The notes under the pieces: model-generated
What the model was told of the DNA's origin: nothing
Seen by the model: only the letters and a program-made list of their open reading frames with translations
Database searches by the model: none
Origin: Xenorhabdus cabanillasii
GTDB taxonomy: Bacteria; Pseudomonadota; Gammaproteobacteria; Enterobacterales; Enterobacteriaceae
Length of the DNA stretch: 64,000 bases
Assembly (NCBI RefSeq): GCF_003386665.1
Contig: NZ_QTUB01000001.1
Location: 1,922,001-1,986,000, forward strand
Direction of reading: 5' to 3'
Position numbers and translations under genes: made by a program
Part shown: positions 1 to 64,000 of the stretch, one piece after another
Numbering within the stretch: position 1 is the stretch's first letter
Layout: the number at the start of each line of letters is the position of its first letter

Positions 1-1125
1 ACTGATGCTGATATTGAAAAGTATTATAAAAATAACCTGTCAAAATATACACAACCAGAAAGGAAGAAATACAGTCTCATCCAGCTTGCGTCTGAAGCCG
101 ATGCAAAATCGATTCTTGATGAATTGAAAAAAGGTGCCGATTTCAGCAAATTGGCAGCAGAAAAATCGACGGATAAATATTCTGCTCAGCAAGGAGGGGA
201 TCTTGGCTGGATGGAAGACAGTTCTTCACCTGATGAGATCAAATCCGCTCATTTAACGGAAAAAGAGCAACTTTCTGATATCATCAAATTATCTAATGGG
301 TATGCAATCTTCCGTTTGGACGACATTAAACCTCAGGTAGTCAAGCCATTAGCGGATGAACGCACAACAATAGAAAAAACGGTAAAACAAGAAAAAGCGA
401 TTGATGCGTTTTATGCATTGCAGAGAAAAGTCAGTGAAGCTGCTGCCAATGATAATGAGTCCTTAGCTGCGGCAGAACAGGCCGCTGGTTATAAAGCGGT
501 TACTACTGATTGGTTTGACCGAGATCATATCCCAGCTGATATTAATTTCAGTCAGGTAGTCCAGGCTATTTTCTTTGGTAATTTGATGGATGATAAAGGC
601 GCTTCAGGAACTAACTCTGATGTAATCTCTGTTGATGGTGACAGGGCCTTTATTATCCGGGTGGATGATGTTAAACCTGAATCCATTCTGCCATTTGAAG
701 AGGCCAAAACTCAGGTTACTGAATTAGTAAAACGTCAAAAAGCTGAAAAACAGTTACAGGCTGATGGTGAAAATCTTCTTACAGCATTAAAAGAAGGTAA
801 AGGCGAACAAGCTCTAAAAGCAGCAGGGCTCCAGTTTGGTGAACCAACCCCAATGACACGTATGCCACAAGCCAACCCGATTACTGATGTGGTATTTACC
901 CTGCCTCATCCTAAAGATGGTAAACCAGCATATGGATTAGCTCATGATGGGCTTGGCAATGCTGTTTTGGTTCAATTGGATAAAGTTGTGCCTGGCTCTG
1001 TTTCAGAAGAGCAGCTTAAACAATATATGATGGTTGAGCAGTACCAGATGGGTAATGCTATGCTGGAATCTTTAGTCGCTAATTTACGTGATAATGCTGA
1101 AATTAAAATAGGGCAAATTGAGTAA
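1..1125 (+). CDS. ppiD: Peptidyl-prolyl isomerase/periplasmic chaperone PpiD, 3' part
   Basis: The reading frame is open from base 1, so the gene starts upstream of the window; 374 residues are visible against about 620 in E. coli PpiD. The visible part begins inside the parvulin-like domain (SAQQGGDLGW is the typical rotamase segment) and runs through the C-terminal SurA-like helical region. PpiD is an inner-membrane-anchored periplasmic chaperone that associates with the SecYEG translocon and helps exported proteins fold; its membrane anchor would lie off the left edge. The TTG near base 124 is internal and not a start. The order ppiD-ybaV-fadM is the conserved one. Confidence 0.93.
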   Translation, partial: TDADIEKYYKNNLSKYTQPERKKYSLIQLASEADAKSILDELKKGADFSKLAAEKSTDKYSAQQGGDLGWMEDSSSPDEIKSAHLTEKEQLSDIIKLSNGYAIFRLDDIKPQVVKPLADERTTIEKTVKQEKAIDAFYALQRKVSEAAANDNESLAAAEQAAGYKAVTTDWFDRDHIPADINFSQVVQAIFFGNLMDDKGASGTNSDVISVDGDRAFIIRVDDVKPESILPFEEAKTQVTELVKRQKAEKQLQADGENLLTALKEGKGEQALKAAGLQFGEPTPMTRMPQANPITDVVFTLPHPKDGKPAYGLAHDGLGNAVLVQLDKVVPGSVSEEQLKQYMMVEQYQMGNAMLESLVANLRDNAEIKIGQIE

Positions 1126-1170
1126 ATTGCGAAGTTACTCGCAACTGATTTTGCAAAACAGTAATTGAAA

Positions 1171-1192
1171 AAGGCCACTTTCGTGGCCTTTC
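1171..1192 (+). terminator. Rho-independent terminator after ppiD
   Basis: A perfect 8-bp stem, AAGGCCAC/GTGGCCTT, closes on a TTTC loop and is followed by a short T tract. It sits 46 bases after the ppiD stop and before the next promoter region. Confidence 0.75.
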
Positions 1193-1272
1193 GCATATTT
1201 GAATCTTTCTTGTTGTTCTGAATTTTTGTTGTGGCACTCTTTCCTCCATCAACAAAACATGGAGACATTTTT

Positions 1273-1656
1273 ATGAAGTATTTAAGGATATTATTTAATT
1301 CATTCATTCTTACTTTTGGTATTAGTATGCCGTTATCTCATGCTATTGCAGCAGGAGAGTCTGTTAATAAAGTGGTACTGACACAATCACCCGATCTGCA
1401 TAAGCCCACTACTGAGAAAAGCGAATCAAGGGATAAGGAAGAAAAAGCGCTCTCAGGAAAAGGAAGTATTAATATCAATACAGCGAATGCTGAAGAATTA
1501 GCGAAAGCACTTAATGGTGTTGGTGCCAAAAAAGCACAGGCAATTATTGAATACCGTGAAAAGTATGGCCCATTCACAGCAATTGAGCAGTTACAGGAAG
1601 TACAAGGCATTGGTCCTGCTTTTATAGAGAAAAACCGGGATAAATTAACCTACTGA
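1273..1656 (+). CDS. ybaV: ComEA-family helix-hairpin-helix protein YbaV
   Basis: A 127-aa exported protein. The start at 1273 is chosen because GGAGA lies about 7 bases upstream and the product then begins with a clean signal peptide (MKYLRILFNSFILTFGISM, cleavage probably near AIA-AGE). After a charged low-complexity linker, the C-terminal ~65 residues form two helix-hairpin-helix motifs (INTANAEELAKALNGVGAKKA and LQEVQGIGPAF), as in the DNA-binding domain of the competence protein ComEA. An in-frame extension to 1231 has no ribosome binding site and would bury the signal peptide. Role in enterobacteria: periplasmic DNA binding is inferred from the family. Confidence 0.85.
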   Translation: MKYLRILFNSFILTFGISMPLSHAIAAGESVNKVVLTQSPDLHKPTTEKSESRDKEEKALSGKGSININTANAEELAKALNGVGAKKAQAIIEYREKYGPFTAIEQLQEVQGIGPAFIEKNRDKLTY

Positions 1657-1661
1657 TTACA

Positions 1662-1703
1662 AGCCCTCTTGATGAATGTGCTGATGATTTTACCAAGAGG
1701 GCT
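1662..1703 (+). terminator. Inverted repeat after ybaV
   Basis: AGCCCTCTTG at 1662-1671 pairs perfectly with CAAGAGGGCT at 1694-1703 across a 22-base loop. No T tract follows, so it is either a weak terminator or a 3'-end stabilising hairpin. Confidence 0.5.
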
Positions 1704-1772
1704 GTGATACTGATCAAGAATAATTGATTAAACGCTATTGTAATTAAAATGTTTTGCTATTGTAAATGAATT

Positions 1773-1789
1773 GACTGGTCAGATGAGTT
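1773..1789 (+). promoter_or_regulatory. Probable FadR operator in front of fadM
   Basis: The 17-mer GACTGGTCAGATGAGTT matches the FadR consensus AACTGGTCNGACNAGTT at all but two defined positions. It lies 15-31 bases upstream of the fadM start codon. In E. coli fadM is a FadR target, which supports the reading; the site itself is seen, its function is inferred. Confidence 0.7.
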
Positions 1790-1804
1790 GAAAGGAAAAT
1801 AGCA

Positions 1805-2215
1805 ATGAGCACGATTATAAAAGTCAGAGGTTATCATATCGATGTTTTTCAGCATGTAAATAATGGACGTTATTTGGAGTTTATGGAGGCGGCTCGATGG
1901 GATTTACTCGCTGAAAGTGACATGTTACGATGGCTAAATAATAATAAAATTGCTTTTATTGTAGCCAATATCAATATTAATTATCGTCATCCTGCTGTAT
2001 TAGGAGATGAGTTGGAAGTGAAATCGTCCTTGCAGGAATTACGTAACAAAAGCGGCTCTTTTTTCCAGGAGATTATACGTAAAGGCGATAACCGAATTAT
2101 CGCCGATTCTATGACTACATTTGTTTGTATTGATTTAAAAACTCAACAAACGTTAGTATTGGAAGGTGAATTAAGAGACAGGTTTGATGAGTTTAAGAAT
2201 GAAGCAGTGAAGTGA
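1805..2215 (+). CDS. fadM: Long-chain acyl-CoA thioesterase III FadM (YbaW)
   Basis: A 136-aa hotdog-fold thioesterase, about the length of E. coli FadM (132 aa). The signature D-x-F-Q-H-V-N-N-G-R-Y near residues 14-24 carries the catalytic Asp of the 4HBT family, and the segment ININYRHPAVLGDEL is nearly identical to E. coli. It hydrolyses long-chain acyl-CoAs that escape beta-oxidation. AAAGGA precedes the ATG by 8 bases. A FadR-like operator overlaps its leader, so induction by fatty acids is likely. It converges on queC. Confidence 0.93.
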   Translation: MSTIIKVRGYHIDVFQHVNNGRYLEFMEAARWDLLAESDMLRWLNNNKIAFIVANININYRHPAVLGDELEVKSSLQELRNKSGSFFQEIIRKGDNRIIADSMTTFVCIDLKTQQTLVLEGELRDRFDEFKNEAVK

Positions 2216-2236
2216 GAGGTATTTTATCCCTCTCAC
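2212..2236. terminator. Bidirectional hairpin between fadM and queC
   Basis: GTGAGAGG at 2212-2219 pairs with CCTCTCAC at 2229-2236. It lies exactly at the junction of two convergent genes, as expected of a shared terminator, though T tracts are short. Confidence 0.55.
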
Positions 2237-2252
2237 TGATAGCCTGAATTAT

Positions 2253-2951
2253 CTAGTCAAGTTGTGTTTTGGATTTCATTTCTGCCATTGTGAGCTTGGT
2301 ATTGTTTAAATAAAGATTTAATCCATTAGCTCGAAGATGGCAGGCGGCGCACTCACTACAACCATCACCCTGTATTCCGTTATAACAAGTGAGAGTTTGA
2401 GTGCGAACAAAATCCAGTTTCTGGTAATAATCAGCTAATGCCCAGGTTTCCGCTTTGTTCAGCCACATTAATGGAGTTTCAAAGCGGATATCTCTGGCGA
2501 TACCGAGACAAACGGCATTATTCAGGGACTTGACAAACTCATCGCGACAATCAGGATAGCCGGAAAAATCAGTTTCACAAACACCGGTGATAACGGCTTC
2601 AGCTTCAACCTGATATGCATAAATTGCTGCCAGAGTTAAAAACAAAATATTACGACCGGGAACAAATGTATTCGGTAGGCCACTTTTTTCGCTTTCGCTG
2701 AAATCTGGTACGGGAATGTTATCTCTTGTCAGGCTGCTGATAGCAAGCTCATTCAATAAAGTAACATCAAGTACCTTATGAGCAGCCGCTCCTAGCTCTT
2801 TACTGATACGGCTGGCAACATCAATTTCAGCTCGGTGGCGTTGACCATAGTCAAAAGTGACACAGTGAACCTCATCATATTGGTGAAGTGCTTGAATTAA
2901 ACAAGTGGTGGAATCTTGTCCACCACTGAATACAACAACAGCTCGTTTCAT
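2253..2951 (-). CDS. queC: 7-cyano-7-deazaguanine synthase QueC
   Basis: A 232-aa ATP-dependent enzyme that converts 7-carboxy-7-deazaguanine to preQ0 in queuosine tRNA modification. The PP-loop SGGQDS is at residues 9-14 and the zinc-binding cysteines are C189, C198, C201 and C204. Length equals that of E. coli QueC. Its start lies 32 bases after the stop of the upstream PLP-enzyme gene on the same strand, so co-transcription is possible. An AGAGGCAGG-type ribosome binding site precedes the ATG. Confidence 0.95.
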
Positions 2952-2983
2952 GATACCTGCCTCTTTAAATTGAAGGAGATATG

Positions 2984-4036
2984 TTACTCATAACTATTGA
3001 GCTTGGGTAGTTGCGTGAGATATAGCGTGATGTCACCGATATTATTTTTGACCCATTCCGGGTTGTAATAAGTATCAAGGTAACGCTCCCCGCTATCACA
3101 TAACAATGTCACGATTGAACCCTGCTGGTTGTTGTCATGCATTTGTTTGGCTAGTTGCAAAGCACCCCAGACATTGGTTCCTGTTGATGCTCCCGTTTTT
3201 CTGCCAATGAGCTTTTCGAGCCAGTAGATGGTGGCAATTGAAGCACAATCAGGAACTTGGAGCATGTCATTGATAACATGAGGTATAAAAGATGGTTCGG
3301 CACGCGGACGCCCGATACCTTCGATTTTACTGCTTGTATTTTTGCGTATTTGTCTGCAATTTTGGTGATAGCAGTCGTAGAAAACGGAGTTCTCAGGATC
3401 AACAACAATGAGTTTAGTGTTATATCCTTGATAACGCATATAACGGCCAAGTGTTGCGGACGTTCCGCCAGTCCCTGCACTCATGACAATATAAGTTGGC
3501 TCAGAGAATGGTTCTAATTCCATTTGACGGAAAATGCTTTCTGCAATGTTATTGTTACCACGCCAGTCAGTGGCTCGTTCAGCATAAGTGAATTGATCCA
3601 TATAATGACCATTCAGTTCTTTTGCCAGGCGTTCTGACTCTTCATAAATCTGGACTGAATGTTCTACAAAGTGGCATTTACCGCCGTAAAATTCGATTTC
3701 CTGAATTTTGCGTCTAGCAGTACAAGCGGGCATCACTGCGATAAAAGGCAAGCCAAGTAAACGAGCAAAATAGGCTTCAGAAACAGCAGTACTGCCGGAT
3801 GAGGCTTCAATAATGGGAGTTCCTTCATCTATCCAACCATTACTGAGTGCATAAAGGAAAAGGGAGCGTGCAAGTCGGTGTTTAAGACTACCAGTGGGAT
3901 GAGTGCTTTCATCTTTGAGATACAGATAAACTCCAGGAAACATGGGAAGATTGAGTTTAATCAGATGTGTATCAGCACTGCGTTGATAATCAGCTTGAAT
4001 AGATTTTATGGCATTGGTAGCCCATAAAGACGACAT
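2984..4036 (-). CDS. PLP-dependent cysteine synthase-family enzyme, probable L-cysteine desulfhydrase
   Basis: A 350-aa fold-type II PLP enzyme. I prefer the ATG at 4036 because a CCGGGG ribosome binding site lies about 9 bases upstream; the in-frame ATG at 4060 has none. The internal aldimine lysine is K52 in TGSLKHR, the substrate loop is EASSGSTA, and the phosphate-binding glycine loop is SAGTGGT. It is longer than CysK/CysM and belongs to the branch often found beside a DecR-like regulator. The divergent Lrp-type gene next to it fits a cysteine-induced cysteine-degrading pair like CcdA/CcdR described in Pantoea. Catalytic direction (synthesis or desulfhydration) cannot be told from sequence. 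Confidence 0.75.
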
Positions 4037-4156
4037 AAATTGACCCCGGATAAAATACATTTTGACGTATAGATTACTCTTACATTCGGAGAAATAGATT
4101 GTTATTTTTCTGATATTGCATTTTATTTTTAGGAAATATTTCTACAGGATATAGGT

Positions 4157-4618
4157 ATGTTAGATAAAACAGACCGTAAGCTACTAGAGCTGCTTCAACA
4201 AGATTGTAGTCTGTCCTTAAATGCGTTGGCAGAAGCCGTTAATTTGACATCTACACCGTGCTGGAAACGTCTTAAACGGCTTGAAGATGAAGGATATATT
4301 GTTGGAAAAGTTGCATTACTTAATGGTGAAAAACTTGGGTTAAGCTTGACTGTGATTGTGATGATAAAAACTCAACAGCATAGTAGCGAATGGTATGAGC
4401 AGTTTGTTTCTTTTGTTAAAGAGATGCCGGAAGTCTTAACTTTCTATCGTATGGCGGGGGAATATGATTATTTAATGCACGTAGAAGTTGTTGATATGAA
4501 AAGTTATGACCATTTCTACAAACGCATGGTTAATGGGATCCCTGGTTTGATTGATGTAACATCAAACTTTGCAATGGAAAAAATAAAATATACAACGGCG
4601 TTACCCATACCAGATTAG
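4157..4618 (+). CDS. decR: Lrp/AsnC-family cysteine-responsive regulator DecR (YbaO)
   Basis: A 153-aa regulator with an N-terminal winged helix-turn-helix ([23 protein letters not shown], residues ~20-42) and a C-terminal RAM ligand-binding domain. E. coli DecR activates cysteine detoxification. The regulator is divergent from the PLP enzyme at 2984-4036, with 120 bases between the two start codons, so it most likely controls that gene. It lies 67 bases upstream of mdlA on the same strand, as in E. coli. AGGA precedes the ATG. Confidence 0.88.
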
Positions 4619-4685
4619 ATAATTATTTAAATCTCTTTGGTGAAGTAGTTGCTGATCCTTTCATTTTTACCTCGGGAATAGGTTT

Positions 4686-6434
4686 GTGAGATTATTTTCT
4701 CAATTAAGTTGGTATTTTTTCAGTGAATGGCGTCGCTATTTAGGTGCTGTCATTTTTCTTGTGATGATTGCGATATTGCAATTAATTCCACCTCGTTTGG
4801 TTGGAATTATTGTTGATGGCATCAGCGCAAAAACAATGTCATCCAGTCATTTATTGATGTGGATAAGCATTATGCTCATCATTGCGCTGGCCATATATGG
4901 TCTACGGTACGTTTGGCGGGTATGGCTATTTGGTGCCTCTTATCGATTAGCTGTTAAGTTGCGCAGTGATTTCTATCAGAGATTGAGCAGCCAAAATCCT
5001 GAATTCTATTTACGCCATAGAACGGGGGATTTAATCGCCAGGGCGACCAATGATGTTGATAGAGTTGTTTTTGCCGCAGGTGAGGGAGTACTTACTTTAG
5101 TTGATGCTTTGGTAATGGGGTGTGCTGTACTCATTGTGATGAGTGTGGAGATCAGTTGGCAATTGACACTATTATCACTGTTACCTATGCCTATTATGGC
5201 ATTAGTGATTAAACGATATGGTCAACAACTTCACCATCGTTTCAAGTTGGCTCAAGGCGCTTTTTCTGCGCTTAATAACCACGCTCAGGAAAGCCTGACC
5301 AGTATTCGAATGATAAAGGCTTTTGGGCTGGAAGAGTTACAATCCAGTCAGTTCGAAGAAGTAGCCACTGAGGCAGGACGTAAAAATATGCGTGTTGCAC
5401 GTGTGGATGCACGCTTTGACCCTATTATCTTCATTGCTATCGCGCTTGCAAATTTATTGGCTGTTGGTGGTGGAAGTTGGATGGTTGTGAATGGTTCTCT
5501 GACATTGGGAGAACTGACCAGCTTTGTCATGTACTTGGGGCTAATGATTTGGCCTATGCTGGCGCTGGCATGGATGTTCAATATTGTTGAGCGTGGCAGT
5601 GCTGCATATACACGGATCCGTAGCTTGTTACAAGAGCCTCTGGTGATTGAGGATGGTTCACACTCTTTATCCGCTGAGCGCGGGACATTGATAGCAAATA
5701 TCAACTCCTTTGTTTATCCAGAGCATAGTGTACCTGTTCTGCGAGATATTCGTTTTCAGTTACTTCCGGGTCAATTATTGGGAATTTGTGGTCCGACGGG
5801 GGCAGGAAAAAGTACGTTGCTTGCTTTATTACAACGCCAGTTTGATATTGCTGATGGCAAGATACTGTTTCAATCCCGCAATGTTTCTACACTCAGGCTG
5901 GAAGAGTGGCGATCACGATTGGCGGTTGTGAATCAGACTCCTTTTCTATTTTCGGACACGGTTGCGGGGAATATTGCCCTAGGGTGTCCTGATGCTACTC
6001 AAGAACAAATCGAAGAAGTAGCCCGTTTGGCGAATGTGCATGATGATATTTTGCAGTTACCACAAGGTTATCAAACTGAAGTTGGAGAGCGGGGAGTAAT
6101 GCTTTCTGGTGGGCAAAAACAACGTATTTCTATCGCAAGAGCATTGCTATTAGATGCAGAAATTTTGATCCTGGATGATGCGCTTTCTGCTGTAGATGGT
6201 CAGACTGAGCATCGTATCATGAAAAATCTCAGCCAATGGCGGCAGCAACGTACTGTTATTATTAGCGCACATAGATTATCAGCTTTAGTAGAAGCAGATA
6301 ATGTTTTGGTCATGCAAAATGGTACGATTTCTCAGCAGGGGCAGCATAAACGGCTTATTGCGCAATCTGGTTGGTATTCAGATATGTACCACTACCAACA
6401 ACTTGAAGCCGCATTGGATGGTCAATATGAATAA
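4686..6434 (+). CDS. mdlA: ABC transporter half-molecule MdlA (permease-ATPase)
   Basis: A 582-aa exporter half-transporter: six membrane segments in residues ~1-300 and a nucleotide-binding domain after ~330, with Walker A GPTGAGKS near 369-376, signature LSGGQKQR near 473 and Walker B ILILDDA. The start is GTG at 4686; the protein then begins [10 protein letters not shown] as E. coli MdlA does, and GGGAATAGG precedes it. Pairs with MdlB as a heterodimeric exporter of unknown substrate. The stop overlaps the mdlB start (ATGAATAA), indicating translational coupling. Confidence 0.93.
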
Positions 6435-8212
6435 TACTGATATGGAGAAGTCTGATACGCGTAAACTCTGGTCATCGTTAAAACGTCTGTTGGCTTACAG
6501 TAAAAACTACCGTAAGCCAATTGGTCTGGCTGTATTGATGTTATGGATTGCTGCATTGGCTGAAGTTAGTGGTCCGATGATTATCAGCTATTTTATCGAT
6601 AACATAGTTTCAACTGGCAATCTTCCACTTGATGTTGTTAGTGGTCTTGCGGTTGTGTTTTTGATATTACAGTTGGTGGCGGCTGCTTTACATTATTTCC
6701 AGTCTTTGTTGTTTAATCAGGCATCTATTGGCGTTGTACAGCAGATCAGGACGGATGTCATGGATTCAGCCCTGCGTCAGCCTCTGAGCACTTTCGATAA
6801 CCAACCTGTTGGGCAATTAATATCTCGTGTGACGAATGATACTGAGGTTATCAAAGATCTATTTGTGAATGTCATCCCTACTGTTTTTCGTAGTGTTGCT
6901 CTGATTGGGGCAATGTTGATAGCAATGTTCTTTTTGGATTGGCGTATGGCATGTGTTGCACTGACGATCTTTCCTGCTGTTTTTCTTGTGATGATAATTT
7001 ATCAGCGTTTCAGTACACCGATTGTTCGACGGGTTAGAGTGTATCTTGCTGATATTAACAATGTTTTTAATGAGACTATTAATGGCATGACTGTCATTCA
7101 GCAATTTCGTCAGCAAGCGCGTTTTGGTGAGAAATTGTTTGCCATTAATCGGGCTCACTATCAGGCGCGTATGCAGGCATTACGATTGGATGGCATTCTG
7201 TTAAGACCTTTATTGAGCCTGTTTTCTGCCGCAGTGTTGTGTGGTCTACTGTTATTGTTTGGTTTTCAGGGAACAGATTTTATTGGGGTTGGTGTATTGT
7301 ATGCATTTATCAGTTATCTTGGACGCCTAAATGAACCGCTTATTGAGCTGACAGCACAACAATCGTTATTACAGCAAGCCGTGGTCTCAGGTGAACGGGT
7401 TTTTGAGTTAATGGATAGTCCACAGCAACAGTATGGTGTTGATCAACAAGCTTTGGTGAGTGGCAGAATTGATGTCGAAAACTTAAGCTTTTCCTATCGT
7501 AATGACAAAGTTGTGTTACATAATATCAATCTGCATGTTCCGTCACGGGGCTTTATTGCGCTTGTTGGGCATACAGGGAGTGGTAAAAGTACGTTGGCCA
7601 ATTTGCTGATGGGGTATTACCCATGGCAAGACGGTGATATTTATCTTGATGGACGATCAGTATCTTCTTTCTCTCATACTGTTTTGCGCAATGGTGTGGC
7701 AATAGTTCAACAAGATCCTGTTGTCCTGGCTGCCTCATTCTTCGACAATATTACGTTAGGGCGGGATATTAGTGAGGAAAAAGTCTGGCAGGTTTCTGGA
7801 AGTTGTACAACTGGCTGAGTTTGTTCGCAAGTTACCAAGGGGTATAAGTTCAAGGTTGGGGGAACAAGGAAATACTCTTTCTGCTGGACAAAAACAGCTT
7901 TTGGCAATGGCTCGGGTTTTGGTGCAAACACCGCAAATTCTGATTTTGGATGAAGCGACAGCGAATATTGATTCAGGAACAGAACAATCAGTACAACAAG
8001 CTCTACGGATGATCCGTAAACATACAACCTTAGTGGTTATAGCTCACCGCCTTTCAACGATTGTTGAGGCTGATTCTATATTCGTGCTGCATCGTGGTGC
8101 AATTGTAGAGCAAGGTCAGCATCAACAGCTATTGGCAAGGCGTGGCCGCTATTACCAGATGTATCAGCTTCAACAGGTTGGTGAAACCTTAAATGAACCT
8201 CTGCACATTTAG
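6427..8212 (+). pseudogene. mdlB: mdlB, ABC transporter half-molecule, interrupted by a frameshift
   Basis: Together the two frames cover the full ~593-aa MdlB family length. Frame 1 runs from the ATG at 6427 (overlapping the mdlA stop) through the membrane domain, Walker A (GHTGSGKST) and Q-loop to [11 protein letters not shown], then leaves the family. Frame 2 resumes with LEVVQLAEF and carries the signature LSAGQKQ, Walker B ILILDEA and the H-loop. The switch maps to the three T residues at 7793-7795, where two would restore the frame. As read, MdlB would lack half of its ATPase. A single homopolymer base makes sequencing error as likely as true inactivation. Confidence 0.85.
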
Positions 8213-8218
8213 TGTGCA
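8202..8218 (+). promoter_or_regulatory. NtrC (GlnG) binding site for glnK-amtB
   Basis: TGCACATTTAGTGTGCA has perfect TGCAC/GTGCA half-sites with the 7-base spacing of NtrC enhancers. It overlaps the mdlB stop codon and lies about 120 bases upstream of the sigma-54 promoter, a usual enhancer distance. Confidence 0.75.
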
Positions 8219-8222
8219 TATC

Positions 8223-8247
8223 GGGAGTGACTGAAAAGGTTACTCCC
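8223..8247 (+). terminator. Possible mdlAB terminator
   Basis: GGGAGTGAC and GTTACTCCC form a 9-bp stem with one G-T pair and a 7-base loop just after mdlB. The following bases are only moderately T-rich. Confidence 0.45.
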
Positions 8248-8312
8248 TGCCTTATATTTCCTATCAATACGAATTATTTGTAACCATCTGATTAAAAACA
8301 TTTTTAAATTCT

Positions 8313-8328
8313 TGGCATTCTCTTTGCA
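8313..8328 (+). promoter_or_regulatory. Sigma-54 promoter of glnK-amtB
   Basis: TGGCATTCTCTTTGCA has GG and GC separated by exactly 10 bases, the invariant -24/-12 spacing. With the NtrC site upstream it forms the classical nitrogen-limitation promoter. Confidence 0.85.
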
Positions 8329-8391
8329 AATATCTTTGTAATGCGTTCCTGCAAATACCATTTTACAAATACAGATAAAAACGGGGGGAGT

Positions 8392-8730
8392 ATGAAACTG
8401 ATCACTACCATCATTAAGCCCTTTAAATTAGAAGAAGTACGGGAAGCTCTTTCTGATATAGGTATACAGGGCATGACCGTTACAGAAGTAAAGGGATTTG
8501 GGCGTCAAAAAGGTCATTCAGAGCTTTATCGAGGAGCAGAATACAGTGTCAATTTCTTGCCCAAAGTAAAAATTGATATAGCTACCCATGATGAACGAGT
8601 AGAAGAAATCATTCATGTTATAAAACAAGCTGCTTTCACTGGGAAAATGGGAGATGGCAAGATTTTTGTCTTTGAATTACAGCATGCTGTCAGGATCAGG
8701 ACAGATGAAACGAATGATGCGGCACTGTGA
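8392..8730 (+). CDS. glnK: Nitrogen regulatory PII protein GlnK
   Basis: A 112-aa PII protein. The start at 8392 is set by a GGGGGGAG ribosome binding site and the invariant MKLITTIIKPFKLEEV; an upstream in-frame extension lies in the promoter leader. The uridylylated tyrosine is Y51 in the T-loop RGAEYSV, and the B-loop TGKMGDGKIFV binds ATP/ADP. GlnK docks on AmtB and blocks ammonium uptake when nitrogen is plentiful. Co-transcribed with amtB from a sigma-54/NtrC promoter. Confidence 0.96.
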   Translation: MKLITTIIKPFKLEEVREALSDIGIQGMTVTEVKGFGRQKGHSELYRGAEYSVNFLPKVKIDIATHDERVEEIIHVIKQAAFTGKMGDGKIFVFELQHAVRIRTDETNDAAL

Positions 8731-8745
8731 ATGGGGAGGTGAAAA

Positions 8746-10026
8746 ATGAGAAAACAATGGTTAGCTATCATCAGCATCATAGCCGGTGTACCTTCTTATG
8801 CTTTTGCTGCGGGAAACACGGTTGATAAAGCTGATACGGTATTTATGCTGATAAATACGATTCTTGTGATTTTTATGACGATACCCGGCATTGCTCTATT
8901 TTATGGCGGGTTGCTGCGTCGTAAGAATGTTCTGTCATTGATGTCACAAGTGATTGTAAGTTTTTCACTTGTTTGTGTGCTTTGGGTTATTTATGGGTAT
9001 AGCTTGGCTTTTGAGACGGGAAACCCTTTCTTTGGTGGATTAACGCAATTCATGCTGAAAAACATATCCATCACTGATTTAAGTGGCAGTTTTTATCAAT
9101 TGATTTATGTCGTTTTTCAGGGAGCTTTTGGTTGTATTACTGTAGCTTTGGTTGTTGGGGCGTTGTGTGAAAGAGTCCGTTTTTCTGCCTTATTGATTTT
9201 CATTGTCTTGTGGTTTACTGCTTCCTATATTCCTATGGCTCATATGGTATGGGGTGGCGGTTGGCTGGCCCAGGATGGCGCATTGGATTTTGCAGGTGGA
9301 ACTGTTGTACATATTAATGCTGCGGTTGCAGGTTTAGTTGGTGCTTACTTACTGGGTAAGCGTTCAGGATTTGGTAAGGAAGCTTTTAAACCACATAACT
9401 TACCCATGACTTTTATTGGCACAGCAGTTCTTTACATTGGCTGGTTTGGTTTCAATGTTGGCTCTGCGGGGGCCGTGAATGCTATTGCTGCTCTGGCATT
9501 AGTGAACACAATGGTAGCAACTGCGGGGGCAGTATTGTCATGGATTTCTTCAGAATGGTTATTACGCGATAAGCCTTCTCTATTAGGTGCATGTTCTGGT
9601 TGTATTGCCGGACTGGTTGCTATCACACCTGCTGCTGCAACAGTTGGCATTGGAGGGGCTCTGGTAATTGGTGTGATTGCCGGGATCATTGGTTTGTGGG
9701 GTGTAGTCGTATTAAAACGTTGGTTGCGTGTTGATGATGTTTGTGATGTCTTTGGTGTTCATGGCGTATGCGGTATTGTTGGTTGTTTATTAACAAGTAT
9801 TTTTACTGCTTCCGCTTTGGGGGGAACCGGGTTTGCGGAAGGAATGACTATGCTAAGACAATTTGGTATACAGGTTATCAGTATATTGGTGTGTGTTGTC
9901 TGGTCAGCCGTAACCGCTTATTTCTCATTCAAGATTGCTGATCTTGCGGTTGGATTGCGTATTAGCGTTGAATCAGAAAGAGAGGGGTTGGATATTACTT
10001 CACATGGAGAAAGTGCCTACAACTGA
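8746..10026 (+). CDS. amtB: Ammonium transporter AmtB
   Basis: A 426-aa Amt/Rh channel with a cleavable signal peptide (cut near FAA-GNT), then eleven membrane helices. Conserved pore residues are visible: the first pore histidine in GGTVVHIN (H189), the second in DVFGVHGVCG, and the tryptophan of HMVWGGGW (W169). It conducts ammonia derived from ammonium across the inner membrane. It starts 15 bases after glnK with a GGGAGGTG ribosome binding site, so the two form one operon. Confidence 0.96.
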   Translation: MRKQWLAIISIIAGVPSYAFAAGNTVDKADTVFMLINTILVIFMTIPGIALFYGGLLRRKNVLSLMSQVIVSFSLVCVLWVIYGYSLAFETGNPFFGGLTQFMLKNISITDLSGSFYQLIYVVFQGAFGCITVALVVGALCERVRFSALLIFIVLWFTASYIPMAHMVWGGGWLAQDGALDFAGGTVVHINAAVAGLVGAYLLGKRSGFGKEAFKPHNLPMTFIGTAVLYIGWFGFNVGSAGAVNAIAALALVNTMVATAGAVLSWISSEWLLRDKPSLLGACSGCIAGLVAITPAAATVGIGGALVIGVIAGIIGLWGVVVLKRWLRVDDVCDVFGVHGVCGIVGCLLTSIFTASALGGTGFAEGMTMLRQFGIQVISILVCVVWSAVTAYFSFKIADLAVGLRISVESEREGLDITSHGESAYN

Positions 10027-10093
10027 TCAATTTGTTTAAACGTCCGCCTTTCTATTTTTTGTTTTGTTGATTATGTTGGTCCGCTCTCGAACA

Positions 10094-10125
10094 CCCCAGG
10101 ACATAGTTTATCTATGCTCTTGGGG
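10094..10125. terminator. Terminator between amtB and tesB
   Basis: CCCCAGGACATAG and CTATGCTCTTGGGG form a long imperfect stem, followed on the + strand by TTTCTTTT. It sits between convergent genes and may serve both. Confidence 0.7.
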
Positions 10126-10131
10126 TTTCTT

Positions 10132-11001
10132 TTATTGGGTATGTTTTCGCTTACGGATTACACCCTCCTGAGCAGCAGAGGCGATAAGTAGACCTTCACG
10201 GTTATAAATATGACCACGAACAAAGCCACGACCTCCTGATGCTGAGGGACTCTCAATTGCGTAAAGTAGCCAGTCATCCATCCTAAATGGGCGGTGATAC
10301 CACATAGAGTGATCAATAGTGGCAACCTGGATGCTTTTCTCCATAAAGTGAACACCATGAGGTTGTAATGACGTAGGTAAAAAATTTAAATCTGAGGCGT
10401 AACCTAGCAGACAATAGTGAATAAAGAGCTCTTCCGGCAGCTTACCATTGCTACGAAACCAGACATAACGAATAGGCTCTTCTGGTGAATTATTAATAGG
10501 GCTATGGAAATTAATAGGTCTTATTTCTAACGGGGGAGAAGCTGAAAACACACTTTTCAGTTTATCAGACAGTTGATGAGAGATATTCTTAATTATTTCT
10601 TGCTGAGGGGCTAACGTTTCAGGAGGAGGAACTTTTGGCATCGAACTCTGGTGTTCAAAACCTTCTTCGTGAGCCTGAAAAGACGCTGTCATATAAAAAA
10701 TAGGGTGACCATTTTGTATGGCACTGATACGGCGGGCACTGAAGCTGGCTCCATCACGTAATATTTCAACATCGTAAATAATTGGTTTATGACTATCACC
10801 AGGTCGGAGAAAATAGCTGTGGAAGGAGTTCACTATGCGCTCGTCTGCAACTGTTTGCTTTGCTGCATACAGAGATTGACCGATGACTTGTCCACCAAAA
10901 ACTTGAGGAAACCCCAAATCTTCACTTTGTCCCCGGTAAATTCCTTCTTCGATCTTTTCCAGATGCATCAGATTGATTAAATTTTGCAATGCCTGATTCA
11001 T
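10132..11001 (-). CDS. tesB: Acyl-CoA thioesterase II TesB
   Basis: A 289-aa double-hotdog thioesterase of E. coli TesB length (286). Conserved segments are [11 protein letters not shown], the catalytic Asp in [18 protein letters not shown], and the catalytic Gln in AAQEGVIR. It hydrolyses medium- and long-chain acyl-CoAs in the cytosol. In E. coli the next gene would be ybaY; here it is absent and a gene-poor stretch leads to ffs. Confidence 0.94.
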
Positions 11002-11902
11002 AATGTGCCCTTATTTTTGCAATATTAGGTAAACATTTATAAAACAATAACATATTAATTTTTGATGGTGTTTTTTATTTTATGAAGGAAATAAAAAATC
11101 TATTCAATCTGTAAATTTTTTCTTTATGTTTTCATTTTGAAATGAAATCGGATGTTATTAATTTTATCAGTACTTATTAAAGAATGCGATAAGTATTATA
11201 TTTCATTCTTATTTATTGATTTTTATGGCTATTTTTATAGGCGCTTTTTATCATAATTGTGTGGGTAAGTGACATGATGATTGAAATGAGTATATTCTGA
11301 GAGATTTCACAAATTTCATTACATCATTTTAAATTGATATTTTGGCTACGGAGTTTGTTTATTGATTATTATGTTTGTTAGTTGTTTCAGTCATTTTTAT
11401 TAATTAGAAATTTAGGTTAATAGCTGTTTGGATGTGATCAAACACAAATTTTTAAGTGCAATTCTTTAAACAAGCATCTTTCAAACATGATGTTGATTAA
11501 ATATATTTAAATAGAAAAGTATTAATGACCTATCTTATTAAACTATTTTATTTGTTATTTTGGTTAAGAGTACGATTGTAACTCTTATGTATTAGTCCTG
11601 AAAAGATGGCATCTCTATTCTGATTCTGATATGGAGCTTGTAATTAACTTGATGGTAATGATATTCAATCAAATGAATAGGCCCTGATTTCATAGGGCTT
11701 GAGTTGCTTTGTTATTACACTTGAACCAATTGTCAGTGATGACATGAATCTATCTATAAGCTGTTTTGTATGTTAAAACAACTTTTTTGAAGATTTACCT
11801 ATCATGTGGGTAATAAATGGACATTTAAATTGGAGTGGCTTGCTATTTTAGGTTGTATGAAAGATAATGGCCGCCGCTTTGAAGTTTAAAGCTAACGTCA
11901 AT
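11002..11902. other. Gene-poor AT-rich stretch between tesB and ffs
   Basis: No open frame with a ribosome binding site or family resemblance is visible on either strand across 900 bases. The only ordered feature is a small inverted repeat, AGGCCCT/AGGGCTT, near 11680-11702, which resembles a terminator stem. ybaY, which lies here in E. coli, is missing. The stretch also holds the presumed promoter of the 4.5S RNA gene at its right end. Confidence 0.6.
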
Positions 11903-12016
11903 GGGGGCTCTATTGGTTCTCCCGCAATGCTAACTTGTTAACTTGGTCAGGTCTGGAAAGAAGCAGCCATAGCAGGGGATGTGTGTGCTGGGATGTCGCT
12001 GGTAGAGCCCTCACCC
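11903..12016 (+). ncRNA. ffs: 4.5S signal recognition particle RNA
   Basis: A 114-base RNA gene, the exact length of E. coli 4.5S RNA. It shows the terminal pairing GGGGGCTCT/AGAGCCCTC, the TTGGTTCTCCCGCAA segment, and the Ffh-binding apical loop GGTCAGGTCTGGAAAGAAGC with GGAA tetraloop-adjacent sequence. It forms the bacterial SRP with Ffh and targets inner-membrane proteins to FtsY/SecYEG. One unusual base in the apical region is A for G (GGAAAG instead of GGAAGG). Confidence 0.95.
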
Positions 12017-12087
12017 ATTTTCAAGATACGGTTTTTAGTCTACCATTTTAACCCACAGTCAGTTTACATATCGCCCAATATATGGGG

Positions 12088-12108
12088 AGCCGATAATAGT
12101 TACCGGCT
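12088..12108. terminator. Hairpin between ffs and hha
   Basis: AGCCG-A-TAA/TTA-C-CGGCT forms a short stem followed by TTTC on the + strand. It lies between ffs and the 3' end of hha and may end either transcript. Confidence 0.45.
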
Positions 12109-12137
12109 TTCACTACTTCCTATCTGATCACAGCAGC

Positions 12138-12341
12138 TTAGCGGACGAACTTCCAAACAGAAGACGGGATTTTATCATAGAGTTTATTCATGGTTAGTTC
12201 AGCCAAGCGGTGATCAGCGGCGGAATAGAACAATTCTAGTTCATCGTCCGAAAGCTCATATTTATTTTTCTCAATTACACGTTCCAGTGTTTCAATAGAA
12301 GTGCATTTTCTCAAACGCATCAGATAGTCAGTTTTAGTCAT
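12138..12341 (-). CDS. hha: Haemolysin expression modulator Hha
   Basis: A 67-aa Hha/YmoA protein, five residues shorter at the N-terminus than E. coli Hha and otherwise near identical ([35 protein letters not shown]). It binds the H-NS dimerisation domain and sharpens silencing of horizontally acquired genes; it is also the toxin of the Hha-TomB pair. It follows tomB by 46 bases on the same strand, so both form an operon. Confidence 0.96.
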
Positions 12342-12387
12342 AATCGCCTTATCTTATTTGGTATAAAAATAGTTAGGAATATATTTA

Positions 12388-12756
12388 TCAGATTTTGCTT
12401 AAAGAAGCGTTTAAATCATGTAACAGAATGTTAGTTAAGTGTTTATTTGTGCTTTGCCACTTTGTCAGTTCAACAAAGCTTATCTTATCATTTCCAAACA
12501 AATTATATGTTTCATCCAGATATTTATCAATTAAGGTACTGAGGTTGTAGTTATCAGTATATTTAATTTTAAAACTCCAAAAAAACGCCGTAATGTGTTC
12601 GATCAATTCGTTTAATCTTAAGCTTTTTTCAGAAGTCAGATCGTTTATCCAATGATTATCAGTGAGATTCAACACTGAAAATGCTTCGTGAATTAAATTT
12701 TCACATAAGTACTTTAATTCAGCAATATCATGTCTTCTTGGTGAATATTCATCCAT
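12388..12756 (-). CDS. tomB: Hha antitoxin/biofilm modulator TomB (YbaJ)
   Basis: A 122-aa protein starting MDEYSPRRHDIAELKYLCENL as in E. coli. The ATG at 12756 is preceded by GGGAGGTGATT, which fixes the start. Cys18, the residue whose oxidation of Hha in the presence of oxygen neutralises the toxin in E. coli, is present. The C-terminal third is more divergent. The antitoxin gene precedes its toxin gene hha. Confidence 0.93.
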   Translation of the reverse strand: MDEYSPRRHDIAELKYLCENLIHEAFSVLNLTDNHWINDLTSEKSLRLNELIEHITAFFWSFKIKYTDNYNLSTLIDKYLDETYNLFGNDKISFVELTKWQSTNKHLTNILLHDLNASLSKI

Positions 12757-13053
12757 AATCACCTCCCGTAAACAACGCACGGCTTATTTGAGCTAAGGCT
12801 TATACATATCAATTATTATAGTCGTTCTTTTAGAATTAAGCTTATCAAAACATGATTATTATTTATTAATAATAAGACTCTATATTTTTTTTGCGTTCAC
12901 CAACCCGCTTTTTAAAAGGTGAGCAATTTACACTTAGTTAAGGCTAAAAGCTAGCATGCTACTTGAAAATATGGATGTAAACACATATGACATCAAATAT
13001 ATTGGATTATACTAATATAGTAGATGTTATAGCAAGTAGGTACAAAAATCATT

Positions 13054-13215
13054 ATATACTCTTCATCTTTCAAATTGCTACTTTTTTGCTGATTATAGCG
13101 TTGGCTGCGTTCACTCACATATGTTATCCAGGCACAGTTATCTACGGCTTCTGGAGGCTTGTTTGTGAGTTGTTTGTTATCACGCTGCAACTTGAATTCG
13201 ACTTGGGTATGAGTA
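13054..13215. repeat. Intergenic palindromic repeat (YPAL-like, ~160 bp)
   Basis: The ends are imperfect inverted copies: TACTCTTCATCTTTCAAATTGC on the left, GCAACTTGAATTCGACTTGG followed by GTATGAGTA on the right. Inside, ACTCAC...GTGAGT and CCAG...CTGG extend the dyad, around the segment GTTGGCTGCGTTCACTC. Length and layout match the palindromic miniature elements I know from Yersinia (YPAL), Serratia, Photorhabdus and Xenorhabdus genomes. Family assignment is from memory. It produces an apparent 85-aa frame at 12987-13244 that is not a credible gene. Confidence 0.7.
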
Positions 13216-13480
13216 ATTTATTGGAACTTTCAAAATCAATATAACGTCATTATTACATATATCATCATCAAGGGGGAACACTTTTTACCATTAAAGGTGT
13301 AATCAGAAGAAACAGATGTCAAGTTACTAACTTATCTTCCATTTATTATAAAAAACGTAAAGATATCACTTTAAAATGTAGACCATTTTTCATAAGTATT
13401 TATTTTAACTGTGGTAAAGGTGGTTTTTCGTGTTGGATACAAGAGAGGATGTTTTGTTGTTGATGTCATTGGGTTGATAT

Positions 13481-13504
13481 AAAAGGCCACAGATGTGGCC
13501 TTTT
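13481..13504. terminator. acrB terminator
   Basis: AAAAGGCCAC-AGAT-GTGGCCTTTT is a perfect 10-bp stem with A and T tracts on either side, able to terminate in both directions. It lies 17 bases after the acrB stop. Confidence 0.8.
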
Positions 13505-13520
13505 AAGTTACTTACTGAAT

Positions 13521-16500
13521 TTATTGAGGAGATGAAATGTGTTTTATATCCTCACTTTTTTTGCTGAAACGGCGTCTAATTACAACAAAGAATACAGGGA
13601 CGAAATAGATTGCCAGCGATGTTGCAGCAATCATACCTCCCAGTACGCCAGTTCCTACGGCATTTTGAGCTCCAGAGCCAGCACCATTGCTCAAGACCAA
13701 AGGCATGACACCTAGCATAAAGGCCAAAGAAGTCATCAGAATTGGACGTAAACGCATCCTCGCGGCTTCCAGAGTTGCCTCTATTAGTCCTTTACCTTCC
13801 TTCTCCAGCAAGTCTTTGGCGAATTCAACGATAAGGATGGCATTCTTTGCAGACAGACCGATTGTTGTTAGCAAACCTACTTTAAAGTAAATATCGTTGT
13901 CCAGGCCACGAATTAAAGTTGCCAGCAATGCACCAATAATGCCTAATGGTACAACTAACATTACAGAGAATGGTATGGACCAACTTTCATACAATGCTGC
14001 CAGACAGAGGAACACGACTATCAATGATAGCGCGTATAGTGCCGGAGCCTGGTTACCTGACAGGCGTTCCTGGTAAGACATTCCCGTCCAGTCATAGCCA
14101 ACACCCGGTGGTAATTGTGAAGCAAGTTTTTCCATCAGGGCCATTGCATCACCGGTACTTTTTCCGCGGGCAGCTTCACCGACGATTTCCATTGATGGTA
14201 ATCCGTTATAGCGTTCCAGACGCGGAGGACCATAAATCCACGGTTCTTTAGAAGTATCTATGAATGCAGAAAATGGCACCATTTGACCGAAGTAGTTACG
14301 GACATACAGCTTGCCAATATCTTTTGGCAACATACGGAAAGCTGAATCGGCCTGAATATAAACCTTTTTAACCCGGCCCCGATCAATGAAATCATTGACA
14401 TAAGCACCACCAAACATCGTACTTAATGTTGTGTTGATGTCATTGACGGAAACACCCAGTGCTTCTGCTTTCTCCTGATCAATATAGAAACGGTACTGAG
14501 GAGTATCATCCTGCCCATTAGGACGAACACTCGTTAGCATGTCGGGATGTTGAGCGACCATGCCCAGTAATTGGTTACGTGCATTTGTCAGCGCTTCATG
14601 TCCAAGGTTTCCTTTATCAATTAGCTGGAAGTCAAAACCGCTGGAGGAGCCTAATTCCACAATCGCCGGAATGTTAAATGCAAATACCATCCCTTCCTTG
14701 ATTTGTGAAAAACGGATGTTAGCTCGGTCCAGAATTGCCGGGACTTTGTCTTTTGCAACCTTACGTTCATTCCAATCTTTTAAGCTGACAAAGGCCAGCC
14801 CCATATTTTGTCCCATACCGGCAAAACCAAAACCGTTTAAGGTAAATACAGATTGAACAACGTCTTTTTCATCGACATAGAAGTAATTATTGACTTCATC
14901 CAATACTTTTTGTGTCTGCTCCTGAGTTGATCCGGAAGGCAGCTGAACCATTGCCAGTAATACCCCCTGATCTTCTTGTGGAAGGAAAGAAGAGGGGATA
15001 CGCATGAATATCAGAGCCATACCTGCGATAAGTCCAACATAAATCAACAGATAACGTCCTGTGCCACGTAGCATACGCCCCACACTATCGGTATAGTGGT
15101 GCGTACTTTTTTCGAACAAGCGGTTAAACCAGCCAAAGAAACCGGTTTGAATGCCATGGCTACCTTTGGTAACAGGCTTAAGCATAGTTGCACAGAGTGC
15201 GGGTGTCAGAATCAAGGCGACAAAGACAGACAATATCATTGCTGAGACGATTGTCACCGAGAATTGACGATAAATTGCACCGGTCGATCCACCAAAGAAC
15301 GCCATTGGAACAAATACCGCAGAAAGTACCAGTGCGATACCGACCAAAGCACTTTGGATCTGTCCCATTGATTTTTTTGTTGCTTCTTTTGGTGAAAGCC
15401 CTTCTTCCTGCATGACGCGCTCAACGTTTTCTACCACGACGATTGCATCGTCTACGAGTAGTCCGATGGCAAGTACCATGGCAAACATGGTTAACGTATT
15501 GATGGAATAACCAAATGCGGCCAGTACTGAAAATGTACCTAGCAATACGATCGGAACCGCAATGGTTGGGATCAGTGTTGCCCGGAAGTTTTGCAGGAAT
15601 AGATACATGACAACGAAGACCAGCAGGATAGCTTCTGCCAGTGTTTTCACCACTTCGAAAATAGAAATCTTAACGAAGGGGGTTGTGTCATACGGATATA
15701 CAACGGTCAAACCATGCGGGAAAAATGGTTGCAGTTCAGCCAGGACTTTCTTGACAGCTTTAGATGTATCTAAAGCGTTGGCACCGGTTGCTAATTTGAT
15801 ACCGAGCCCTGACGAAGCTTTACCATTGAATCGGGCAATGAAGCCATAGTTTTCAGCACCAAGCTCAACAGTGGCAACATCACTCAGACTGATTTTTGAA
15901 CCATCTGGATTTACACGTATCAGGATATTGCTGAATTGTTCGGGAGAACTTAGACGTGTCTGGGCAATGATGGAAACATTCAGGCGTTGCCCAGGAACAG
16001 GAGGTGTTCCCCCTAGCTGACCGGCTGCAACTTGGTTGTTCTGATCCTTAATGGACTTCATGACATCTTGTACAGTCATTTTATAATTGAGCAACTTGTC
16101 AGGATCGAGCCAGACACGCATGGCATACTCAGTACCAAGCAGCATTGCTTCACCCACACCAGTAACGCGGCTGAGTGAGTCTTTGACACTGGCTCCGATA
16201 TAGTCGGAGATATCATCCTGAGTCATAGAACCATCTTCAGAAATGAAGCCCGCGACCATTAAAAATGAACTGGTTGTTTTATCAACGCTAACGCCTTGCT
16301 GTTGAACTTCCTGAGGTAACAAAGGCATTGCCAGTTGCAGTTTATTTTGTACCTGCACTTGTGCAATATCAGGATCTGTGTTCGCTTCAAAGGTGAGTGT
16401 GATACTCACGCGACCAGCAGAGTCACTATTAGAAGACATGTACACTAAGTTATCGATACCATTCATATTTTGCTCAATAACTTGAGTAACCGTATTCTGT

Positions 16501-16670
16501 ACTGTTGTTGCGTCAGCTCCAGGATAACTTGCTGAGATAGAAATCGATGGCGGTGCAATAGAAGGATATTGCTCCACAGGTAATTTCATTATTGCCAACA
16601 GACCAGAAAGCATAGTGATAATCGCAATTACCCATGCAAAGATTGGTCGTTCTATAAAAAACTTAGGCAT
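13521..16670 (-). CDS. acrB: Multidrug efflux RND permease AcrB
   Basis: A 1049-aa RND transporter, exactly the length of E. coli AcrB and collinear with it. Twelve membrane helices and two large periplasmic loops are evident. The proton-relay aspartates sit in [17 protein letters not shown] (about residues 407-408), and the second-half relay lysine is in the conserved [15 protein letters not shown]. It exports bile salts, dyes and antibiotics through TolC using the proton motive force. The acrA stop is 14 bases upstream on the same strand; operon under AcrR control. Confidence 0.97.
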
Positions 16671-16684
16671 GAATCCCCAACTCC

Positions 16685-17884
16685 TTATTGAGATTTTTTG
16701 GCTGATTCAGTTTTAGTTGTTGTAGGCTTGGCATCCAAATCAACTTCCGTTGGCTGAACTGTTATTCCCGGCACGATTTTCTGTAACCCTGTGACGATGA
16801 CTCGATCACCTGCCTTTAGACCTTCGGAAACCAGCCATTTGTTGCCAACGGCTTGAGTGGCATTGATATAACGCAATTCCACTTTGTTATTTTTATCAAC
16901 GACTAGTGTCGTTGCCTGACCACGAGGTGTTCTGGTCACCCCTTGTTGAGGAACTAAAATCGCATTTTTGCGTACACCTTCTTCCAGTTTGGTACGGACA
17001 AACATACCGGGAAGTAGTTCTTCATTCGGGTTCGGGAAAACAGCACGCATTGTTATGGAACCAGTTGTTTCATCCACAGTAATGTCTGAAAACTCAAGGT
17101 GACCAGTCTGGCTATACATTTTCCCTGCATCAGTGATTAAGTGAATTTTGGGCTTACCGTTTTCTCTCTGGACTGTGCCTTCTGCGATCTCATTCTTAAG
17201 CCGCAGATAGTCATCGCTGGATTGCGTGATATCAACATAGATAGGATCAAGTTGTTGAACCGTTGTCAAAGCATTTGACTGTCCGCCAGAAACCAGAGCT
17301 CCTTCAGAGACGGTAGATTTACCCGCACGTCCTGAGATGGGAGAAGTGACTTTAGTATAAGCTAAGTTTATGCGGGCACTTTCCAATGCAGCTTTCAAAG
17401 ATTGAACATCTGCCGCAGCCTGAGCATATTCAGAATTTGCTTTATCAAATTCCTGTTTACTAACATATTGTGTACCCAGTAATGACTGATAGCGTTCAAC
17501 AGTTAAACGAGCGACGTTCGCGTTTGCTTCTGCTCTGGCCAGATTTGCTTTGGCCTTACTGTAATCTGCCTGATAGGTTGCTGAATCAATTTGATATAAA
17601 GATTCTCCGGCATGAACATCACTGCCTTCTTTATAGTTACGTTTCAGAATGATGCCACCGACTTGAGGGCGTACTTCAGCCACACGATAAGCTGAAGTTC
17701 TGCCCGGTAATTCTGTGAGCACTGTCAGAGGTTCAGCTTTCAGCGTTACTATACCGACTTCAGGAACCTGCTCGCCAGCAGCCCCTTGCTGAAAATCTTG
17801 ACTGTCATTACATCCTGAGAGAATAAAGCTGCCTGAAAATACCAGTAATGTGGCCAGAGGCACAACCCCTCTGATTTTTCGCAT
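16685..17884 (-). CDS. acrA: Multidrug efflux periplasmic adaptor lipoprotein AcrA
   Basis: A 399-aa membrane fusion protein (E. coli 397). The signal peptide ends in the lipobox LSGC, with lipidated Cys25. Biotinyl-lipoyl-like, alpha-hairpin and beta-barrel segments follow in the normal order ([36 protein letters not shown]). It links AcrB to TolC. First gene of acrAB, divergent from acrR, with the AcrR operator between them. Confidence 0.96.
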
Positions 17885-17972
17885 AAGTAAACCTCAATTT
17901 TTCAATGTAAACTCTCGAATTGATGAGTGCTAACGAGTGAAATTATTACTTCATTGATGAGTGATGCTATAG

Positions 17973-17996
17973 TACAAACATACATGAATGTATGTA
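17973..17996. promoter_or_regulatory. AcrR operator
   Basis: A 24-base palindrome built from TACAAACATACATG and AATGTATGTA closely matches the E. coli AcrR operator (TACATACATT...AATGTATGTA). It lies in the acrA-acrR divergent region, where repressor would block both promoters. Confidence 0.85.
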
Positions 17997-18035
17997 AATC
18001 AGCCTCGGTTAAAAAACAAAGTTTATGGCATAAAA

Positions 18036-18686
18036 ATGGCACGAAAAACTAAACAGCAAGCTAAAGAAACTCGTCAACAAATTGTAGAAGCTGCGATAAA
18101 GGTTTTTTCTGAGCGTGGCGTTTCTGCTACGTCATTATCAGATATCGCAATTGCAGCCGGTGTAACACGCGGCGCAATTTATTGGCATTTTAAAAACAAA
18201 ACTGATTTGCTTTTTGCTGCTTGTAAAATGCCCGAAAGCACAATAGATGCTTTTGAAAAAGAGTATCAAGCAAAATATCCCAATAATCCACTACTTGTAT
18301 TGAGATCTCTGTTGATTTTTCTGTTAAAAATGATGACGGATAATTGCCAGAACCGTTTGTTAATGGAAATTTTTTTCCATAAATGTGAGTTTATTGGAGA
18401 AATGTCTTTATTAGCTGAACAGATTCGGGAGGTATGTATTTCCGATTATCAAAAAATAGAAGATGTGTTGGTTGCTTGTATTCAATCGGGAGAGTTGCCT
18501 CATGACATCGATCCCAAACGTTCAGCTATCATGCTAAGAGCATTAATGACCGGGTTATTGGAGAATTGGTTATTTGCGCCGGACAGTTTTAATATTCAGG
18601 AGCAATCTGTATATCTGGTGGATAGTTTCATTGATACACTAAAATATAGCCATCACTTGCGCCATATTGAAGAAAACAAATTTTGA
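18036..18686 (+). CDS. acrR: TetR-family repressor of acrAB, AcrR
   Basis: A 216-aa TetR regulator. The start at 18036 gives MARKTKQQAKETRQQI, aligned with E. coli AcrR; an in-frame ATG at 17988 lies inside the operator and is rejected. The helix-turn-helix (TSLSDIAIAAGVTRGAIYWHF) is nearly identical to E. coli, consistent with the conserved operator. The ligand-binding C-terminal domain is more divergent but keeps RLLMEIFFHKCEFIGEM and GLLENWLFAP. It represses acrAB and itself until a drug binds. Confidence 0.95.
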   Translation: MARKTKQQAKETRQQIVEAAIKVFSERGVSATSLSDIAIAAGVTRGAIYWHFKNKTDLLFAACKMPESTIDAFEKEYQAKYPNNPLLVLRSLLIFLLKMMTDNCQNRLLMEIFFHKCEFIGEMSLLAEQIREVCISDYQKIEDVLVACIQSGELPHDIDPKRSAIMLRALMTGLLENWLFAPDSFNIQEQSVYLVDSFIDTLKYSHHLRHIEENKF

Positions 18687-18895
18687 ATAACATGAGATAA
18701 ATATGGATGGAATCAATTTTTATTATGGCCAGTAATTATGTTATCAAGAGTAGATTCTTAACACTGAGCTGAAAAAGAAACATAGCAGTGTTGCCCGGAC
18801 TTCAGTGCTATCATTCCATTATCTGCAAACGATGAGTAAATGAATTCATGGTTCCATTTAACCACTATTTGAGTATGGTACTCAATAAGGGGGTC

Positions 18896-21800
18896 TTGTG
18901 CAATAAAAGACCTGGGATACTGTATTTTCGCTTTTTAGGGCTGGTGGGCTTATTTATTCTTCTGTCATGCTTTTTTCATCCAGCTATGGCTGCATTCAGC
19001 AGTGATGTTCCAACGCGTGATGATATCCAGAATCAACTTAAAGTGTTAACAGAACGTAAAGAGCATACAGTTGAGGAGAAAGCCTCAATAGCTGACTTAG
19101 AAAAAACGCTCTCTTTCTTTGATAAAATAGATCAGGTTAAACTGGATTCTGAGCAACTTAAAAAAAATTTACAGGAATTACCACAGAAATCACAACAGCT
19201 CACTGCTGAATTAGCAAGCCTGAAGAATAATTCTCAACAGAATGAGGATGAATATAAGCAAAATCTGGCTACTTTGTCCCTGAAACAACTTGAAACCAAA
19301 CTGAACAATACACTGAACAGTCTGCAAAAAGCACAGGACAATCTCGCCAGTTATAATAGCCAACTGATTGGGTTACAAACGCAGCCAGAGCGAGCACAAA
19401 ATTTGCTGTACCATAATGTACAACGGTTGCAGCAAATTCGTAATCAGCTTAATAACGCAATCACCGAACAGTCTGAGGTTCGTCATACCGAAATCGAATT
19501 ATTATTGGTAGAGCAATCTTTCTTGATGCAACAAAAGGACTATCAGAAAGAGTCCTTGCGAGTAAATACCCAGTTGCAAACCCTTTTACAGCTTCAACGG
19601 GATTACACTTCTTTCCAAATTGAACAATTGGAACGGTATGTCCAGTTAATTCAGGATATTGTTAATGGAAGACACCTAATTGTTTCGGAAGAAACTGCCA
19701 AAGAGGTGCAGAATTCAGATGATACTAATCCCCATATTCAGTCCAATCCGCTGGTCAGGGAAGAAATCGAGATAAATCGTGATCTCAGTGAACGTTTGGT
19801 AGCGGCAACACGGGATAATAACCAATTAGTGCAGAAAAAAATTCAGGTAAAGAATTTCCTGGATAGAGCTATCCAATCTGAGCGTGGTTTGAAAGAACAA
19901 GTTAAGGTGTTACGTGGAAGCTTATTGTTATCACGCATTTTGTTTCAGGAACAGCTCAAAGTACCCCGGAATGCCCTGACAAAGGATTTGCCAACGAAAA
20001 TTGCCGACTTGCGGTTAGAACAGTTTGAAATTGCTCAGCAACGTGATCAGCTTTACTTGGTTAATGACTATATCAATCAATTATTGAACCAACATGCCAG
20101 TGAGATAAAAGATGAGCCTCAAGAGGTGATTGGGGAAATTCGTAATGCGATAGGGCAATTGTTTGAGATTCGTCGGGATTTATTAAACCAACTGAACAAC
20201 CTGCTTGGTCAGCAGATTACACACGCCATTAATTTGCAGATGGATCAACAGGAGTTATTGGATGTGACGCAATCGCTGGAACAGACGCTTGTTCAGCAGA
20301 TTTTCTGGGTTAATAGCAATAGGCCTATGAACTGGGCATGGTTGAAGTCGCTGCCAGCATTAGCTCATGAGGAGCTGACGCATTTTAATATTCATTTTAC
20401 GATCAGAGGGCTTATCACCGGGTTGCAGAATTCCATTCACTTTGTTATCCCCCTTTTACTTGTAGGGCTGTTTTTACGTTGGCAGACAAAAAGTATTAAT
20501 GTGCAACTAAAGAAAATTTCTGCTGAGGTAGGGCAACTACGCAGGGATAGTCAATTACATACTCCACTGGCCTTGATTCTGACGCTGATAAAGACACTGC
20601 CTCTGGCTTTTATTATTCTGGCAATAGGTTACTGGTACTCGAAGTCAGGTGATGAGTTAGGGGAGTTGGTTTGGGGATTTTCCCGTCAATTGGCGTTATT
20701 CTGGATTGTCTATGGATGCAGCTACCAAATTCTGGATAAAGGAGGGATCGGAGAACAACATTTCTCACTGAGCAGAGAATTATGTTCACTATTTCGCAAA
20801 AATCTCGTGAGATTGTCACTCGCTTTATTACCGCTTCTGTTCTGGGTAACCTTGGGCGTTAAACATCCGCTTCGTTTATCTGATGATGTTATTGGTCAAT
20901 GTGCTGTACTGATTTGTCTGTTCTTTATTTTCATTTTTATTTTTCCATTCTGCCGTCAGGTATGGCGTGAAAAAAGCTCGCATATGATCCAAACCATTGT
21001 GGTAACGACATTGACCTTTGCCCCGCTGGTTCTGATTGTGCTGACAGTATCCGGCTATTTTTATACGACATTACGTTTATCTGAGCGCTGGCTTTACAGT
21101 GCTTATCTGCTACTTCTCTGGCATATTTGTTATCAGTCCTGTCTGCGCGGATTAAGCCTTGCAGCACGTAGTATTGCGTATCGCCGGGCGATTGCCCGCC
21201 GTCAGGCTCAGGCAAAAGAAGGCGCAGAAGGTGAAGTGGTGGAAGAACCACCAATGGCGTTAGATCTCATTAATCAGCAATCATTACGTTTAACCACGAT
21301 GGTGCTGTTTCTGATCTTTTTTATGGCATTTTACTGGACTTGGTCTGACTTGGTAACGGTATTCTCTTACCTTGATGGAATTAATCTGTGGCAATACAGC
21401 ACGACAACAGAACTGGGAAATGTTCTGCAACATGTCACCTTGAAAGATTTGGCACTTTCCATAGCCATGCTGGTTATCTCATGGGTCATGATGAGAAACC
21501 TGCCGGGTTTGTTGGAAGTATTGGTACTATCCCGTTTACAATTACAACAGGGTTCCTCTTATGCCATTAAGACAACGCTGACTTATTTTATCATCGGTGT
21601 CGGGGGGATTAGTGCACTGGCAACACTGGGTGTTTCATGGAATAAATTACAATGGCTGGCAGCAGCACTTTCGGTGGGATTGGGATTTGGTTTACAGGAA
21701 ATCTTTGCCAACTTCGTTTCAGGTTTGATTATTTTGTTTGAACGTCCTGTTCGTATCGGAGATACCGTCACTATAGGAACATATTCTGGTTCAGTCAGTA

Positions 21801-22309
21801 AAATCCGTATTCGTGCGACAACAATTACTGATTTTGATCGTAAAGAGGTCATTATTCCTAACCGGGCATTTGTTACAGAACGCCTGATTAACTGGACACT
21901 TTCTGACACAATCACCCGCATTATCATTAAGGTGGGTGTTGCATATGGTTCTGATCTCGATAAGGTGAAAGAAGTGATGTTACAGGCAGCGAAAAGTAAT
22001 CCCCGCGTAATGAACGAACCAGAACCACAGGTTTATTTTATGAGTTTCGGGACCAGCACACTGGATCATGAATTAAGGTTATATGTACGGGAATTAGGTG
22101 ATCGCAGCCGCACGGTTGATGAAGTTAACCGCAGTATAGATAAATTGTGCCGGGAAAATGATATCAATATTGCGTTCAATCAGCTGGAAGTCTATTTGCA
22201 TAATGGACAGGGAAATAGTCTGCAAGAGGTTCAAAAGACTATGATTAGCAGCAGCCGACGCCATTCAGATGAACCTCCAGCCTCTGATGACAAGCCACTC
22301 TTACCTTAA
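18896..22309 (+). CDS. mscK: Potassium-dependent mechanosensitive channel MscK (KefA)
   Basis: About 1137 aa with the TTG start at 18896, which has a strong AAGGGGG ribosome binding site and gives a normal signal peptide (hydrophobic core LGLVGLFILLSCFF, cleavage after AMA). The in-frame ATG at 18848 has no visible ribosome binding site. A long periplasmic coiled-coil-rich domain (to ~residue 490) precedes about eleven membrane helices. The C-terminal MscS-like pore and beta domain is almost unchanged from E. coli (LQWLAAALSVGLGFGLQEI; FERPVRIGDTVTIG). It opens on membrane tension to release solutes during osmotic downshock. Confidence 0.93.
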   Translation: MCNKRPGILYFRFLGLVGLFILLSCFFHPAMAAFSSDVPTRDDIQNQLKVLTERKEHTVEEKASIADLEKTLSFFDKIDQVKLDSEQLKKNLQELPQKSQQLTAELASLKNNSQQNEDEYKQNLATLSLKQLETKLNNTLNSLQKAQDNLASYNSQLIGLQTQPERAQNLLYHNVQRLQQIRNQLNNAITEQSEVRHTEIELLLVEQSFLMQQKDYQKESLRVNTQLQTLLQLQRDYTSFQIEQLERYVQLIQDIVNGRHLIVSEETAKEVQNSDDTNPHIQSNPLVREEIEINRDLSERLVAATRDNNQLVQKKIQVKNFLDRAIQSERGLKEQVKVLRGSLLLSRILFQEQLKVPRNALTKDLPTKIADLRLEQFEIAQQRDQLYLVNDYINQLLNQHASEIKDEPQEVIGEIRNAIGQLFEIRRDLLNQLNNLLGQQITHAINLQMDQQELLDVTQSLEQTLVQQIFWVNSNRPMNWAWLKSLPALAHEELTHFNIHFTIRGLITGLQNSIHFVIPLLLVGLFLRWQTKSINVQLKKISAEVGQLRRDSQLHTPLALILTLIKTLPLAFIILAIGYWYSKSGDELGELVWGFSRQLALFWIVYGCSYQILDKGGIGEQHFSLSRELCSLFRKNLVRLSLALLPLLFWVTLGVKHPLRLSDDVIGQCAVLICLFFIFIFIFPFCRQVWREKSSHMIQTIVVTTLTFAPLVLIVLTVSGYFYTTLRLSERWLYSAYLLLLWHICYQSCLRGLSLAARSIAYRRAIARRQAQAKEGAEGEVVEEPPMALDLINQQSLRLTTMVLFLIFFMAFYWTWSDLVTVFSYLDGINLWQYSTTTELGNVLQHVTLKDLALSIAMLVISWVMMRNLPGLLEVLVLSRLQLQQGSSYAIKTTLTYFIIGVGGISALATLGVSWNKLQWLAAALSVGLGFGLQEIFANFVSGLIILFERPVRIGDTVTIGTYSGSVSKIRIRATTITDFDRKEVIIPNRAFVTERLINWTLSDTITRIIIKVGVAYGSDLDKVKEVMLQAAKSNPRVMNEPEPQVYFMSFGTSTLDHELRLYVRELGDRSRTVDEVNRSIDKLCRENDINIAFNQLEVYLHNGQGNSLQEVQKTMISSSRRHSDEPPASDDKPLLP

Positions 22310-22327
22310 GGAATGACTTTAAAGAAC

Positions 22328-22358
22328 ATGCCTGGTGATTGTTTATCAGGCATTTTTT
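22328..22358 (+). terminator. mscK terminator
   Basis: ATGCCTG and CAGGCAT form a stem followed by TTTTTTTCC, 19 bases after the mscK stop. The 3' arm overlaps the end of the convergent rsmS. Confidence 0.8.
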
Positions 22359-22516
22359 TCCGCTTGTTGAGACTCTTGTTTTAGCTTCCCTTGAAAGTCA
22401 TGTTTGACGATATCTAGTGCAGCTAATGCGGTTTCAGGGGAAATTTCATTGCATTCGAGCAGGTAAATAAGATCTACTGCAAGTTTAACTTCAGCTGGTG
22501 CATTTTCGAGATCCAT
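22346..22516 (-). CDS. rsmS: Small pleiotropic regulator RsmS (YbaM)
   Basis: A 56-aa protein starting [20 protein letters not shown], collinear with the 53-aa E. coli YbaM. The ATG at 22516 has GAGGAAT upstream; a longer in-frame extension has no support. It is known as RsmS in Pectobacterium, where it influences secondary metabolism and virulence; the mechanism is not established. It starts 17 bases after the priC stop on the same strand, so the two are co-transcribed. Confidence 0.88.
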
Positions 22517-22533
22517 AACGGTTATTCCTCTAA

Positions 22534-23076
22534 TTAATCTGCATATTCCTGTTTTTCTATCGCTTTTTCTATACGCATTAATGCCTGACGGCAACGGGCA
22601 AGCCTTCCTGCCAGAGCGGCGATTTCTTTTTGCAGTTTATATTTATTCGCCAATACAATTTGTTGATCTAGTTGTAACTCACGGTCATCAATCATTGCCA
22701 TTAAACGGCGCTCATAATCTTGATGTTCGGCTAATCGTTGATAAAGATTTCGTTCTTGTGACTGTCGATCAAACTTATCTTCTTGCCTGCGGAGTGATTG
22801 GGTGGAAAATTCTCTTTTCAGAGCCTCAATTTGCATTACTAAACGTTCAGAGAGAAATTTGACCTGTTCGGCACGATTATCTCTAACACAATGTTTTAAC
22901 TGAGCCATATTCTGGTTAATTTCCTGCATATATCCACTGAGTTTATTGCTGCGGTGATGAAATAAAGCCTGATCAAAACGAGCAATTGAAAATGGGGTAT
23001 CGGGCAGAGAAGTTAACTCGGTTGCCAGCATACTGATTTGTTTTTCAAGCACATCTAATAAATTTTGTATACTCAT
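22534..23076 (-). CDS. priC: Primosomal replication protein N'' PriC
   Basis: A 180-aa helical protein matching the E. coli family (175 aa). The start at 23076 ([15 protein letters not shown]) has GGGA upstream. Conserved segments are [12 protein letters not shown] near residue 32 and HQDYERRL...[15 protein letters not shown] at the C-terminus. It reloads DnaB on stalled replication forks. As is usual for PriC, the middle is poorly conserved. Confidence 0.87.
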
Positions 23077-23197
23077 CAGTATCCCGTTATAGTCAATAAT
23101 CTTCTTGTTAAATTTCATTCCATCCGATCATCAAAATTTGTTTAATAGCGATGCAGGATGTCATAGAGGATAATTTTGATACATATCAACAAAAATA

Positions 23198-23227
23198 AGC
23201 AGCAACATGCTTTGTTGTTGCTTTTTT
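23198..23227. terminator. Strong hairpin with T tract in the priC-apt divergent region
   Basis: AGCAGCAACA pairs with TGTTGTTGCT (one G-T pair) across a 5-base loop and is followed on the + strand by TTTTT; the other strand also has TATTTTT. It lies 57 bases before the apt start, where no upstream + strand gene needs ending. It could attenuate an apt leader transcript or close an unseen small RNA. Confidence 0.6.
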
Positions 23228-23283
23228 CCGGTAGTTTTCATAGATTTTAGCGTTTTCATTTTTTTAACTGGCTGGCATTAATT

Positions 23284-23835
23284 ATGACCGCTAACGCACA
23301 AAAACTGCAATTTATTAAAGATAGTATTGAAACAATACCTGATTATCCCAAAGCAGGCATACTTTTTCGTGATATTACTACGCTATTGGATAATCCTGCT
23401 GCATACCGAGCGGCGATTGATTTACTGGTCGCACATTTTGAGGGAAAAGGTATTACCAAAATTGTCGGTACTGAAGCGCGTGGTTTCTTGTTTGGATCAC
23501 CTGTAGCACTGCGTCTGGGAGTGGGGTTTGTTCCTGTCCGTAAAAAAGGCAAATTACCCAGAGAGACATTAAGTGAAACTTATGATCTGGAATACGGCAC
23601 TGATACATTAGAAATTCATAAAGACAGTATCAAAGCTGAAGATAAAGTTCTTGTTGTCGATGACCTGCTTGCAACTGGTGGTACAATCGAAGCAACAGTC
23701 CGCTTAATCCGCCGTCTTGGTGGCGAGGTTTCTGAAGCAGCCTTTATCATTGGCTTACCTGATTTGGGTGGTACAGAGCGTTTGAAAAATCAGGGTGTTG
23801 ACAGCTACATTCTCGTCGAGTTTCCTGACCACTGA
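23284..23835 (+). CDS. apt: Adenine phosphoribosyltransferase Apt
   Basis: A 183-aa purine salvage enzyme, identical in length to E. coli Apt. The PRPP-binding motif [13 protein letters not shown] lies near residues 122-134, and the adenine-binding region near the N-terminus ([16 protein letters not shown]) is conserved. It converts adenine and PRPP to AMP. It precedes dnaX by 97 bases as in E. coli. Confidence 0.96.
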
Positions 23836-23932
23836 TTGTTCTGATTTTTGTATAATTGATACTTCAGCCTCGCCGTCCATGGTGAGGCTGTGCTAGCATG
23901 ATAGACAGTCGTGTTCAATCTCCTCGGTATTC

Positions 23933-25879
23933 ATGAGCTATCAGGTACTTGCCCGTAAGTGGCGCCCACAAATATTTTCTGATGTAATTGGTCAGCAACA
24001 TGTGTTGACTGCATTGGCTAATGGTCTTGAACACCAGCGCCTCCATCATGCTTATCTTTTTTCCGGCACTCGTGGTGTGGGAAAAACAACTATTGCGCGT
24101 CTGTTGGCAAAGGGGCTGAATTGTGAAACAGGTATCACAAAAACCCCCTGTGGACAGTGTATAAATTGCCTTGAAATTGAGCAGGGACGATTTGTTGATC
24201 TGATAGAAATTGATGCTGCTTCGCGAACAAAAGTCGAAGATACCCGCGAATTGCTGGATAACGTGCAGTATGCACCTGCCAGAGGGCGTTTCAAAGTTTA
24301 TCTTATTGACGAAGTTCACATGTTGTCACGCCATAGTTTCAATGCATTACTCAAGACATTGGAAGAACCGCCAGAACATGTGAAATTTCTGTTGGCAACG
24401 ACTGATCCGCAGAAATTGCCGGTAACTATTCTTTCACGTTGTCTGCAATTTCATTTGAAAGCACTAGATGTCAATCAAATCAGTGGCCAATTGGAGCATG
24501 TACTTAAGGCCGAACAAATAGAGAGCGAAGCTCGGGCCCGTCAGCTATTGGCCCGTGCGGCGGATGGCAGTATGCGTGATGCATTAAGTCTGGCCGATCA
24601 GGCCATTGCTCTTGGTGGAGGGAAACTGACAGCAGAGATTGTCAGCCAGATGTTGGGCACGCTGGATGATGAACAGCCTCTGGAAATGATAGAAGCGCTA
24701 GTTCGTGCTGATGGGCAGAAGCTTATGGCTCTGGTTGATCAGGTTGCAGCACGTGGTATGGATTGGGAAAATCTTCTGGTAGAGATGTTATCGTTGTTAC
24801 ATCGCATTGCCATGATCCAATTGCTGCCTCAGCAACCAGATATAGAATCGTCTTCAACAGAAGGGCGTTTGCGATTACTGGCGAAATCAATTTCACCTAG
24901 CGATTTACAACTCTATTACCAGGCTTTATTGGTTGGTCGTAAAGATCTCCCCTATGCGCCGGAGCGCAGAATGGGGGTTGAAATGGCATTATTGCGTGCT
25001 TTGGCGTTTCATCCCAAAACAATTATTGAAGAAACGCCGGAACCCCATAATGTAGAAATGCCTGCTGCATCGGCTATTGCAGCATCAACACCTGTACAGC
25101 CTGACAATATTGTCAGCAAAAAATCTACTGAACAAAAAATGTCTCAAACATCAGGGGCAGAATCGGTAGCTGACAGTCCGACAGCAAAATTACTGCAAGC
25201 GAGGAATATGCTTTCTCGCCAGGGAAACGCTCCTCCAAAAAAGGCTGAACCGGCAGCGTCTGTGAAGACGAAGCCGGCAAGTTCGGCACTGGAGCGATTG
25301 GTTACGGTGGCTGAACAGCGGCCGAAATCTTTTATTCCCGAGGTGCGGGAGTCGAAGCCTGTAAAACAAGAGGCTTATCGCTGGCGCGCTAAAAATATTG
25401 AAGAAAAACCCGTTACTACAACACCAAAAGCGATCAAATCAGCGCTTGAATATGAAAAGACACCAGAATTGGTGGAAAAGTTGGCCGATGAATCTAAGCA
25501 AAGAGATCCATGGGCCGCTGAAATTGATAACTTGAATATTCCAAAACTGGTTCAACAAGTGGCATTGAATGCATTTAAAGAGCAGATTAACGAAAGTCAG
25601 TTTTGCCTTCATTTGCGTTCAAAACAACGTCATCTTAACTCAGCATCGGCACAGAGATCTTTATCCGAAGCATTGAGTGAATTACATGGTAAACCTATTG
25701 AACTCAGTATCATTGAGGATGATAATCCAGCGGTAAAAACGCCGTTGGAGTGGCGACAAGCCATTTATGAAGAAAAATTGGCACAAGCTCGCCAATCCAT
25801 TATTTCGGATAGAACAATTCAAACACTTCAGCAGCTATTCGATGCAGAATTGGATGAAGAAAGTATCCGGCCTGTTTAA
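23933..25879 (+). CDS. dnaX: DNA polymerase III subunits tau and gamma DnaX
   Basis: A 648-aa clamp-loader ATPase (E. coli 643). Walker A is GTRGVGKTT at residues 45-53, zinc-binding cysteines are C64, C73, C76 and C79, and LIDEVHML carries the DExx box. Domain III is followed by a variable Pro/Lys-rich linker and the C-terminal tau region that binds DnaB and the polymerase. A -1 frameshift signal in the linker at 25221-25277 would yield the shorter gamma subunit of 438 aa. The ATG lacks a strong ribosome binding site (CTCGGT upstream). Confidence 0.96.
25221..25277 (+). promoter_or_regulatory. Programmed -1 ribosomal frameshift signal in dnaX
   Basis: All three known elements are present. 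An internal Shine-Dalgarno-like AGGGAA (25221-25226) lies 10 bases before the slippery heptamer A-AAA-AAG (25237-25243), which is in the correct frame. Downstream is a stem of CCGGC/GCCGG (25250-25254, 25273-25277) stacked over CGTCT-GTGA-AGACG (25257-25270). After a -1 slip one glycine codon is read and then TGA at 25246-25248, giving gamma of 438 aa. This mirrors E. coli. Confidence 0.92.
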
Positions 25880-25926
25880 CCCCGCAGTGTGTATTTATAC
25901 TGTGTCTACAGCAAAGAGAGAAAATT

Positions 25927-26256
25927 ATGTTTGGTAAAGGTGGTTTGGGCAATTTGATGAAACAGGCCCAGCAGATGCAAGAAAAAATGCAGAAGATGCA
26001 GGAAGAAATTGCAAATCTGGAAGTGACTGGTGAATCTGGTGCAGGTCTGGTGAAAGTTACCATTAATGGTGCACATAACTGCCGTCGTATCGAAATCGAT
26101 CCAAGCCTGATGGAGGATGATAAGGATATGCTGGAAGATTTGATTGCTGCGGCATTCAATGATGCGGCCCGCCGTATTGAAGAAACTCAAAAAGAAAAAA
26201 TGGCCAATGTTTCCAGTGGCATGCAATTACCACCTGGCTTTAAGATGCCTTTCTGA
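25927..26256 (+). CDS. ybaB: Nucleoid-associated protein YbaB
   Basis: A 109-aa YbaB/EbfC-family DNA-binding protein. It begins with a Gly/Met/Gln-rich helix ([21 protein letters not shown]) and keeps the core [19 protein letters not shown]. It coats nucleoid DNA as a dimer. Its stop overlaps the recR start by one base (TGATG), the usual translationally coupled dnaX-ybaB-recR arrangement. Confidence 0.95.
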
Positions 26257-26864
26257 TGCAAACCAGCCCTCTTCTTGAATCCTTGATGGAAGCACTGCGT
26301 TGCCTGCCGGGCGTAGGCCCTAAGTCGGCGCAACGAATGGCGTTTCATCTTTTACAACGGGATCGCAGTGGCGGTATGCGGCTTGCGCAAGCATTGACGC
26401 GCGCCATGTCTGAAATTGGTCATTGTCAGGACTGCCGGACATTTACAGAGCAGGAACAGTGCACAATTTGTGCCAATCCCCGTCGCCAGCAAAATGGTCA
26501 AATCTGCGTGGTGGAAAGTCCTGCGGATATCCACGCAATTGAACAGACCGGTCAATTTGCGGGGTGTTATTTTGTCCTTATGGGGCATTTATCGCCGTTG
26601 GATGGTATTGGTCCAATGGATATTGGGTTGGATCGCTTGGAAGAACGTTTGTCTTCTGAAACCCTGTCAGAAATTATTCTGGCAACCAACCCGACTGTTG
26701 AAGGAGAGGCAACAGCAAACTATATTGCGGAAATGTGCTCACAATATGGTGTGACTGCCAGTCGTATTGCTCATGGTGTTCCCGTTGGAGGGGAACTCGA
26801 AATGGTGGATGGAACAACACTGTCCCATTCTCTTGCTGGCCGGCAGAAAATTACCGATTTGTGA
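26256..26864 (+). CDS. recR: Recombination mediator RecR
   Basis: A 202-aa protein, one residue longer than E. coli RecR. In order: helix-hairpin-helix ([17 protein letters not shown]), C4 zinc finger (C57, C60, C69, C72), Toprim domain ([13 protein letters not shown]) and C-terminal Walker-B-like segment. It acts with RecO/RecF to load RecA on SSB-coated gaps. Translationally coupled to ybaB. Confidence 0.96.
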
Positions 26865-26899
26865 TTGTTCTCTCATTATTTTTAATGGGAAATTTCAAT

Positions 26900-26928
26900 G
26901 GATGGTGTTGCGGAGAGTACCACCATCC
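26900..26928 (+). terminator. Probable recR terminator
   Basis: GGATGGTG pairs with CACCATCC across a 13-base loop, followed by ATAATATTTTG. It closes the dnaX-ybaB-recR operon before the htpG promoter. Confidence 0.55.
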
Positions 26929-26998
26929 ATAATATTTTGTTTAACTATTTGTTTTAATGAGTAATCTAACTAATTTCACATTCTTCTTGTTATCTGAG

Positions 26999-27027
26999 CT
27001 TGAAATTTTCAGGTTTTATCCCCATCT
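26999..27027 (+). promoter_or_regulatory. Sigma-32 heat-shock promoter of htpG
   Basis: CTTGAAA at 26999-27005, a 14-base spacer, then CCCCATCT at 27020-27027. Both boxes match the RpoH consensus (CTTGAAA, CCCCATnT) with canonical spacing, about 55 bases before the htpG start. Confidence 0.88.
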
Positions 27028-27081
27028 GATTACCATCTTCCGACTTTACATATCTGAACTGGATTTAGATTGAGGTAATAA

Positions 27082-28977
27082 ATGAGCATGAAAGATCAGG
27101 AAACCCGTGGATTTCAATCTGAAGTCAAACAATTATTGCAGTTGATGATCCACTCTCTTTATTCCAATAAAGAAATTTTTCTCCGCGAGCTGATTTCAAA
27201 CGCATCAGATGCCGCTGATAAATTACGTTTCCGGGCATTATCTGCGCCTGAATTGTACGAGAATAATGCTGAACTGCGTGTTCGTCTGGCTTTAGATCAA
27301 GAGAAGAAAACCATCACCATTAGTGATAATGGTATTGGTATGACCCGTGATGAAGTGATCGATAATCTGGGAACGATTGCAAAATCCGGTACTAAGGCAT
27401 TTCTTGAATCTATCGGTTCTGACCAGGCTAAAGATAGCCAGCTGATTGGACAATTCGGCGTTGGTTTTTACTCTTCCTTTATTGTTGCTGATAAAGTGAC
27501 CGTACGTACCCGTGCAGCAGGTGCGAAGACAGAACAAGGTGTATTCTGGGAATCGACCGGTGAAGGTGATTACACTGTTGCAGATATTGAAAAGGCAGAT
27601 CGTGGTACAGAAATCACCCTGCATCTGCGCGAGGGGGAAAGCGAATTCCTTAATGACTGGCGTCTACGTTCTATCATTGGCAAATACTCTGATCACATTG
27701 CTTTACCTGTTGAAATTGAAACCCAAACTAAAAACGAAGAAGACGATTCAGTTACTGTCGCATGGGAAAAAATCAATAAAGCTCAGGCCTTGTGGACTCG
27801 TGGTAAAGCTGAAATCAGCGATGATGAGTATAAGGAATTCTATAAACACATCTCTCATGATTTCTCTGATCCTTTAAGCTGGAGCCACAATCGTGTTGAA
27901 GGTAAGCAGGAATACACCAGCTTACTGTATATCCCTTCTCAAGCCCCGTGGGATTTGTGGAACCGTGAACATAAACATGGTTTGAAACTGTATGTGCAGC
28001 GTGTATTCATCATGGATGAAGCTGAACAATTCATGCCAAATTATCTGCGTTTTGTCCGTGGTCTAATTGATTCTAATGATCTGCCATTGAACGTTTCCCG
28101 TGAAATTCTGCAAGATAGTTCAATCACCCGTAATCTGCGTAGTGCATTGACTAAACGTGTATTGCAAATGTTGGATAAACTGGCAAAAGATGATGCAGAG
28201 AAATACCAGACTTTCTGGCAGCAGTTCGGTCTGGTGTTGAAAGAAGGCCCGGCTGAAGATGGTGGAAACAAGGAAGCTATCGCTAAATTACTGCGTTTTG
28301 CAACCACTCACAATGACAGCTCATCACAAACCGTTTCTCTGGAAGAATACATCAGCCGCTTGGCTGAAGGCCAGGAGAAGATTTACTATATTACGGCTGA
28401 TAGTTATGCTGCGGCGAAGAATAGCCCACATCTGGAACTGTTCCGTAAGAAAGGCATTGAAGTTCTGTTGTTGTCCGACCGCATCGATGAATGGATGATG
28501 AGCTATCTGACTGAGTTCGATGGTAAATCATTCCAGTCAGTCAGTAAGGCTGATGAATCCCTTGATAAACTGGCTGATGAGAACAAAGCTGAGCAGGAAG
28601 AAGAAGATAAAAAACTAGAGCCATTTGTTGAACGCGTGAAGACACTGCTTGGTGAGCGTGTGAAAGAAGTTAAATTGACTCATCGATTGACTGATACTCC
28701 GGCGATAGTCACCACCGATGCCAACGGAATGACGACTCAAATGGCAAAACTGTTTGCAGCAGCAGGTCAGTCAGTACCAGAAGTTAGTTATAATTTTGAA
28801 CTGAACCCGGAACATGACTTGGTGAAAAGAGCGGCTGACATTCAGGATGATGCTCAGTTTGCTAACTGGATAGAATTACTGCTGGATCAGGCGCTGTTTG
28901 CTGAACGTGGAACATTAGAGGATCCAAATCAATTCATTCGTCGTATGAATCAATTATTATTAGCTGAACAAGCGTAA
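27082..28977 (+). CDS. htpG: Hsp90-family chaperone HtpG
   Basis: A 631-aa Hsp90 (E. coli 624). The GHKL ATPase motifs are [21 protein letters not shown] and GQFGVGFYS within residues 30-125; the middle domain holds the catalytic arginine in [13 protein letters not shown]. The first of two close ATGs is chosen because GAGG lies 7 bases upstream of it. It remodels client proteins with DnaK. A textbook sigma-32 promoter precedes it. Confidence 0.97.
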
Positions 28978-28995
28978 TTTCGTTGAAATTATGAC

Positions 28996-29040
28996 AATAA
29001 ACCACGCTTCAACCGAAAATTGAGCGTGGTTTATTTTTTG
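28996..29040 (+). terminator. htpG terminator
   Basis: AATAAACCACGCT pairs with AGCGTGGTTTATT (13 bp) and runs into TTTTTT. Strong intrinsic terminator between htpG and adk. Confidence 0.9.
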
Positions 29041-29072
29041 ATGAATGCGAAAACGTTTACCTGTTTTCTTGA

Positions 29073-29795
<723 letters not shown>

Positions 29796-29839
29796 TCATA
29801 CAGTCGGTTCTTGATTCATTTTAATCCTGAACAGTAAGA

Positions 29840-29872
29840 GCAGGCGGTGTGAATGCTGCCTGCCTTTTACCT
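29840..29872 (+). terminator. Possible adk terminator
   Basis: GCAGGC...GCCTGC with a GC-rich interior is followed by CTTTTACC shortly after adk. Stem is short, so confidence is moderate. Confidence 0.5.
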
Positions 29873-29967
29873 CACATACCATGAGACTCTCGCTCCATAA
29901 AATGTAATATGTGACTATCATAGTGTTTTATTTTAGATTACCAGTCATTTTAATGGAGTGTTGAGGA

Positions 29968-30933
29968 ATGAGTAATCGCAATTATGGTGTTCTATTGGTC
30001 AATCTTGGCACGCCAGATGAGCCTACACCAGCAGCAATCAGACGTTATTTAGCGCAATTCCTAAGTGATCGACGGGTGGTCGATATCCCTGCATTGATTT
30101 GGAAGCCGCTATTACACGGTGTTATTCTTCCCTTCCGTTCTTCCCGTGTCGCTAAACTATACGAGGAAATCTGGACAGAAGAAGGCTCTCCTTTACTGGC
30201 TTATAGTATTCGCCAACAAAGACGATTGAGTGAAAAGCTGAGTGATATTCCTGTGGTTCTGGGGATGACTTATGGCTCACCTTCTTTGTCTCAGGCAGTA
30301 GATACTTTGTTACAGCAAGATATTAATCATTTCATCATACTTCCTCTCTATCCCCAATATTCCAGCACAACATCGGCAGCTGTATTTGATAGTATCAGCA
30401 AAATATTGCAGGGATATCGTACTATTCCTCATCTGAATTTTATCCGTGGTTATGCAAGGCACCCTGCATACATTGCTGCGCTGAAGGAAACAGTAGAGCA
30501 AAGTTTTGACAAGCATGGTCAGCCTGACCGCCTTATTCTTTCTTACCATGGCATTCCTGAACGTCTGGTTAAGATGGGGGATATTTATCCAAAAGATTGC
30601 CTGGCAACGACCGAGTTTTTGTCGCAAGTGTTGGATTATCCGGCAGATAGAATTATGATGACCTACCAATCACGTTTTGGTCGTTTGCCGTGGTTAACAC
30701 CCTTCACGGATAAGACAATGGCATCGTTGCCAAAACAAGGTGTGAAACATGTTCAGGTACTGTGTCCGGGATTTGCATCTGACTGCCTTGAGACATTGGA
30801 AGAAATTAAGCAACAGAATAAAGTTGTTTTTTTGGGCGCAGGTGGGAAAAAGTTTGAATATATACCTGCACTTAACGATAATGAGGCACACATTTCGCTG
30901 TTCGAACAATTGGTCAATAACATTGTCAGATAA
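29968..30933 (+). CDS. hemH: Ferrochelatase HemH
   Basis: A 321-aa enzyme (E. coli 320) that inserts Fe2+ into protoporphyrin IX, the last step of haem synthesis. The active-site residues H194 in SYHGIPERL and E275 in CLETLEEI are in place. Start ATG follows TGTTGAGGA. In E. coli hemH is followed by aes; here it is followed by wzz, the arrangement known from the Yersinia O-antigen locus. Confidence 0.96.
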
Positions 30934-31083
30934 TGAATTATTGGCAATCATGGATTGTTACCGGGCTCTATGTTGGCAAGACTTTAGTAGATATGGACAT
31001 TTTTGCCTATAGTTAACCAGCATATATTTTGCGAGTTGTGTGATTTTTTAAGGATATTGCTTCAAGATCAATAAATTCCGTGA

Positions 31084-31110
31084 GTAGGAGCAGAAACTCG
31101 GTGGGCAACA
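31084..31110 (+). promoter_or_regulatory. Degenerate JUMPstart-like element upstream of wzz
   Basis: TAGGAGCAGAAACTCGGTGG followed by GCAACA shares GGAGC-GAAACTC--GGGC spacing with the JUMPstart sequence of polysaccharide operons, but the ops core GGCGGTAG is not intact. It may be a relic of an RfaH-controlled O-antigen leader. Confidence 0.3.
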
Positions 31111-31149
31111 ATTGAGAAGCAAAATTATTTTGTATTGGAAATGTAGATA

Positions 31150-32262
31150 ATGAGTAATAAACCAGTTAAGAACGCGGATTTTTATGAGGGGCATGCAGAT
31201 TATTATCATTCAAGGCAAGAAGATGAAATTGATCTGTTTGAATTGTTCTCCGTAATCTTTCAATCAAAATATTTGATTATTGCAGTATCCTTTGTGTTTG
31301 CAGTAATTGGCTTTGGTATTGCATCATTCTTGCCGCAAAAATGGACCAGTACGGCTGCGGTGGTACAACCAGGGCTGGAAGAGTTTCAGCCATTAAAGAA
31401 CGTATTAACAGAGCTGAATGTTCTTAATCTCGAATCAAATCTGACAAAAGAATCGTTATATAAGCGTTTTGTTGAAAACTATAATTCACGTGTATTACGT
31501 GAAGAGTATTTGGTGGATACTGATTATTTCAAAGCACTGCTCGCCAATAAAGATGAAATTACTGCACAGGGCAAAAGAAGTCTAATCGAACAGATTGTAA
31601 ATAAAAATATTTCCTCTTCCGTGCCTAAAAAAGATAAAGAAGACGAGTTTTATGAAACAACGCTCTCTTTTAGTGCCGGTACGGCGGAAGATTCTTACAA
31701 ACTGCTATCTGGCTATATCAAATTTGTCTCCGCAGTTGTGCGGGATCAGGTGAAAGATGAACTGAATGATATGGTGCGTCAGAAGCTGGTTTACTCGAAA
31801 AAACTCTATGATATCGATTTGGCCCGTATCACAAATATGCGTGCTACAGATATTGAACGATTGAAGTATGCAATTTCCATCGCTAACTCCGCGGGCGTCA
31901 AAAAACCAGTCTCTAATGGTGGCGCTATCATTAAGGATGATCCAGATTATTCAATTGCATTAGGTTCCGATGCGTTGCAACGAAAATTGCAGATTACTGA
32001 AGGAATTACCGATTCAACAATGATAGATGCAGATTTGCGTAACCGTCTTTTGTATATCAAAAATCTGGAAACTGTAAATATTGATAAACTTGATTTCCAG
32101 CCATTCAGATATATGCAGGAGCCTTATGAGCCAACAACGAAAGATTCACCTAAGCGTTTGTTGATTCTGCTTGGCGCTGGTTTTATTGGCTTTATCCTGT
32201 CCATTATGTTTGTTCTGATGCGCAATATGGTGCGTAGCCGTCAGAAGCAGCAGACAGCTTAA
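31150..32262 (+). CDS. Wzz/FepE-type polysaccharide chain-length regulator
   Basis: A 370-aa polysaccharide co-polymerase. It has two membrane helices (about residues 42-62 and 336-358) flanking a large periplasmic coiled-coil domain, and the Pro-rich entry of the second helix (TTKDSPKRLLILLGAG) typical of Wzz. It sets the modal length of O-antigen or a related polymer made by Wzy. Length is between WzzB (~325) and FepE (~377). It sits between hemH and gsk, exactly where Yersinia keeps its O-antigen cluster, but no glycosyltransferase or wzy/wzx genes accompany it. Confidence 0.85.
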   Translation: MSNKPVKNADFYEGHADYYHSRQEDEIDLFELFSVIFQSKYLIIAVSFVFAVIGFGIASFLPQKWTSTAAVVQPGLEEFQPLKNVLTELNVLNLESNLTKESLYKRFVENYNSRVLREEYLVDTDYFKALLANKDEITAQGKRSLIEQIVNKNISSSVPKKDKEDEFYETTLSFSAGTAEDSYKLLSGYIKFVSAVVRDQVKDELNDMVRQKLVYSKKLYDIDLARITNMRATDIERLKYAISIANSAGVKKPVSNGGAIIKDDPDYSIALGSDALQRKLQITEGITDSTMIDADLRNRLLYIKNLETVNIDKLDFQPFRYMQEPYEPTTKDSPKRLLILLGAGFIGFILSIMFVLMRNMVRSRQKQQTA

Positions 32263-32315
32263 TATATTTTATAAGCCAATGTCTTGTCAGAGGCTTATAA
32301 TAACCGTAATTTTAA

Positions 32316-32341
32316 CGGCCAATGTTGTATAACATTGGCCG
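32316..32341 (+). terminator. wzz terminator
   Basis: CGGCCAATGTT-GTAT-AACATTGGCCG is a perfect 11-bp stem followed by CTTCTCTTTC. It separates wzz from gsk. Confidence 0.75.
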
Positions 32342-32456
32342 CTTCTCTTTCATGGATACCATTTATGGATACCAGTTTTTTGTCTCGCTGTGGTATTGTA
32401 CCAAATGGGATTATGCTAATATGCCGCATGTTTTGGCTCTATAGCAGCAATCAACT

Positions 32457-33767
32457 ATGAAATTCCCCGGTAAGCGTAAATCTAAACACTATTTTCCTGT
32501 CAGCCACAGAGATCCTCTACTTCAGCCCATCAAAGAGATGATGGATACTGAAAGTAATCGAGCCTATATTGTTGGTATTGACCAAATATTGGTAGATATT
32601 GAAGCAAAAGTGGATGAAAATTTTATTCAACGTTATAACCTGAGCCAAGGGCATTCACTAGTTATTGAGGATGATGTGGCTGAGGCACTCTACAATGAGT
32701 TAGCAGAAAATAACTTGATTAGCCATGAGTTTGCAGGCGGAACTATCGGTAATACTTTGCACAATTACTCTGTTTTAGCTGATGATAAGTCTGTATTGCT
32801 TGGCACTATGTGTAATAACATCCAAATCGGCAGTTACGCTTATTGTTATCTCTGTAATACTTCCAGCCGTATGGACTTAAATCATCTTCAGGGCGTCGAT
32901 GGCCCGATTGGCCGTTGTTTCACTTTAATAACTGAAAATGGTGAAAGAACATTCGCTATCAGCCCGGGATTAATGAATCAACTCAGTCCAGAAAATATTC
33001 CTGAACATATTATTGCAGAAGCATCGGCGTTGGTAATTACAGCCTATTTGGTACGTTGTAAGCCAGGTGAACCTATGCCGGAAGCGACGATGAAAGCCAT
33101 TGAATATGCGAAAAAGCATAATGTCCCTGTTGTACTGACATTAGGAACTAAATACGTCATTGCTGATGATCCTCAATGGTGGCGTGATTTTCTGGCAGAG
33201 CACGTTTCTGTAGTAGCCATGAATGAGGATGAAGCTCAGGAACTAACAGGTTTTAGTGATCCCTTGCTGGCGGCAGATATGGTTTTGAATTGGGTGGATC
33301 TCGTATTGTGTACTGCCGGGCCGGCTGGATTGTATATGGCGGGTTACACTGAAGAAGAGCATAGGCGTCAGACTTCACATCCATTATTGCCGGGCGCAAT
33401 TGCTGAGTTCAATCGTTTTGAGTTTAGCCGTGCGATGCGTCAGGCTGATTGCCAGAATCCAATGCGGGTCTATTCTCATATTGAGCCATATATGGGAGGG
33501 CCTGAGAAGATTATGAACACTAATGGGGCAGGAGATGGTGCATTGTCTGCATTGCTGCATGATATTACGGCCAATAGTTATCACCGAATGAATGTTCCGA
33601 ATTCCAGTAAACATATGCGCTCTTATTTGACATACTCTTCTTTGGCTCAGGTATGTAAGTATGCGAATAGAGTGAGTTATCAGGTATTGAGCCAGCATGC
33701 TCCGCGCTTGACTCGTGGATTACCAGAAAAAGAAGATAGCCTGGAAGAAGCGTACTGGGAACGTTGA
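32457..33767 (+). CDS. gsk: Inosine-guanosine kinase Gsk
   Basis: A 436-aa PfkB-family nucleoside kinase (E. coli 434). The C-terminal PfkB signature NTNGAGDGALSALLHD near residues 352-367 holds the catalytic aspartate and anion hole. It phosphorylates guanosine and inosine in purine salvage. It follows wzz, as in Yersinia, and converges on ybaL. Confidence 0.95.
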   Translation: MKFPGKRKSKHYFPVSHRDPLLQPIKEMMDTESNRAYIVGIDQILVDIEAKVDENFIQRYNLSQGHSLVIEDDVAEALYNELAENNLISHEFAGGTIGNTLHNYSVLADDKSVLLGTMCNNIQIGSYAYCYLCNTSSRMDLNHLQGVDGPIGRCFTLITENGERTFAISPGLMNQLSPENIPEHIIAEASALVITAYLVRCKPGEPMPEATMKAIEYAKKHNVPVVLTLGTKYVIADDPQWWRDFLAEHVSVVAMNEDEAQELTGFSDPLLAADMVLNWVDLVLCTAGPAGLYMAGYTEEEHRRQTSHPLLPGAIAEFNRFEFSRAMRQADCQNPMRVYSHIEPYMGGPEKIMNTNGAGDGALSALLHDITANSYHRMNVPNSSKHMRSYLTYSSLAQVCKYANRVSYQVLSQHAPRLTRGLPEKEDSLEEAYWER

Positions 33768-33780
33768 TAATTATTGTTCA

Positions 33781-33812
33781 GGAGTATCCCGTTAATTTTA
33801 TCGGGATACTCC
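33781..33812. terminator. Bidirectional terminator between gsk and ybaL
   Basis: GGAGTATCCCG and CGGGATACTCC form a perfect 11-bp stem with a T-rich 10-base loop between convergent genes. Confidence 0.7.
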
Positions 33813-33825
33813 ATATCGCTAATAA

Positions 33826-35538
33826 TTATGCCGCTGATGGATTGGTTGGTGAAAGTGATGATGGTGGAGTTATTGGACAACCTGTATCATTTTCCGGCAG
33901 TACGTTAGCCATAGTTTTGGCGATTTCATGTTCGCCAATAATGATGTGATTGGCACCGCGTTCTGTAATATAAGTGACTTCATCGTCATAATGAGCACGG
34001 ACAATAATATTGATATCTGGTCTCATTTCCCGCGCATTTTCGACAATCTTACCCGCTTCATAACCATTTGGAATGGTCAGGAATAATGTACAAGCGCAAT
34101 CCAGTCTTGCTAATGTCAGGATATCTTTATTGGCCGCATTACCCATTACGGCACTGATACCAGCCTCTCCTAGCTCTTCAAATCCGGCACGTGTATCTTC
34201 AATGGTTACCAGTGGAAAATTTCTTTCTTGTAGATGCTGGCAAAGCAGACGACCAACCCGGCCATATCCCACGACAATGGCATGACCACAAATATTGACA
34301 GGGATCTGAGTTTCTTCTTCTAATGTTTCTTCTAACAGCTGTTCTTCAATGGTTTCTGTTTTCTCCAGATAGCGATCCAGCAAGCTGAATAAAACTGGAT
34401 TTAACATAATAGAAAGAATGGCTCCTGCAAGTATAAGATTATGGGCATCTTCATCCAACATACCTAAAGTTACTCCGAGCCCTGCCAGAATAAAGGTAAA
34501 CTCGCCAATTTGGGCAAGACTGACGGAAATTGTCAGCGCAGTACGTCGCGAATGACCAAAGATCTTGACCAACAACATGGCGGCGGCTGATTTGCCAATA
34601 ATGATAATGGCAAGGGTTCCTAAAATGGCAATTGGCTGTTGTAAGAGGATCATTGGGTCAAACAACATGCCTACGGACACAAAGAATAGAACTGCAAAAG
34701 CGTCTCTGAGAGGCAAAGTATCTTGCGCCGCACGATGACTTAATTCTGATTCATTCAGCACCATGCCAGCAAAAAATGCTCCTAATGCAAATGAGGCATC
34801 AAACAGTGTCACGGCACCATGGGCGACCCCCAATGCGATAGTAAGGACTGCAAGGGTAAATAATTCACGGGAGCCTGTACCGGCTGTTCTCGCTAAAAGC
34901 CAGGGGATAAGACGGCGACCGACGAAAATCATTAATAAAATAAAGGCGACAACTTTGCCAATTGTAATAGTCAGTCCGAGCAGTAACTGACCTATATCTG
35001 CATTCTGGTTATCTAAAATACCCGCAGATGCGGGTAGTAATACCAGAGTTAGTACCATTGCCAGATCTTCAACAATTAACCAGCCAATCGCAATCTTACC
35101 TCGCTGGCTATCAATGAGTTGGCGCTCTTCCAGTGCCCTGAGAAGCACTACGGTACTGGCGGTTGACAGGCAGAGGCCAAAGACAATCCCACTGAATAAT
35201 CCCCAGCCAAGTAGTTTTGATAAACCGGCTCCCAGAACGGTTGCAACGGCAATCTGTGCAATAGCACCTGGGATTGCAATTGATTTTACGGCTAATAAGT
35301 CTTTGAGTGAAAAATGCAGGCCGACACCAAACATCAGTAAGATCACGCCAATTTCTGAAAGTTCGGGTGCCAGAGAAGTATCGGCAACAAAACCAGGTGT
35401 AAAAGGCCCTGCGAGTACACCTGCCATAAGATAACCTACTAAAGGCGAGATTCTCAGGCGCTGTGCAAACATACCGAGCAGATAGGCGAGAAGAAAACCA
35501 CCAACAATAGTCGTGATTAGAGGTGTCGAATGCTCCAT
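33826..35538 (-). CDS. ybaL: CPA2-family cation:proton antiporter YbaL (KefB-type)
   Basis: A 570-aa protein (E. coli 558). Residues 1-390 form a Na+/H+-exchanger domain of about twelve helices (GLCLSTASTVVLLRALEERQ is highly conserved), followed by a RCK/TrkA-N nucleotide-binding domain beginning at VVGYGRVGRLLC. The ATG at 35538 is preferred to the TTG one codon earlier because of spacing to AAGGAG. Likely a K+ or Na+/H+ antiporter gated by a nucleotide or glutathione ligand; the ligand is unknown. The extreme C-terminus (Pro/Ser-rich) diverges from E. coli. Confidence 0.92.
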   Translation of the reverse strand: MEHSTPLITTIVGGFLLAYLLGMFAQRLRISPLVGYLMAGVLAGPFTPGFVADTSLAPELSEIGVILLMFGVGLHFSLKDLLAVKSIAIPGAIAQIAVATVLGAGLSKLLGWGLFSGIVFGLCLSTASTVVLLRALEERQLIDSQRGKIAIGWLIVEDLAMVLTLVLLPASAGILDNQNADIGQLLLGLTITIGKVVAFILLMIFVGRRLIPWLLARTAGTGSRELFTLAVLTIALGVAHGAVTLFDASFALGAFFAGMVLNESELSHRAAQDTLPLRDAFAVLFFVSVGMLFDPMILLQQPIAILGTLAIIIIGKSAAAMLLVKIFGHSRRTALTISVSLAQIGEFTFILAGLGVTLGMLDEDAHNLILAGAILSIMLNPVLFSLLDRYLEKTETIEEQLLEETLEEETQIPVNICGHAIVVGYGRVGRLLCQHLQERNFPLVTIEDTRAGFEELGEAGISAVMGNAANKDILTLARLDCACTLFLTIPNGYEAGKIVENAREMRPDINIIVRAHYDDEVTYITERGANHIIIGEHEIAKTMANVLPENDTGCPITPPSSLSPTNPSAA

Positions 35539-35753
35539 CAAGGCTCCTTCTAGGTTAGATTGTTATAGATTGTATTATTAGGTGAGGTAATAATTCATTT
35601 TACAAATAATTTAAAATAATTGCTTGAAAAATATGATATTATATGAAAATGCAGACGATCTACATAAATATTATTGTAATGGTATTTTATATATATCTTT
35701 TCATTATTTACTCATGTTTACAAAGAGAAGTGATATTAATAAAATAATATTTT

Positions 35754-36768
35754 TTAGTATATTGTACTATTTTTTTCATTCTTATTTTCTATATTTGGCA
35801 ATAATAGGGTAAAAATACCAAGAAGTGGTAAAAAAGCACAAATTTTGTAAACCAATTCTATGCTGGTTTTATCTGCTACATAGCCAAGTACTGCTGCACC
35901 GATGCCTCCCATACCAAATGCCAGACCAAAGAATAAGCCACAGCAAACAAAAATACAAAGAGATGAATCTGCGCACTTTGCACTGAAATACCGAATTTCT
36001 GGATCAGGTAAAAGGTGTAATAACTGCTGATACTGGTGAGATAGAAATACTTTGAGAAAATCAGCACCAGAAGAATGATGAATGAACGGATAATTATTTT
36101 CTTAGAAAAACGGGGATGAGGAAGCGTATTGGATACATGGCGTGAAGTGGCATGGTGCTGCATTTTGTACCACTGACTGACTTGTAACAAAATGATAATA
36201 GCCAACAGGGCCGCTAGAGAAAACCATCCCACATTGCCCTTACCATAAGGTGCTATGATGATAGCGGCTAACAGAGGGCCAAATGCACTCCCCAGATTTC
36301 CACCTACCTGAAATAAAGATTGAGCTAATCCAAGGCGTCCACCCGAAGCCATTCGAGCAACCCGTGATGATTCAGGATGAAAAACAGATGAACCAGTGCC
36401 GACGAGTGCAGCAGCCAGTAATATAACAGGAAAACTGTCTGCGTAGGCTAACAAAAGTAATCCGGATAGTGTAAACCCCATCCCGATAGGGAGTGAATAA
36501 GGTTGAGGATGTTTATCTGTATATAAGCCGATGAGAGTTGTAGTAAAGATGCAGTGACCTGGTAAGTCAGAGTGATCATTCCGATCTGGATAAAGCTAAG
36601 GGTAAATTCAGACTGCAATAGTGGGTAAATTGCTAAAATGAGCGATTGGATCATATCATTCAGGAGATGAGATAGGCTGATCGCACCAAGTATTGAGAAA
36701 GCAGTTCCCTGTGTTTTTTTCCGCGTATCTGTTAATGGGATAGTGTTATTCTGCTTAATTTTGTTCAT
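35754..36768 (-). pseudogene. fsr: fsr, fosmidomycin-resistance MFS efflux gene, decayed
   Basis: Three fragments in different frames together match Fsr. The N-terminal fragment (start ATG 36768, FSILGAISLSHLLNDMIQ) is lost after SLLQ near 36531-36541, where one missing C shifts the frame. The middle fragment (GMGFTLSGLLLLA to FLFAVA) then jumps near 35930-35948 directly to the C-terminal GLFFGLAFGMGGIGAA in another frame, so about 80 residues are deleted. The C-terminal part runs to a stop at 35754. Two independent lesions make this a true pseudogene rather than a sequencing artefact. Position ybaL-fsr-ushA is ancestral. Confidence 0.88.
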
Positions 36769-37108
36769 TATTTCATCGGCTTCACCCACGTTGCGGGGGT
36801 GTTGAAGTGTTATTTAATTGTTACAGCTTAATGCATATTAACTTTCTAATAAAATCTTTGCTTATCTTGATATAATTTGATGCTTATCGCAAAAAAATGA
36901 AATAAAACGCTATCTAATAGCCTGATTATGTAATCCTGATCGAAAAAACATCGTGTCGAACGTCGTGTCGTTATTCCATTCTGTGGTGAATATGCACTTA
37001 TTCCAGTAAGGTTTCTTGTTATAAAAAAGTAACATACCTTAAACGGGGTAGGTTTTAACATTTTTGAAAACTAGTAATAGATTTATTTAAGGAACATGGA
37101 GATACCCG
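36769..37108. other. Divergent intergenic region fsr relic/ushA
   Basis: No gene is visible. The stretch must contain the ushA promoter. CGTGTCG occurs twice 12 bases apart (36952-36958 and 36964-36970). GGAG 9 bases before 37109 is the ushA ribosome binding site. Confidence 0.6.
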
Positions 37109-38767
37109 ATGAAATTTTCATTTAAAGCGTCAGTGTGTGCCCTTGTTGTTTCTCTGTCGTTGTCACCGATGATCGCATCTGCTTGGGAAAAGGATAAAAC
37201 GTACGATATTACGATCCTGCATACCAATGATCACCATGGTCACTTTTGGCAGAATGATCATGGAGAGTATGGTCTGGCAGCTCAGAAAACCGTGGTGGAT
37301 TCTATCCGTCAGGAAGTTGCTAAAAAAGGCGGCAGTGTATTGTTGTTGTCTGGCGGGGATATTAACACTGGTGTGCCTGAATCGGACATGCAGGATGCCG
37401 AGCCGGATTTTAAAGGAATGAATCTGGTGGGTTATGACGCGATGGCGTTGGGAAACCATGAATTCGATAAGCCTTTGAATGTACTCTATCAACAGGAAAA
37501 ATGGGCGACTTTCCCATTCTTGTCAGCGAATATTTATCAAACCAGCACCGGCAAGCGTTTATTTAAGCCATATGTGGTATTCGATAAGCAAGGTGTGAAG
37601 ATTGCGGTTATTGGTTTAACTACTGATGATACAGCTAAAATAGGTAATCCGGCTAATTTCCCTGATGTGGAATTCCGTATACCTGCCGAAGAAGCGAAAA
37701 AAGTTATTGATGAACTGAAGAAGGTTGAAAAGCCAGATGTCATCATTGCAGCAACCCACATGGGGCACTACGACGACGGTCATCATGGCACGAATGCGCC
37801 TGGTGATGTGGAAATGGCACGTAGCTTACCTGCTGGTTATTTAGATATGATTGTGGGTGGACATTCACAAGATCCGGTTTGTATGTCTGCGGAAAATAAA
37901 AACTATAAACAGGTGAATTATGTCCCTGGGACGCCTTGTTCTCCGGATCGTCAAAATGGGACATGGATTGTTCAGGCACATGAATGGGGGAAATATGTTG
38001 GTCGTGCTGATTTCCAGTTTCGCAATGGTAAATTTAAGCTAACTCATTATCAATTAATTCCCATCAATTTAAACAAAAGGGTCAAAAAAGAAGACGGAAG
38101 CACTGAGCGTGTTTACTACACTCACCAAATTCCTCAAAACTCTGAAATGCTGAAATTGTTGACACCTTATCAGGATAAAGGGGATCAGAAATTAGGTATC
38201 AAGATTGGATCTGTTGATGGTAAATTAGAGGGCGATCGCAGCAAGGTTCGTTTTATACAGACCAATATGGCTCACCTGGTACTGGCAGCACAGATGGAAC
38301 GGGCAAACGCTGATTTTGCTGTGATGAGTGGAGGAGGGATCCGCGATTCTATTGAAGCAGGGGATATCACTTATAAAGATGTATTAAAAGTTCATCCATT
38401 TGCTAATCAATTGGTTTATGTGGACTTCAAAGGAAATGAAGTTCTGCCCTATTTGGCTGCTGCTGCGAATATGGAGGCTGATTCAGGTGCTTATGGTCAG
38501 TTCTATAATGTCAGTTTTGTAAAAGATGGCAAAAATATCAGTGACGTCAAAATTGGTGGAAAACCACTGGATCTGAATAAAACTTACCGGATGGCAACAT
38601 TGAACTTCAATGCTATCGGTGGTGACGGTTATCCGAGAGTTGATGATTTACCGGGATATGTTAATACCGGTTTTGTCGATGCAGAAGTGTTGAAAGGGTA
38701 CATTGAGAAACACTCTCCGCTGAAAGTAGCGGACTATGAACCGAACGGCGAAATTGTGTACAAATGA
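37109..38767 (+). CDS. ushA: Periplasmic UDP-sugar hydrolase/5'-nucleotidase UshA
   Basis: A 552-aa exported enzyme (E. coli 550) with signal peptide cleaved after ASA. The N-terminal metallophosphatase domain shows ILHTNDHHG, SGGDINTG and GNHEFD; the C-terminal substrate-binding domain contains GGGIRDSIEAGDITYKDV. It hydrolyses UDP-glucose and nucleotides in the periplasm so that nucleosides can be salvaged. GGAG lies upstream of the ATG. Confidence 0.96.
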   Translation: MKFSFKASVCALVVSLSLSPMIASAWEKDKTYDITILHTNDHHGHFWQNDHGEYGLAAQKTVVDSIRQEVAKKGGSVLLLSGGDINTGVPESDMQDAEPDFKGMNLVGYDAMALGNHEFDKPLNVLYQQEKWATFPFLSANIYQTSTGKRLFKPYVVFDKQGVKIAVIGLTTDDTAKIGNPANFPDVEFRIPAEEAKKVIDELKKVEKPDVIIAATHMGHYDDGHHGTNAPGDVEMARSLPAGYLDMIVGGHSQDPVCMSAENKNYKQVNYVPGTPCSPDRQNGTWIVQAHEWGKYVGRADFQFRNGKFKLTHYQLIPINLNKRVKKEDGSTERVYYTHQIPQNSEMLKLLTPYQDKGDQKLGIKIGSVDGKLEGDRSKVRFIQTNMAHLVLAAQMERANADFAVMSGGGIRDSIEAGDITYKDVLKVHPFANQLVYVDFKGNEVLPYLAAAANMEADSGAYGQFYNVSFVKDGKNISDVKIGGKPLDLNKTYRMATLNFNAIGGDGYPRVDDLPGYVNTGFVDAEVLKGYIEKHSPLKVADYEPNGEIVYK

Positions 38768-38794
38768 TAATTGGTGAAGTTTAATTATTGGTAA

Positions 38795-38825
38795 AAAAGA
38801 CCATCTGTAAGACAGATGGTCTTTT
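38795..38825 (+). terminator. ushA terminator
   Basis: AAAAGACCATCTGT and ACAGATGGTCTTTT pair over 14 bp with a 3-base loop, ending in T residues. Confidence 0.88.
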
Positions 38826-38887
38826 ACTTACTATTGGGAACGGTGATAAATAATCTAAAATAAGGATGGTTGAAAATAAATAGTTAT

Positions 38888-39406
38888 CTAATTATTGAAT
38901 ATCATGGTTATTAGTGAATCACTTTCTCCTTTAGTTTTAGTTGGTATTGTTTTAAAGCCATGGCTTTCATATAAATTGATAAGTTTCTGTTTGTTCTGAC
39001 ACTCTAAAATGATTACTCTTCCTCCAATTAAGTATTGTGCTTTTTCAATGATAATGTCTATGGGAGTTAGAATATCTTTAAGTTTTATTGGGTTTTCTTT
39101 TAAGGAAAAATTTTTAGCTATTTGCCCAATTAAATAAACCTTTAATGAATTTGCATTGTTACTAATACCGTTAAGTTTTTTTATTTTTGACTTAGAGAGA
39201 GCAAGGTTATGTGTTGGTAACTCCTTAAAGGTCAAAGAAAAGTAAGCTAAGATAATTCCGACTTTATCTAAAATTAAATAAGTCCTTGTTGCATCAGCCT
39301 TTTCAAATCTGATGGATTTGAAATGTAAAAATGATTCTACATCTTGGTTTGCTGGACATGAAAATGAGTGCAAATACTCCATTGTTTTATCAGCACCCAG
39401 AACCAT
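38888..39406 (-). CDS. GNAT-family acetyltransferase, probable toxin of a two-gene module
   Basis: A 172-aa protein from the ATG at 39406; a TTG at 39421 that overlaps the stop of the 55-aa partner is an alternative start. It has the order of a GNAT fold: SFSCPANQDVESFLHFKSI at the N-terminus, the acetyl-CoA segment VYLIGQIAKNF (~residues 90-100), GGRVIILECQNKQKLINLYE and ESHGFK near the C-terminus. It resembles the GNAT proteins seen in phages and Firmicutes next to very small upstream genes. Base composition is clearly more AT-rich than ushA and ybaK around it, suggesting transfer. Toxin activity (acetylation of aminoacyl-tRNA or another target) is inference. Confidence 0.7.
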   Translation of the reverse strand: MVLGADKTMEYLHSFSCPANQDVESFLHFKSIRFEKADATRTYLILDKVGIILAYFSLTFKELPTHNLALSKSKIKKLNGISNNANSLKVYLIGQIAKNFSLKENPIKLKDILTPIDIIIEKAQYLIGGRVIILECQNKQKLINLYESHGFKTIPTKTKGESDSLITMIFNN

Positions 39407-39417
39407 TAATACTTTAT

Positions 39418-39585
39418 TCAAAGTGAGAATTTGCGTTTTAATATTTCTATTGCCTCTTTCTGTTCAGCTTCAATATCTATATGTTCATATTTGTTATTTC
39501 TTGGCCTTCTATTAGCCCTCCGCAACATTTTAATTGCCTTGGGATGGGTAATAACAATCTGCCTGAAAAATGACGAAGTAGCCAT
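39418..39585 (-). CDS. 55-aa basic protein, probable antitoxin partner
   Basis: This small gene begins at ATG 39585 with a near-perfect AAAGGAGATAAAA ribosome binding site and ends at TGA 39418-39420. The product starts MATSSFFRQIVITHPKA, continues with an Arg/Asn-rich patch (LRRANRRPRNN) and ends in a short amphipathic helix (EQKEAIEILKRKF). Its stop overlaps an alternative TTG start of the GNAT gene, so translation is probably coupled. The pattern M-x-x-S-S-F-F...I-V-I-x-x-P-K-A resembles short antitoxin-like proteins in front of GNAT toxins. No characterised homologue is claimed. Confidence 0.7.
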   Translation of the reverse strand: MATSSFFRQIVITHPKAIKMLRRANRRPRNNKYEHIDIEAEQKEAIEILKRKFSL

Positions 39586-39690
39586 TTTTATCTCCTTTTA
39601 TTTAAATATATTAAGTTACTTGAAATGGTAAATGATATTGTTTTTGCGATATGGGAAGTATATCGGCATTAGATAATTGAACAAGGCCCT

Positions 39691-39717
39691 GTTTTCAAGA
39701 AAACAGAGCCAGCTCGA
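39691..39717 (-). terminator. ybaK terminator
   Basis: GGCCCTGTTTTC-AAG-AAAACAGAGCC forms a long stem with one mismatch, downstream of ybaK on the minus strand and followed there by TTGTTC. Confidence 0.6.
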
Positions 39718-39745
39718 AAAATTTAATGGTAATTACAATTAGTTT

Positions 39746-40222
39746 TCAAATTTTGGCAATATCAGCAAATGGACAATTAAGTAGTTGACATAAATCAGTT
39801 GGTGCCAGTTCAATATCCAGGCCACGTTTACCACCAGAGATAAACAGAGTCGGGAGGCTTTGGGCCTGACTGTCAATAACAGTAGGAAGACGCTTTTTTT
39901 GTCCTAATGGGCTGATGCCACCCACCAGGTAACCTGTCACTTTTTGTGCCAACTGTGGATCTGCCATATCAGCTTTTTTCGCTTTAAATACTTTGGCGAT
40001 TTTTTTTAAATCCAGTTGTCCCGCGACCGAAGTGACAGCAACAGCCAGATTTTTAGGGTCACCATTCAATGAAACTAAAAGGGTTTTAAAAACCTGCTTA
40101 GCATCTAATCCAAGTTTTTTAACCACTTCATCACCAAAATTATGTTCATTAACATCATGCTCATAAGGATGAAGTTTAAAATTAATTTTGTGTTTTTCCA
40201 GTAGAGTAACAGCAGGAGTCAT
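39746..40222 (-). CDS. ybaK: Cys-tRNA(Pro)/Cys-tRNA(Cys) deacylase YbaK
   Basis: A 158-aa INS-superfamily trans-editing enzyme (E. coli 159). The essential lysine K46 is present in QVFKTLLV, and [19 protein letters not shown] and [13 protein letters not shown] are conserved. It hydrolyses Cys mis-attached to tRNA(Pro). Adjacent to ybaP as in E. coli. Confidence 0.95.
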
Positions 40223-40295
40223 GTCGTATTTCCTGTAACATTATCTGTATAAATAGTAACTATTAGAAATAGTTTTATTTCTGTTCTTGTAATAG

Positions 40296-41099
40296 CTACT
40301 GTTGTAACAGCTTCAATAAATTGTTTTCACCATGGAGATGTAATGCTCCTACAGCCACTAAATATTTTCCTGCGGGTAAGTCATGTAATTGTTCACTCCA
40401 TTGGCGGTTACGTTCAGTCATCAAGGTCTGGTAAATAACTTCACAGAAAGTCTGTGGTAATGCTTCGTTTGCTTGGTTTGGTTTGTAATTCATCCACCAG
40501 CTAACCATCGTTTGTAAAGCACGGGCGTTAGTATGCCAGTGAACCAGAGTATCTTCTAACAGAGAGATGCCACCATTCGGTAGTCTGGTGAGTAAATTAA
40601 CCTGAGTATCGGTTCCTTCCAGCTCGATAATATTTTTATCGATGGCTCTTGCACTGTTCAGTAGTTGAAAATCAATGCCGTATTGGGGACGCAATCCTAA
40701 GTATTGAGCCTGAGCGGCCTGTAGGATCAGAGCTACTTGCCATGAAGGTAATGGCTCCAGTGACTCTACCGGGTGTTGGATCTCGTGGCAGTACTGCTGT
40801 AAAACACCAAAATGTTCAGCTGATAAACGTTGTGACAGTACGACCTGTTCAGGAAATATTTTTCCGAATGGTGAACCGGATTGGGTGATATCTGCTTCGA
40901 CAATCAAAGAATCGCACTGCTCCAGTTGTTCCAACAGGACTTCGGAAAGTGGATACATATTTTCTGTACCCATATGGATACTGCCAACAATATGTAGTTG
41001 TCTATTTTTCGGCAGAGTGACGTCAAAAGCAGGATAGGGGTAATATTGTTGGGAATTCAGTCCTAATACATTGCTGAGATATGTTATTAGTTTTCCCAT
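40296..41099 (-). CDS. ybaP: TraB/GumN-family protein YbaP
   Basis: A 267-aa protein (E. coli 264). The ATG at 41099 (MGKLITYLSN) has GGAG about 10 bases upstream; a longer frame from 41156 is not family-like. The family hallmarks are the GSIHMG motif (two conserved GxxH elements, the second in VGALHLHGE) and a central LVEAD-like IVEADI. The fold resembles Tiki-type metalloproteases; the substrate is unknown. Confidence 0.85.
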   Translation of the reverse strand: MGKLITYLSNVLGLNSQQYYPYPAFDVTLPKNRQLHIVGSIHMGTENMYPLSEVLLEQLEQCDSLIVEADITQSGSPFGKIFPEQVVLSQRLSAEHFGVLQQYCHEIQHPVESLEPLPSWQVALILQAAQAQYLGLRPQYGIDFQLLNSARAIDKNIIELEGTDTQVNLLTRLPNGGISLLEDTLVHWHTNARALQTMVSWWMNYKPNQANEALPQTFCEVIYQTLMTERNRQWSEQLHDLPAGKYLVAVGALHLHGENNLLKLLQQ

Positions 41100-41170
41100 A
41101 CTATATACTCCGGTAATTGGCGTGAATGGGTATGCTAACGCGTTAAAGGTTAACAAGAAAGTGATAAATG

Positions 41171-41200
41171 AAAAGCTAAACCCGGTGTTGTTTAGCTTTT
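41171..41200. terminator. copA terminator
   Basis: AAAAGCTAAA and TTTAGCTTTT form a perfect 10-bp stem with a 10-base loop just beyond the copA stop on the minus strand. Confidence 0.8.
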
Positions 41201-41227
41201 CGATATCTGCATGATTAATGCGGAATA

Positions 41228-43993
41228 TCAGCGTTTAGTTTTAAAGTACAGTAACCGATTGGCATTACTGACCACGGTAATTGAAGAGAGAGCCATGGCA
41301 GCTCCGGCAATTACTGGATTCAATAATGTTCCGGTTAAGGGGTAGAGAATACCTGCTGCAATCGGGATACCCAGCGTATTATAGATGAATGCGCCAAATA
41401 AATTTTGTTTCATATTACGCAATGTCCCCCTGGACAATTCAACCGCGTCTGCAACACCATGCAGGCTATGTTGCATCAGGGTAATTGACGCAGTTTCAAT
41501 GGCGATATCACTACCACTTCCCATGGCAATCCCCACATCTGCTTGTGCCAATGCAGGTGCATCATTGATGCCGTCACCAATCATGGCGACTTTCTTACCT
41601 TCAGACTGGAGATCCTGAATGGCTGCGGCTTTACCATCAGGTAGCACTCCTGCTATGACTTGATCAATACCAGCCTCTTTGGCTATAGCATTGGCTGTTA
41701 CAGGATGATCACCGGTCAGCATGACTAAACGATAACCCTGAAGACGTAAGCGTTGCAGGGCGGAGACGGTATCCTGACGTAATGGGTCTCGTATTGAAAA
41801 CAGAGCGGCCATTTTTCCGTCCACTGCCAGTATAACGGGAGTAGCACCTTTTTCTGCCTGTTTGGCTACCTGCGATTTAAATTCTGTTGTATCAATCTGA
41901 TTTTGTTCAAGTAAGTTCATATTTCCTAACAACAGTGTTGTATTACCAACATTCCCGCGTACACCCGTTCCGGCTAAAGTATGAAATTGTGTTACTTCAG
42001 GTAATTGTTGATCTTCAATTTGTTCACTTTCAACTTTCAGCAGAATGGCCTTTGCCAAAGGGTGATTTGAACCGCTTTCCAGTGCACCAGCCCACAGCAA
42101 TACTTGCTGTTTGGTGAACCCATTGAAAGTTTGAATTTCAGTAACCTGTGGCATCCCTTCGGTCAATGTTCCTGTTTTATCGAAAACAAGGGTATCGAGC
42201 TGGCTGGCTTGTTGTAGGGCATCAGCATCACGTACCAGTACACCCAATTCCGCCGCTCTTCCGACTCCGGAAATGATGGACATTGGTGTTGCCAGGCCGA
42301 GCGCACAAGGACAGGCAATAATCAATACTGTGGTGATGATAACCAGTGAGTACATGATTTGGGGAGCCGGTCCGATGAAAAACCAGATCGCCCCCGCAAT
42401 TAGGGCGATAGCAACGACGACAGGCACAAATATTGAAGATATTTTATCCGCCAATTGGCCGATTTCAGGTTTACTGCTTTGTGCCTGACGTACCAGATTG
42501 ATAATTCTTGCTAAAGTGGTTTGGCTACCCACTGCTGAGGCTTTGAAGAGGACGGTTCCATCTTGCACCACAGTTCCTGCACGAACTGTATCACCAATTG
42601 ATTTTTGTTGAGGGGCCGCTTCACCTGTCAGCATCGCTTCATCTAACCAGACCGTGCCGTGAATGATTTCACCATCCACGGGAACTTTATCCCCTGTTAC
42701 CAGCCGCAATGTCATATCAGGTTTAACATCAGCTAATGGCAATGTTTTCTCACCACCTTCTATGATGACCCGAGCTGTCGGAGGTGTTAAATCCAACAAT
42801 CGCTCAAGTGCTTTTGAGGAGCGTTGGCGTGCACGTTGCTCTAAGGCGTGTCCGAGGTTAATTAAGCCAATAATCATAGCGCTGGCTTCATAATAAATGT
42901 GGCGCGCCTGAGGCGGGAAAATATCCGGCCATAAATTAACGCTGATAGAGTAGAGCCATGCGGCCCCCGTTCCTAGTGCAACTAATGTGTCCATTGTGGC
43001 ACCGCCATTTTTCAGGCTTTGCCACGCATTGCGGTAAAAATGTCCGCCAGCAAATATCATTACGGCAAGAGTAACCAGTCCGATGCTTAACCAAATTGTA
43101 CGGTTATCTGGAGAGAGCATCATATTGTCACCAATCATGCCCCAAATCATGACCGGAACACCGACAGCCAGAGCGAGGGCCGATTGCCAGCGGAAACGGC
43201 GCATATTGGTCTGAGCAATTTGCTGCTGACGCTCCCGGCGTTCGGTTTCATCCAGAATGACCTCTGCGCCATAACCTGCCTTGATAACAGCATCAACCAG
43301 AACGTTGGGAGATGCTGTCCCCGTGACCAGTGCACTTCGCTCTGCAAGGTTGACTCTGGCGTTCTCAACTCCTGCAACAGATTGCAGAGCTTTTTGTACT
43401 TTATTGACACAACTGGCACAGCTCATACCATCCAATAAAAGCTGGATGCTGCCATGGTCATTTGCAGTGGATTGTGTATCCGGAGTAGGATCTACTGCCG
43501 CTGCCAAAAACTCCGGTGCTTGTGAAGCAGATTCTGAGGCAAATGTTGTCAGCGGCTTATTTTTTGGGGAATTGGTTGCTGGGGAAATAGTTTCCCCTGC
43601 TAATTCAGCGTGATAACCCGCTTGCTTTACGGCATTAATCAAAGCATGGTTTTCAGCTTTGCCGTAAATTTTGGCTGTTTGAGTATTGACTTCAGCCGCG
43701 ACAACACCAGCCACTGATTCCAGTGCTTTTTGGGTTTTGCCAGCACATTTCATACAGCTTAAACCTGAAAGCCGTAGTTCAACATCGGGGTGAGTTGCCA
43801 GAGTGGCTTCATAACCCGCATCAATAATGGCAGCAATCAATGTATCTTGAGTTACACTACCGATCACTTTAGCGTATTCAAGGGTGACTTCTGCTTGTTC
43901 AACACTTGACAGATTTTCCAGTGTCTTTTTGACACTGCCGACACAGTGCATACAGGTCAAGCCCTGAAGTGCGAGAATGGTTGTTGTGGACAT
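41228..43993 (-). CDS. copA: Copper-exporting P1B-type ATPase CopA with three metal-binding domains
   Basis: A 921-aa ATPase, about 87 residues longer than E. coli CopA because it has three N-terminal heavy-metal-associated domains instead of two: GLTCMHC (C14, C17), GLSCMKC (C80, C83) and GMSCASC (C192, C195). The catalytic core shows the transmembrane CPC in [12 protein letters not shown], the phosphorylation site DKTGT, the hinge [14 protein letters not shown], and the YN and MSS membrane copper-site motifs. It pumps Cu+ into the periplasm. It is divergent from cueR and has a CueR promoter. A -1 frameshift signal after the second domain (43480-43568) predicts a 145-aa chaperone form. AGGAG precedes the ATG. 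Confidence 0.96.
43480..43568 (-). promoter_or_regulatory. Predicted programmed -1 frameshift signal (slippery site plus pseudoknot) in copA
   Basis: On the minus strand the in-frame heptamer C-CCA-AAA (43568 to 43562) is followed, in the -1 frame, by one codon and TAA at 43559-43557. Five bases after the heptamer GCCGCTG (43556-43550) can pair with CAGCGGC (43503-43497). Inside that loop CCGGAGT (43516-43510) can pair with ACTCCGG (43486-43480), beyond the first stem. The two 7-bp perfect stems interleave as an H-type pseudoknot. The frameshifted product would be 145 aa with the first two metal-binding domains. Confidence 0.75.
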
Positions 43994-44039
43994 AACAAAA
44001 TCTCCTGAAACAGAGTGATATACTTATCATTATCCTTTT

Positions 44040-44070
44040 AGGCTAAACCTTCCTGCAAGGGGAAGGTCAA
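44040..44070 (-). promoter_or_regulatory. CueR-activated copA promoter
   Basis: Read on the minus strand, TTGACC and TAGCCT are separated by 19 bases, the long spacer of MerR-type promoters. The spacer carries the perfect dyad ACCTTCC-CCTTGCA-GGAAGGT, nearly identical to the E. coli CueR site. Confidence 0.92.
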
Positions 44071-44079
44071 GGGGAAAAT

Positions 44080-44484
44080 ATGAATATCAGTGAGATTGCC
44101 CGTAAGACCGGTTTAACCAGTAAAGCCATTCGGTTTTATGAAGAAAAAGATCTGATTATTGCACCAGAGCGGGGAGATAATGGTTATCGTTTTTACCAAC
44201 AGAAACATATTGATGAATTGATACTCTTACGTCAGGCGAGAGAAATAGGGTTCACGATTGAAGAATGCCGGGAGTTATTACGGTTATCCCGCAATCCCAA
44301 TCGTCACAGCATAGATGTGAAAACAGCGACGCTACAAAAAGTGACTGAAATAGAAGAAAAAATTGTGAAATTACAGCAGATAAGGGAAAAGCTATTAGCG
44401 TTAGCTGCCGAATGCCCGGGAGATAATGGGGCCGATTGCCCCATAATTGAACAACTATCTGGTTGCTGTGCCAATCATGATTGA
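44080..44484 (+). CDS. cueR: Copper-responsive MerR-family activator CueR
   Basis: A 134-aa MerR regulator (E. coli 135). The winged helix ([21 protein letters not shown]), dimerisation coiled coil and copper-binding loop with C112 and C120 are all present, which distinguishes CueR from zinc or redox sensors of the family. It bends the copA promoter when Cu+ binds. AAGGGGA precedes the ATG. Its 3' end overlaps that of the convergent ybbJ by 10 bases. Confidence 0.96.
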
Positions 44485-44933
44485 TGAGATACAGGCTTAA
44501 CCTTTAATGTGATCCCGTCAACGGCAATGATTTCAACTTCGGTGTTGGCAGTCAGTTCGCTGTCACAATGAATGCGCCAACTGCCATCAGCCAGTTTGAT
44601 ACGCCCATAGCCATTTTCGGTATCTGCGATTAAACGGGCGTGTAGCCCAACTAACTGCTGGTTTTTCTGATTGAGCATTTTATCGCTATTGCGCGGACGG
44701 TAACGCAGCCAGCTACGCCATGCAATGGCAGAGAGTAGTGTCAAGACAGCGAACAGCGTGCCTTGCAGTTCCCAGCTCATTGCAGGGAAAATCCATGTGA
44801 TCAGGGCAACAGTCACGGCAGCGATCCCTGTCCACAGCAAATACCCCCCTGTTCCCAGCAGTTCAGCAATTAATAGTAGCCCACCAAAACAGAGCCAAAA
44901 CCAGACTGGTTGCGTGGCAATCTGTTCAATCAT
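44475..44933 (-). CDS. ybbJ: NfeD-like membrane protein YbbJ
   Basis: A 152-aa protein with two or three N-terminal membrane helices ([41 protein letters not shown]) and a C-terminal OB-fold NfeD domain ([15 protein letters not shown]). NfeD proteins pair with SPFH proteins, and the gene follows qmcA by 36 bases. E. coli YbbJ works with QmcA. Ends tail-to-tail in cueR. Confidence 0.9.
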
Positions 44934-44969
44934 AGTCGTTATCCTGAATTAGTTGTTTATATTGAGCCG

Positions 44970-45899
44970 TTATTTATCCTGCTTGCTCTTCTTGCTTTCA
45001 TTGATCAACTCAGCAATGCCTCCTATAGCACCCATCAGATTGCTGGCATCCAACGGCATCATGATCACTTTGCTGTTATCGGCGGCGCCAATACTGGTCA
45101 GGGCGTCGGTATACTTCTGAGCGACGAAGTAGTTAATCGCCTGCATATTACCGTCGGCAATAGCGTCAGAGACCATTTTTGTTGCCCGTGCTTCGGCTTC
45201 TGCGGCACGTTCACGGGCTTCCGCTTGCAGGAACGCGGATTGACGTTCACCTTCAGCTTTCAGGATCTGGGACTGTTTTTCACCTTCAGCTTTCAGAATG
45301 GCTGCCTGACGAATACCTTCTGCTTCAAGAATATCTGCACGTTTGGTACGTTCAGCTTTCATCTGAGCATTCATCGCAGAGATCAATTCCTTAGGTGGAC
45401 GTACATCGCGGATCTCAATACGGGTGATCTTCACTCCCCATGGGTTAGTGGCTTCATCAACGATCGTCAGCAGACGGCTGTTGATTAAATCACGCTGAGA
45501 CAACATTTCGTCCAGTTCCATTGAACCCAGAACAGTACGGAAGTTAGTCATGGTCAGGTTAATAATCGATAGTTCAAGGTTGCTGACTTCATAGGCAGCA
45601 CGTACCGGGTCAACAACCTGAATAAAGCAGACAGCATCAATGGTGACATTGGCGTTATCGCGGGAAATAACTTCTTGCGATGGGATATCCAATACTTGCT
45701 CCATCATATTGATTCTACGACCAATACGATCAATAAATGGTATCAGGATATGCAATCCCGGTGTCAATGTGCGGGTATAGCGGCCGAAACGTTCTACTGT
45801 CCACTGATATCCTTGTGGAACGGTTTTCACACAAGTAAAGATGATGACAACCGCAATAATGATCAGAATGGGGACAGCCCCAAGAGAGAGTAAGTCCAT
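44970..45899 (-). CDS. qmcA: SPFH/stomatin-domain membrane protein QmcA (YbbK)
   Basis: A 309-aa protein: one N-terminal membrane anchor ([19 protein letters not shown]), an SPFH/band-7 domain ([19 protein letters not shown]...[22 protein letters not shown]) and a long Ala/Glu-rich coiled coil. The three near-repeats [26 protein letters not shown] lie at ~195-225. Forms ring-like assemblies in the inner membrane; in E. coli it influences FtsH-related quality control. Upstream partner of ybbJ. Confidence 0.94.
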
Positions 45900-45944
45900 A
45901 ATAATTCCTCTATTAGTTAATCATGGAATACAAAAAATCTCTGA

Positions 45945-46823
45945 TTAATAGAGTAAGGAGTATACTTGACGACGATATTTAGATGCCAGTGCATCTCCGG
46001 CTCCGAGTGCAGAGATAATATCCATCAACGTTTTTTTCACTTCGCCATTGCCAGCAGAGAGATCTTTTTTCAGGAAACCTAACAGCAGTTCAAGGGCTTC
46101 TTTATTACGTCCGACTTCATGTAATTTAGATGCCAGTTGAATCGCAAGTTCTGCATTTTCTGGCTGTGCTGCCATTTCTTGCAGAAGTTTTTGAATTTCA
46201 GGTGAATCAGCAGCTTGTTTATGTGATTCAATGGCCATCAGCAAATCATGATAACGCTGATCCTGATTTTCCAATGGAATAGTTTCCAGTATCTTTTGGG
46301 CGTCTTCTAACTGATTGAGTGAAATATGGACTTCAGCCAAGAATAAACTCAGCTCAGTATCCTGTGGATCTGCCTGATATGCTTCTTTCAACAGAGGTAA
46401 GGCTTCCAGATTTTTGCCTTCAGCAAGCAATTCACTTGCTTGTTCCAGCGGCGATTTTTCATGTTGCTGCAAAAGTTGGGCAAACATTTTTCTGATATTT
46501 TCGTCTGTCTGTAACCCTTCGAAACCATGAACAGGACGGGCTTCACGAACAAAAAGCACAGTTGGTACGGTACGTACACCAAATTGCGCAGAGATATGAC
46601 CTAATTGATCGCAATTGACCTTAGCCAGAGTAAATTGCCCCGCATATTCATGTGCGAGCTTATCAAGAGTCGCTTCTAACTCGTGACAATGGAGATCTTG
46701 TGGTGACCAGAAATAGAATACCACAAGCTGATTTAAGGACTGCTGAACAGTTGGAGCAATATTAGATTCATTGATGTGAACAATCTGAGCAGTGTTGCTG
46801 TTAGTATTCATTGTCGATTCCAT
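45945..46823 (-). CDS. cnoX: Chaperedoxin CnoX (YbbN)
   Basis: A 292-aa protein with an N-terminal thioredoxin domain and C-terminal TPR repeats (E. coli 284). The active-site region reads [11 protein letters not shown], so only the second cysteine of the usual CxxC is kept, as in E. coli (SQHC); the redox partner cysteine in KVNCDQ is also present. It protects proteins from hypochlorite-induced aggregation and hands them to GroEL. A second ATG four codons in is an equally possible start. Confidence 0.93.
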
Positions 46824-46933
46824 GGGATTCTCTCTTTAAGTTCGTTATCAGGCGATTGTCCCCTTTCACTTTGCAAATATATGAATGGGTATATATGAAC
46901 AATAGATAGGGATGACCTATGTCTTTTTCAATC

Positions 46934-47710
46934 TCAGTTTTGCCAATACACAATCTTATCGATTAGCTTCGCGGGTAACATACGACGAAGAAGCGTGACA
47001 GCGTGAGACAACAATGTTACGGGATAGCGTAACTTGGGGGTAGGGCTTTCCAGTGCATGAATTAACTTGGTGACAACATCTTCAGGAGCAAGCATTAAAC
47101 GACGTGCAAGCGCCGGATTCTCAACAGGATGGTCGCTTTCGGCCTGAGCAACGTTTTCTGTAAAACGTGTATTAATTGGCCCCGGTTCTATCAGGCTGAC
47201 TTTGATCCCTGTTCTGAATAATTCCATTCTCAGAGCATCAGACCAGGCTTCAAGTGCATGTTTGCTGGCAGCATATGCACCACGGCCGGGTGTAGAAATT
47301 AATCCTAGCACAGAACTGGTTTGGATTATCCGCCCTTCACCATTGGCACGGATGGCTGGTAATAACAGGCATGTTAATTGATGGGCGCCAAAGAAATTGG
47401 TGGAAAACTGTTTTTCCATCTGTTCACGGGAAATGTTTTCCAACGATCCGTAAATCCCGAACCCTCCGTTATTGAATAGTCCGAACAAACGACCATTAGT
47501 TAACTCAATCACGTGTTCAGCTGCTCTTTTGACGCTTTCTTTATCATCCAAGTCCAATTCTATAGGCTCTAAACCTAATTCACGCATATGTGCCAAATCC
47601 GCAGACTTGCGACAAGCAGCCAGGACACGATAACCGCGTTGATGAAGGGCTTTGGCGGTGGCTAATCCGATACCGCTGGAACAGCCAGTAATAAGAACTG
47701 CTTTTTGCAT
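46934..47710 (-). CDS. ybbO: Short-chain dehydrogenase/reductase YbbO
   Basis: A 258-aa classical SDR. The nucleotide motif TGCSSGIG is at residues 8-15 and the catalytic Ser133, Tyr146 and Lys150 (YAASK) are in order. E. coli YbbO reduces medium- and long-chain aldehydes with NADP(H). Located 65 bases upstream of tesA on the same strand, as in E. coli. Confidence 0.92.
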   Translation of the reverse strand: MQKAVLITGCSSGIGLATAKALHQRGYRVLAACRKSADLAHMRELGLEPIELDLDDKESVKRAAEHVIELTNGRLFGLFNNGGFGIYGSLENISREQMEKQFSTNFFGAHQLTCLLLPAIRANGEGRIIQTSSVLGLISTPGRGAYAASKHALEAWSDALRMELFRTGIKVSLIEPGPINTRFTENVAQAESDHPVENPALARRLMLAPEDVVTKLIHALESPTPKLRYPVTLLSHAVTLLRRMLPAKLIDKIVYWQN

Positions 47711-47776
47711 AACTTTACCTGTTAAATTACATCAGCTTACTGAAATAAATGATTTACTATTAATTAATGAATATTT

Positions 47777-48409
47777 TTACTTATGGGTGATATATGCTGA
47801 CAGTTTGCTGGACATCCAATCAGCAATAAAAGGTTGTGCGGTTTGATTGGGATGCAGCCCATCATCTTGCATCCATTCTGGCTTGATAGCAACGTGCTCC
47901 ATAAAAAATGGCAATAAAGGGATTTGATTGTGTTTTGATAAAGAAGGGTAAATTTTGGCGAAAGATTCGGTGTAGCGTTTTCCATAATTCGGCGAAATAT
48001 AGATTTGCATCAATAATGGGTTAGCGTTGGCTTGTTTTACCAAGGTAATGATCTTTTGCAGATCTTGTTCTATTTGCCGGGCCGGAAAACCACGTAAGCC
48101 ATCGTTCGCTCCGAGTTCGATCAGAACCCATTTAGGATTGTGTTGTTTCAGTAACTCAGGCAGACGTTCAAGCCCCTGTGCTGCGGTATTACCGCTGATA
48201 CTGCCATTAATGACGGTTATTTTATTACCGGATTGCTGCCATTTTTTTGCCATTAGGGTGGGCCATGACTGCTCAATGGGCAGGCGATAGCCAGCACTGA
48301 GACTATCTCCTAATATAAGTAGAGTATCAGCCGCCACTGCTCTGGCACTGCATAGCACTAACAAGAAAAGGAAAAGTACATGGCTGTAGAAAGTATTCTT
48401 GAAGTTCAT
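47777..48409 (-). CDS. tesA: Multifunctional acyl-CoA thioesterase I/protease I/lysophospholipase L1 TesA
   Basis: A 210-aa periplasmic SGNH hydrolase. The start at 48409 ([12 protein letters not shown]) aligns with E. coli and gives a signal peptide cleaved after AVA. Catalytic Ser36 is in GDSLSAGY; block III GANDG and block V DGLHPN supply the oxyanion and Asp/His residues. It starts 30 bases inside the divergent ybbA gene, so the 5' ends overlap. Confidence 0.94.
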   Translation of the reverse strand: MNFKNTFYSHVLFLFLLVLCSARAVAADTLLILGDSLSAGYRLPIEQSWPTLMAKKWQQSGNKITVINGSISGNTAAQGLERLPELLKQHNPKWVLIELGANDGLRGFPARQIEQDLQKIITLVKQANANPLLMQIYISPNYGKRYTESFAKIYPSLSKHNQIPLLPFFMEHVAIKPEWMQDDGLHPNQTAQPFIADWMSSKLSAYITHK

Positions 48410-49066
48410 AATCTCATTAAACATGTTGGCCAAGGGGAACAGGTAATTAATATATTGCAAGGTGTTGAGCTACTTGTCGAGCCGGCACAGACAATTGCAT
48501 TAATTGGTGAGTCAGGTTCAGGGAAATCCACTTTGCTGGGCATTATTGCCGGTTTGGATGATGGCAGTTCAGGGGAAGTGCATTTGCTGGGACAGAATAT
48601 CAGCCGTATGGACGAAGAACAGCGGGCACAATTACGGGCAGAAAATGTGGGTTTTGTTTTCCAATCGTTTATGTTGATCCCCACCCTGAATGCGTTGGAA
48701 AACGTTCAGCTCCCGGCACTTTTGCGTGGAGAATCCGAAAGTCATAGTCGCCAGCAGGCTATCGAATTACTCGAACAGTTAGGATTGGGAAAACGGCTGA
48801 AACATATGCCGGCCCAACTTTCGGGTGGAGAACAGCAACGGGTTGCATTGGCCAGAGCATTCAGTACTCGCCCAAAAATCCTGTTTGCGGATGAACCGAC
48901 GGGCAATCTCGACCGTCAAACTGGTGACCGTATCGCAGATCTGCTTTTTTCGCTCAACCACGATTATGCTACGACACTGATTCTGGTGACACATGATAAT
49001 CAGCTTGCAGCCCGCTGCCAGCGCCGTTTGCGTCTGATGGATGGAAAATTGCGGGAGGAAGCATGA
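48380..49066 (+). CDS. ybbA: ABC transporter ATPase YbbA
   Basis: A 228-aa MacB/LolD-type ATPase. Walker A GESGSGKS is at residues 43-50, signature LSGGEQQR near 147, and Walker [13 protein letters not shown]. It pairs with YbbP; ATGA overlap of stop and start shows coupling. E. coli YbbAP is reported to act with TesA in releasing hydrophobic compounds. AAAGGA precedes the ATG. Confidence 0.93.
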
Positions 49067-51495
49067 TCTGGCGTTGGTTTTGGCGTGAATGGCGTACACC
49101 ATCGCTATTGATTGTCTGGTTGTCCCTGACGTTAGCTGTGGCGTGTGTATTGGCATTAGGACGTATTGGTGATCGCATTGATCAGAGTGTCCATTATCAG
49201 AGCCGCGATTTTCTGGCAGGCGATCTGGTATTACGTGCATCGTATCCTGTTGATGGATCCTGGCTAAAGCTGGCTCAGGAAAAAGGATTGACATTAAGCC
49301 GTCAAATCTCATTTTCAACCATGACTTATGCAGGAGATATTCCGCAACTGGCTCAGGTTAAAGCAACCGATGAACGTTACCCGTTGTATGGTGAACTGGA
49401 AACTAATCCAAAGGGATTAAAGCCAGAGAAAGGTTCTGTACTGGTTGCTCCCCGTTTGCTGGCACTATTGAATATTAAAGTCGGGGATAACCTTGATGTC
49501 GGGGATACCACATTGAGAATCAGTGGCGAACTGTTGCAAGAGCCGGATAGTGGTTTTAATCCATTCCAGCTTTCTCCCCGTATTTTAATCAATATTGATG
49601 ATGCCAGAGCGACAGGCGCAATTCAGCCGGGAAGCCGTTTGACTTATCGTTATATGTTTGCTGGTTCGCCAGAGGCGGTTCAATCATTCCGGCAACTGAT
49701 CGATCCACAGTTAAAAGCGGATCAGCGTTGGTTGACACTAAAACAGGATAATGGCGCGTTGGCACAATCCATCGAACGTGCCCAACAATTCTTGTTGTTG
49801 TCGGCATTACTGACATTATTGCTGGCCGTAGCAGCGGTAGCCGTTTCCATGACTCACTATTGTCGTAGCCGACACAATCTGGTTGCGATCCTGAAAACAC
49901 TGGGAGCAGGGCGTTGGGCGTTGCGTCAGTGGATCATTGGGCAGTGGTTGGTGATATTGCTTGCAGCTACGACAGTCGGTTCCATTCTGGGGCTGGTTTT
50001 TGAATCGCTATTGATTCGGGTACTGGCCACTATGCTACCTAAGATGTTACCGGAAGCAGGGATGTGGCCGTGGGTATGGGCGATTGGAGCGCTGTTCAGT
50101 ATTGCTCTGCTGGTGGGCATTCGGCCCTATCGCCAACTGATGGCAACTCAGCCATCAAGAGTATTACGAAGCGATGTCACCGCGTCTATCTGGCCATTAC
50201 GTTATTATCTGCCTGCGGTAGCACTGCTGGTTACTGGTGGATTAGTCTTATTGGCAGGAACTGAGCCACTGTTATGGTCATTGCTGGCAGGTATACCAGT
50301 TGTTGCATTGTTATTAGGCATATTGGGCTGGAGTGGTTTGTGGTTACTGCGCCGTATCACATTTCGCCAGTTGAGCCTGCGTCTGGCGGTCAGCCGACTG
50401 TTGTGCCGCCCATTCCAGACGATGACACAATTAGCAGCATTTTCACTTTCCTTCATGTTATTGGCACTGCTTGTCATGGTGAGAGGAGATTTACTGGGAC
50501 GATGGCAGCAACAGTTACCACCAGATAGCCCGAATTATTTTCTGGTTAACATGACTCAGCCGCAAATTGCTCAGGTAAATGATTTATTGGCAAACTATAA
50601 AGTGAAGCCAACGGAATACTATCCTGTGGTGTTAGCACGTTTAACAGAAATTAATGGGCAGCCGGCAATTGAATGGGCTGATGAAAAGCACCCCAAAAGT
50701 ACAACAGTACGCCGTGAACTCAATTTAACATGGAAAAAAGAATTGCCACCGTTTAACACCCTTGTGGAAGGAAGCTGGCCGCCGAAACCCAAAGAAGTTT
50801 CTATGGAGCAAGGGGTTGCAGAGCAATTGCAGATTAAGGTTGGAGATAAATTGACTTTCACCGGGGACACCCGAACTTTTGCGGTGACAGTCAGCAGCAT
50901 TCGCAAAGTGGATTGGGAAAGCCTGTATCCGAACTTCTTCTTTATTTTTGCCAAAGAAACACTGGAGCACCAACCGCAAACATGGTTGACCAGCTTCCAT
51001 TATGAGGGAAATGGAAGATTGTTAACGGAACTGAATCGTCATTTTCCAACAATCAGTATGCTGGATATTGGCTCTATGATTAAGCAGATACAAGGTATCT
51101 TGCAGCAAGTTAGCCGGGCGTTGGAAATTATGGTTGTGTTGGTGATGGTCTGTGGTGGATTACTTTTATTGGCACAGATTCAGGTTGGTATGAACCAACG
51201 ACAGCTTGAACTGGTAGTTTATCGAACATTGGGAGCCAGTAAGAAACTGTTGCGTCGTACATTGTGGAGCGAATTTGTCTTGCTCGGTTTTATGGCAGGT
51301 TTGGCTGCGGCATTTGGTGCCGAAATTGCACTTTGGTTGTTACAGACAAAAGTTTTTGATTTTCCGTGGCAACCGCAGTGGCTGATGTGGCTCCTGTTGC
51401 CGATTATCAGCAGTCTGTTGCTTTCATTGTGTGGTGGTTGGCTGGGTATCCGGCTATTGCGCAGACAAGGACAATATCGACGTTTACCAGAATAA
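49063..51495 (+). CDS. ybbP: ABC transporter permease YbbP
   Basis: An 810-aa permease of the FtsX/MacB superfamily with ten predicted membrane helices: one N-terminal, three near residues 245-350, two near 380-430, one near 470, and three in the last 130 residues, around two large periplasmic domains. Start overlaps the ybbA stop by four bases. With YbbA it forms a mechanotransmission-type transporter that likely works on lipophilic molecules in the periplasm. Confidence 0.92.
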   Translation: MIWRWFWREWRTPSLLIVWLSLTLAVACVLALGRIGDRIDQSVHYQSRDFLAGDLVLRASYPVDGSWLKLAQEKGLTLSRQISFSTMTYAGDIPQLAQVKATDERYPLYGELETNPKGLKPEKGSVLVAPRLLALLNIKVGDNLDVGDTTLRISGELLQEPDSGFNPFQLSPRILINIDDARATGAIQPGSRLTYRYMFAGSPEAVQSFRQLIDPQLKADQRWLTLKQDNGALAQSIERAQQFLLLSALLTLLLAVAAVAVSMTHYCRSRHNLVAILKTLGAGRWALRQWIIGQWLVILLAATTVGSILGLVFESLLIRVLATMLPKMLPEAGMWPWVWAIGALFSIALLVGIRPYRQLMATQPSRVLRSDVTASIWPLRYYLPAVALLVTGGLVLLAGTEPLLWSLLAGIPVVALLLGILGWSGLWLLRRITFRQLSLRLAVSRLLCRPFQTMTQLAAFSLSFMLLALLVMVRGDLLGRWQQQLPPDSPNYFLVNMTQPQIAQVNDLLANYKVKPTEYYPVVLARLTEINGQPAIEWADEKHPKSTTVRRELNLTWKKELPPFNTLVEGSWPPKPKEVSMEQGVAEQLQIKVGDKLTFTGDTRTFAVTVSSIRKVDWESLYPNFFFIFAKETLEHQPQTWLTSFHYEGNGRLLTELNRHFPTISMLDIGSMIKQIQGILQQVSRALEIMVVLVMVCGGLLLLAQIQVGMNQRQLELVVYRTLGASKKLLRRTLWSEFVLLGFMAGLAAAFGAEIALWLLQTKVFDFPWQPQWLMWLLLPIISSLLLSLCGGWLGIRLLRRQGQYRRLPE

Positions 51496-51527
51496 CGTTT
51501 ACTAAAATAAATAGCACATTAGTTGTT

Positions 51528-51558
51528 CATGGGAAGCTACAGAATCAGGCTTCCCATG
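51528..51558. terminator. Terminator between ybbP and the RutA-like gene
   Basis: CATGGGAAGC and GCTTCCCATG form a perfect 10-bp stem followed by TTTTG on the + strand, between convergent genes. Confidence 0.78.
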
Positions 51559-51586
51559 TTTTGTGTCCGTGTTTTTCAAAGTAACA

Positions 51587-52642
51587 TCAGCCAAATTCAG
51601 CCCTCAATTTCGGCAGGATTTGATCGCCGAATATTTTCAAGCCTTCAATATAATCAGGAAATATCAACATTACCCCATCCAATTCACAGGTACGCAGCAA
51701 ATCCGACAGTTGTTTATAGCAAGTATCTGCTGTTCCGATAGCAGTATGAGTCATGAAAGCGTTTTGAGATCTTTCTACCATCGCATTACTTTTTCCATCC
51801 ACATCGACACCAAAACTGTGCATCATATTTCTGACCGCCTCTACATCCAAACCCTGACGATAGAATTGAGCAAGGGTTTCGGCATAAGCATCACTTTCAG
51901 CACAAATGATTGTACACATGCAAAATGTCTTGGTTGTGGTGTTGTATTCTGAGGCAATGCGTTTGGCGGTTAAACTGATCCTGCGGGTCTCTGTTTCATC
52001 TTTACCGCCAATGAAACAGACATCGGTATGGCGTACACTGAAACGCAGGCCGCGTTCGGACTGGCCGGCACAAACTAAATAAGGGCGAGGGTGTGAAAGA
52101 GGTTTGGGGTCAGAGACACACTGTTTCAGATTGAAATACGCTCCTTGATAATCAACTTGTTTTTCGCGCCAAAGCCGTTTTATCAATCGCGTCCATTCCT
52201 CTGTCATAGCATAACGTTGATCGTGATCCAGTCTGCTGTCCCATTCCCCCATCTGTTCAAATTCATCGCGGAATGAGCCAGAGACAATATTCAGCCCGGC
52301 ACGCCCTTGACTGATATGATCCAAAGTAGCGATCATTTTGGCAGTAACCGCCGGATTGTGCAGGCCAGCATGAACCGTTGCGATCAACTTGGCGCGATGA
52401 GTTACTTCAGCAATGCCAGCCATCATGGTGACAGATTCGAGTGAACTACCCCAATGATCAGTTTCACCGCCAAAACCGCGCCATTTTCCCATGGACATAA
52501 TGAAATCAAGGCCGATTTGATCGGCAAGAATAGCCGCCTCACGGTTTTGTTTATAAGACGAATCCAATGGCGGCGTGTTTTTGGAAATAATCCACCCACC
52601 TTTGGCAATAGGCAGAAATACACCGAACTCTTTCTTTGACAT
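51587..52642 (-). CDS. FMN-dependent monooxygenase of the bacterial luciferase-like (LLM) family, RutA/SfnG-like
   Basis: A 351-aa TIM-barrel flavin monooxygenase. The ATG at 52642 follows AAGGAAATAGTG. It shares with RutA (pyrimidine oxygenase) the order KRGFGG-like KWRGFGGETDHWG, the segment NIVSGSFRDEFEQMGEW (RutA NLVTGWQKPEYEQMG) and LVCAGQSERGLRFS (RutA VICAGQSDAGMAFS), and has features of dimethylsulfone monooxygenase SfnG. RutA residues ATAATL are ATVHAG here, so the substrate may differ. No FMN reductase lies nearby. Last gene of a three-gene unit behind a Tsx-like channel and an MFS carrier, so an imported compound is the likely substrate. Not LuxA. Confidence 0.82.
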   Translation of the reverse strand: MSKKEFGVFLPIAKGGWIISKNTPPLDSSYKQNREAAILADQIGLDFIMSMGKWRGFGGETDHWGSSLESVTMMAGIAEVTHRAKLIATVHAGLHNPAVTAKMIATLDHISQGRAGLNIVSGSFRDEFEQMGEWDSRLDHDQRYAMTEEWTRLIKRLWREKQVDYQGAYFNLKQCVSDPKPLSHPRPYLVCAGQSERGLRFSVRHTDVCFIGGKDETETRRISLTAKRIASEYNTTTKTFCMCTIICAESDAYAETLAQFYRQGLDVEAVRNMMHSFGVDVDGKSNAMVERSQNAFMTHTAIGTADTCYKQLSDLLRTCELDGVMLIFPDYIEGLKIFGDQILPKLRAEFG

Positions 52643-52736
52643 CACTATTTCCTTATTTGTGTGCTGTTTCAGGGTATGGTAATCATTATTTAGCGAATTT
52701 CGTCAGTGAGCTTCTCATTTTCGACTGAATCGTCTC

Positions 52737-53975
52737 TCATTTTTTGGCTGGAGGTTTCATCATCAGTGTTACAACTAACACGACAAATACAGGGATAGCA
52801 ATGATGAGAAAAGCCCATGTAAAACTACCGGAATAATCTTTTATGGCACCGGCAAAGAAAGGTGCCAGACACGCCAGAGTAGAAATCAGGTTCATGATCG
52901 AGAATAGTTCCAGATAAGGCTTACGGCCAAAATAATTGGCGAGCAGGACACTGGAAGCGAGGAAAGTCATACCATAACCCATGCCGACAAACAGTGTGAA
53001 GGCAATCAGGAATGGCCATGAAGAGGCGATACTCAAGGCGATTAAGCCAAAAATAATGATAGCCAGACTGCCAACCAGCAGTTTTTTGGGATCAAGCCAC
53101 TCTCCTATGGCACCACTGGCCAACCTTGAAAAAGCATTGATGAAAGCCATAGAACTCAGTAACCCAGCGGCAATCGCTTCACTGAAACCATTTTCGATAA
53201 TATGGGCGACGGCAAAGCTATTCACCGTAATACCACACCACAGAAACGCCGTATAGGTTGCGGCAATGATATAAAATTGCCATGTGCACAGTGCTTGTCG
53301 GGCTGTCCAGAACTGCCTGGTACGATAAATACTGGGGGGATTTTCGCTGTTGTGCTTTTGATTGACTGCCTTAGCATGAGCCATTTCCTGTTCTCCTTCC
53401 TGAAGAACAAGAATGGTCAGGATAACAAAAACAGCCAGAATGACGGCAGAGATCATCCAGTGCATTCTCCACGTTCCCCAGACACGGGTTGCCAGAAAAT
53501 AGATCCATGGGCCAATCACGCCTCCCAGTCCTCCAATCGTAAAATAGAAACCGAAAGCAAGGGACTGTTTTTCATATAATCGTGAAATAACATAGGTGCC
53601 GGGCACGGTTGCCAGAAAAGTAAACCCGACCCCAATTAAAGCCGTTCCGATAAAATACGATGAAATAGTATGCGTGTGATAAAGGTTGTAGAAGCCAGCC
53701 AGAAAAATCAGCAGGCCAATAAATAGCGTGAAGCGAACGCCAATTTTGCGAATGCACACCGTTGGCAGGAAACTGGATAACCCGCAAGTCAGGCCAAGCA
53801 GAGTGAACCCCAAACCAGCATCAGTCCAGCTCCAGTCCAGCTCGTTTATCATGCTGGGCAGGACAACACCCAACGACGTAAAGGTTGTTGCTGTGGACAA
53901 AAAATAAACCATGCCTAAAAGTATCAGCAAAAACCACTGATAAGTACGTCCGAATTTGTCGTGTTGAATGGACAT
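52737..53975 (-). CDS. MFS transporter, monocarboxylate/oxalate-formate antiporter-like
   Basis: A 412-aa carrier with twelve predicted helices and a central loop of about 40 residues (EGEQEMAHAKAVNQ onward). The N-terminal helix FTSLGVVLPSMINELDWSW and the helix-5 region GGLGGVIGPWIYFLATRVWG resemble the MCT/OFA branch. It starts 53 bases after the Tsx-like gene and ends 94 bases before the flavin monooxygenase gene, all on one strand. The substrate cannot be read from sequence. Confidence 0.82.
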   Translation of the reverse strand: MSIQHDKFGRTYQWFLLILLGMVYFLSTATTFTSLGVVLPSMINELDWSWTDAGLGFTLLGLTCGLSSFLPTVCIRKIGVRFTLFIGLLIFLAGFYNLYHTHTISSYFIGTALIGVGFTFLATVPGTYVISRLYEKQSLAFGFYFTIGGLGGVIGPWIYFLATRVWGTWRMHWMISAVILAVFVILTILVLQEGEQEMAHAKAVNQKHNSENPPSIYRTRQFWTARQALCTWQFYIIAATYTAFLWCGITVNSFAVAHIIENGFSEAIAAGLLSSMAFINAFSRLASGAIGEWLDPKKLLVGSLAIIIFGLIALSIASSWPFLIAFTLFVGMGYGMTFLASSVLLANYFGRKPYLELFSIMNLISTLACLAPFFAGAIKDYSGSFTWAFLIIAIPVFVVLVVTLMMKPPAKK

Positions 53976-54028
53976 TGTGACCCCATCAAGGAATAAACCA
54001 TTAAAAACGGTACTATCTTAAGTGCTTA

Positions 54029-54841
54029 TTAAAAAAAGCTGTATCGAATAAATATCCCATAGCTAAATTGGTTTGTGCGAAAGTAAGACGTATCTTTTAT
54101 TTTGTACTTATTTTTAACCGGATTGATGACAATACCTGTCCACAGATGACCGGGTTGATACCCCAATTTTTTCCCCAGGTCATAATGTAACTCTGGTTTG
54201 AAATCAAACATCTCTGGATTATCGCGCCGTCCCAGTGTGTAGTCGAACGTTCCTGCAATGCGGAAATCCCCCAGACGATTACTGAAAGGAATACCATAGT
54301 CGATGTGGATGCGTTGATCGTTCCAGTTCCCTTTTGCGTTGTTTTCAAAATAAAAAATGGTTCGTAACCAACTGAACCCATCTACCTGCCAGTCAAAGCT
54401 GATACCGGGGAAATAGTCATATTTTACGTTTTTAGTTTTAGCAATCCACTGAGCAAACAGCACATCTTTCAATGGGCCATAGGAAAAGTCATATCCTGTC
54501 ATTTTGCTGGCACTGAGTCTGGGCACAAATTTATAGTAATAGGTGCTTTTATCGCCTTTATAATCATTTTGCAGTGAATTTTGCCAAATACTGTAGACAT
54601 ACATATCACCAATTTTGTAATCACCGAAGGCTTCAATGATAGGCGAGAGGGTTTTCTCAGGGGCAACTTTATTTCCGAGTTGGAAATAAAGGCTGGTATC
54701 GATTGATTGAAAATTGACAAAAGCACTGGCTTGCACAGGTGACGAAAAAAGAAAACATAAGGAGATGACAGATAAACCGGTACTTGTTGCGGTCACAGAC
54801 CTGAATGTATTGTTTATTCTTTGCTTCCTTAGAAATGGCAC
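54029..54841 (-). CDS. Tsx-family nucleoside-specific outer-membrane channel-like protein
   Basis: A 270-aa outer-membrane beta-barrel: signal peptide cleaved near VQA-SAF, alternating amphipathic strands, and a terminal phenylalanine (RYSFF) required for BamA insertion. The overall pattern (GDMYVYSIWQNS; FDWQVDGFSWLRTIFYFE; PELHYDLGKKLG) fits the Tsx/OmpK channel family. The start is GTG at 54841 with GAGGAG 8 bases upstream. First gene of the transport/oxidase unit. The best known members pass nucleosides; others pass different small solutes. Confidence 0.8.
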   Translation of the reverse strand: MPFLRKQRINNTFRSVTATSTGLSVISLCFLFSSPVQASAFVNFQSIDTSLYFQLGNKVAPEKTLSPIIEAFGDYKIGDMYVYSIWQNSLQNDYKGDKSTYYYKFVPRLSASKMTGYDFSYGPLKDVLFAQWIAKTKNVKYDYFPGISFDWQVDGFSWLRTIFYFENNAKGNWNDQRIHIDYGIPFSNRLGDFRIAGTFDYTLGRRDNPEMFDFKPELHYDLGKKLGYQPGHLWTGIVINPVKNKYKIKDTSYFRTNQFSYGIFIRYSFF

Positions 54842-55164
54842 TTAATTTCTCCTCGTTATTTTATGGGGAATTAGGTGAATTCCTCTTTATCCTTTAACTT
54901 AATGTTATAATTAGCAAAATGCTAGAGTTAAAATCAGCATTTGGTTGTGATGAGTGGTGTAATCAATTTTCTCTATGTATTTATTTACTTGAAAAGTATG
55001 TAACTCTGAGGGGAATGTTTCACCATGTTTACTTTGATGAGAAAGATACCTACTATAGCAACTGACCGCTTTTCTGAGAAATTGCACTTAATTATTAGGC
55101 GAATCCGCCGTTTAATATAAATCAGATTAATTTTTCAATTAATATCAGTGCTGAGATAAATATT
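54842..55164. other. Divergent intergenic region, Tsx-like gene/RibE-like gene
   Basis: 323 bases without a gene, AT-rich, containing the promoters of two divergent units. I looked for an FMN riboswitch (AGGGGC...ACCGGCGGT elements) and see none. No operator is recognised. Confidence 0.55.
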
Positions 55165-55776
55165 ATGTATACAGGAATTGTACAAGGTACAGAAAGCGTA
55201 TTATCACTCAATAAAAAAGATGGATTCAGCACAATAGTAATTAGTAATGATAATCATTTTTTTGATGATATTGCTATTGGAGCCAGTGTTGCTATTGATG
55301 GCACTTGTCTGACTGTCACTCAATTTAGCGAAAATAAAATCACTTTTGATATTTCCGATTTTACTGCTGATACCACAACGTTAAAGTTTCTTTCCATTGG
55401 GGATAAAGTCAACATTGAACGCTCACACCAGATGTATAAAGAAAATGGGGGGCACAATCTTTATGGACATATAGAAGGGATTGCTGAAGTAGTAGAATTT
55501 ACTGCAACAGGTGAAACTTATCGGTTGGTTATTCGGATCCCCCAAGACAATATTAAATATTTTTTCTTGAAAGGTTTCATCGGACTTCATGGCTGTAGTT
55601 TAACTATCAATGGTATTGATGAAGAGAATAAAACCATTGCCTTAAATCTGATCCCTGAAACCTTAAGATTAACCAATCTCAGTAAGATCAAAGTAGGGGA
55701 TTTCCTTAATTATGAAATCGACCAAACCACAAGGACTATTGTAGATACACTATCCAGAATGTTATTAAAGAAATAG
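55165..55776 (+). CDS. Riboflavin synthase alpha-chain paralogue (RibE/lumazine-protein-like)
   Basis: A 203-aa two-barrel lumazine-binding protein close to E. coli riboflavin synthase. It keeps S41, C48 and H102 equivalents (GASVAIDGTCLTVT; GGHNLYGHIEG), and KGFIG and IPETLRLTNL in the second barrel. It departs at two strongly conserved positions: Phe2 is Tyr (MYTGIV), and the Asp of the KGFIGIDGISL motif is His142 (KGFIGLHGCSL). In the first barrel the KETLRITN segment is replaced by TADTTTLK. It could be a second riboflavin synthase or a flavin/lumazine-binding protein. It is divergent from the Tsx-MFS-monooxygenase unit. Confidence 0.8.
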   Translation: MYTGIVQGTESVLSLNKKDGFSTIVISNDNHFFDDIAIGASVAIDGTCLTVTQFSENKITFDISDFTADTTTLKFLSIGDKVNIERSHQMYKENGGHNLYGHIEGIAEVVEFTATGETYRLVIRIPQDNIKYFFLKGFIGLHGCSLTINGIDEENKTIALNLIPETLRLTNLSKIKVGDFLNYEIDQTTRTIVDTLSRMLLKK

Positions 55777-55797
55777 CTTGTTGCAGTTGACATAAGG

Positions 55798-55827
55798 AGT
55801 GGTAATTTATTTAAAATGATTACCACT
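55798..55827. terminator. Hairpin between the RibE-like gene and purK
   Basis: AGTGGTAAT and ATTACCACT pair over 9 bp between convergent genes; TTCC follows on the + strand. Confidence 0.55.
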
Positions 55828-55841
55828 TCCTGCGGTTTTCT

Positions 55842-56909
55842 TCAGTTTAATTTGTCTTGTGCCCATTTCAGGCCAGTTTGGTACTCTTCAGGCAATAACG
55901 AGCTTAATGTTTGTAGTGCCGCTCTTAATATATCTCTGTCAGAATGAACCAGATTCAGATGCCCTACCTTACGCATTGAACGAACTTCCTTATCATACCA
56001 ATGTAAACGAACGAGCGGTAAGCTGAGCCATTCAGGATTTATTTCTGTACCGATCAGATTGACCATCACTGAAGGCGCCAATATTTCCGGTTGAGGCATA
56101 GGTAAATCGAGAATTGCCCGTAGATGAAGTTCAAATTGACTGATGGAAGCACCATTTTGTGTCCAGTGACCGCTATTGTGTACCCGTGGTGCCAGCTCAT
56201 TAATCAGCAAATCATTACCAACAATAAAGCACTCCATCGCCATGACACCAATATAATTCAGATGCTCCATGATAATGGACAGCATTTTTTCTGCTTGTTG
56301 TTGTAGTTGATGATGTGAATTTGGCAAAGCAACACTTGTACGTAAGATACCTTCCTGATGTAGATTATGGGTCAGTGGATAAAATACCGATTTTCCCTGA
56401 GCGTTACGGGCACCAACCAGAGAGACTTCCCCTGAAAATGGAATACCTTGCTCCACAATACATTCACCGTAAATTTCGGGCGGCAATTCAGCTTCATCAC
56501 CCGGTCGGATACGCCATTGGCCACGGCCATCATAACCCCCGGTACGACGTTTAACGATAATAAAATCACCTAGTTCGTTAAACAACTGTGGCCATTGGTT
56601 GGGATCAGCCAGTACCTTCCACGGCGCTGTCGCCAACTCAAGACTATCCAGGAGTTGCTTTTGTGGCAGGCGATCAGCCAGTTGCGGAAAAATATCACGG
56701 TTAATAAAGGTACTGTGATGAGCGAGTTCGCGGGTTAAGTCCGTCTCAGGCCAACGCTCAATTTCAGCGGTGATGATACTGCTCTGATAGGGAACGGATT
56801 CTGGTTCAGCGTTCAGCCCAATCGGATAGACCGCTATTCCTAATGGTTCACCTGCCTGACGCAGCATTCTACCCAATTGGCCATTACCCAGAACACAAAC
56901 AGGCTTCAT
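55842..56909 (-). CDS. purK: N5-carboxyaminoimidazole ribonucleotide synthase PurK
   Basis: A 355-aa ATP-grasp enzyme exactly the E. coli length. It begins [13 protein letters not shown] and keeps [13 protein letters not shown] and [23 protein letters not shown]. It carboxylates AIR to N5-CAIR in purine synthesis. Its ATG overlaps the purE stop by four bases; operon purEK under PurR. Confidence 0.96.
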
Positions 56910-57469
56910 GCTTCCTCCCGAGGGTCTGGATTATCCAGAACATCCTGAGTTTGTGTCTGACGCCACTCTGACAGACGTTGGAACAGGGCAACATCATGTA
57001 ATGCTAATACCTGAGCCGCCAACAATGCTGCATTTGCTGCTCCCGCTTTGCCGATAGCCAGCGTACCAACCGGAATGCCTTTTGGCATTTGTACGATGGA
57101 ATAGAGACTATCAACACCACTCAACGCAGCACTCTGTACAGGGACACCAAATACAGGAACTAAGGTTTTAGCTGCCAGCATTCCCGGCAGATGGGCTGCG
57201 CCACCTGCACCAGCAATAATTACATCAAAACCGTTTGCTTTCGCCTGTTCGGCAAAATGAAAAAGTTTATCGGGTGTTCGGTGCGCCGAAACAACTTCAA
57301 CATGGAAAGGAATACCAAGGGAGGTTAAAACATCGGCTGCATGTTGCATTGTTGCCCAGTCGCTTTTTGACCCCATGACAATAGCAATTTTGGCATGATG
57401 TGGCGTTTCTGCTGTAAAGGTAACCGTTGTTGTGGAAATAGCTTTTTCGGGATCAGGGCTTGCCGTCAT
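56906..57469 (-). CDS. purE: N5-carboxyaminoimidazole ribonucleotide mutase PurE
   Basis: A 187-aa enzyme with an N-terminal extension of about 18 residues over E. coli PurE (169 aa). Core motifs are [19 protein letters not shown] and [12 protein letters not shown], containing the catalytic Ser and His. Converts N5-CAIR to CAIR. First gene of purEK with a PurR box about 90 bases upstream. Confidence 0.96.
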
Positions 57470-57557
57470 AAATCAGATGCTCCTGTATTGGATGTCCACC
57501 AGAACCAAGATCAAAATAATATTGTAAGGCGGTGGATCATATCATGCGAATTGCACA

Positions 57558-57573
57558 AGGAAAACGTTTGCGT
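57558..57573. promoter_or_regulatory. PurR operator of purEK
   Basis: Read on the minus strand it begins ACGCAAACGTTTTC, the exact PurR consensus. It lies 89-104 bases upstream of the purE start. Confidence 0.88.
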
Positions 57574-57613
57574 TGTTTGATTCGCCGATTTTTCCAGTAA
57601 AAGATCAGAGAGT

Positions 57614-58336
57614 TCAAAAAGGAAAAAATATCAGTTCAATAGATGCTTCTGTCACTTTAAACATCGAACCCTGATTGTGCCAGGCCCCTAATACGCCACG
57701 ATGCACAGTTTTATCGCTGATTTGGATATCATGGATCGCTGGACGATGGGTATGCCCGTGGATCATCCAATCGACCTGATATTTGTTAAAGTGTTCAGTA
57801 ACAGTCTGTTGGTTGACATCCATGATTGATTCGGATTTCTGGCGGTTAGCATATTGGCTTCCGGCCCGCATTTTGGCTGCAATTTTTAGCCGAATAAATA
57901 AGGGAAGAAGTAAAAACAGCCGCTGGATCCACGGGGTATGTACTCGTTTACGATATTGTTGATAACCTGCGTCATCGGTGCAAAGTGTATCGCCGTGCAA
58001 GATCAGAATACGTTTACCGTATAATTCCAATACCTTTTCTTGCGGCAGCAGAATCAGACCACTCTCTTTGGCAAACCGGGAACTTAACAAAAAATCACGG
58101 TTACCATGAAGAAAATAGCACGAAACCCCTTTTTGTTTCAGTGTATTAAGTGCCTGGGCTATTTCAGTATGCAGGGGATTGGGATCATCATCACCAATCC
58201 AGTAATCAAAAAAATCACCGAGGATATACAGGCTTTCAGCATGAATTGCATCTTCACGCAAAAAATGTAGAAAACCGGCAGTAATTGCCGGTTCTTGCGC
58301 ACTGAGATGCAAATCTGCAATAAACAGTGTACTCAT
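57614..58336 (-). CDS. lpxH: UDP-2,3-diacylglucosamine pyrophosphatase LpxH
   Basis: A 240-aa metallophosphoesterase identical in length to E. coli LpxH. The start at 58336 gives [12 protein letters not shown]. Metal ligands are D8 and H10 (DLHLS), the Asp of LGDFFD, Asn of GNRDF and the HGHTHRP histidines. It makes lipid X in lipid A biosynthesis. It follows ppiB by 43 bases on the same strand, as in E. coli. Confidence 0.95.
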
Positions 58337-58379
58337 GTAACGATTAACTATTCTCTGACTGTGGATATTGTATAAATAA

Positions 58380-58874
58380 TTATTCGCTGACAGTAACACG
58401 TTCAATGATCACATCTTCGTGTGGTACATCTTGGTGCATACCGCTGCGGCCAGTGGAAACACCTTTAATTTTATCAACTACATCCATGCCTTCCACAACT
58501 TCAGCAAATACACAGTAACCCCAGCCGTCCGGGCGCTCTGAGCGGAAGTTCAGGAAATCATTATCAACAATGTTGATGAAGAATTGAGCCGTTGCAGAAT
58601 GCGGATCATTGGTACGTGCCATTGCGATAGTACCACGACTGTTCTTCAGGCCATTATTGGCTTCGTTCTGGATAGGGGATTGAGTCGTTTTTTGCTTCAT
58701 ACCAGGTTCAAAACCACCACCTTGAATCATGAAGCCATTGATGACGCGGTGAAAAATAGTGTTGTCGTAGAAGCCTTCACGGCAGTAATTCAAGAAATTT
58801 TCAACAGTTACAGGCGCTTTTTCGGCGAAAGTATTAATTACGATATCGCCGAAATTGGTATGAAAAGTCACCAT
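58380..58874 (-). CDS. ppiB: Cytoplasmic peptidyl-prolyl isomerase B (cyclophilin) PpiB
   Basis: A 164-aa cyclophilin, the E. coli length. The start at 58874 gives [13 protein letters not shown]; the longer frame upstream is not family-like. Active-site segments are [21 protein letters not shown] and [18 protein letters not shown]. Divergent from cysS. Confidence 0.95.
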
Positions 58875-59149
58875 AATAGAAATCCTAATAATAGTTTTGA
58901 CTGACCCTAATATTCTAGAGTGTTCGGAACAAGGGCTTTTATACCATATCTGTGATCTTGAGTCAGTACTCAGCAATCCCATGTGAACAAGGTGGATCGC
59001 AATGCTTGCAAAGCTCACCATATCAAGGTGAAATAGCCCACCTGGCTTTTCATATTATAGTTTATTTATATAGCTGATAAGGAAGCCTATAATCAGCGGA
59101 TTTGTTCGCTTTTATTACACGTACATCAATTTTTACGGAAAACCCACCG

Positions 59150-60532
59150 ATGCTAAAAATTTTCAATACTCTCAGTCGCCAAAAAGAAGAATTTAAGCCG
59201 ATCCATAAAGGGAAAGTGGGCATGTACGTGTGTGGCATCACCATTTATGATCTGTGTCATATTGGTCATGGCAGAACCTTTGTTGCTTTTGACGTCATTT
59301 CCCGTTACCTGCGTTATTTAGGCTATGATTTGACCTATGTTCGTAATGTTACGGATATAGATGATAAAATTATCAAGCGTGCTATTGAAAATAATGAAAA
59401 CTGTGAAGCGCTGACTACACGTATGTTGAATGAGATGCACAGCGATTTTGATGCACTGAATATTCTGCGTCCAGATTCAGAGCCACGTGCAACTCAGCAT
59501 ATTCCTGAGATTATTGAATTCACCGAGCAGCTAATTAAACGTGGTCATGCTTATGTTGCAGATAACGGTGATGTGATGTTTTCCATTGACACCAATCCTG
59601 ATTATGGGCTGCTTTCTCGTCAGGATCTTGAGCAATTGCAGGCGGGGGCACGTGTTGAAGTTGCTGATGTAAAACGTAATCCAATGGATTTTGTGTTGTG
59701 GAAAATGTCCAAGCCGGGTGAACCTGGCTGGGAATCTCCATGGGGCTCAGGCCGTCCGGGTTGGCACATTGAATGTTCTGCTATGAATGCCAAACAGTTG
59801 GGGCATCATTTTGATATTCATGGCGGTGGTTCGGATTTAATGTTCCCGCATCATGAAAATGAGATTGCACAATCTACCTGTGCTCACGATGGCCCTTATG
59901 TGAACTATTGGATGCATTCTGGCATGGTGATGGTGGATAAAGAGAAGATGTCCAAGTCTCTGAACAACTTCTTTACTATTCGTGATGTGCTGGAATATTA
60001 CGATGCTGAGACTGTGCGTTATTTCCTGATGTCTGGCCACTATCGCAGCCAGTTGAACTATACGGAAGAGAATCTGAAACAGGCTCGTACCGCACTTGAG
60101 CGCCTGTATACTTCTCTGCGTGGTACAGATAAATCTGCTCAGCCTGTTGGTGGTGAAGCTTTTAAATCCCGTTTTGCGGAAGCGATGAATGATGACTTCA
60201 ACACGCCGGAAGCCTATTCTGTACTGTTTGATATGGCTCGCGAGATCAACCGCCTGAAAGCAGATGATATAGTTGCGGCGAATGGTCTGGCGGCTGAGCT
60301 ACGTAAACTGGCGGGTATTCTGGGTCTTCTGGAGCAGGATCCTGAACAGTTCCTGCAAAGTGGTGCCCATGAGGATGGTGACGTTGCCCAAATTGAAGCG
60401 CTGATTAAACAGCGTAACGATGCTCGTAAAAACAAAGATTGGGCTTTGGCTGATGCCGCGCGTAACCAGCTTAATGCAATGGGTATCGAACTGGAAGATG
60501 GCCCACAGGGTACAACATGGCGCCGTAAATAA
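59150..60532 (+). CDS. cysS: Cysteinyl-tRNA synthetase CysS
   Basis: A 460-aa class I synthetase (E. coli 461). The start at 59150 gives [15 protein letters not shown]; an in-frame extension to 59102 is not conserved. HIGH-type motif CHIGHGRT, the zinc site (C of [25 protein letters not shown]) and KMSKS ([10 protein letters not shown]) are intact. Confidence 0.96.
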
Positions 60533-60561
60533 TCAATTTTTTCTGAGCCGTCAATATGTCA

Positions 60562-60590
60562 AAACCGCCCATATATGGGGCGGTTTGTTT
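60562..60590 (+). terminator. cysS terminator
   Basis: AAACCGCCC and GGGGCGGTTT form a GC-rich stem followed by GTTTTATT, 30 bases after cysS. Confidence 0.85.
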
Positions 60591-60689
60591 TATTACAGCA
60601 ATATAATATGTAATGTTTTAATTACAGTAATATTTGTAGTGATATTATTTTTTATAGTCAAACTTATTTGATAAATAAAGCAGGCTATT

Positions 60690-60926
60690 CTATTGATTCG
60701 TATTTAAATATTTAGGATAGAAAGCATTTCCTGAGTGATAAGTGACTTTTCCTGAAGAAGTATCTCGTTTTATAGAAATAAAAGAAGAATGACTCAGATG
60801 TTCTGGTATTTGATGCTTACTATCACTGGAATCGAGATTCAAAAGAGAAATAGTCACTCTGCGTTTAGATTTACTTAACTTATAAGGCATACCCAACAAC
60901 CTTCTTGCAGCTCTATTACTATACAT
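60690..60926 (-). CDS. Hypothetical 78-aa basic protein
   Basis: The ATG at 60926 has a very good ribosome binding site (AAAGGAGTTGATT), which makes this a credible gene. The product begins MYSNRAARRLLGMPYKLSKS and has a basic N-terminal half, then IPEHLSHSSFISIKRD and a Tyr/Asn-rich tail. I do not recognise a family. No membrane helix, signal peptide or cysteine is present. It sits alone between cysS and the folD-ybcJ terminator, on the minus strand, in AT-rich sequence. Confidence 0.55.
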   Translation of the reverse strand: MYSNRAARRLLGMPYKLSKSKRRVTISLLNLDSSDSKHQIPEHLSHSSFISIKRDTSSGKVTYHSGNAFYPKYLNTNQ

Positions 60927-61091
60927 AATCAACTCCTTTTCAGTTGTAAGTGAGTCTCTCAGTATAGCAACTTATTAGAAAACCAAAATATTGTCAGCAT
61001 GATTGTTTATTAAGATATCGTTAATGTCACATATCCCTGTAGAGCAAACCAGATAAATTTGTATTAAAAAAATGAAATCTGTTTATAAATA

Positions 61092-61136
61092 AAAAACTGC
61101 ACCTTAAATGCGTAGAGAATATAAGGTACAGTTTTT
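61092..61136 (-). terminator. folD-ybcJ terminator
   Basis: AAAAACTG-C-ACCTTA and TAAGGT-A-CAGTTTTT form a long stem with one mismatch; on the minus strand CAG is followed by a run of T residues. Lies 36 bases after ybcJ. Confidence 0.82.
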
Positions 61137-61171
61137 CCGAAGGATATTATCGGAGACTTAATGCTACTGAG

Positions 61172-61384
61172 CTACCCTTCAACGCGCACAGATTCACCGT
61201 TAAAGGTAACGACTTTCCCGGCGACGATTTTGCAGCGTTTGCGGGTTTCCACCTGAGAATCAACTTCTACTAAACCCTCTGCAATCACGGTCTTCGCAGC
61301 ACCACCACTTTCACACCACCCTTGAAACTTCAGTAAATCACACAGTTCTATATAAGGGTGACTATCTAAATTAAAAATTTCCAT
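61172..61384 (-). CDS. ybcJ: S4-like RNA-binding protein YbcJ
   Basis: A 70-aa protein consisting of one S4 RNA-binding domain (HPYIELCDLLKFQGWCESGG; VEVDSQVETRKRCKIVAG). Likely binds rRNA or tRNA; the precise target is not known. Its ATG overlaps the folD stop by one base (TGATG), so it is translationally coupled to folD. Confidence 0.93.
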   Translation of the reverse strand: MEIFNLDSHPYIELCDLLKFQGWCESGGAAKTVIAEGLVEVDSQVETRKRCKIVAGKVVTFNGESVRVEG

Positions 61385-62259
61385 CAGTATCCTTCAGTTG
61401 TATCTACATCATGGTATTCCTCGCATGCTTGCAAGGTATTTTGAATTAATGTCGCAACTGTCATCGGGCCGACACCACCCGGCACAGGAGAAATCCAACT
61501 TGCGCATTCAGATGCCTTATCGAAATCGACGTCTCCGATGACTTTACCATTTTCCAGACGGTTGATGCCGACATCAATCACAATTGCACCGGGTTTAATC
61601 CATTCACCAGGAATGAAGTTGGGTTTACCAACAGCGACGACTAATAAATCGGCCTGTTCAACATGCTGGCGCAGGTTCTTGGTAAAACGATGCGTTACCG
61701 TAGTGGTACAGCCTGCTAACAGTAATTCAAGGCTCATTGGACGCCCGACAATATTGGAAGCACCAATGATAACGGCATTCAGCCCATAGGTATTGATATT
61801 ACAGCGCTCCAGTAACGTCACAATACCTCGTGGGGTACAAGGGCGTAGCTTTGGCGCACGTTGACACAATCGGCCAATATTGTAAGGGTGAAACCCATCG
61901 ACATCTTTATCGGGATGAATACGTTCCAGTACCTTAACATTATCAATACCGGCGGGGAGGGGAAGTTGAACTAAGATACCGTCGATTTCTGTATCTTCGT
62001 TCAGGTTATCTATCAGGGTGAGTAATTCGGCTTCGCTGGTGGTGTCTGGTAAGTCATAAGAGCGGGAAGTAAAACCAACTTCCTCACAAGCGCGGCGTTT
62101 GCTCGCGACATAAATCTGGGAGGCGGGATTTTCTCCTACTAAAACGACGGCAAGCCCGGGGGCACGTTTTCCAGCAGCAACCCGCTGCCTGACTTTTTCT
62201 GTAACTTCGTTTCTGATTGTCTGCGCAATCGTTTTCCCATCAATAATTTTTGCTGACAT
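61384..62259 (-). CDS. folD: Methylenetetrahydrofolate dehydrogenase/cyclohydrolase FolD
   Basis: A 291-aa bifunctional enzyme (E. coli 288). Active-site lysine is in [13 protein letters not shown], with [19 protein letters not shown] (NADP site) and [10 protein letters not shown]. It interconverts methylene- and formyl-tetrahydrofolate. Operon with ybcJ; tRNA-Arg follows divergently. Confidence 0.96.
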
Positions 62260-62442
62260 ATATTTAAGATTCCATCATCAAGTATAGGAACACGAGCTAT
62301 TTTGTCAGAACATGAATCACCTGTCAGTTATTAATAATTAATCATAAAATGAACATATGAGCTAAAAGGTCATTGACTCAAGCCATTATGCCCGTATAAT
62401 CCACCCCTGCATTAATTGTGCTTCTTAATTTCACATCTCAAT

Positions 62443-62519
62443 GCGCCCTTAGCTCAGCTGGATAGAGCAACGGCCTTCTAAGCCGTAGGTCACAGGTTCG
62501 AATCCTGTAGGGCGTACCA
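62443..62519 (+). tRNA. argU: tRNA-Arg (anticodon TCT)
   Basis: A 77-base cloverleaf with CCA encoded. Acceptor GCGCCCT/AGGGCGT (one G-T pair), D-loop AGCTCAGCTGGATAGAGC, anticodon loop CTTCTAA with TCT at 62477-62479, T arm CAGGTTCGAATCCTG. Very similar to E. coli argU, the rare AGA/AGG decoder and a common prophage attachment site. A P4-type integrase follows at once, so the 3' end is the likely attL. Confidence 0.96.
62500..62519 (+). other. Probable attachment site (attL) at the tRNA-Arg 3' end
   Basis: The T arm and acceptor end of tRNA-Arg lie 166 bases upstream of a co-oriented P4-type integrase, the usual layout of tRNA-borne islands. The matching repeat (attR) would be beyond the right edge, so the exact core cannot be defined here. 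Confidence 0.5.
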
Positions 62520-62684
62520 TCCTTTAATATCTTAACGTCTTTCGAAGTCCACAAAACCCCACTAAATACGCATTGTTAGCCTTTTTTCGTTCTTCTATAG
62601 TCCAGTCAGGTAGGTTGAAATCCACGATCTGATGGGGGTATATTTAGGGGTACGTTCAGGTTCAATGAAGTGAGATACCCCCAG

Positions 62685-63900
62685 ATGAAGCTAACAGCCC
62701 GACAGGTGGACACTGCAAAGCCGAAAGAAAAACCTTATAAACTTGCAGATGGTGGCGGACTATACCTATTGGTTAACCCTAATGGCGCTCGCTATTGGCG
62801 GTTGAAGTACCGGATCGCAGGCAAAGAAAAATTACTCGCATTAGGGGTATATCCTGATATCTCCCTCGCAGACGCAAGAACCAAGAGAAACGAAGCACGG
62901 CGGATGTTATCGGATGGCAATGATCCGATAGAGGAAAAGAAAGCTGAAAAGGCAGCCAAAGCGTTTGCAGTCAGCAATAGTTTTGAATCCATCGCCATTG
63001 AGTGGCACGAGCATAAACGCCCCAACTGGTCAAAAGGGTATGCCGAAGACATTCTGGAATACCTGAAAAAAGATATCTTCCCGTATATTGGTAAACGTGC
63101 TGTTACCGAGATTAAACCTGCCGAAATGTTGGCTGTGCTGCGAAAAATGGAGCAACGCGGTGTTTTGGATAAATTGAAAAAAAACCAGACAGGCCTGTCG
63201 GCAAATTTTCACCTATGCCGTGATTACAGGACGGGCTGAGTTCAACCCCGTTACCGATCTTGCCAGCGCACTTAAAGCACCGAAACAAAAACATTTCCCA
63301 CACCTTTTAGCCGAACAAATGAATGGATTCCTCGTCGCCTTGGCGGGCTATAGCGGAAGCGAAGTGACTCAATCCGCGACACGTTTACTGATGCTTACCG
63401 GCGTGCGTACCATCGAATTGAGAGAATCAGAATGGACTGAATTCGATTTCGATAAGGATATTTGGCAGATACCTGCTGAGCGAATGAAAATGCGCCGCCC
63501 TCACATCGTTCCGCTATCCAATCAGGTTAAAGCCATTCTTATCAAACTGCACTCTATTACAGGGCGTGGGAAATACGTTTTTCCCGGACGTAATGATGCG
63601 GGGAAACCGATGAGCGAGGCCGCCATTAATCAGGTTATTAAACGCATTGGTTATGATGGCAGGGCAACCGGCCACGGCTTCCGCCACACCATGAGCACTA
63701 TCCTGCATGAACAAGGCTATAACACTGCGTGGATTGAAACTCAGCTTGCCCATGTTGATAAGAACAGCATCCGGGGAACCTACAACCACGCCCAATATCT
63801 GGAGGGGCGCAGGGAAATGCTGCAATGGTATGCGGATCATATGGAGATGCTGGAACACGGTGAAAATGTGCTGATCGGAAAATTTGGCAAAATGGCGTAA
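62685..63900 (+). pseudogene. P4-type tyrosine integrase, interrupted by a frameshift
   Basis: Two frames make one integrase of about 405 aa. Frame 1 starts MKLTARQVDTAKPKEKPYKL (P4-family N-terminal domain) and is in register to DKLKK. Eight A residues at 63177-63184, where seven would keep the frame, then shift it. The other frame continues with TRQACRQIFTYAVITGRAEF and carries the catalytic residues: Arg in TGVRTIELRESEW, HxxR in HGFRHTMS, and Tyr in GTYNHAQY. As read the protein is split before the catalytic domain. A homopolymer sequencing error is a real alternative. Confidence 0.88.
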
Positions 63901-63916
63901 AAATGCGGTGATTTTT

Positions 63917-63971
63917 TACACATCTGTGCCCGGGGCACAAGCGCTTGTTTTTCATACAAGCCATAGGTGTA
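63917..63971. other. Cloverleaf-like structured DNA after the integrase
   Basis: TACAC/GTGTA (63917-63921, 63967-63971) encloses two hairpins: TGTGCC-CGG-GGCACA (63925-63939) and GCTTGT/ACAAGC (63943-63948, 63956-63961). A T run follows at 63976-63982. This may end the integrase transcript or be a structured leader RNA of the next island gene. An open frame continues to the right edge but is too short to identify. Confidence 0.5.
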
Positions 63972-64000
63972 TGGTGTTTTTTTAGTCGGTGTTGGCAGTG

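Follow-up and report, generated by a model that had tools for sequence, protein, structure and literature searches.

A programmed -1 frameshift signal in the enterobacterial copper pump gene copA, predicted to release a soluble two-domain Cu(I) chaperone in Xenorhabdus

The closest described system to the locus reported here is copA of Escherichia coli, whose shifted product is annotated in K-12 as a joined CDS (YP_009518752.1, "soluble Cu(+) chaperone"). E. coli copA frameshifting is mentioned as a personal communication in PMC5009743, where the product is 70 aa long; PMC9548414, which cites Meydan 2017 and Drees 2017 for it, names ribosome profiling and an independent study in its support. 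A frameshift has also been proposed for the human orthologue ATP7B and is argued against in PMC9548414; that dispute is no evidence for or against the bacterial signal. Operons of a stand-alone CopZ gene with CopA resemble these systems in that a small soluble HMA protein is paired with the pump. A 2017 abstract reportedly places similar elements in copA of other bacteria, and a Xenorhabdus member is therefore to be expected. Among the titles listed in our literature searches on copA frameshifting, Xenorhabdus, Pasteurellaceae (which led to a paper on copZ of H. influenzae) and copZ/Sodalis, none dealt with two-domain products or swapped frames. The kind of element is already known from E. coli; the predicted two-domain product is a new variant of it, and the swapped frames described below are the more novel lead.

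We examined copA of Xenorhabdus cabanillasii within a window of 64,000 nucleotides, by which we mean the whole stretch of DNA analysed and to which the coordinates in Table 1 refer. Among the best 80 of 319 related loci, the closest relative with a name was Xenorhabdus indica, with 95% identity in the best segment. We take the divergent regulator gene to be of the MerR type and probably cueR, and the dyad between it and copA to be a probable CueR operator. We are highly confident that this copA carries the programmed -1 frameshift signal of enterobacterial copA, predicted here to release a soluble two-domain Cu(I) chaperone. This is the best explanation in view of the anatomy of the cassette, its conservation and covariation at the nucleotide level, its orthology to the E. 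coli signal, and the fact that no stand-alone HMA gene was found in this genome.

Table 1. Features of the copA locus, with positions in the window.
Feature	Position	Strand	Basis
copA, Cu(+)-exporting P1B ATPase, 921 aa, 3 N-terminal HMA	41228..43993	-	ORF; Pfam HMA x3, E1-E2_ATPase, Hydrolase
Stem 2, 3' arm ACTCCGG	43480..43486	-	sequence; pair counts
Stem 1, 3' arm CAGCGGC	43497..43503	-	sequence; pair counts
Stem 2, 5' arm CCGGAGT	43510..43516	-	sequence; covarying pairs
Stem 1, 5' arm GCCGCTG	43550..43556	-	sequence; pair counts
-1 frame stop TAA, one codon past slip	43557..43559	-	sequence
Slippery heptamer C-CCA-AAA, linker between domains 2 and 3	43562..43568	-	sequence; CCCAAAR conservation
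Predicted frameshift product, CopA(Z)-like copper chaperone, 145 aa, ends ...NSPKK	43557..43993	-	inferred
Metal-binding domain 3 (CASC), last and orthologous one	43271..43435	-	HMA match; tree clade 100/97
Metal-binding domain 2 (CMKC)	43610..43777	-	HMA match
Metal-binding domain 1 (CMHC)	43808..43975	-	HMA match
Shine-Dalgarno-like AGGAGA ahead of copA ATG	44001..44006	-	sequence
Dyad ACCTTCC-N7-GGAAGGT between regulator gene and copA	44047..44067	.	sequence
Regulator gene, divergent to copA	44080..44484	+	ORF

Read along the minus strand, the in-frame codons around the slip are TCC CCA AAA AAT AAG, and in the -1 frame the codon AAA (43562-43560) directly precedes the stop. A spacer of 5 nt (43561-43557) separates the slip from stem 1, and the two 7-bp stems interleave to give an H-type pseudoknot 5 nt downstream of the heptamer. 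Direct reading bore out all the coordinates that a preliminary description of this DNA had given for the heptamer, the -1 TAA, the spacer and both stems. The three metal-binding domains and the 145-aa two-domain product that it had proposed likewise agree with Pfam, which finds three HMA stretches in the full 921-aa CopA and two in 43557-43993; from the ATG at 43993 the product would comprise 144 codons and one additional Lys. Shared with the E. coli copA/CopA(Z) system are the orthologous linker before the last metal-binding domain, an in-frame C-CCA-AAR in that linker with a -1 stop directly after it, one codon on, and a stem 1 of CCGCTG/CAGCGG interleaved with a stem 2. Among the features of a CopA(Z)-type signal we also found a pseudoknot 4-6 nt downstream with covariation, and synonymous-site conservation at the cassette. 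The Xenorhabdus heptamer ends in AAA, whereas that of E. coli ends in AAG, and where the E. coli type releases a single HMA domain of about 70 aa, the predicted Xenorhabdus product has two HMA domains in 145 aa.

The two-stem score of Xenorhabdus copA, computed over the 120 nt after the heptamer, was reached by none of 3000 synonymous recodings. However, the score at the slip position (39) is tied with that of the adjacent codon, and the best separate one of 885 positions along the gene scores 38; the stem score by itself is not unique along copA, and the weight rests on conservation. A search of 43300-44100 against Rfam gave no match at the gathering score, and six matches at E values up to 10 all fell far below it. 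Just upstream of the slip, the stretch 43569-43600 contains TTCCCCA twice, and is five codons longer than in X. indica (L005), with a GGGGAAA/TTTCCCC hairpin upstream.

The sample of relatives consisted of the best 80 of 319 loci, and therefore leans to close relatives. Within it, CCCAAA[AG] in frame with a -1 stop one codon on was found in 78 of the 80 loci with species names, the cassette being absent from Moellerella (L052) and Arsenophonus (L064). With this copA and 14 further family loci added, slip and stop are kept in 93 of 95 family sequences, a sample in which L011 and L122 are identical over 240 nt and probably represent the same genome twice. Across these 93 sequences nine different residues (His, Ser, Phe, Cys, Val, Tyr, Leu, Pro and Ala) stand ahead of the slip Pro, yet the codon at that place ends in C throughout. 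Past the slip Lys, the next two codons come in 14 forms, encoding 12 amino-acid pairs, and are always NNT followed by RA, so that the -1 stop is TAA (31 sequences) or TGA (62). A -1 stop thus stands at this place in 93/93 sequences with the slip, and at only 6.3% of codon junctions in these copA genes. Outside this set, locus L270 (G424) keeps the slip and stems and has lost the immediate -1 stop, its -1 frame staying open for 18 codons.

Of 247 genomes drawn evenly from the order, 90 had a CopA match at E 1e-25. All 15 family members among these 90 carry the pattern CCCAAARNNTRANCCGYTG, and the remaining three family members of the draw, with genomes of 1.0-1.2 Mb, have neither CopA match nor pattern. 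The exact slip/stop pattern was found in copA of none of the 75 CopA-bearing genomes of the order outside the family. Matches to the pattern in G011, G123, G164 and G089, all outside the family, were set aside as chance: the regions around one match each contained no HMA (G123 has three matches, and the region around one was examined), and copA of G089 sits away from its pattern match. A slightly looser cassette pattern occurred in 29 genomes of a 60-genome draw from the family, and any HMA in 35. Genomes of this draw with an HMA and no pattern were G304, in which the frames are swapped, G322, in which the region is lost, G313, G318 and G320, which have a different CopA type, and G346, with one weak match.

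Synonymous change, scanned over 38 disjoint pairs from 78 sequences, was at the slip the lowest of 889 seven-codon windows (7 changes observed versus 65.9 expected, z -9.1), and a second low covered the 5' arm of stem 2 together with the 3' arm of stem 1. Of 75 distinct sequence segments, 37 were aligned with MAFFT and used to count pairs. Stem cells were paired in 90.6% of cases, versus 15-48% when the 3' arms were slid by 1 to 3 columns, a figure on the high side because the count omits several rows of Xenorhabdus in which the loops are longer or stem 2 is weaker (e.g. L006, L007, L014, L030 and L031). Cells with a double change numbered 30 against a shuffled mean of 11.3, and none of 500 shuffles was as high; two of the five measures, pairs with a double change and further pair types, were not above the shuffles (86/500 and 321/500). 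In an alignment-free search of 43 of the 94 slip-bearing sequences, each compared with 60 synonymous shuffles, the two stems were reached by no shuffle in 29 and by at most three in 38. L058 (12 shuffles), L065 (7), L080 (6) and L079 (5) did not stand out, L031 gave no match, and in some sequences the best second stem was not the homologous one. Stem 2 varies with its pairing kept, as in CCGGAGT/ACTCCGG, GACCGGAA/TTCCGGTC, CAACTGGA/TCCAGTTG and GTTGCCGG/CCGGCAAC.

The preliminary description had held that slip site, stop, spacing and stems would hardly agree by chance, and had staked this on heptamer and -1 stop being conserved in relatives and on synonymous conservation and stem covariation at the linker. 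All of these were found, and chance stems can be rejected for the cassette as a whole on the shuffles, the covariation, the synonymous constraint and the 3000 recodings. Taken alone, the stems are less striking (39 versus 38).

By alignment and domain phylogeny, the frameshift signal is to be regarded as orthologous to that of E. coli copA, and as always placed before the last metal-binding domain. The E. coli C-CCA-AAG, its -1 stop and its stems align with those of the Xenorhabdus gene, in keeping with the precedent invoked in the preliminary description. A tree built from 42 HMA domains of 15 genomes, on few columns and with many open forks, groups the last HMA domain in one clade (100/97). 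Exactly one domain follows the slip in 94/94 sequences that have it, and the in-frame domains before it number one in 38, two in 41 and three in 15, with L057 and L058 counted as having one because their first domain is out of frame. The site is therefore fixed while the array varies, and with changes in the upstream array the predicted chaperone would have one, two or three domains. The earlier suggestion that the signal had moved to the linker after the second domain did not hold, and movement between linkers is rejected since the last metal-binding domain is one clade and a single domain always follows the slip. Loci L028, L031, L032 and L033, of the Xenorhabdus/Photorhabdus type, have one upstream domain (with a remnant of a second in L031) and keep the cassette. 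We rejected Morganella L057 and L058 as natural one-domain forms, the first metal-binding domain being out of frame with the rest.

At E 0.001 the Xenorhabdus genome has four HMA matches, three in CopA and one ZntA-like, and no separate HMA gene of the CopZ kind was found, in which it differs from the CopZ and CopA operons. The frame of the ZntA-like gene (L002, at about 1610358 of C1 in the same genome) is interrupted at a run of A, which may reflect a genuine change, an error in the assembly or slippage. No HMA frame below 700 aa was found at E 1e-5 in ten family genomes checked. In 9 of the 29 cassette-bearing family genomes (G302, G303, G309, G314, G319, G323, G334, G337 and G338) small HMA frames of 93-204 aa occur elsewhere, so that some hosts may have soluble HMA proteins besides the shift product. 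The small frame of G314 lies about 1.3 kb from copA, and family genomes such as G302, G314 and G334 have 204-aa HMA frames away from copA.

Candidate signals were found in two other families. In f9, which we take to be the Pasteurellaceae, a CopA match was present in 43 of 61 genomes, 12 of them with multi-domain and 31 with single-domain proteins. CCCAAA[AG] with a -1 stop lies in the last linker of 10 of the 12 multi-domain genes; L194 has C-GCA-AAG with a -1 stop and two stems, as read by eye, and L198 shows no slip signal in that linker. The stems are often of other sequences, such as CCTGATCC/GGATCAGG. The two-stem score was reached by at most 2/100 shuffles in six of the ten (L184, L187, L189, L195, L196 and L199), and the stems of L192 (9/100) and L203 (46/100) are unconvincing against shuffles. 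In L207/L095 (G054) CCCAAAG is followed by a perfect 10-bp hairpin, GGGCTATCAG/CTGATAGCCC, instead of a pseudoknot (1/100 shuffles), and L200 also has a hairpin (0/100). A four-domain CopA of f11 (L213/L092, G010) has A-AAA-AAG with a -1 stop after domain 3, a GGAG upstream, and a 6-bp hairpin CCGGAG/CTCCGG (1/100 shuffles) with no clear pseudoknot (18/100). Its layout resembles the dnaX arrangement.

In nine of the 43 f9 genomes, from seven genera, the frames are swapped, with NCA-AAG-TAR closing the chaperone ORF and the pump in the -1 frame (L183, L185, L188, L190, L191, L193, L202, L259 and L263). These nine were counted by the CA-AAG-TAR ending; an automatic class of 11 included L186, L201 and L251, which lack it and were not counted, and assigned L190 to another class owing to an ATG immediately ahead of the last CxxC. 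Within the family of Xenorhabdus, the zero frame encodes the chaperone in G304 (L221/L214) and G399 (L223), and the pump joins it in the -1 frame at the same C-CCA-AAA. G407 (L264) is likewise swapped, its junction being of another sequence. All three were taken from the 30 best matches to a G304 query and 12 loci picked later, and are not a random draw. The stems after the swapped junction were reached by at most 1/80 shuffles in eight of the nine f9 cases (14/80 in L183), and by 1, 0 and 0 of 80 in L221, L223 and L264, with part of the codon use for the L264 shuffles taken from L089. Four pairs gave dN/dS of 0.07-0.15 for the pump and 0.10-0.25 for the chaperone, with one locus used twice and one pair having saturated dS; in these pairs both frames are thus under purifying selection. 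The known A_AAG sites of IS1222 (G_CGA_AAG) and Bacillus cdd (A_CGA_AAG) are similar to the f9 endings, and A_AAG is described as a real, relatively low-level -1 site in PMC5009743, which fits the NCA_AAG endings of the f9 chaperone ORFs. The f9 genes differ from them in forming a cellular chaperone/pump pair, with the stop directly after AAG and with downstream stems.

At the swapped junctions the pump would be made by a -1 shift. We hypothesize that the copA frameshift is a reversible, two-way evolutionary switch, and that swapped genomes need the -1 shift for the full pump; this is probable on our data. Under this hypothesis the pump is the default and the chaperone the shifted product in our Xenorhabdus copA and in most relatives examined, and the roles are exchanged at the same point in the swapped genomes. 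Since swapped frames occur in three family and nine f9 genomes, the polarity may have flipped repeatedly. Some f9 genomes have a separate HMA gene ahead of a pump ORF that starts at an ATG of its own, so that a series from fused recoded through swapped recoded to operon, which may have run in either direction, can be proposed.

Several other readings should be weighed against these hypotheses. The heptamer and stems could be a by-product of protein and codon constraint in the PKxxPL linker, with no programmed slip; P, K, P and L are themselves conserved, and a two-stem score of 38 elsewhere in copA nearly equals the 39 found here. However, wobble bases hold constant across changes of amino acid, the slip has the lowest synonymous change in the gene, and double changes preserve the stem pairs, so we consider this reading very improbable. 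The cassette could also be active and mainly tune the level of the pump, attenuating it by early termination, with an N-terminal protein that has no job of its own. Such a role is favored by Moellerella L052 and Arsenophonus L064, which lack the signal and in which a stand-alone HMA gene was not found either, so that the product is dispensable in some lineages. The same holds for family f21, where there was no slip in the last linker of 16 loci (15 three-domain, one two-domain) and no HMA frame below 700 aa at E 1e-5 in 17 genomes; multi-domain CopA can thus also do without. Against attenuation as the main function stand the f9 genomes, where an HMA ORF, stand-alone or frame-swapped, is adjacent in 30 of 31 single-domain cases (not G271) versus 0 of 12 multi-domain ones; in six of the latter a small HMA frame lies at another place in the genome. 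The constraint on the chaperone ORF where the frames are swapped (dN/dS 0.10-0.25) also speaks against it, and we regard it as improbable.

For the swapped relatives, the pump might instead be made by termination-reinitiation or from a cryptic start, and candidate starts do exist. A GTG, TTG or ATG precedes the last CxxC in the pump frame in six of the nine f9 cases, and L221 offers a GTG, L223 a TTG, and L264 a TTG, an ATG and a GTG. Yet L191, L259 and L263 have no ATG, GTG or TTG from the opening of the frame to the last CxxC. The opening of the pump frame precedes the end of the chaperone stop by only 10 nt in L188, L190, L193 and L202, and precedes the heptamer by only 6 nt in L264. The stems, moreover, exceed all but at most 1/80 shuffles in eight of nine f9 cases and in all three of the family. 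A start inside or after the last domain may nevertheless be used. We find internal starts unlikely on the whole, while granting them some weight, and favor the -1 shift as the source of the pump in these genomes.

We propose the following model for Xenorhabdus copA. Ribosomes would make the two N-terminal metal-binding domains and then meet C-CCA-AAA, where the H-type pseudoknot 5 nt downstream would hold them. A fraction would slip in tandem to CCC-AAA, stop at the TAA one codon on and release a soluble 145-aa two-domain Cu(I) chaperone, and those that do not slip would translate the full pump. Consequently, one mRNA would yield pump and chaperone in a set ratio. Slippage in Xenorhabdus itself, its efficiency, its induction by copper and a chaperone role of the two-domain product are what we infer here.

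In conclusion, the presented data would extend to Xenorhabdus a cellular -1 frameshift that is among the few with good support; its recoding site stays in place, and the arrays it would release have one, two or three domains. The swapped lineages make it testable how an efficient frameshift gene becomes two genes, and whether making both products from one site gives tolerance of indels beside the slip.
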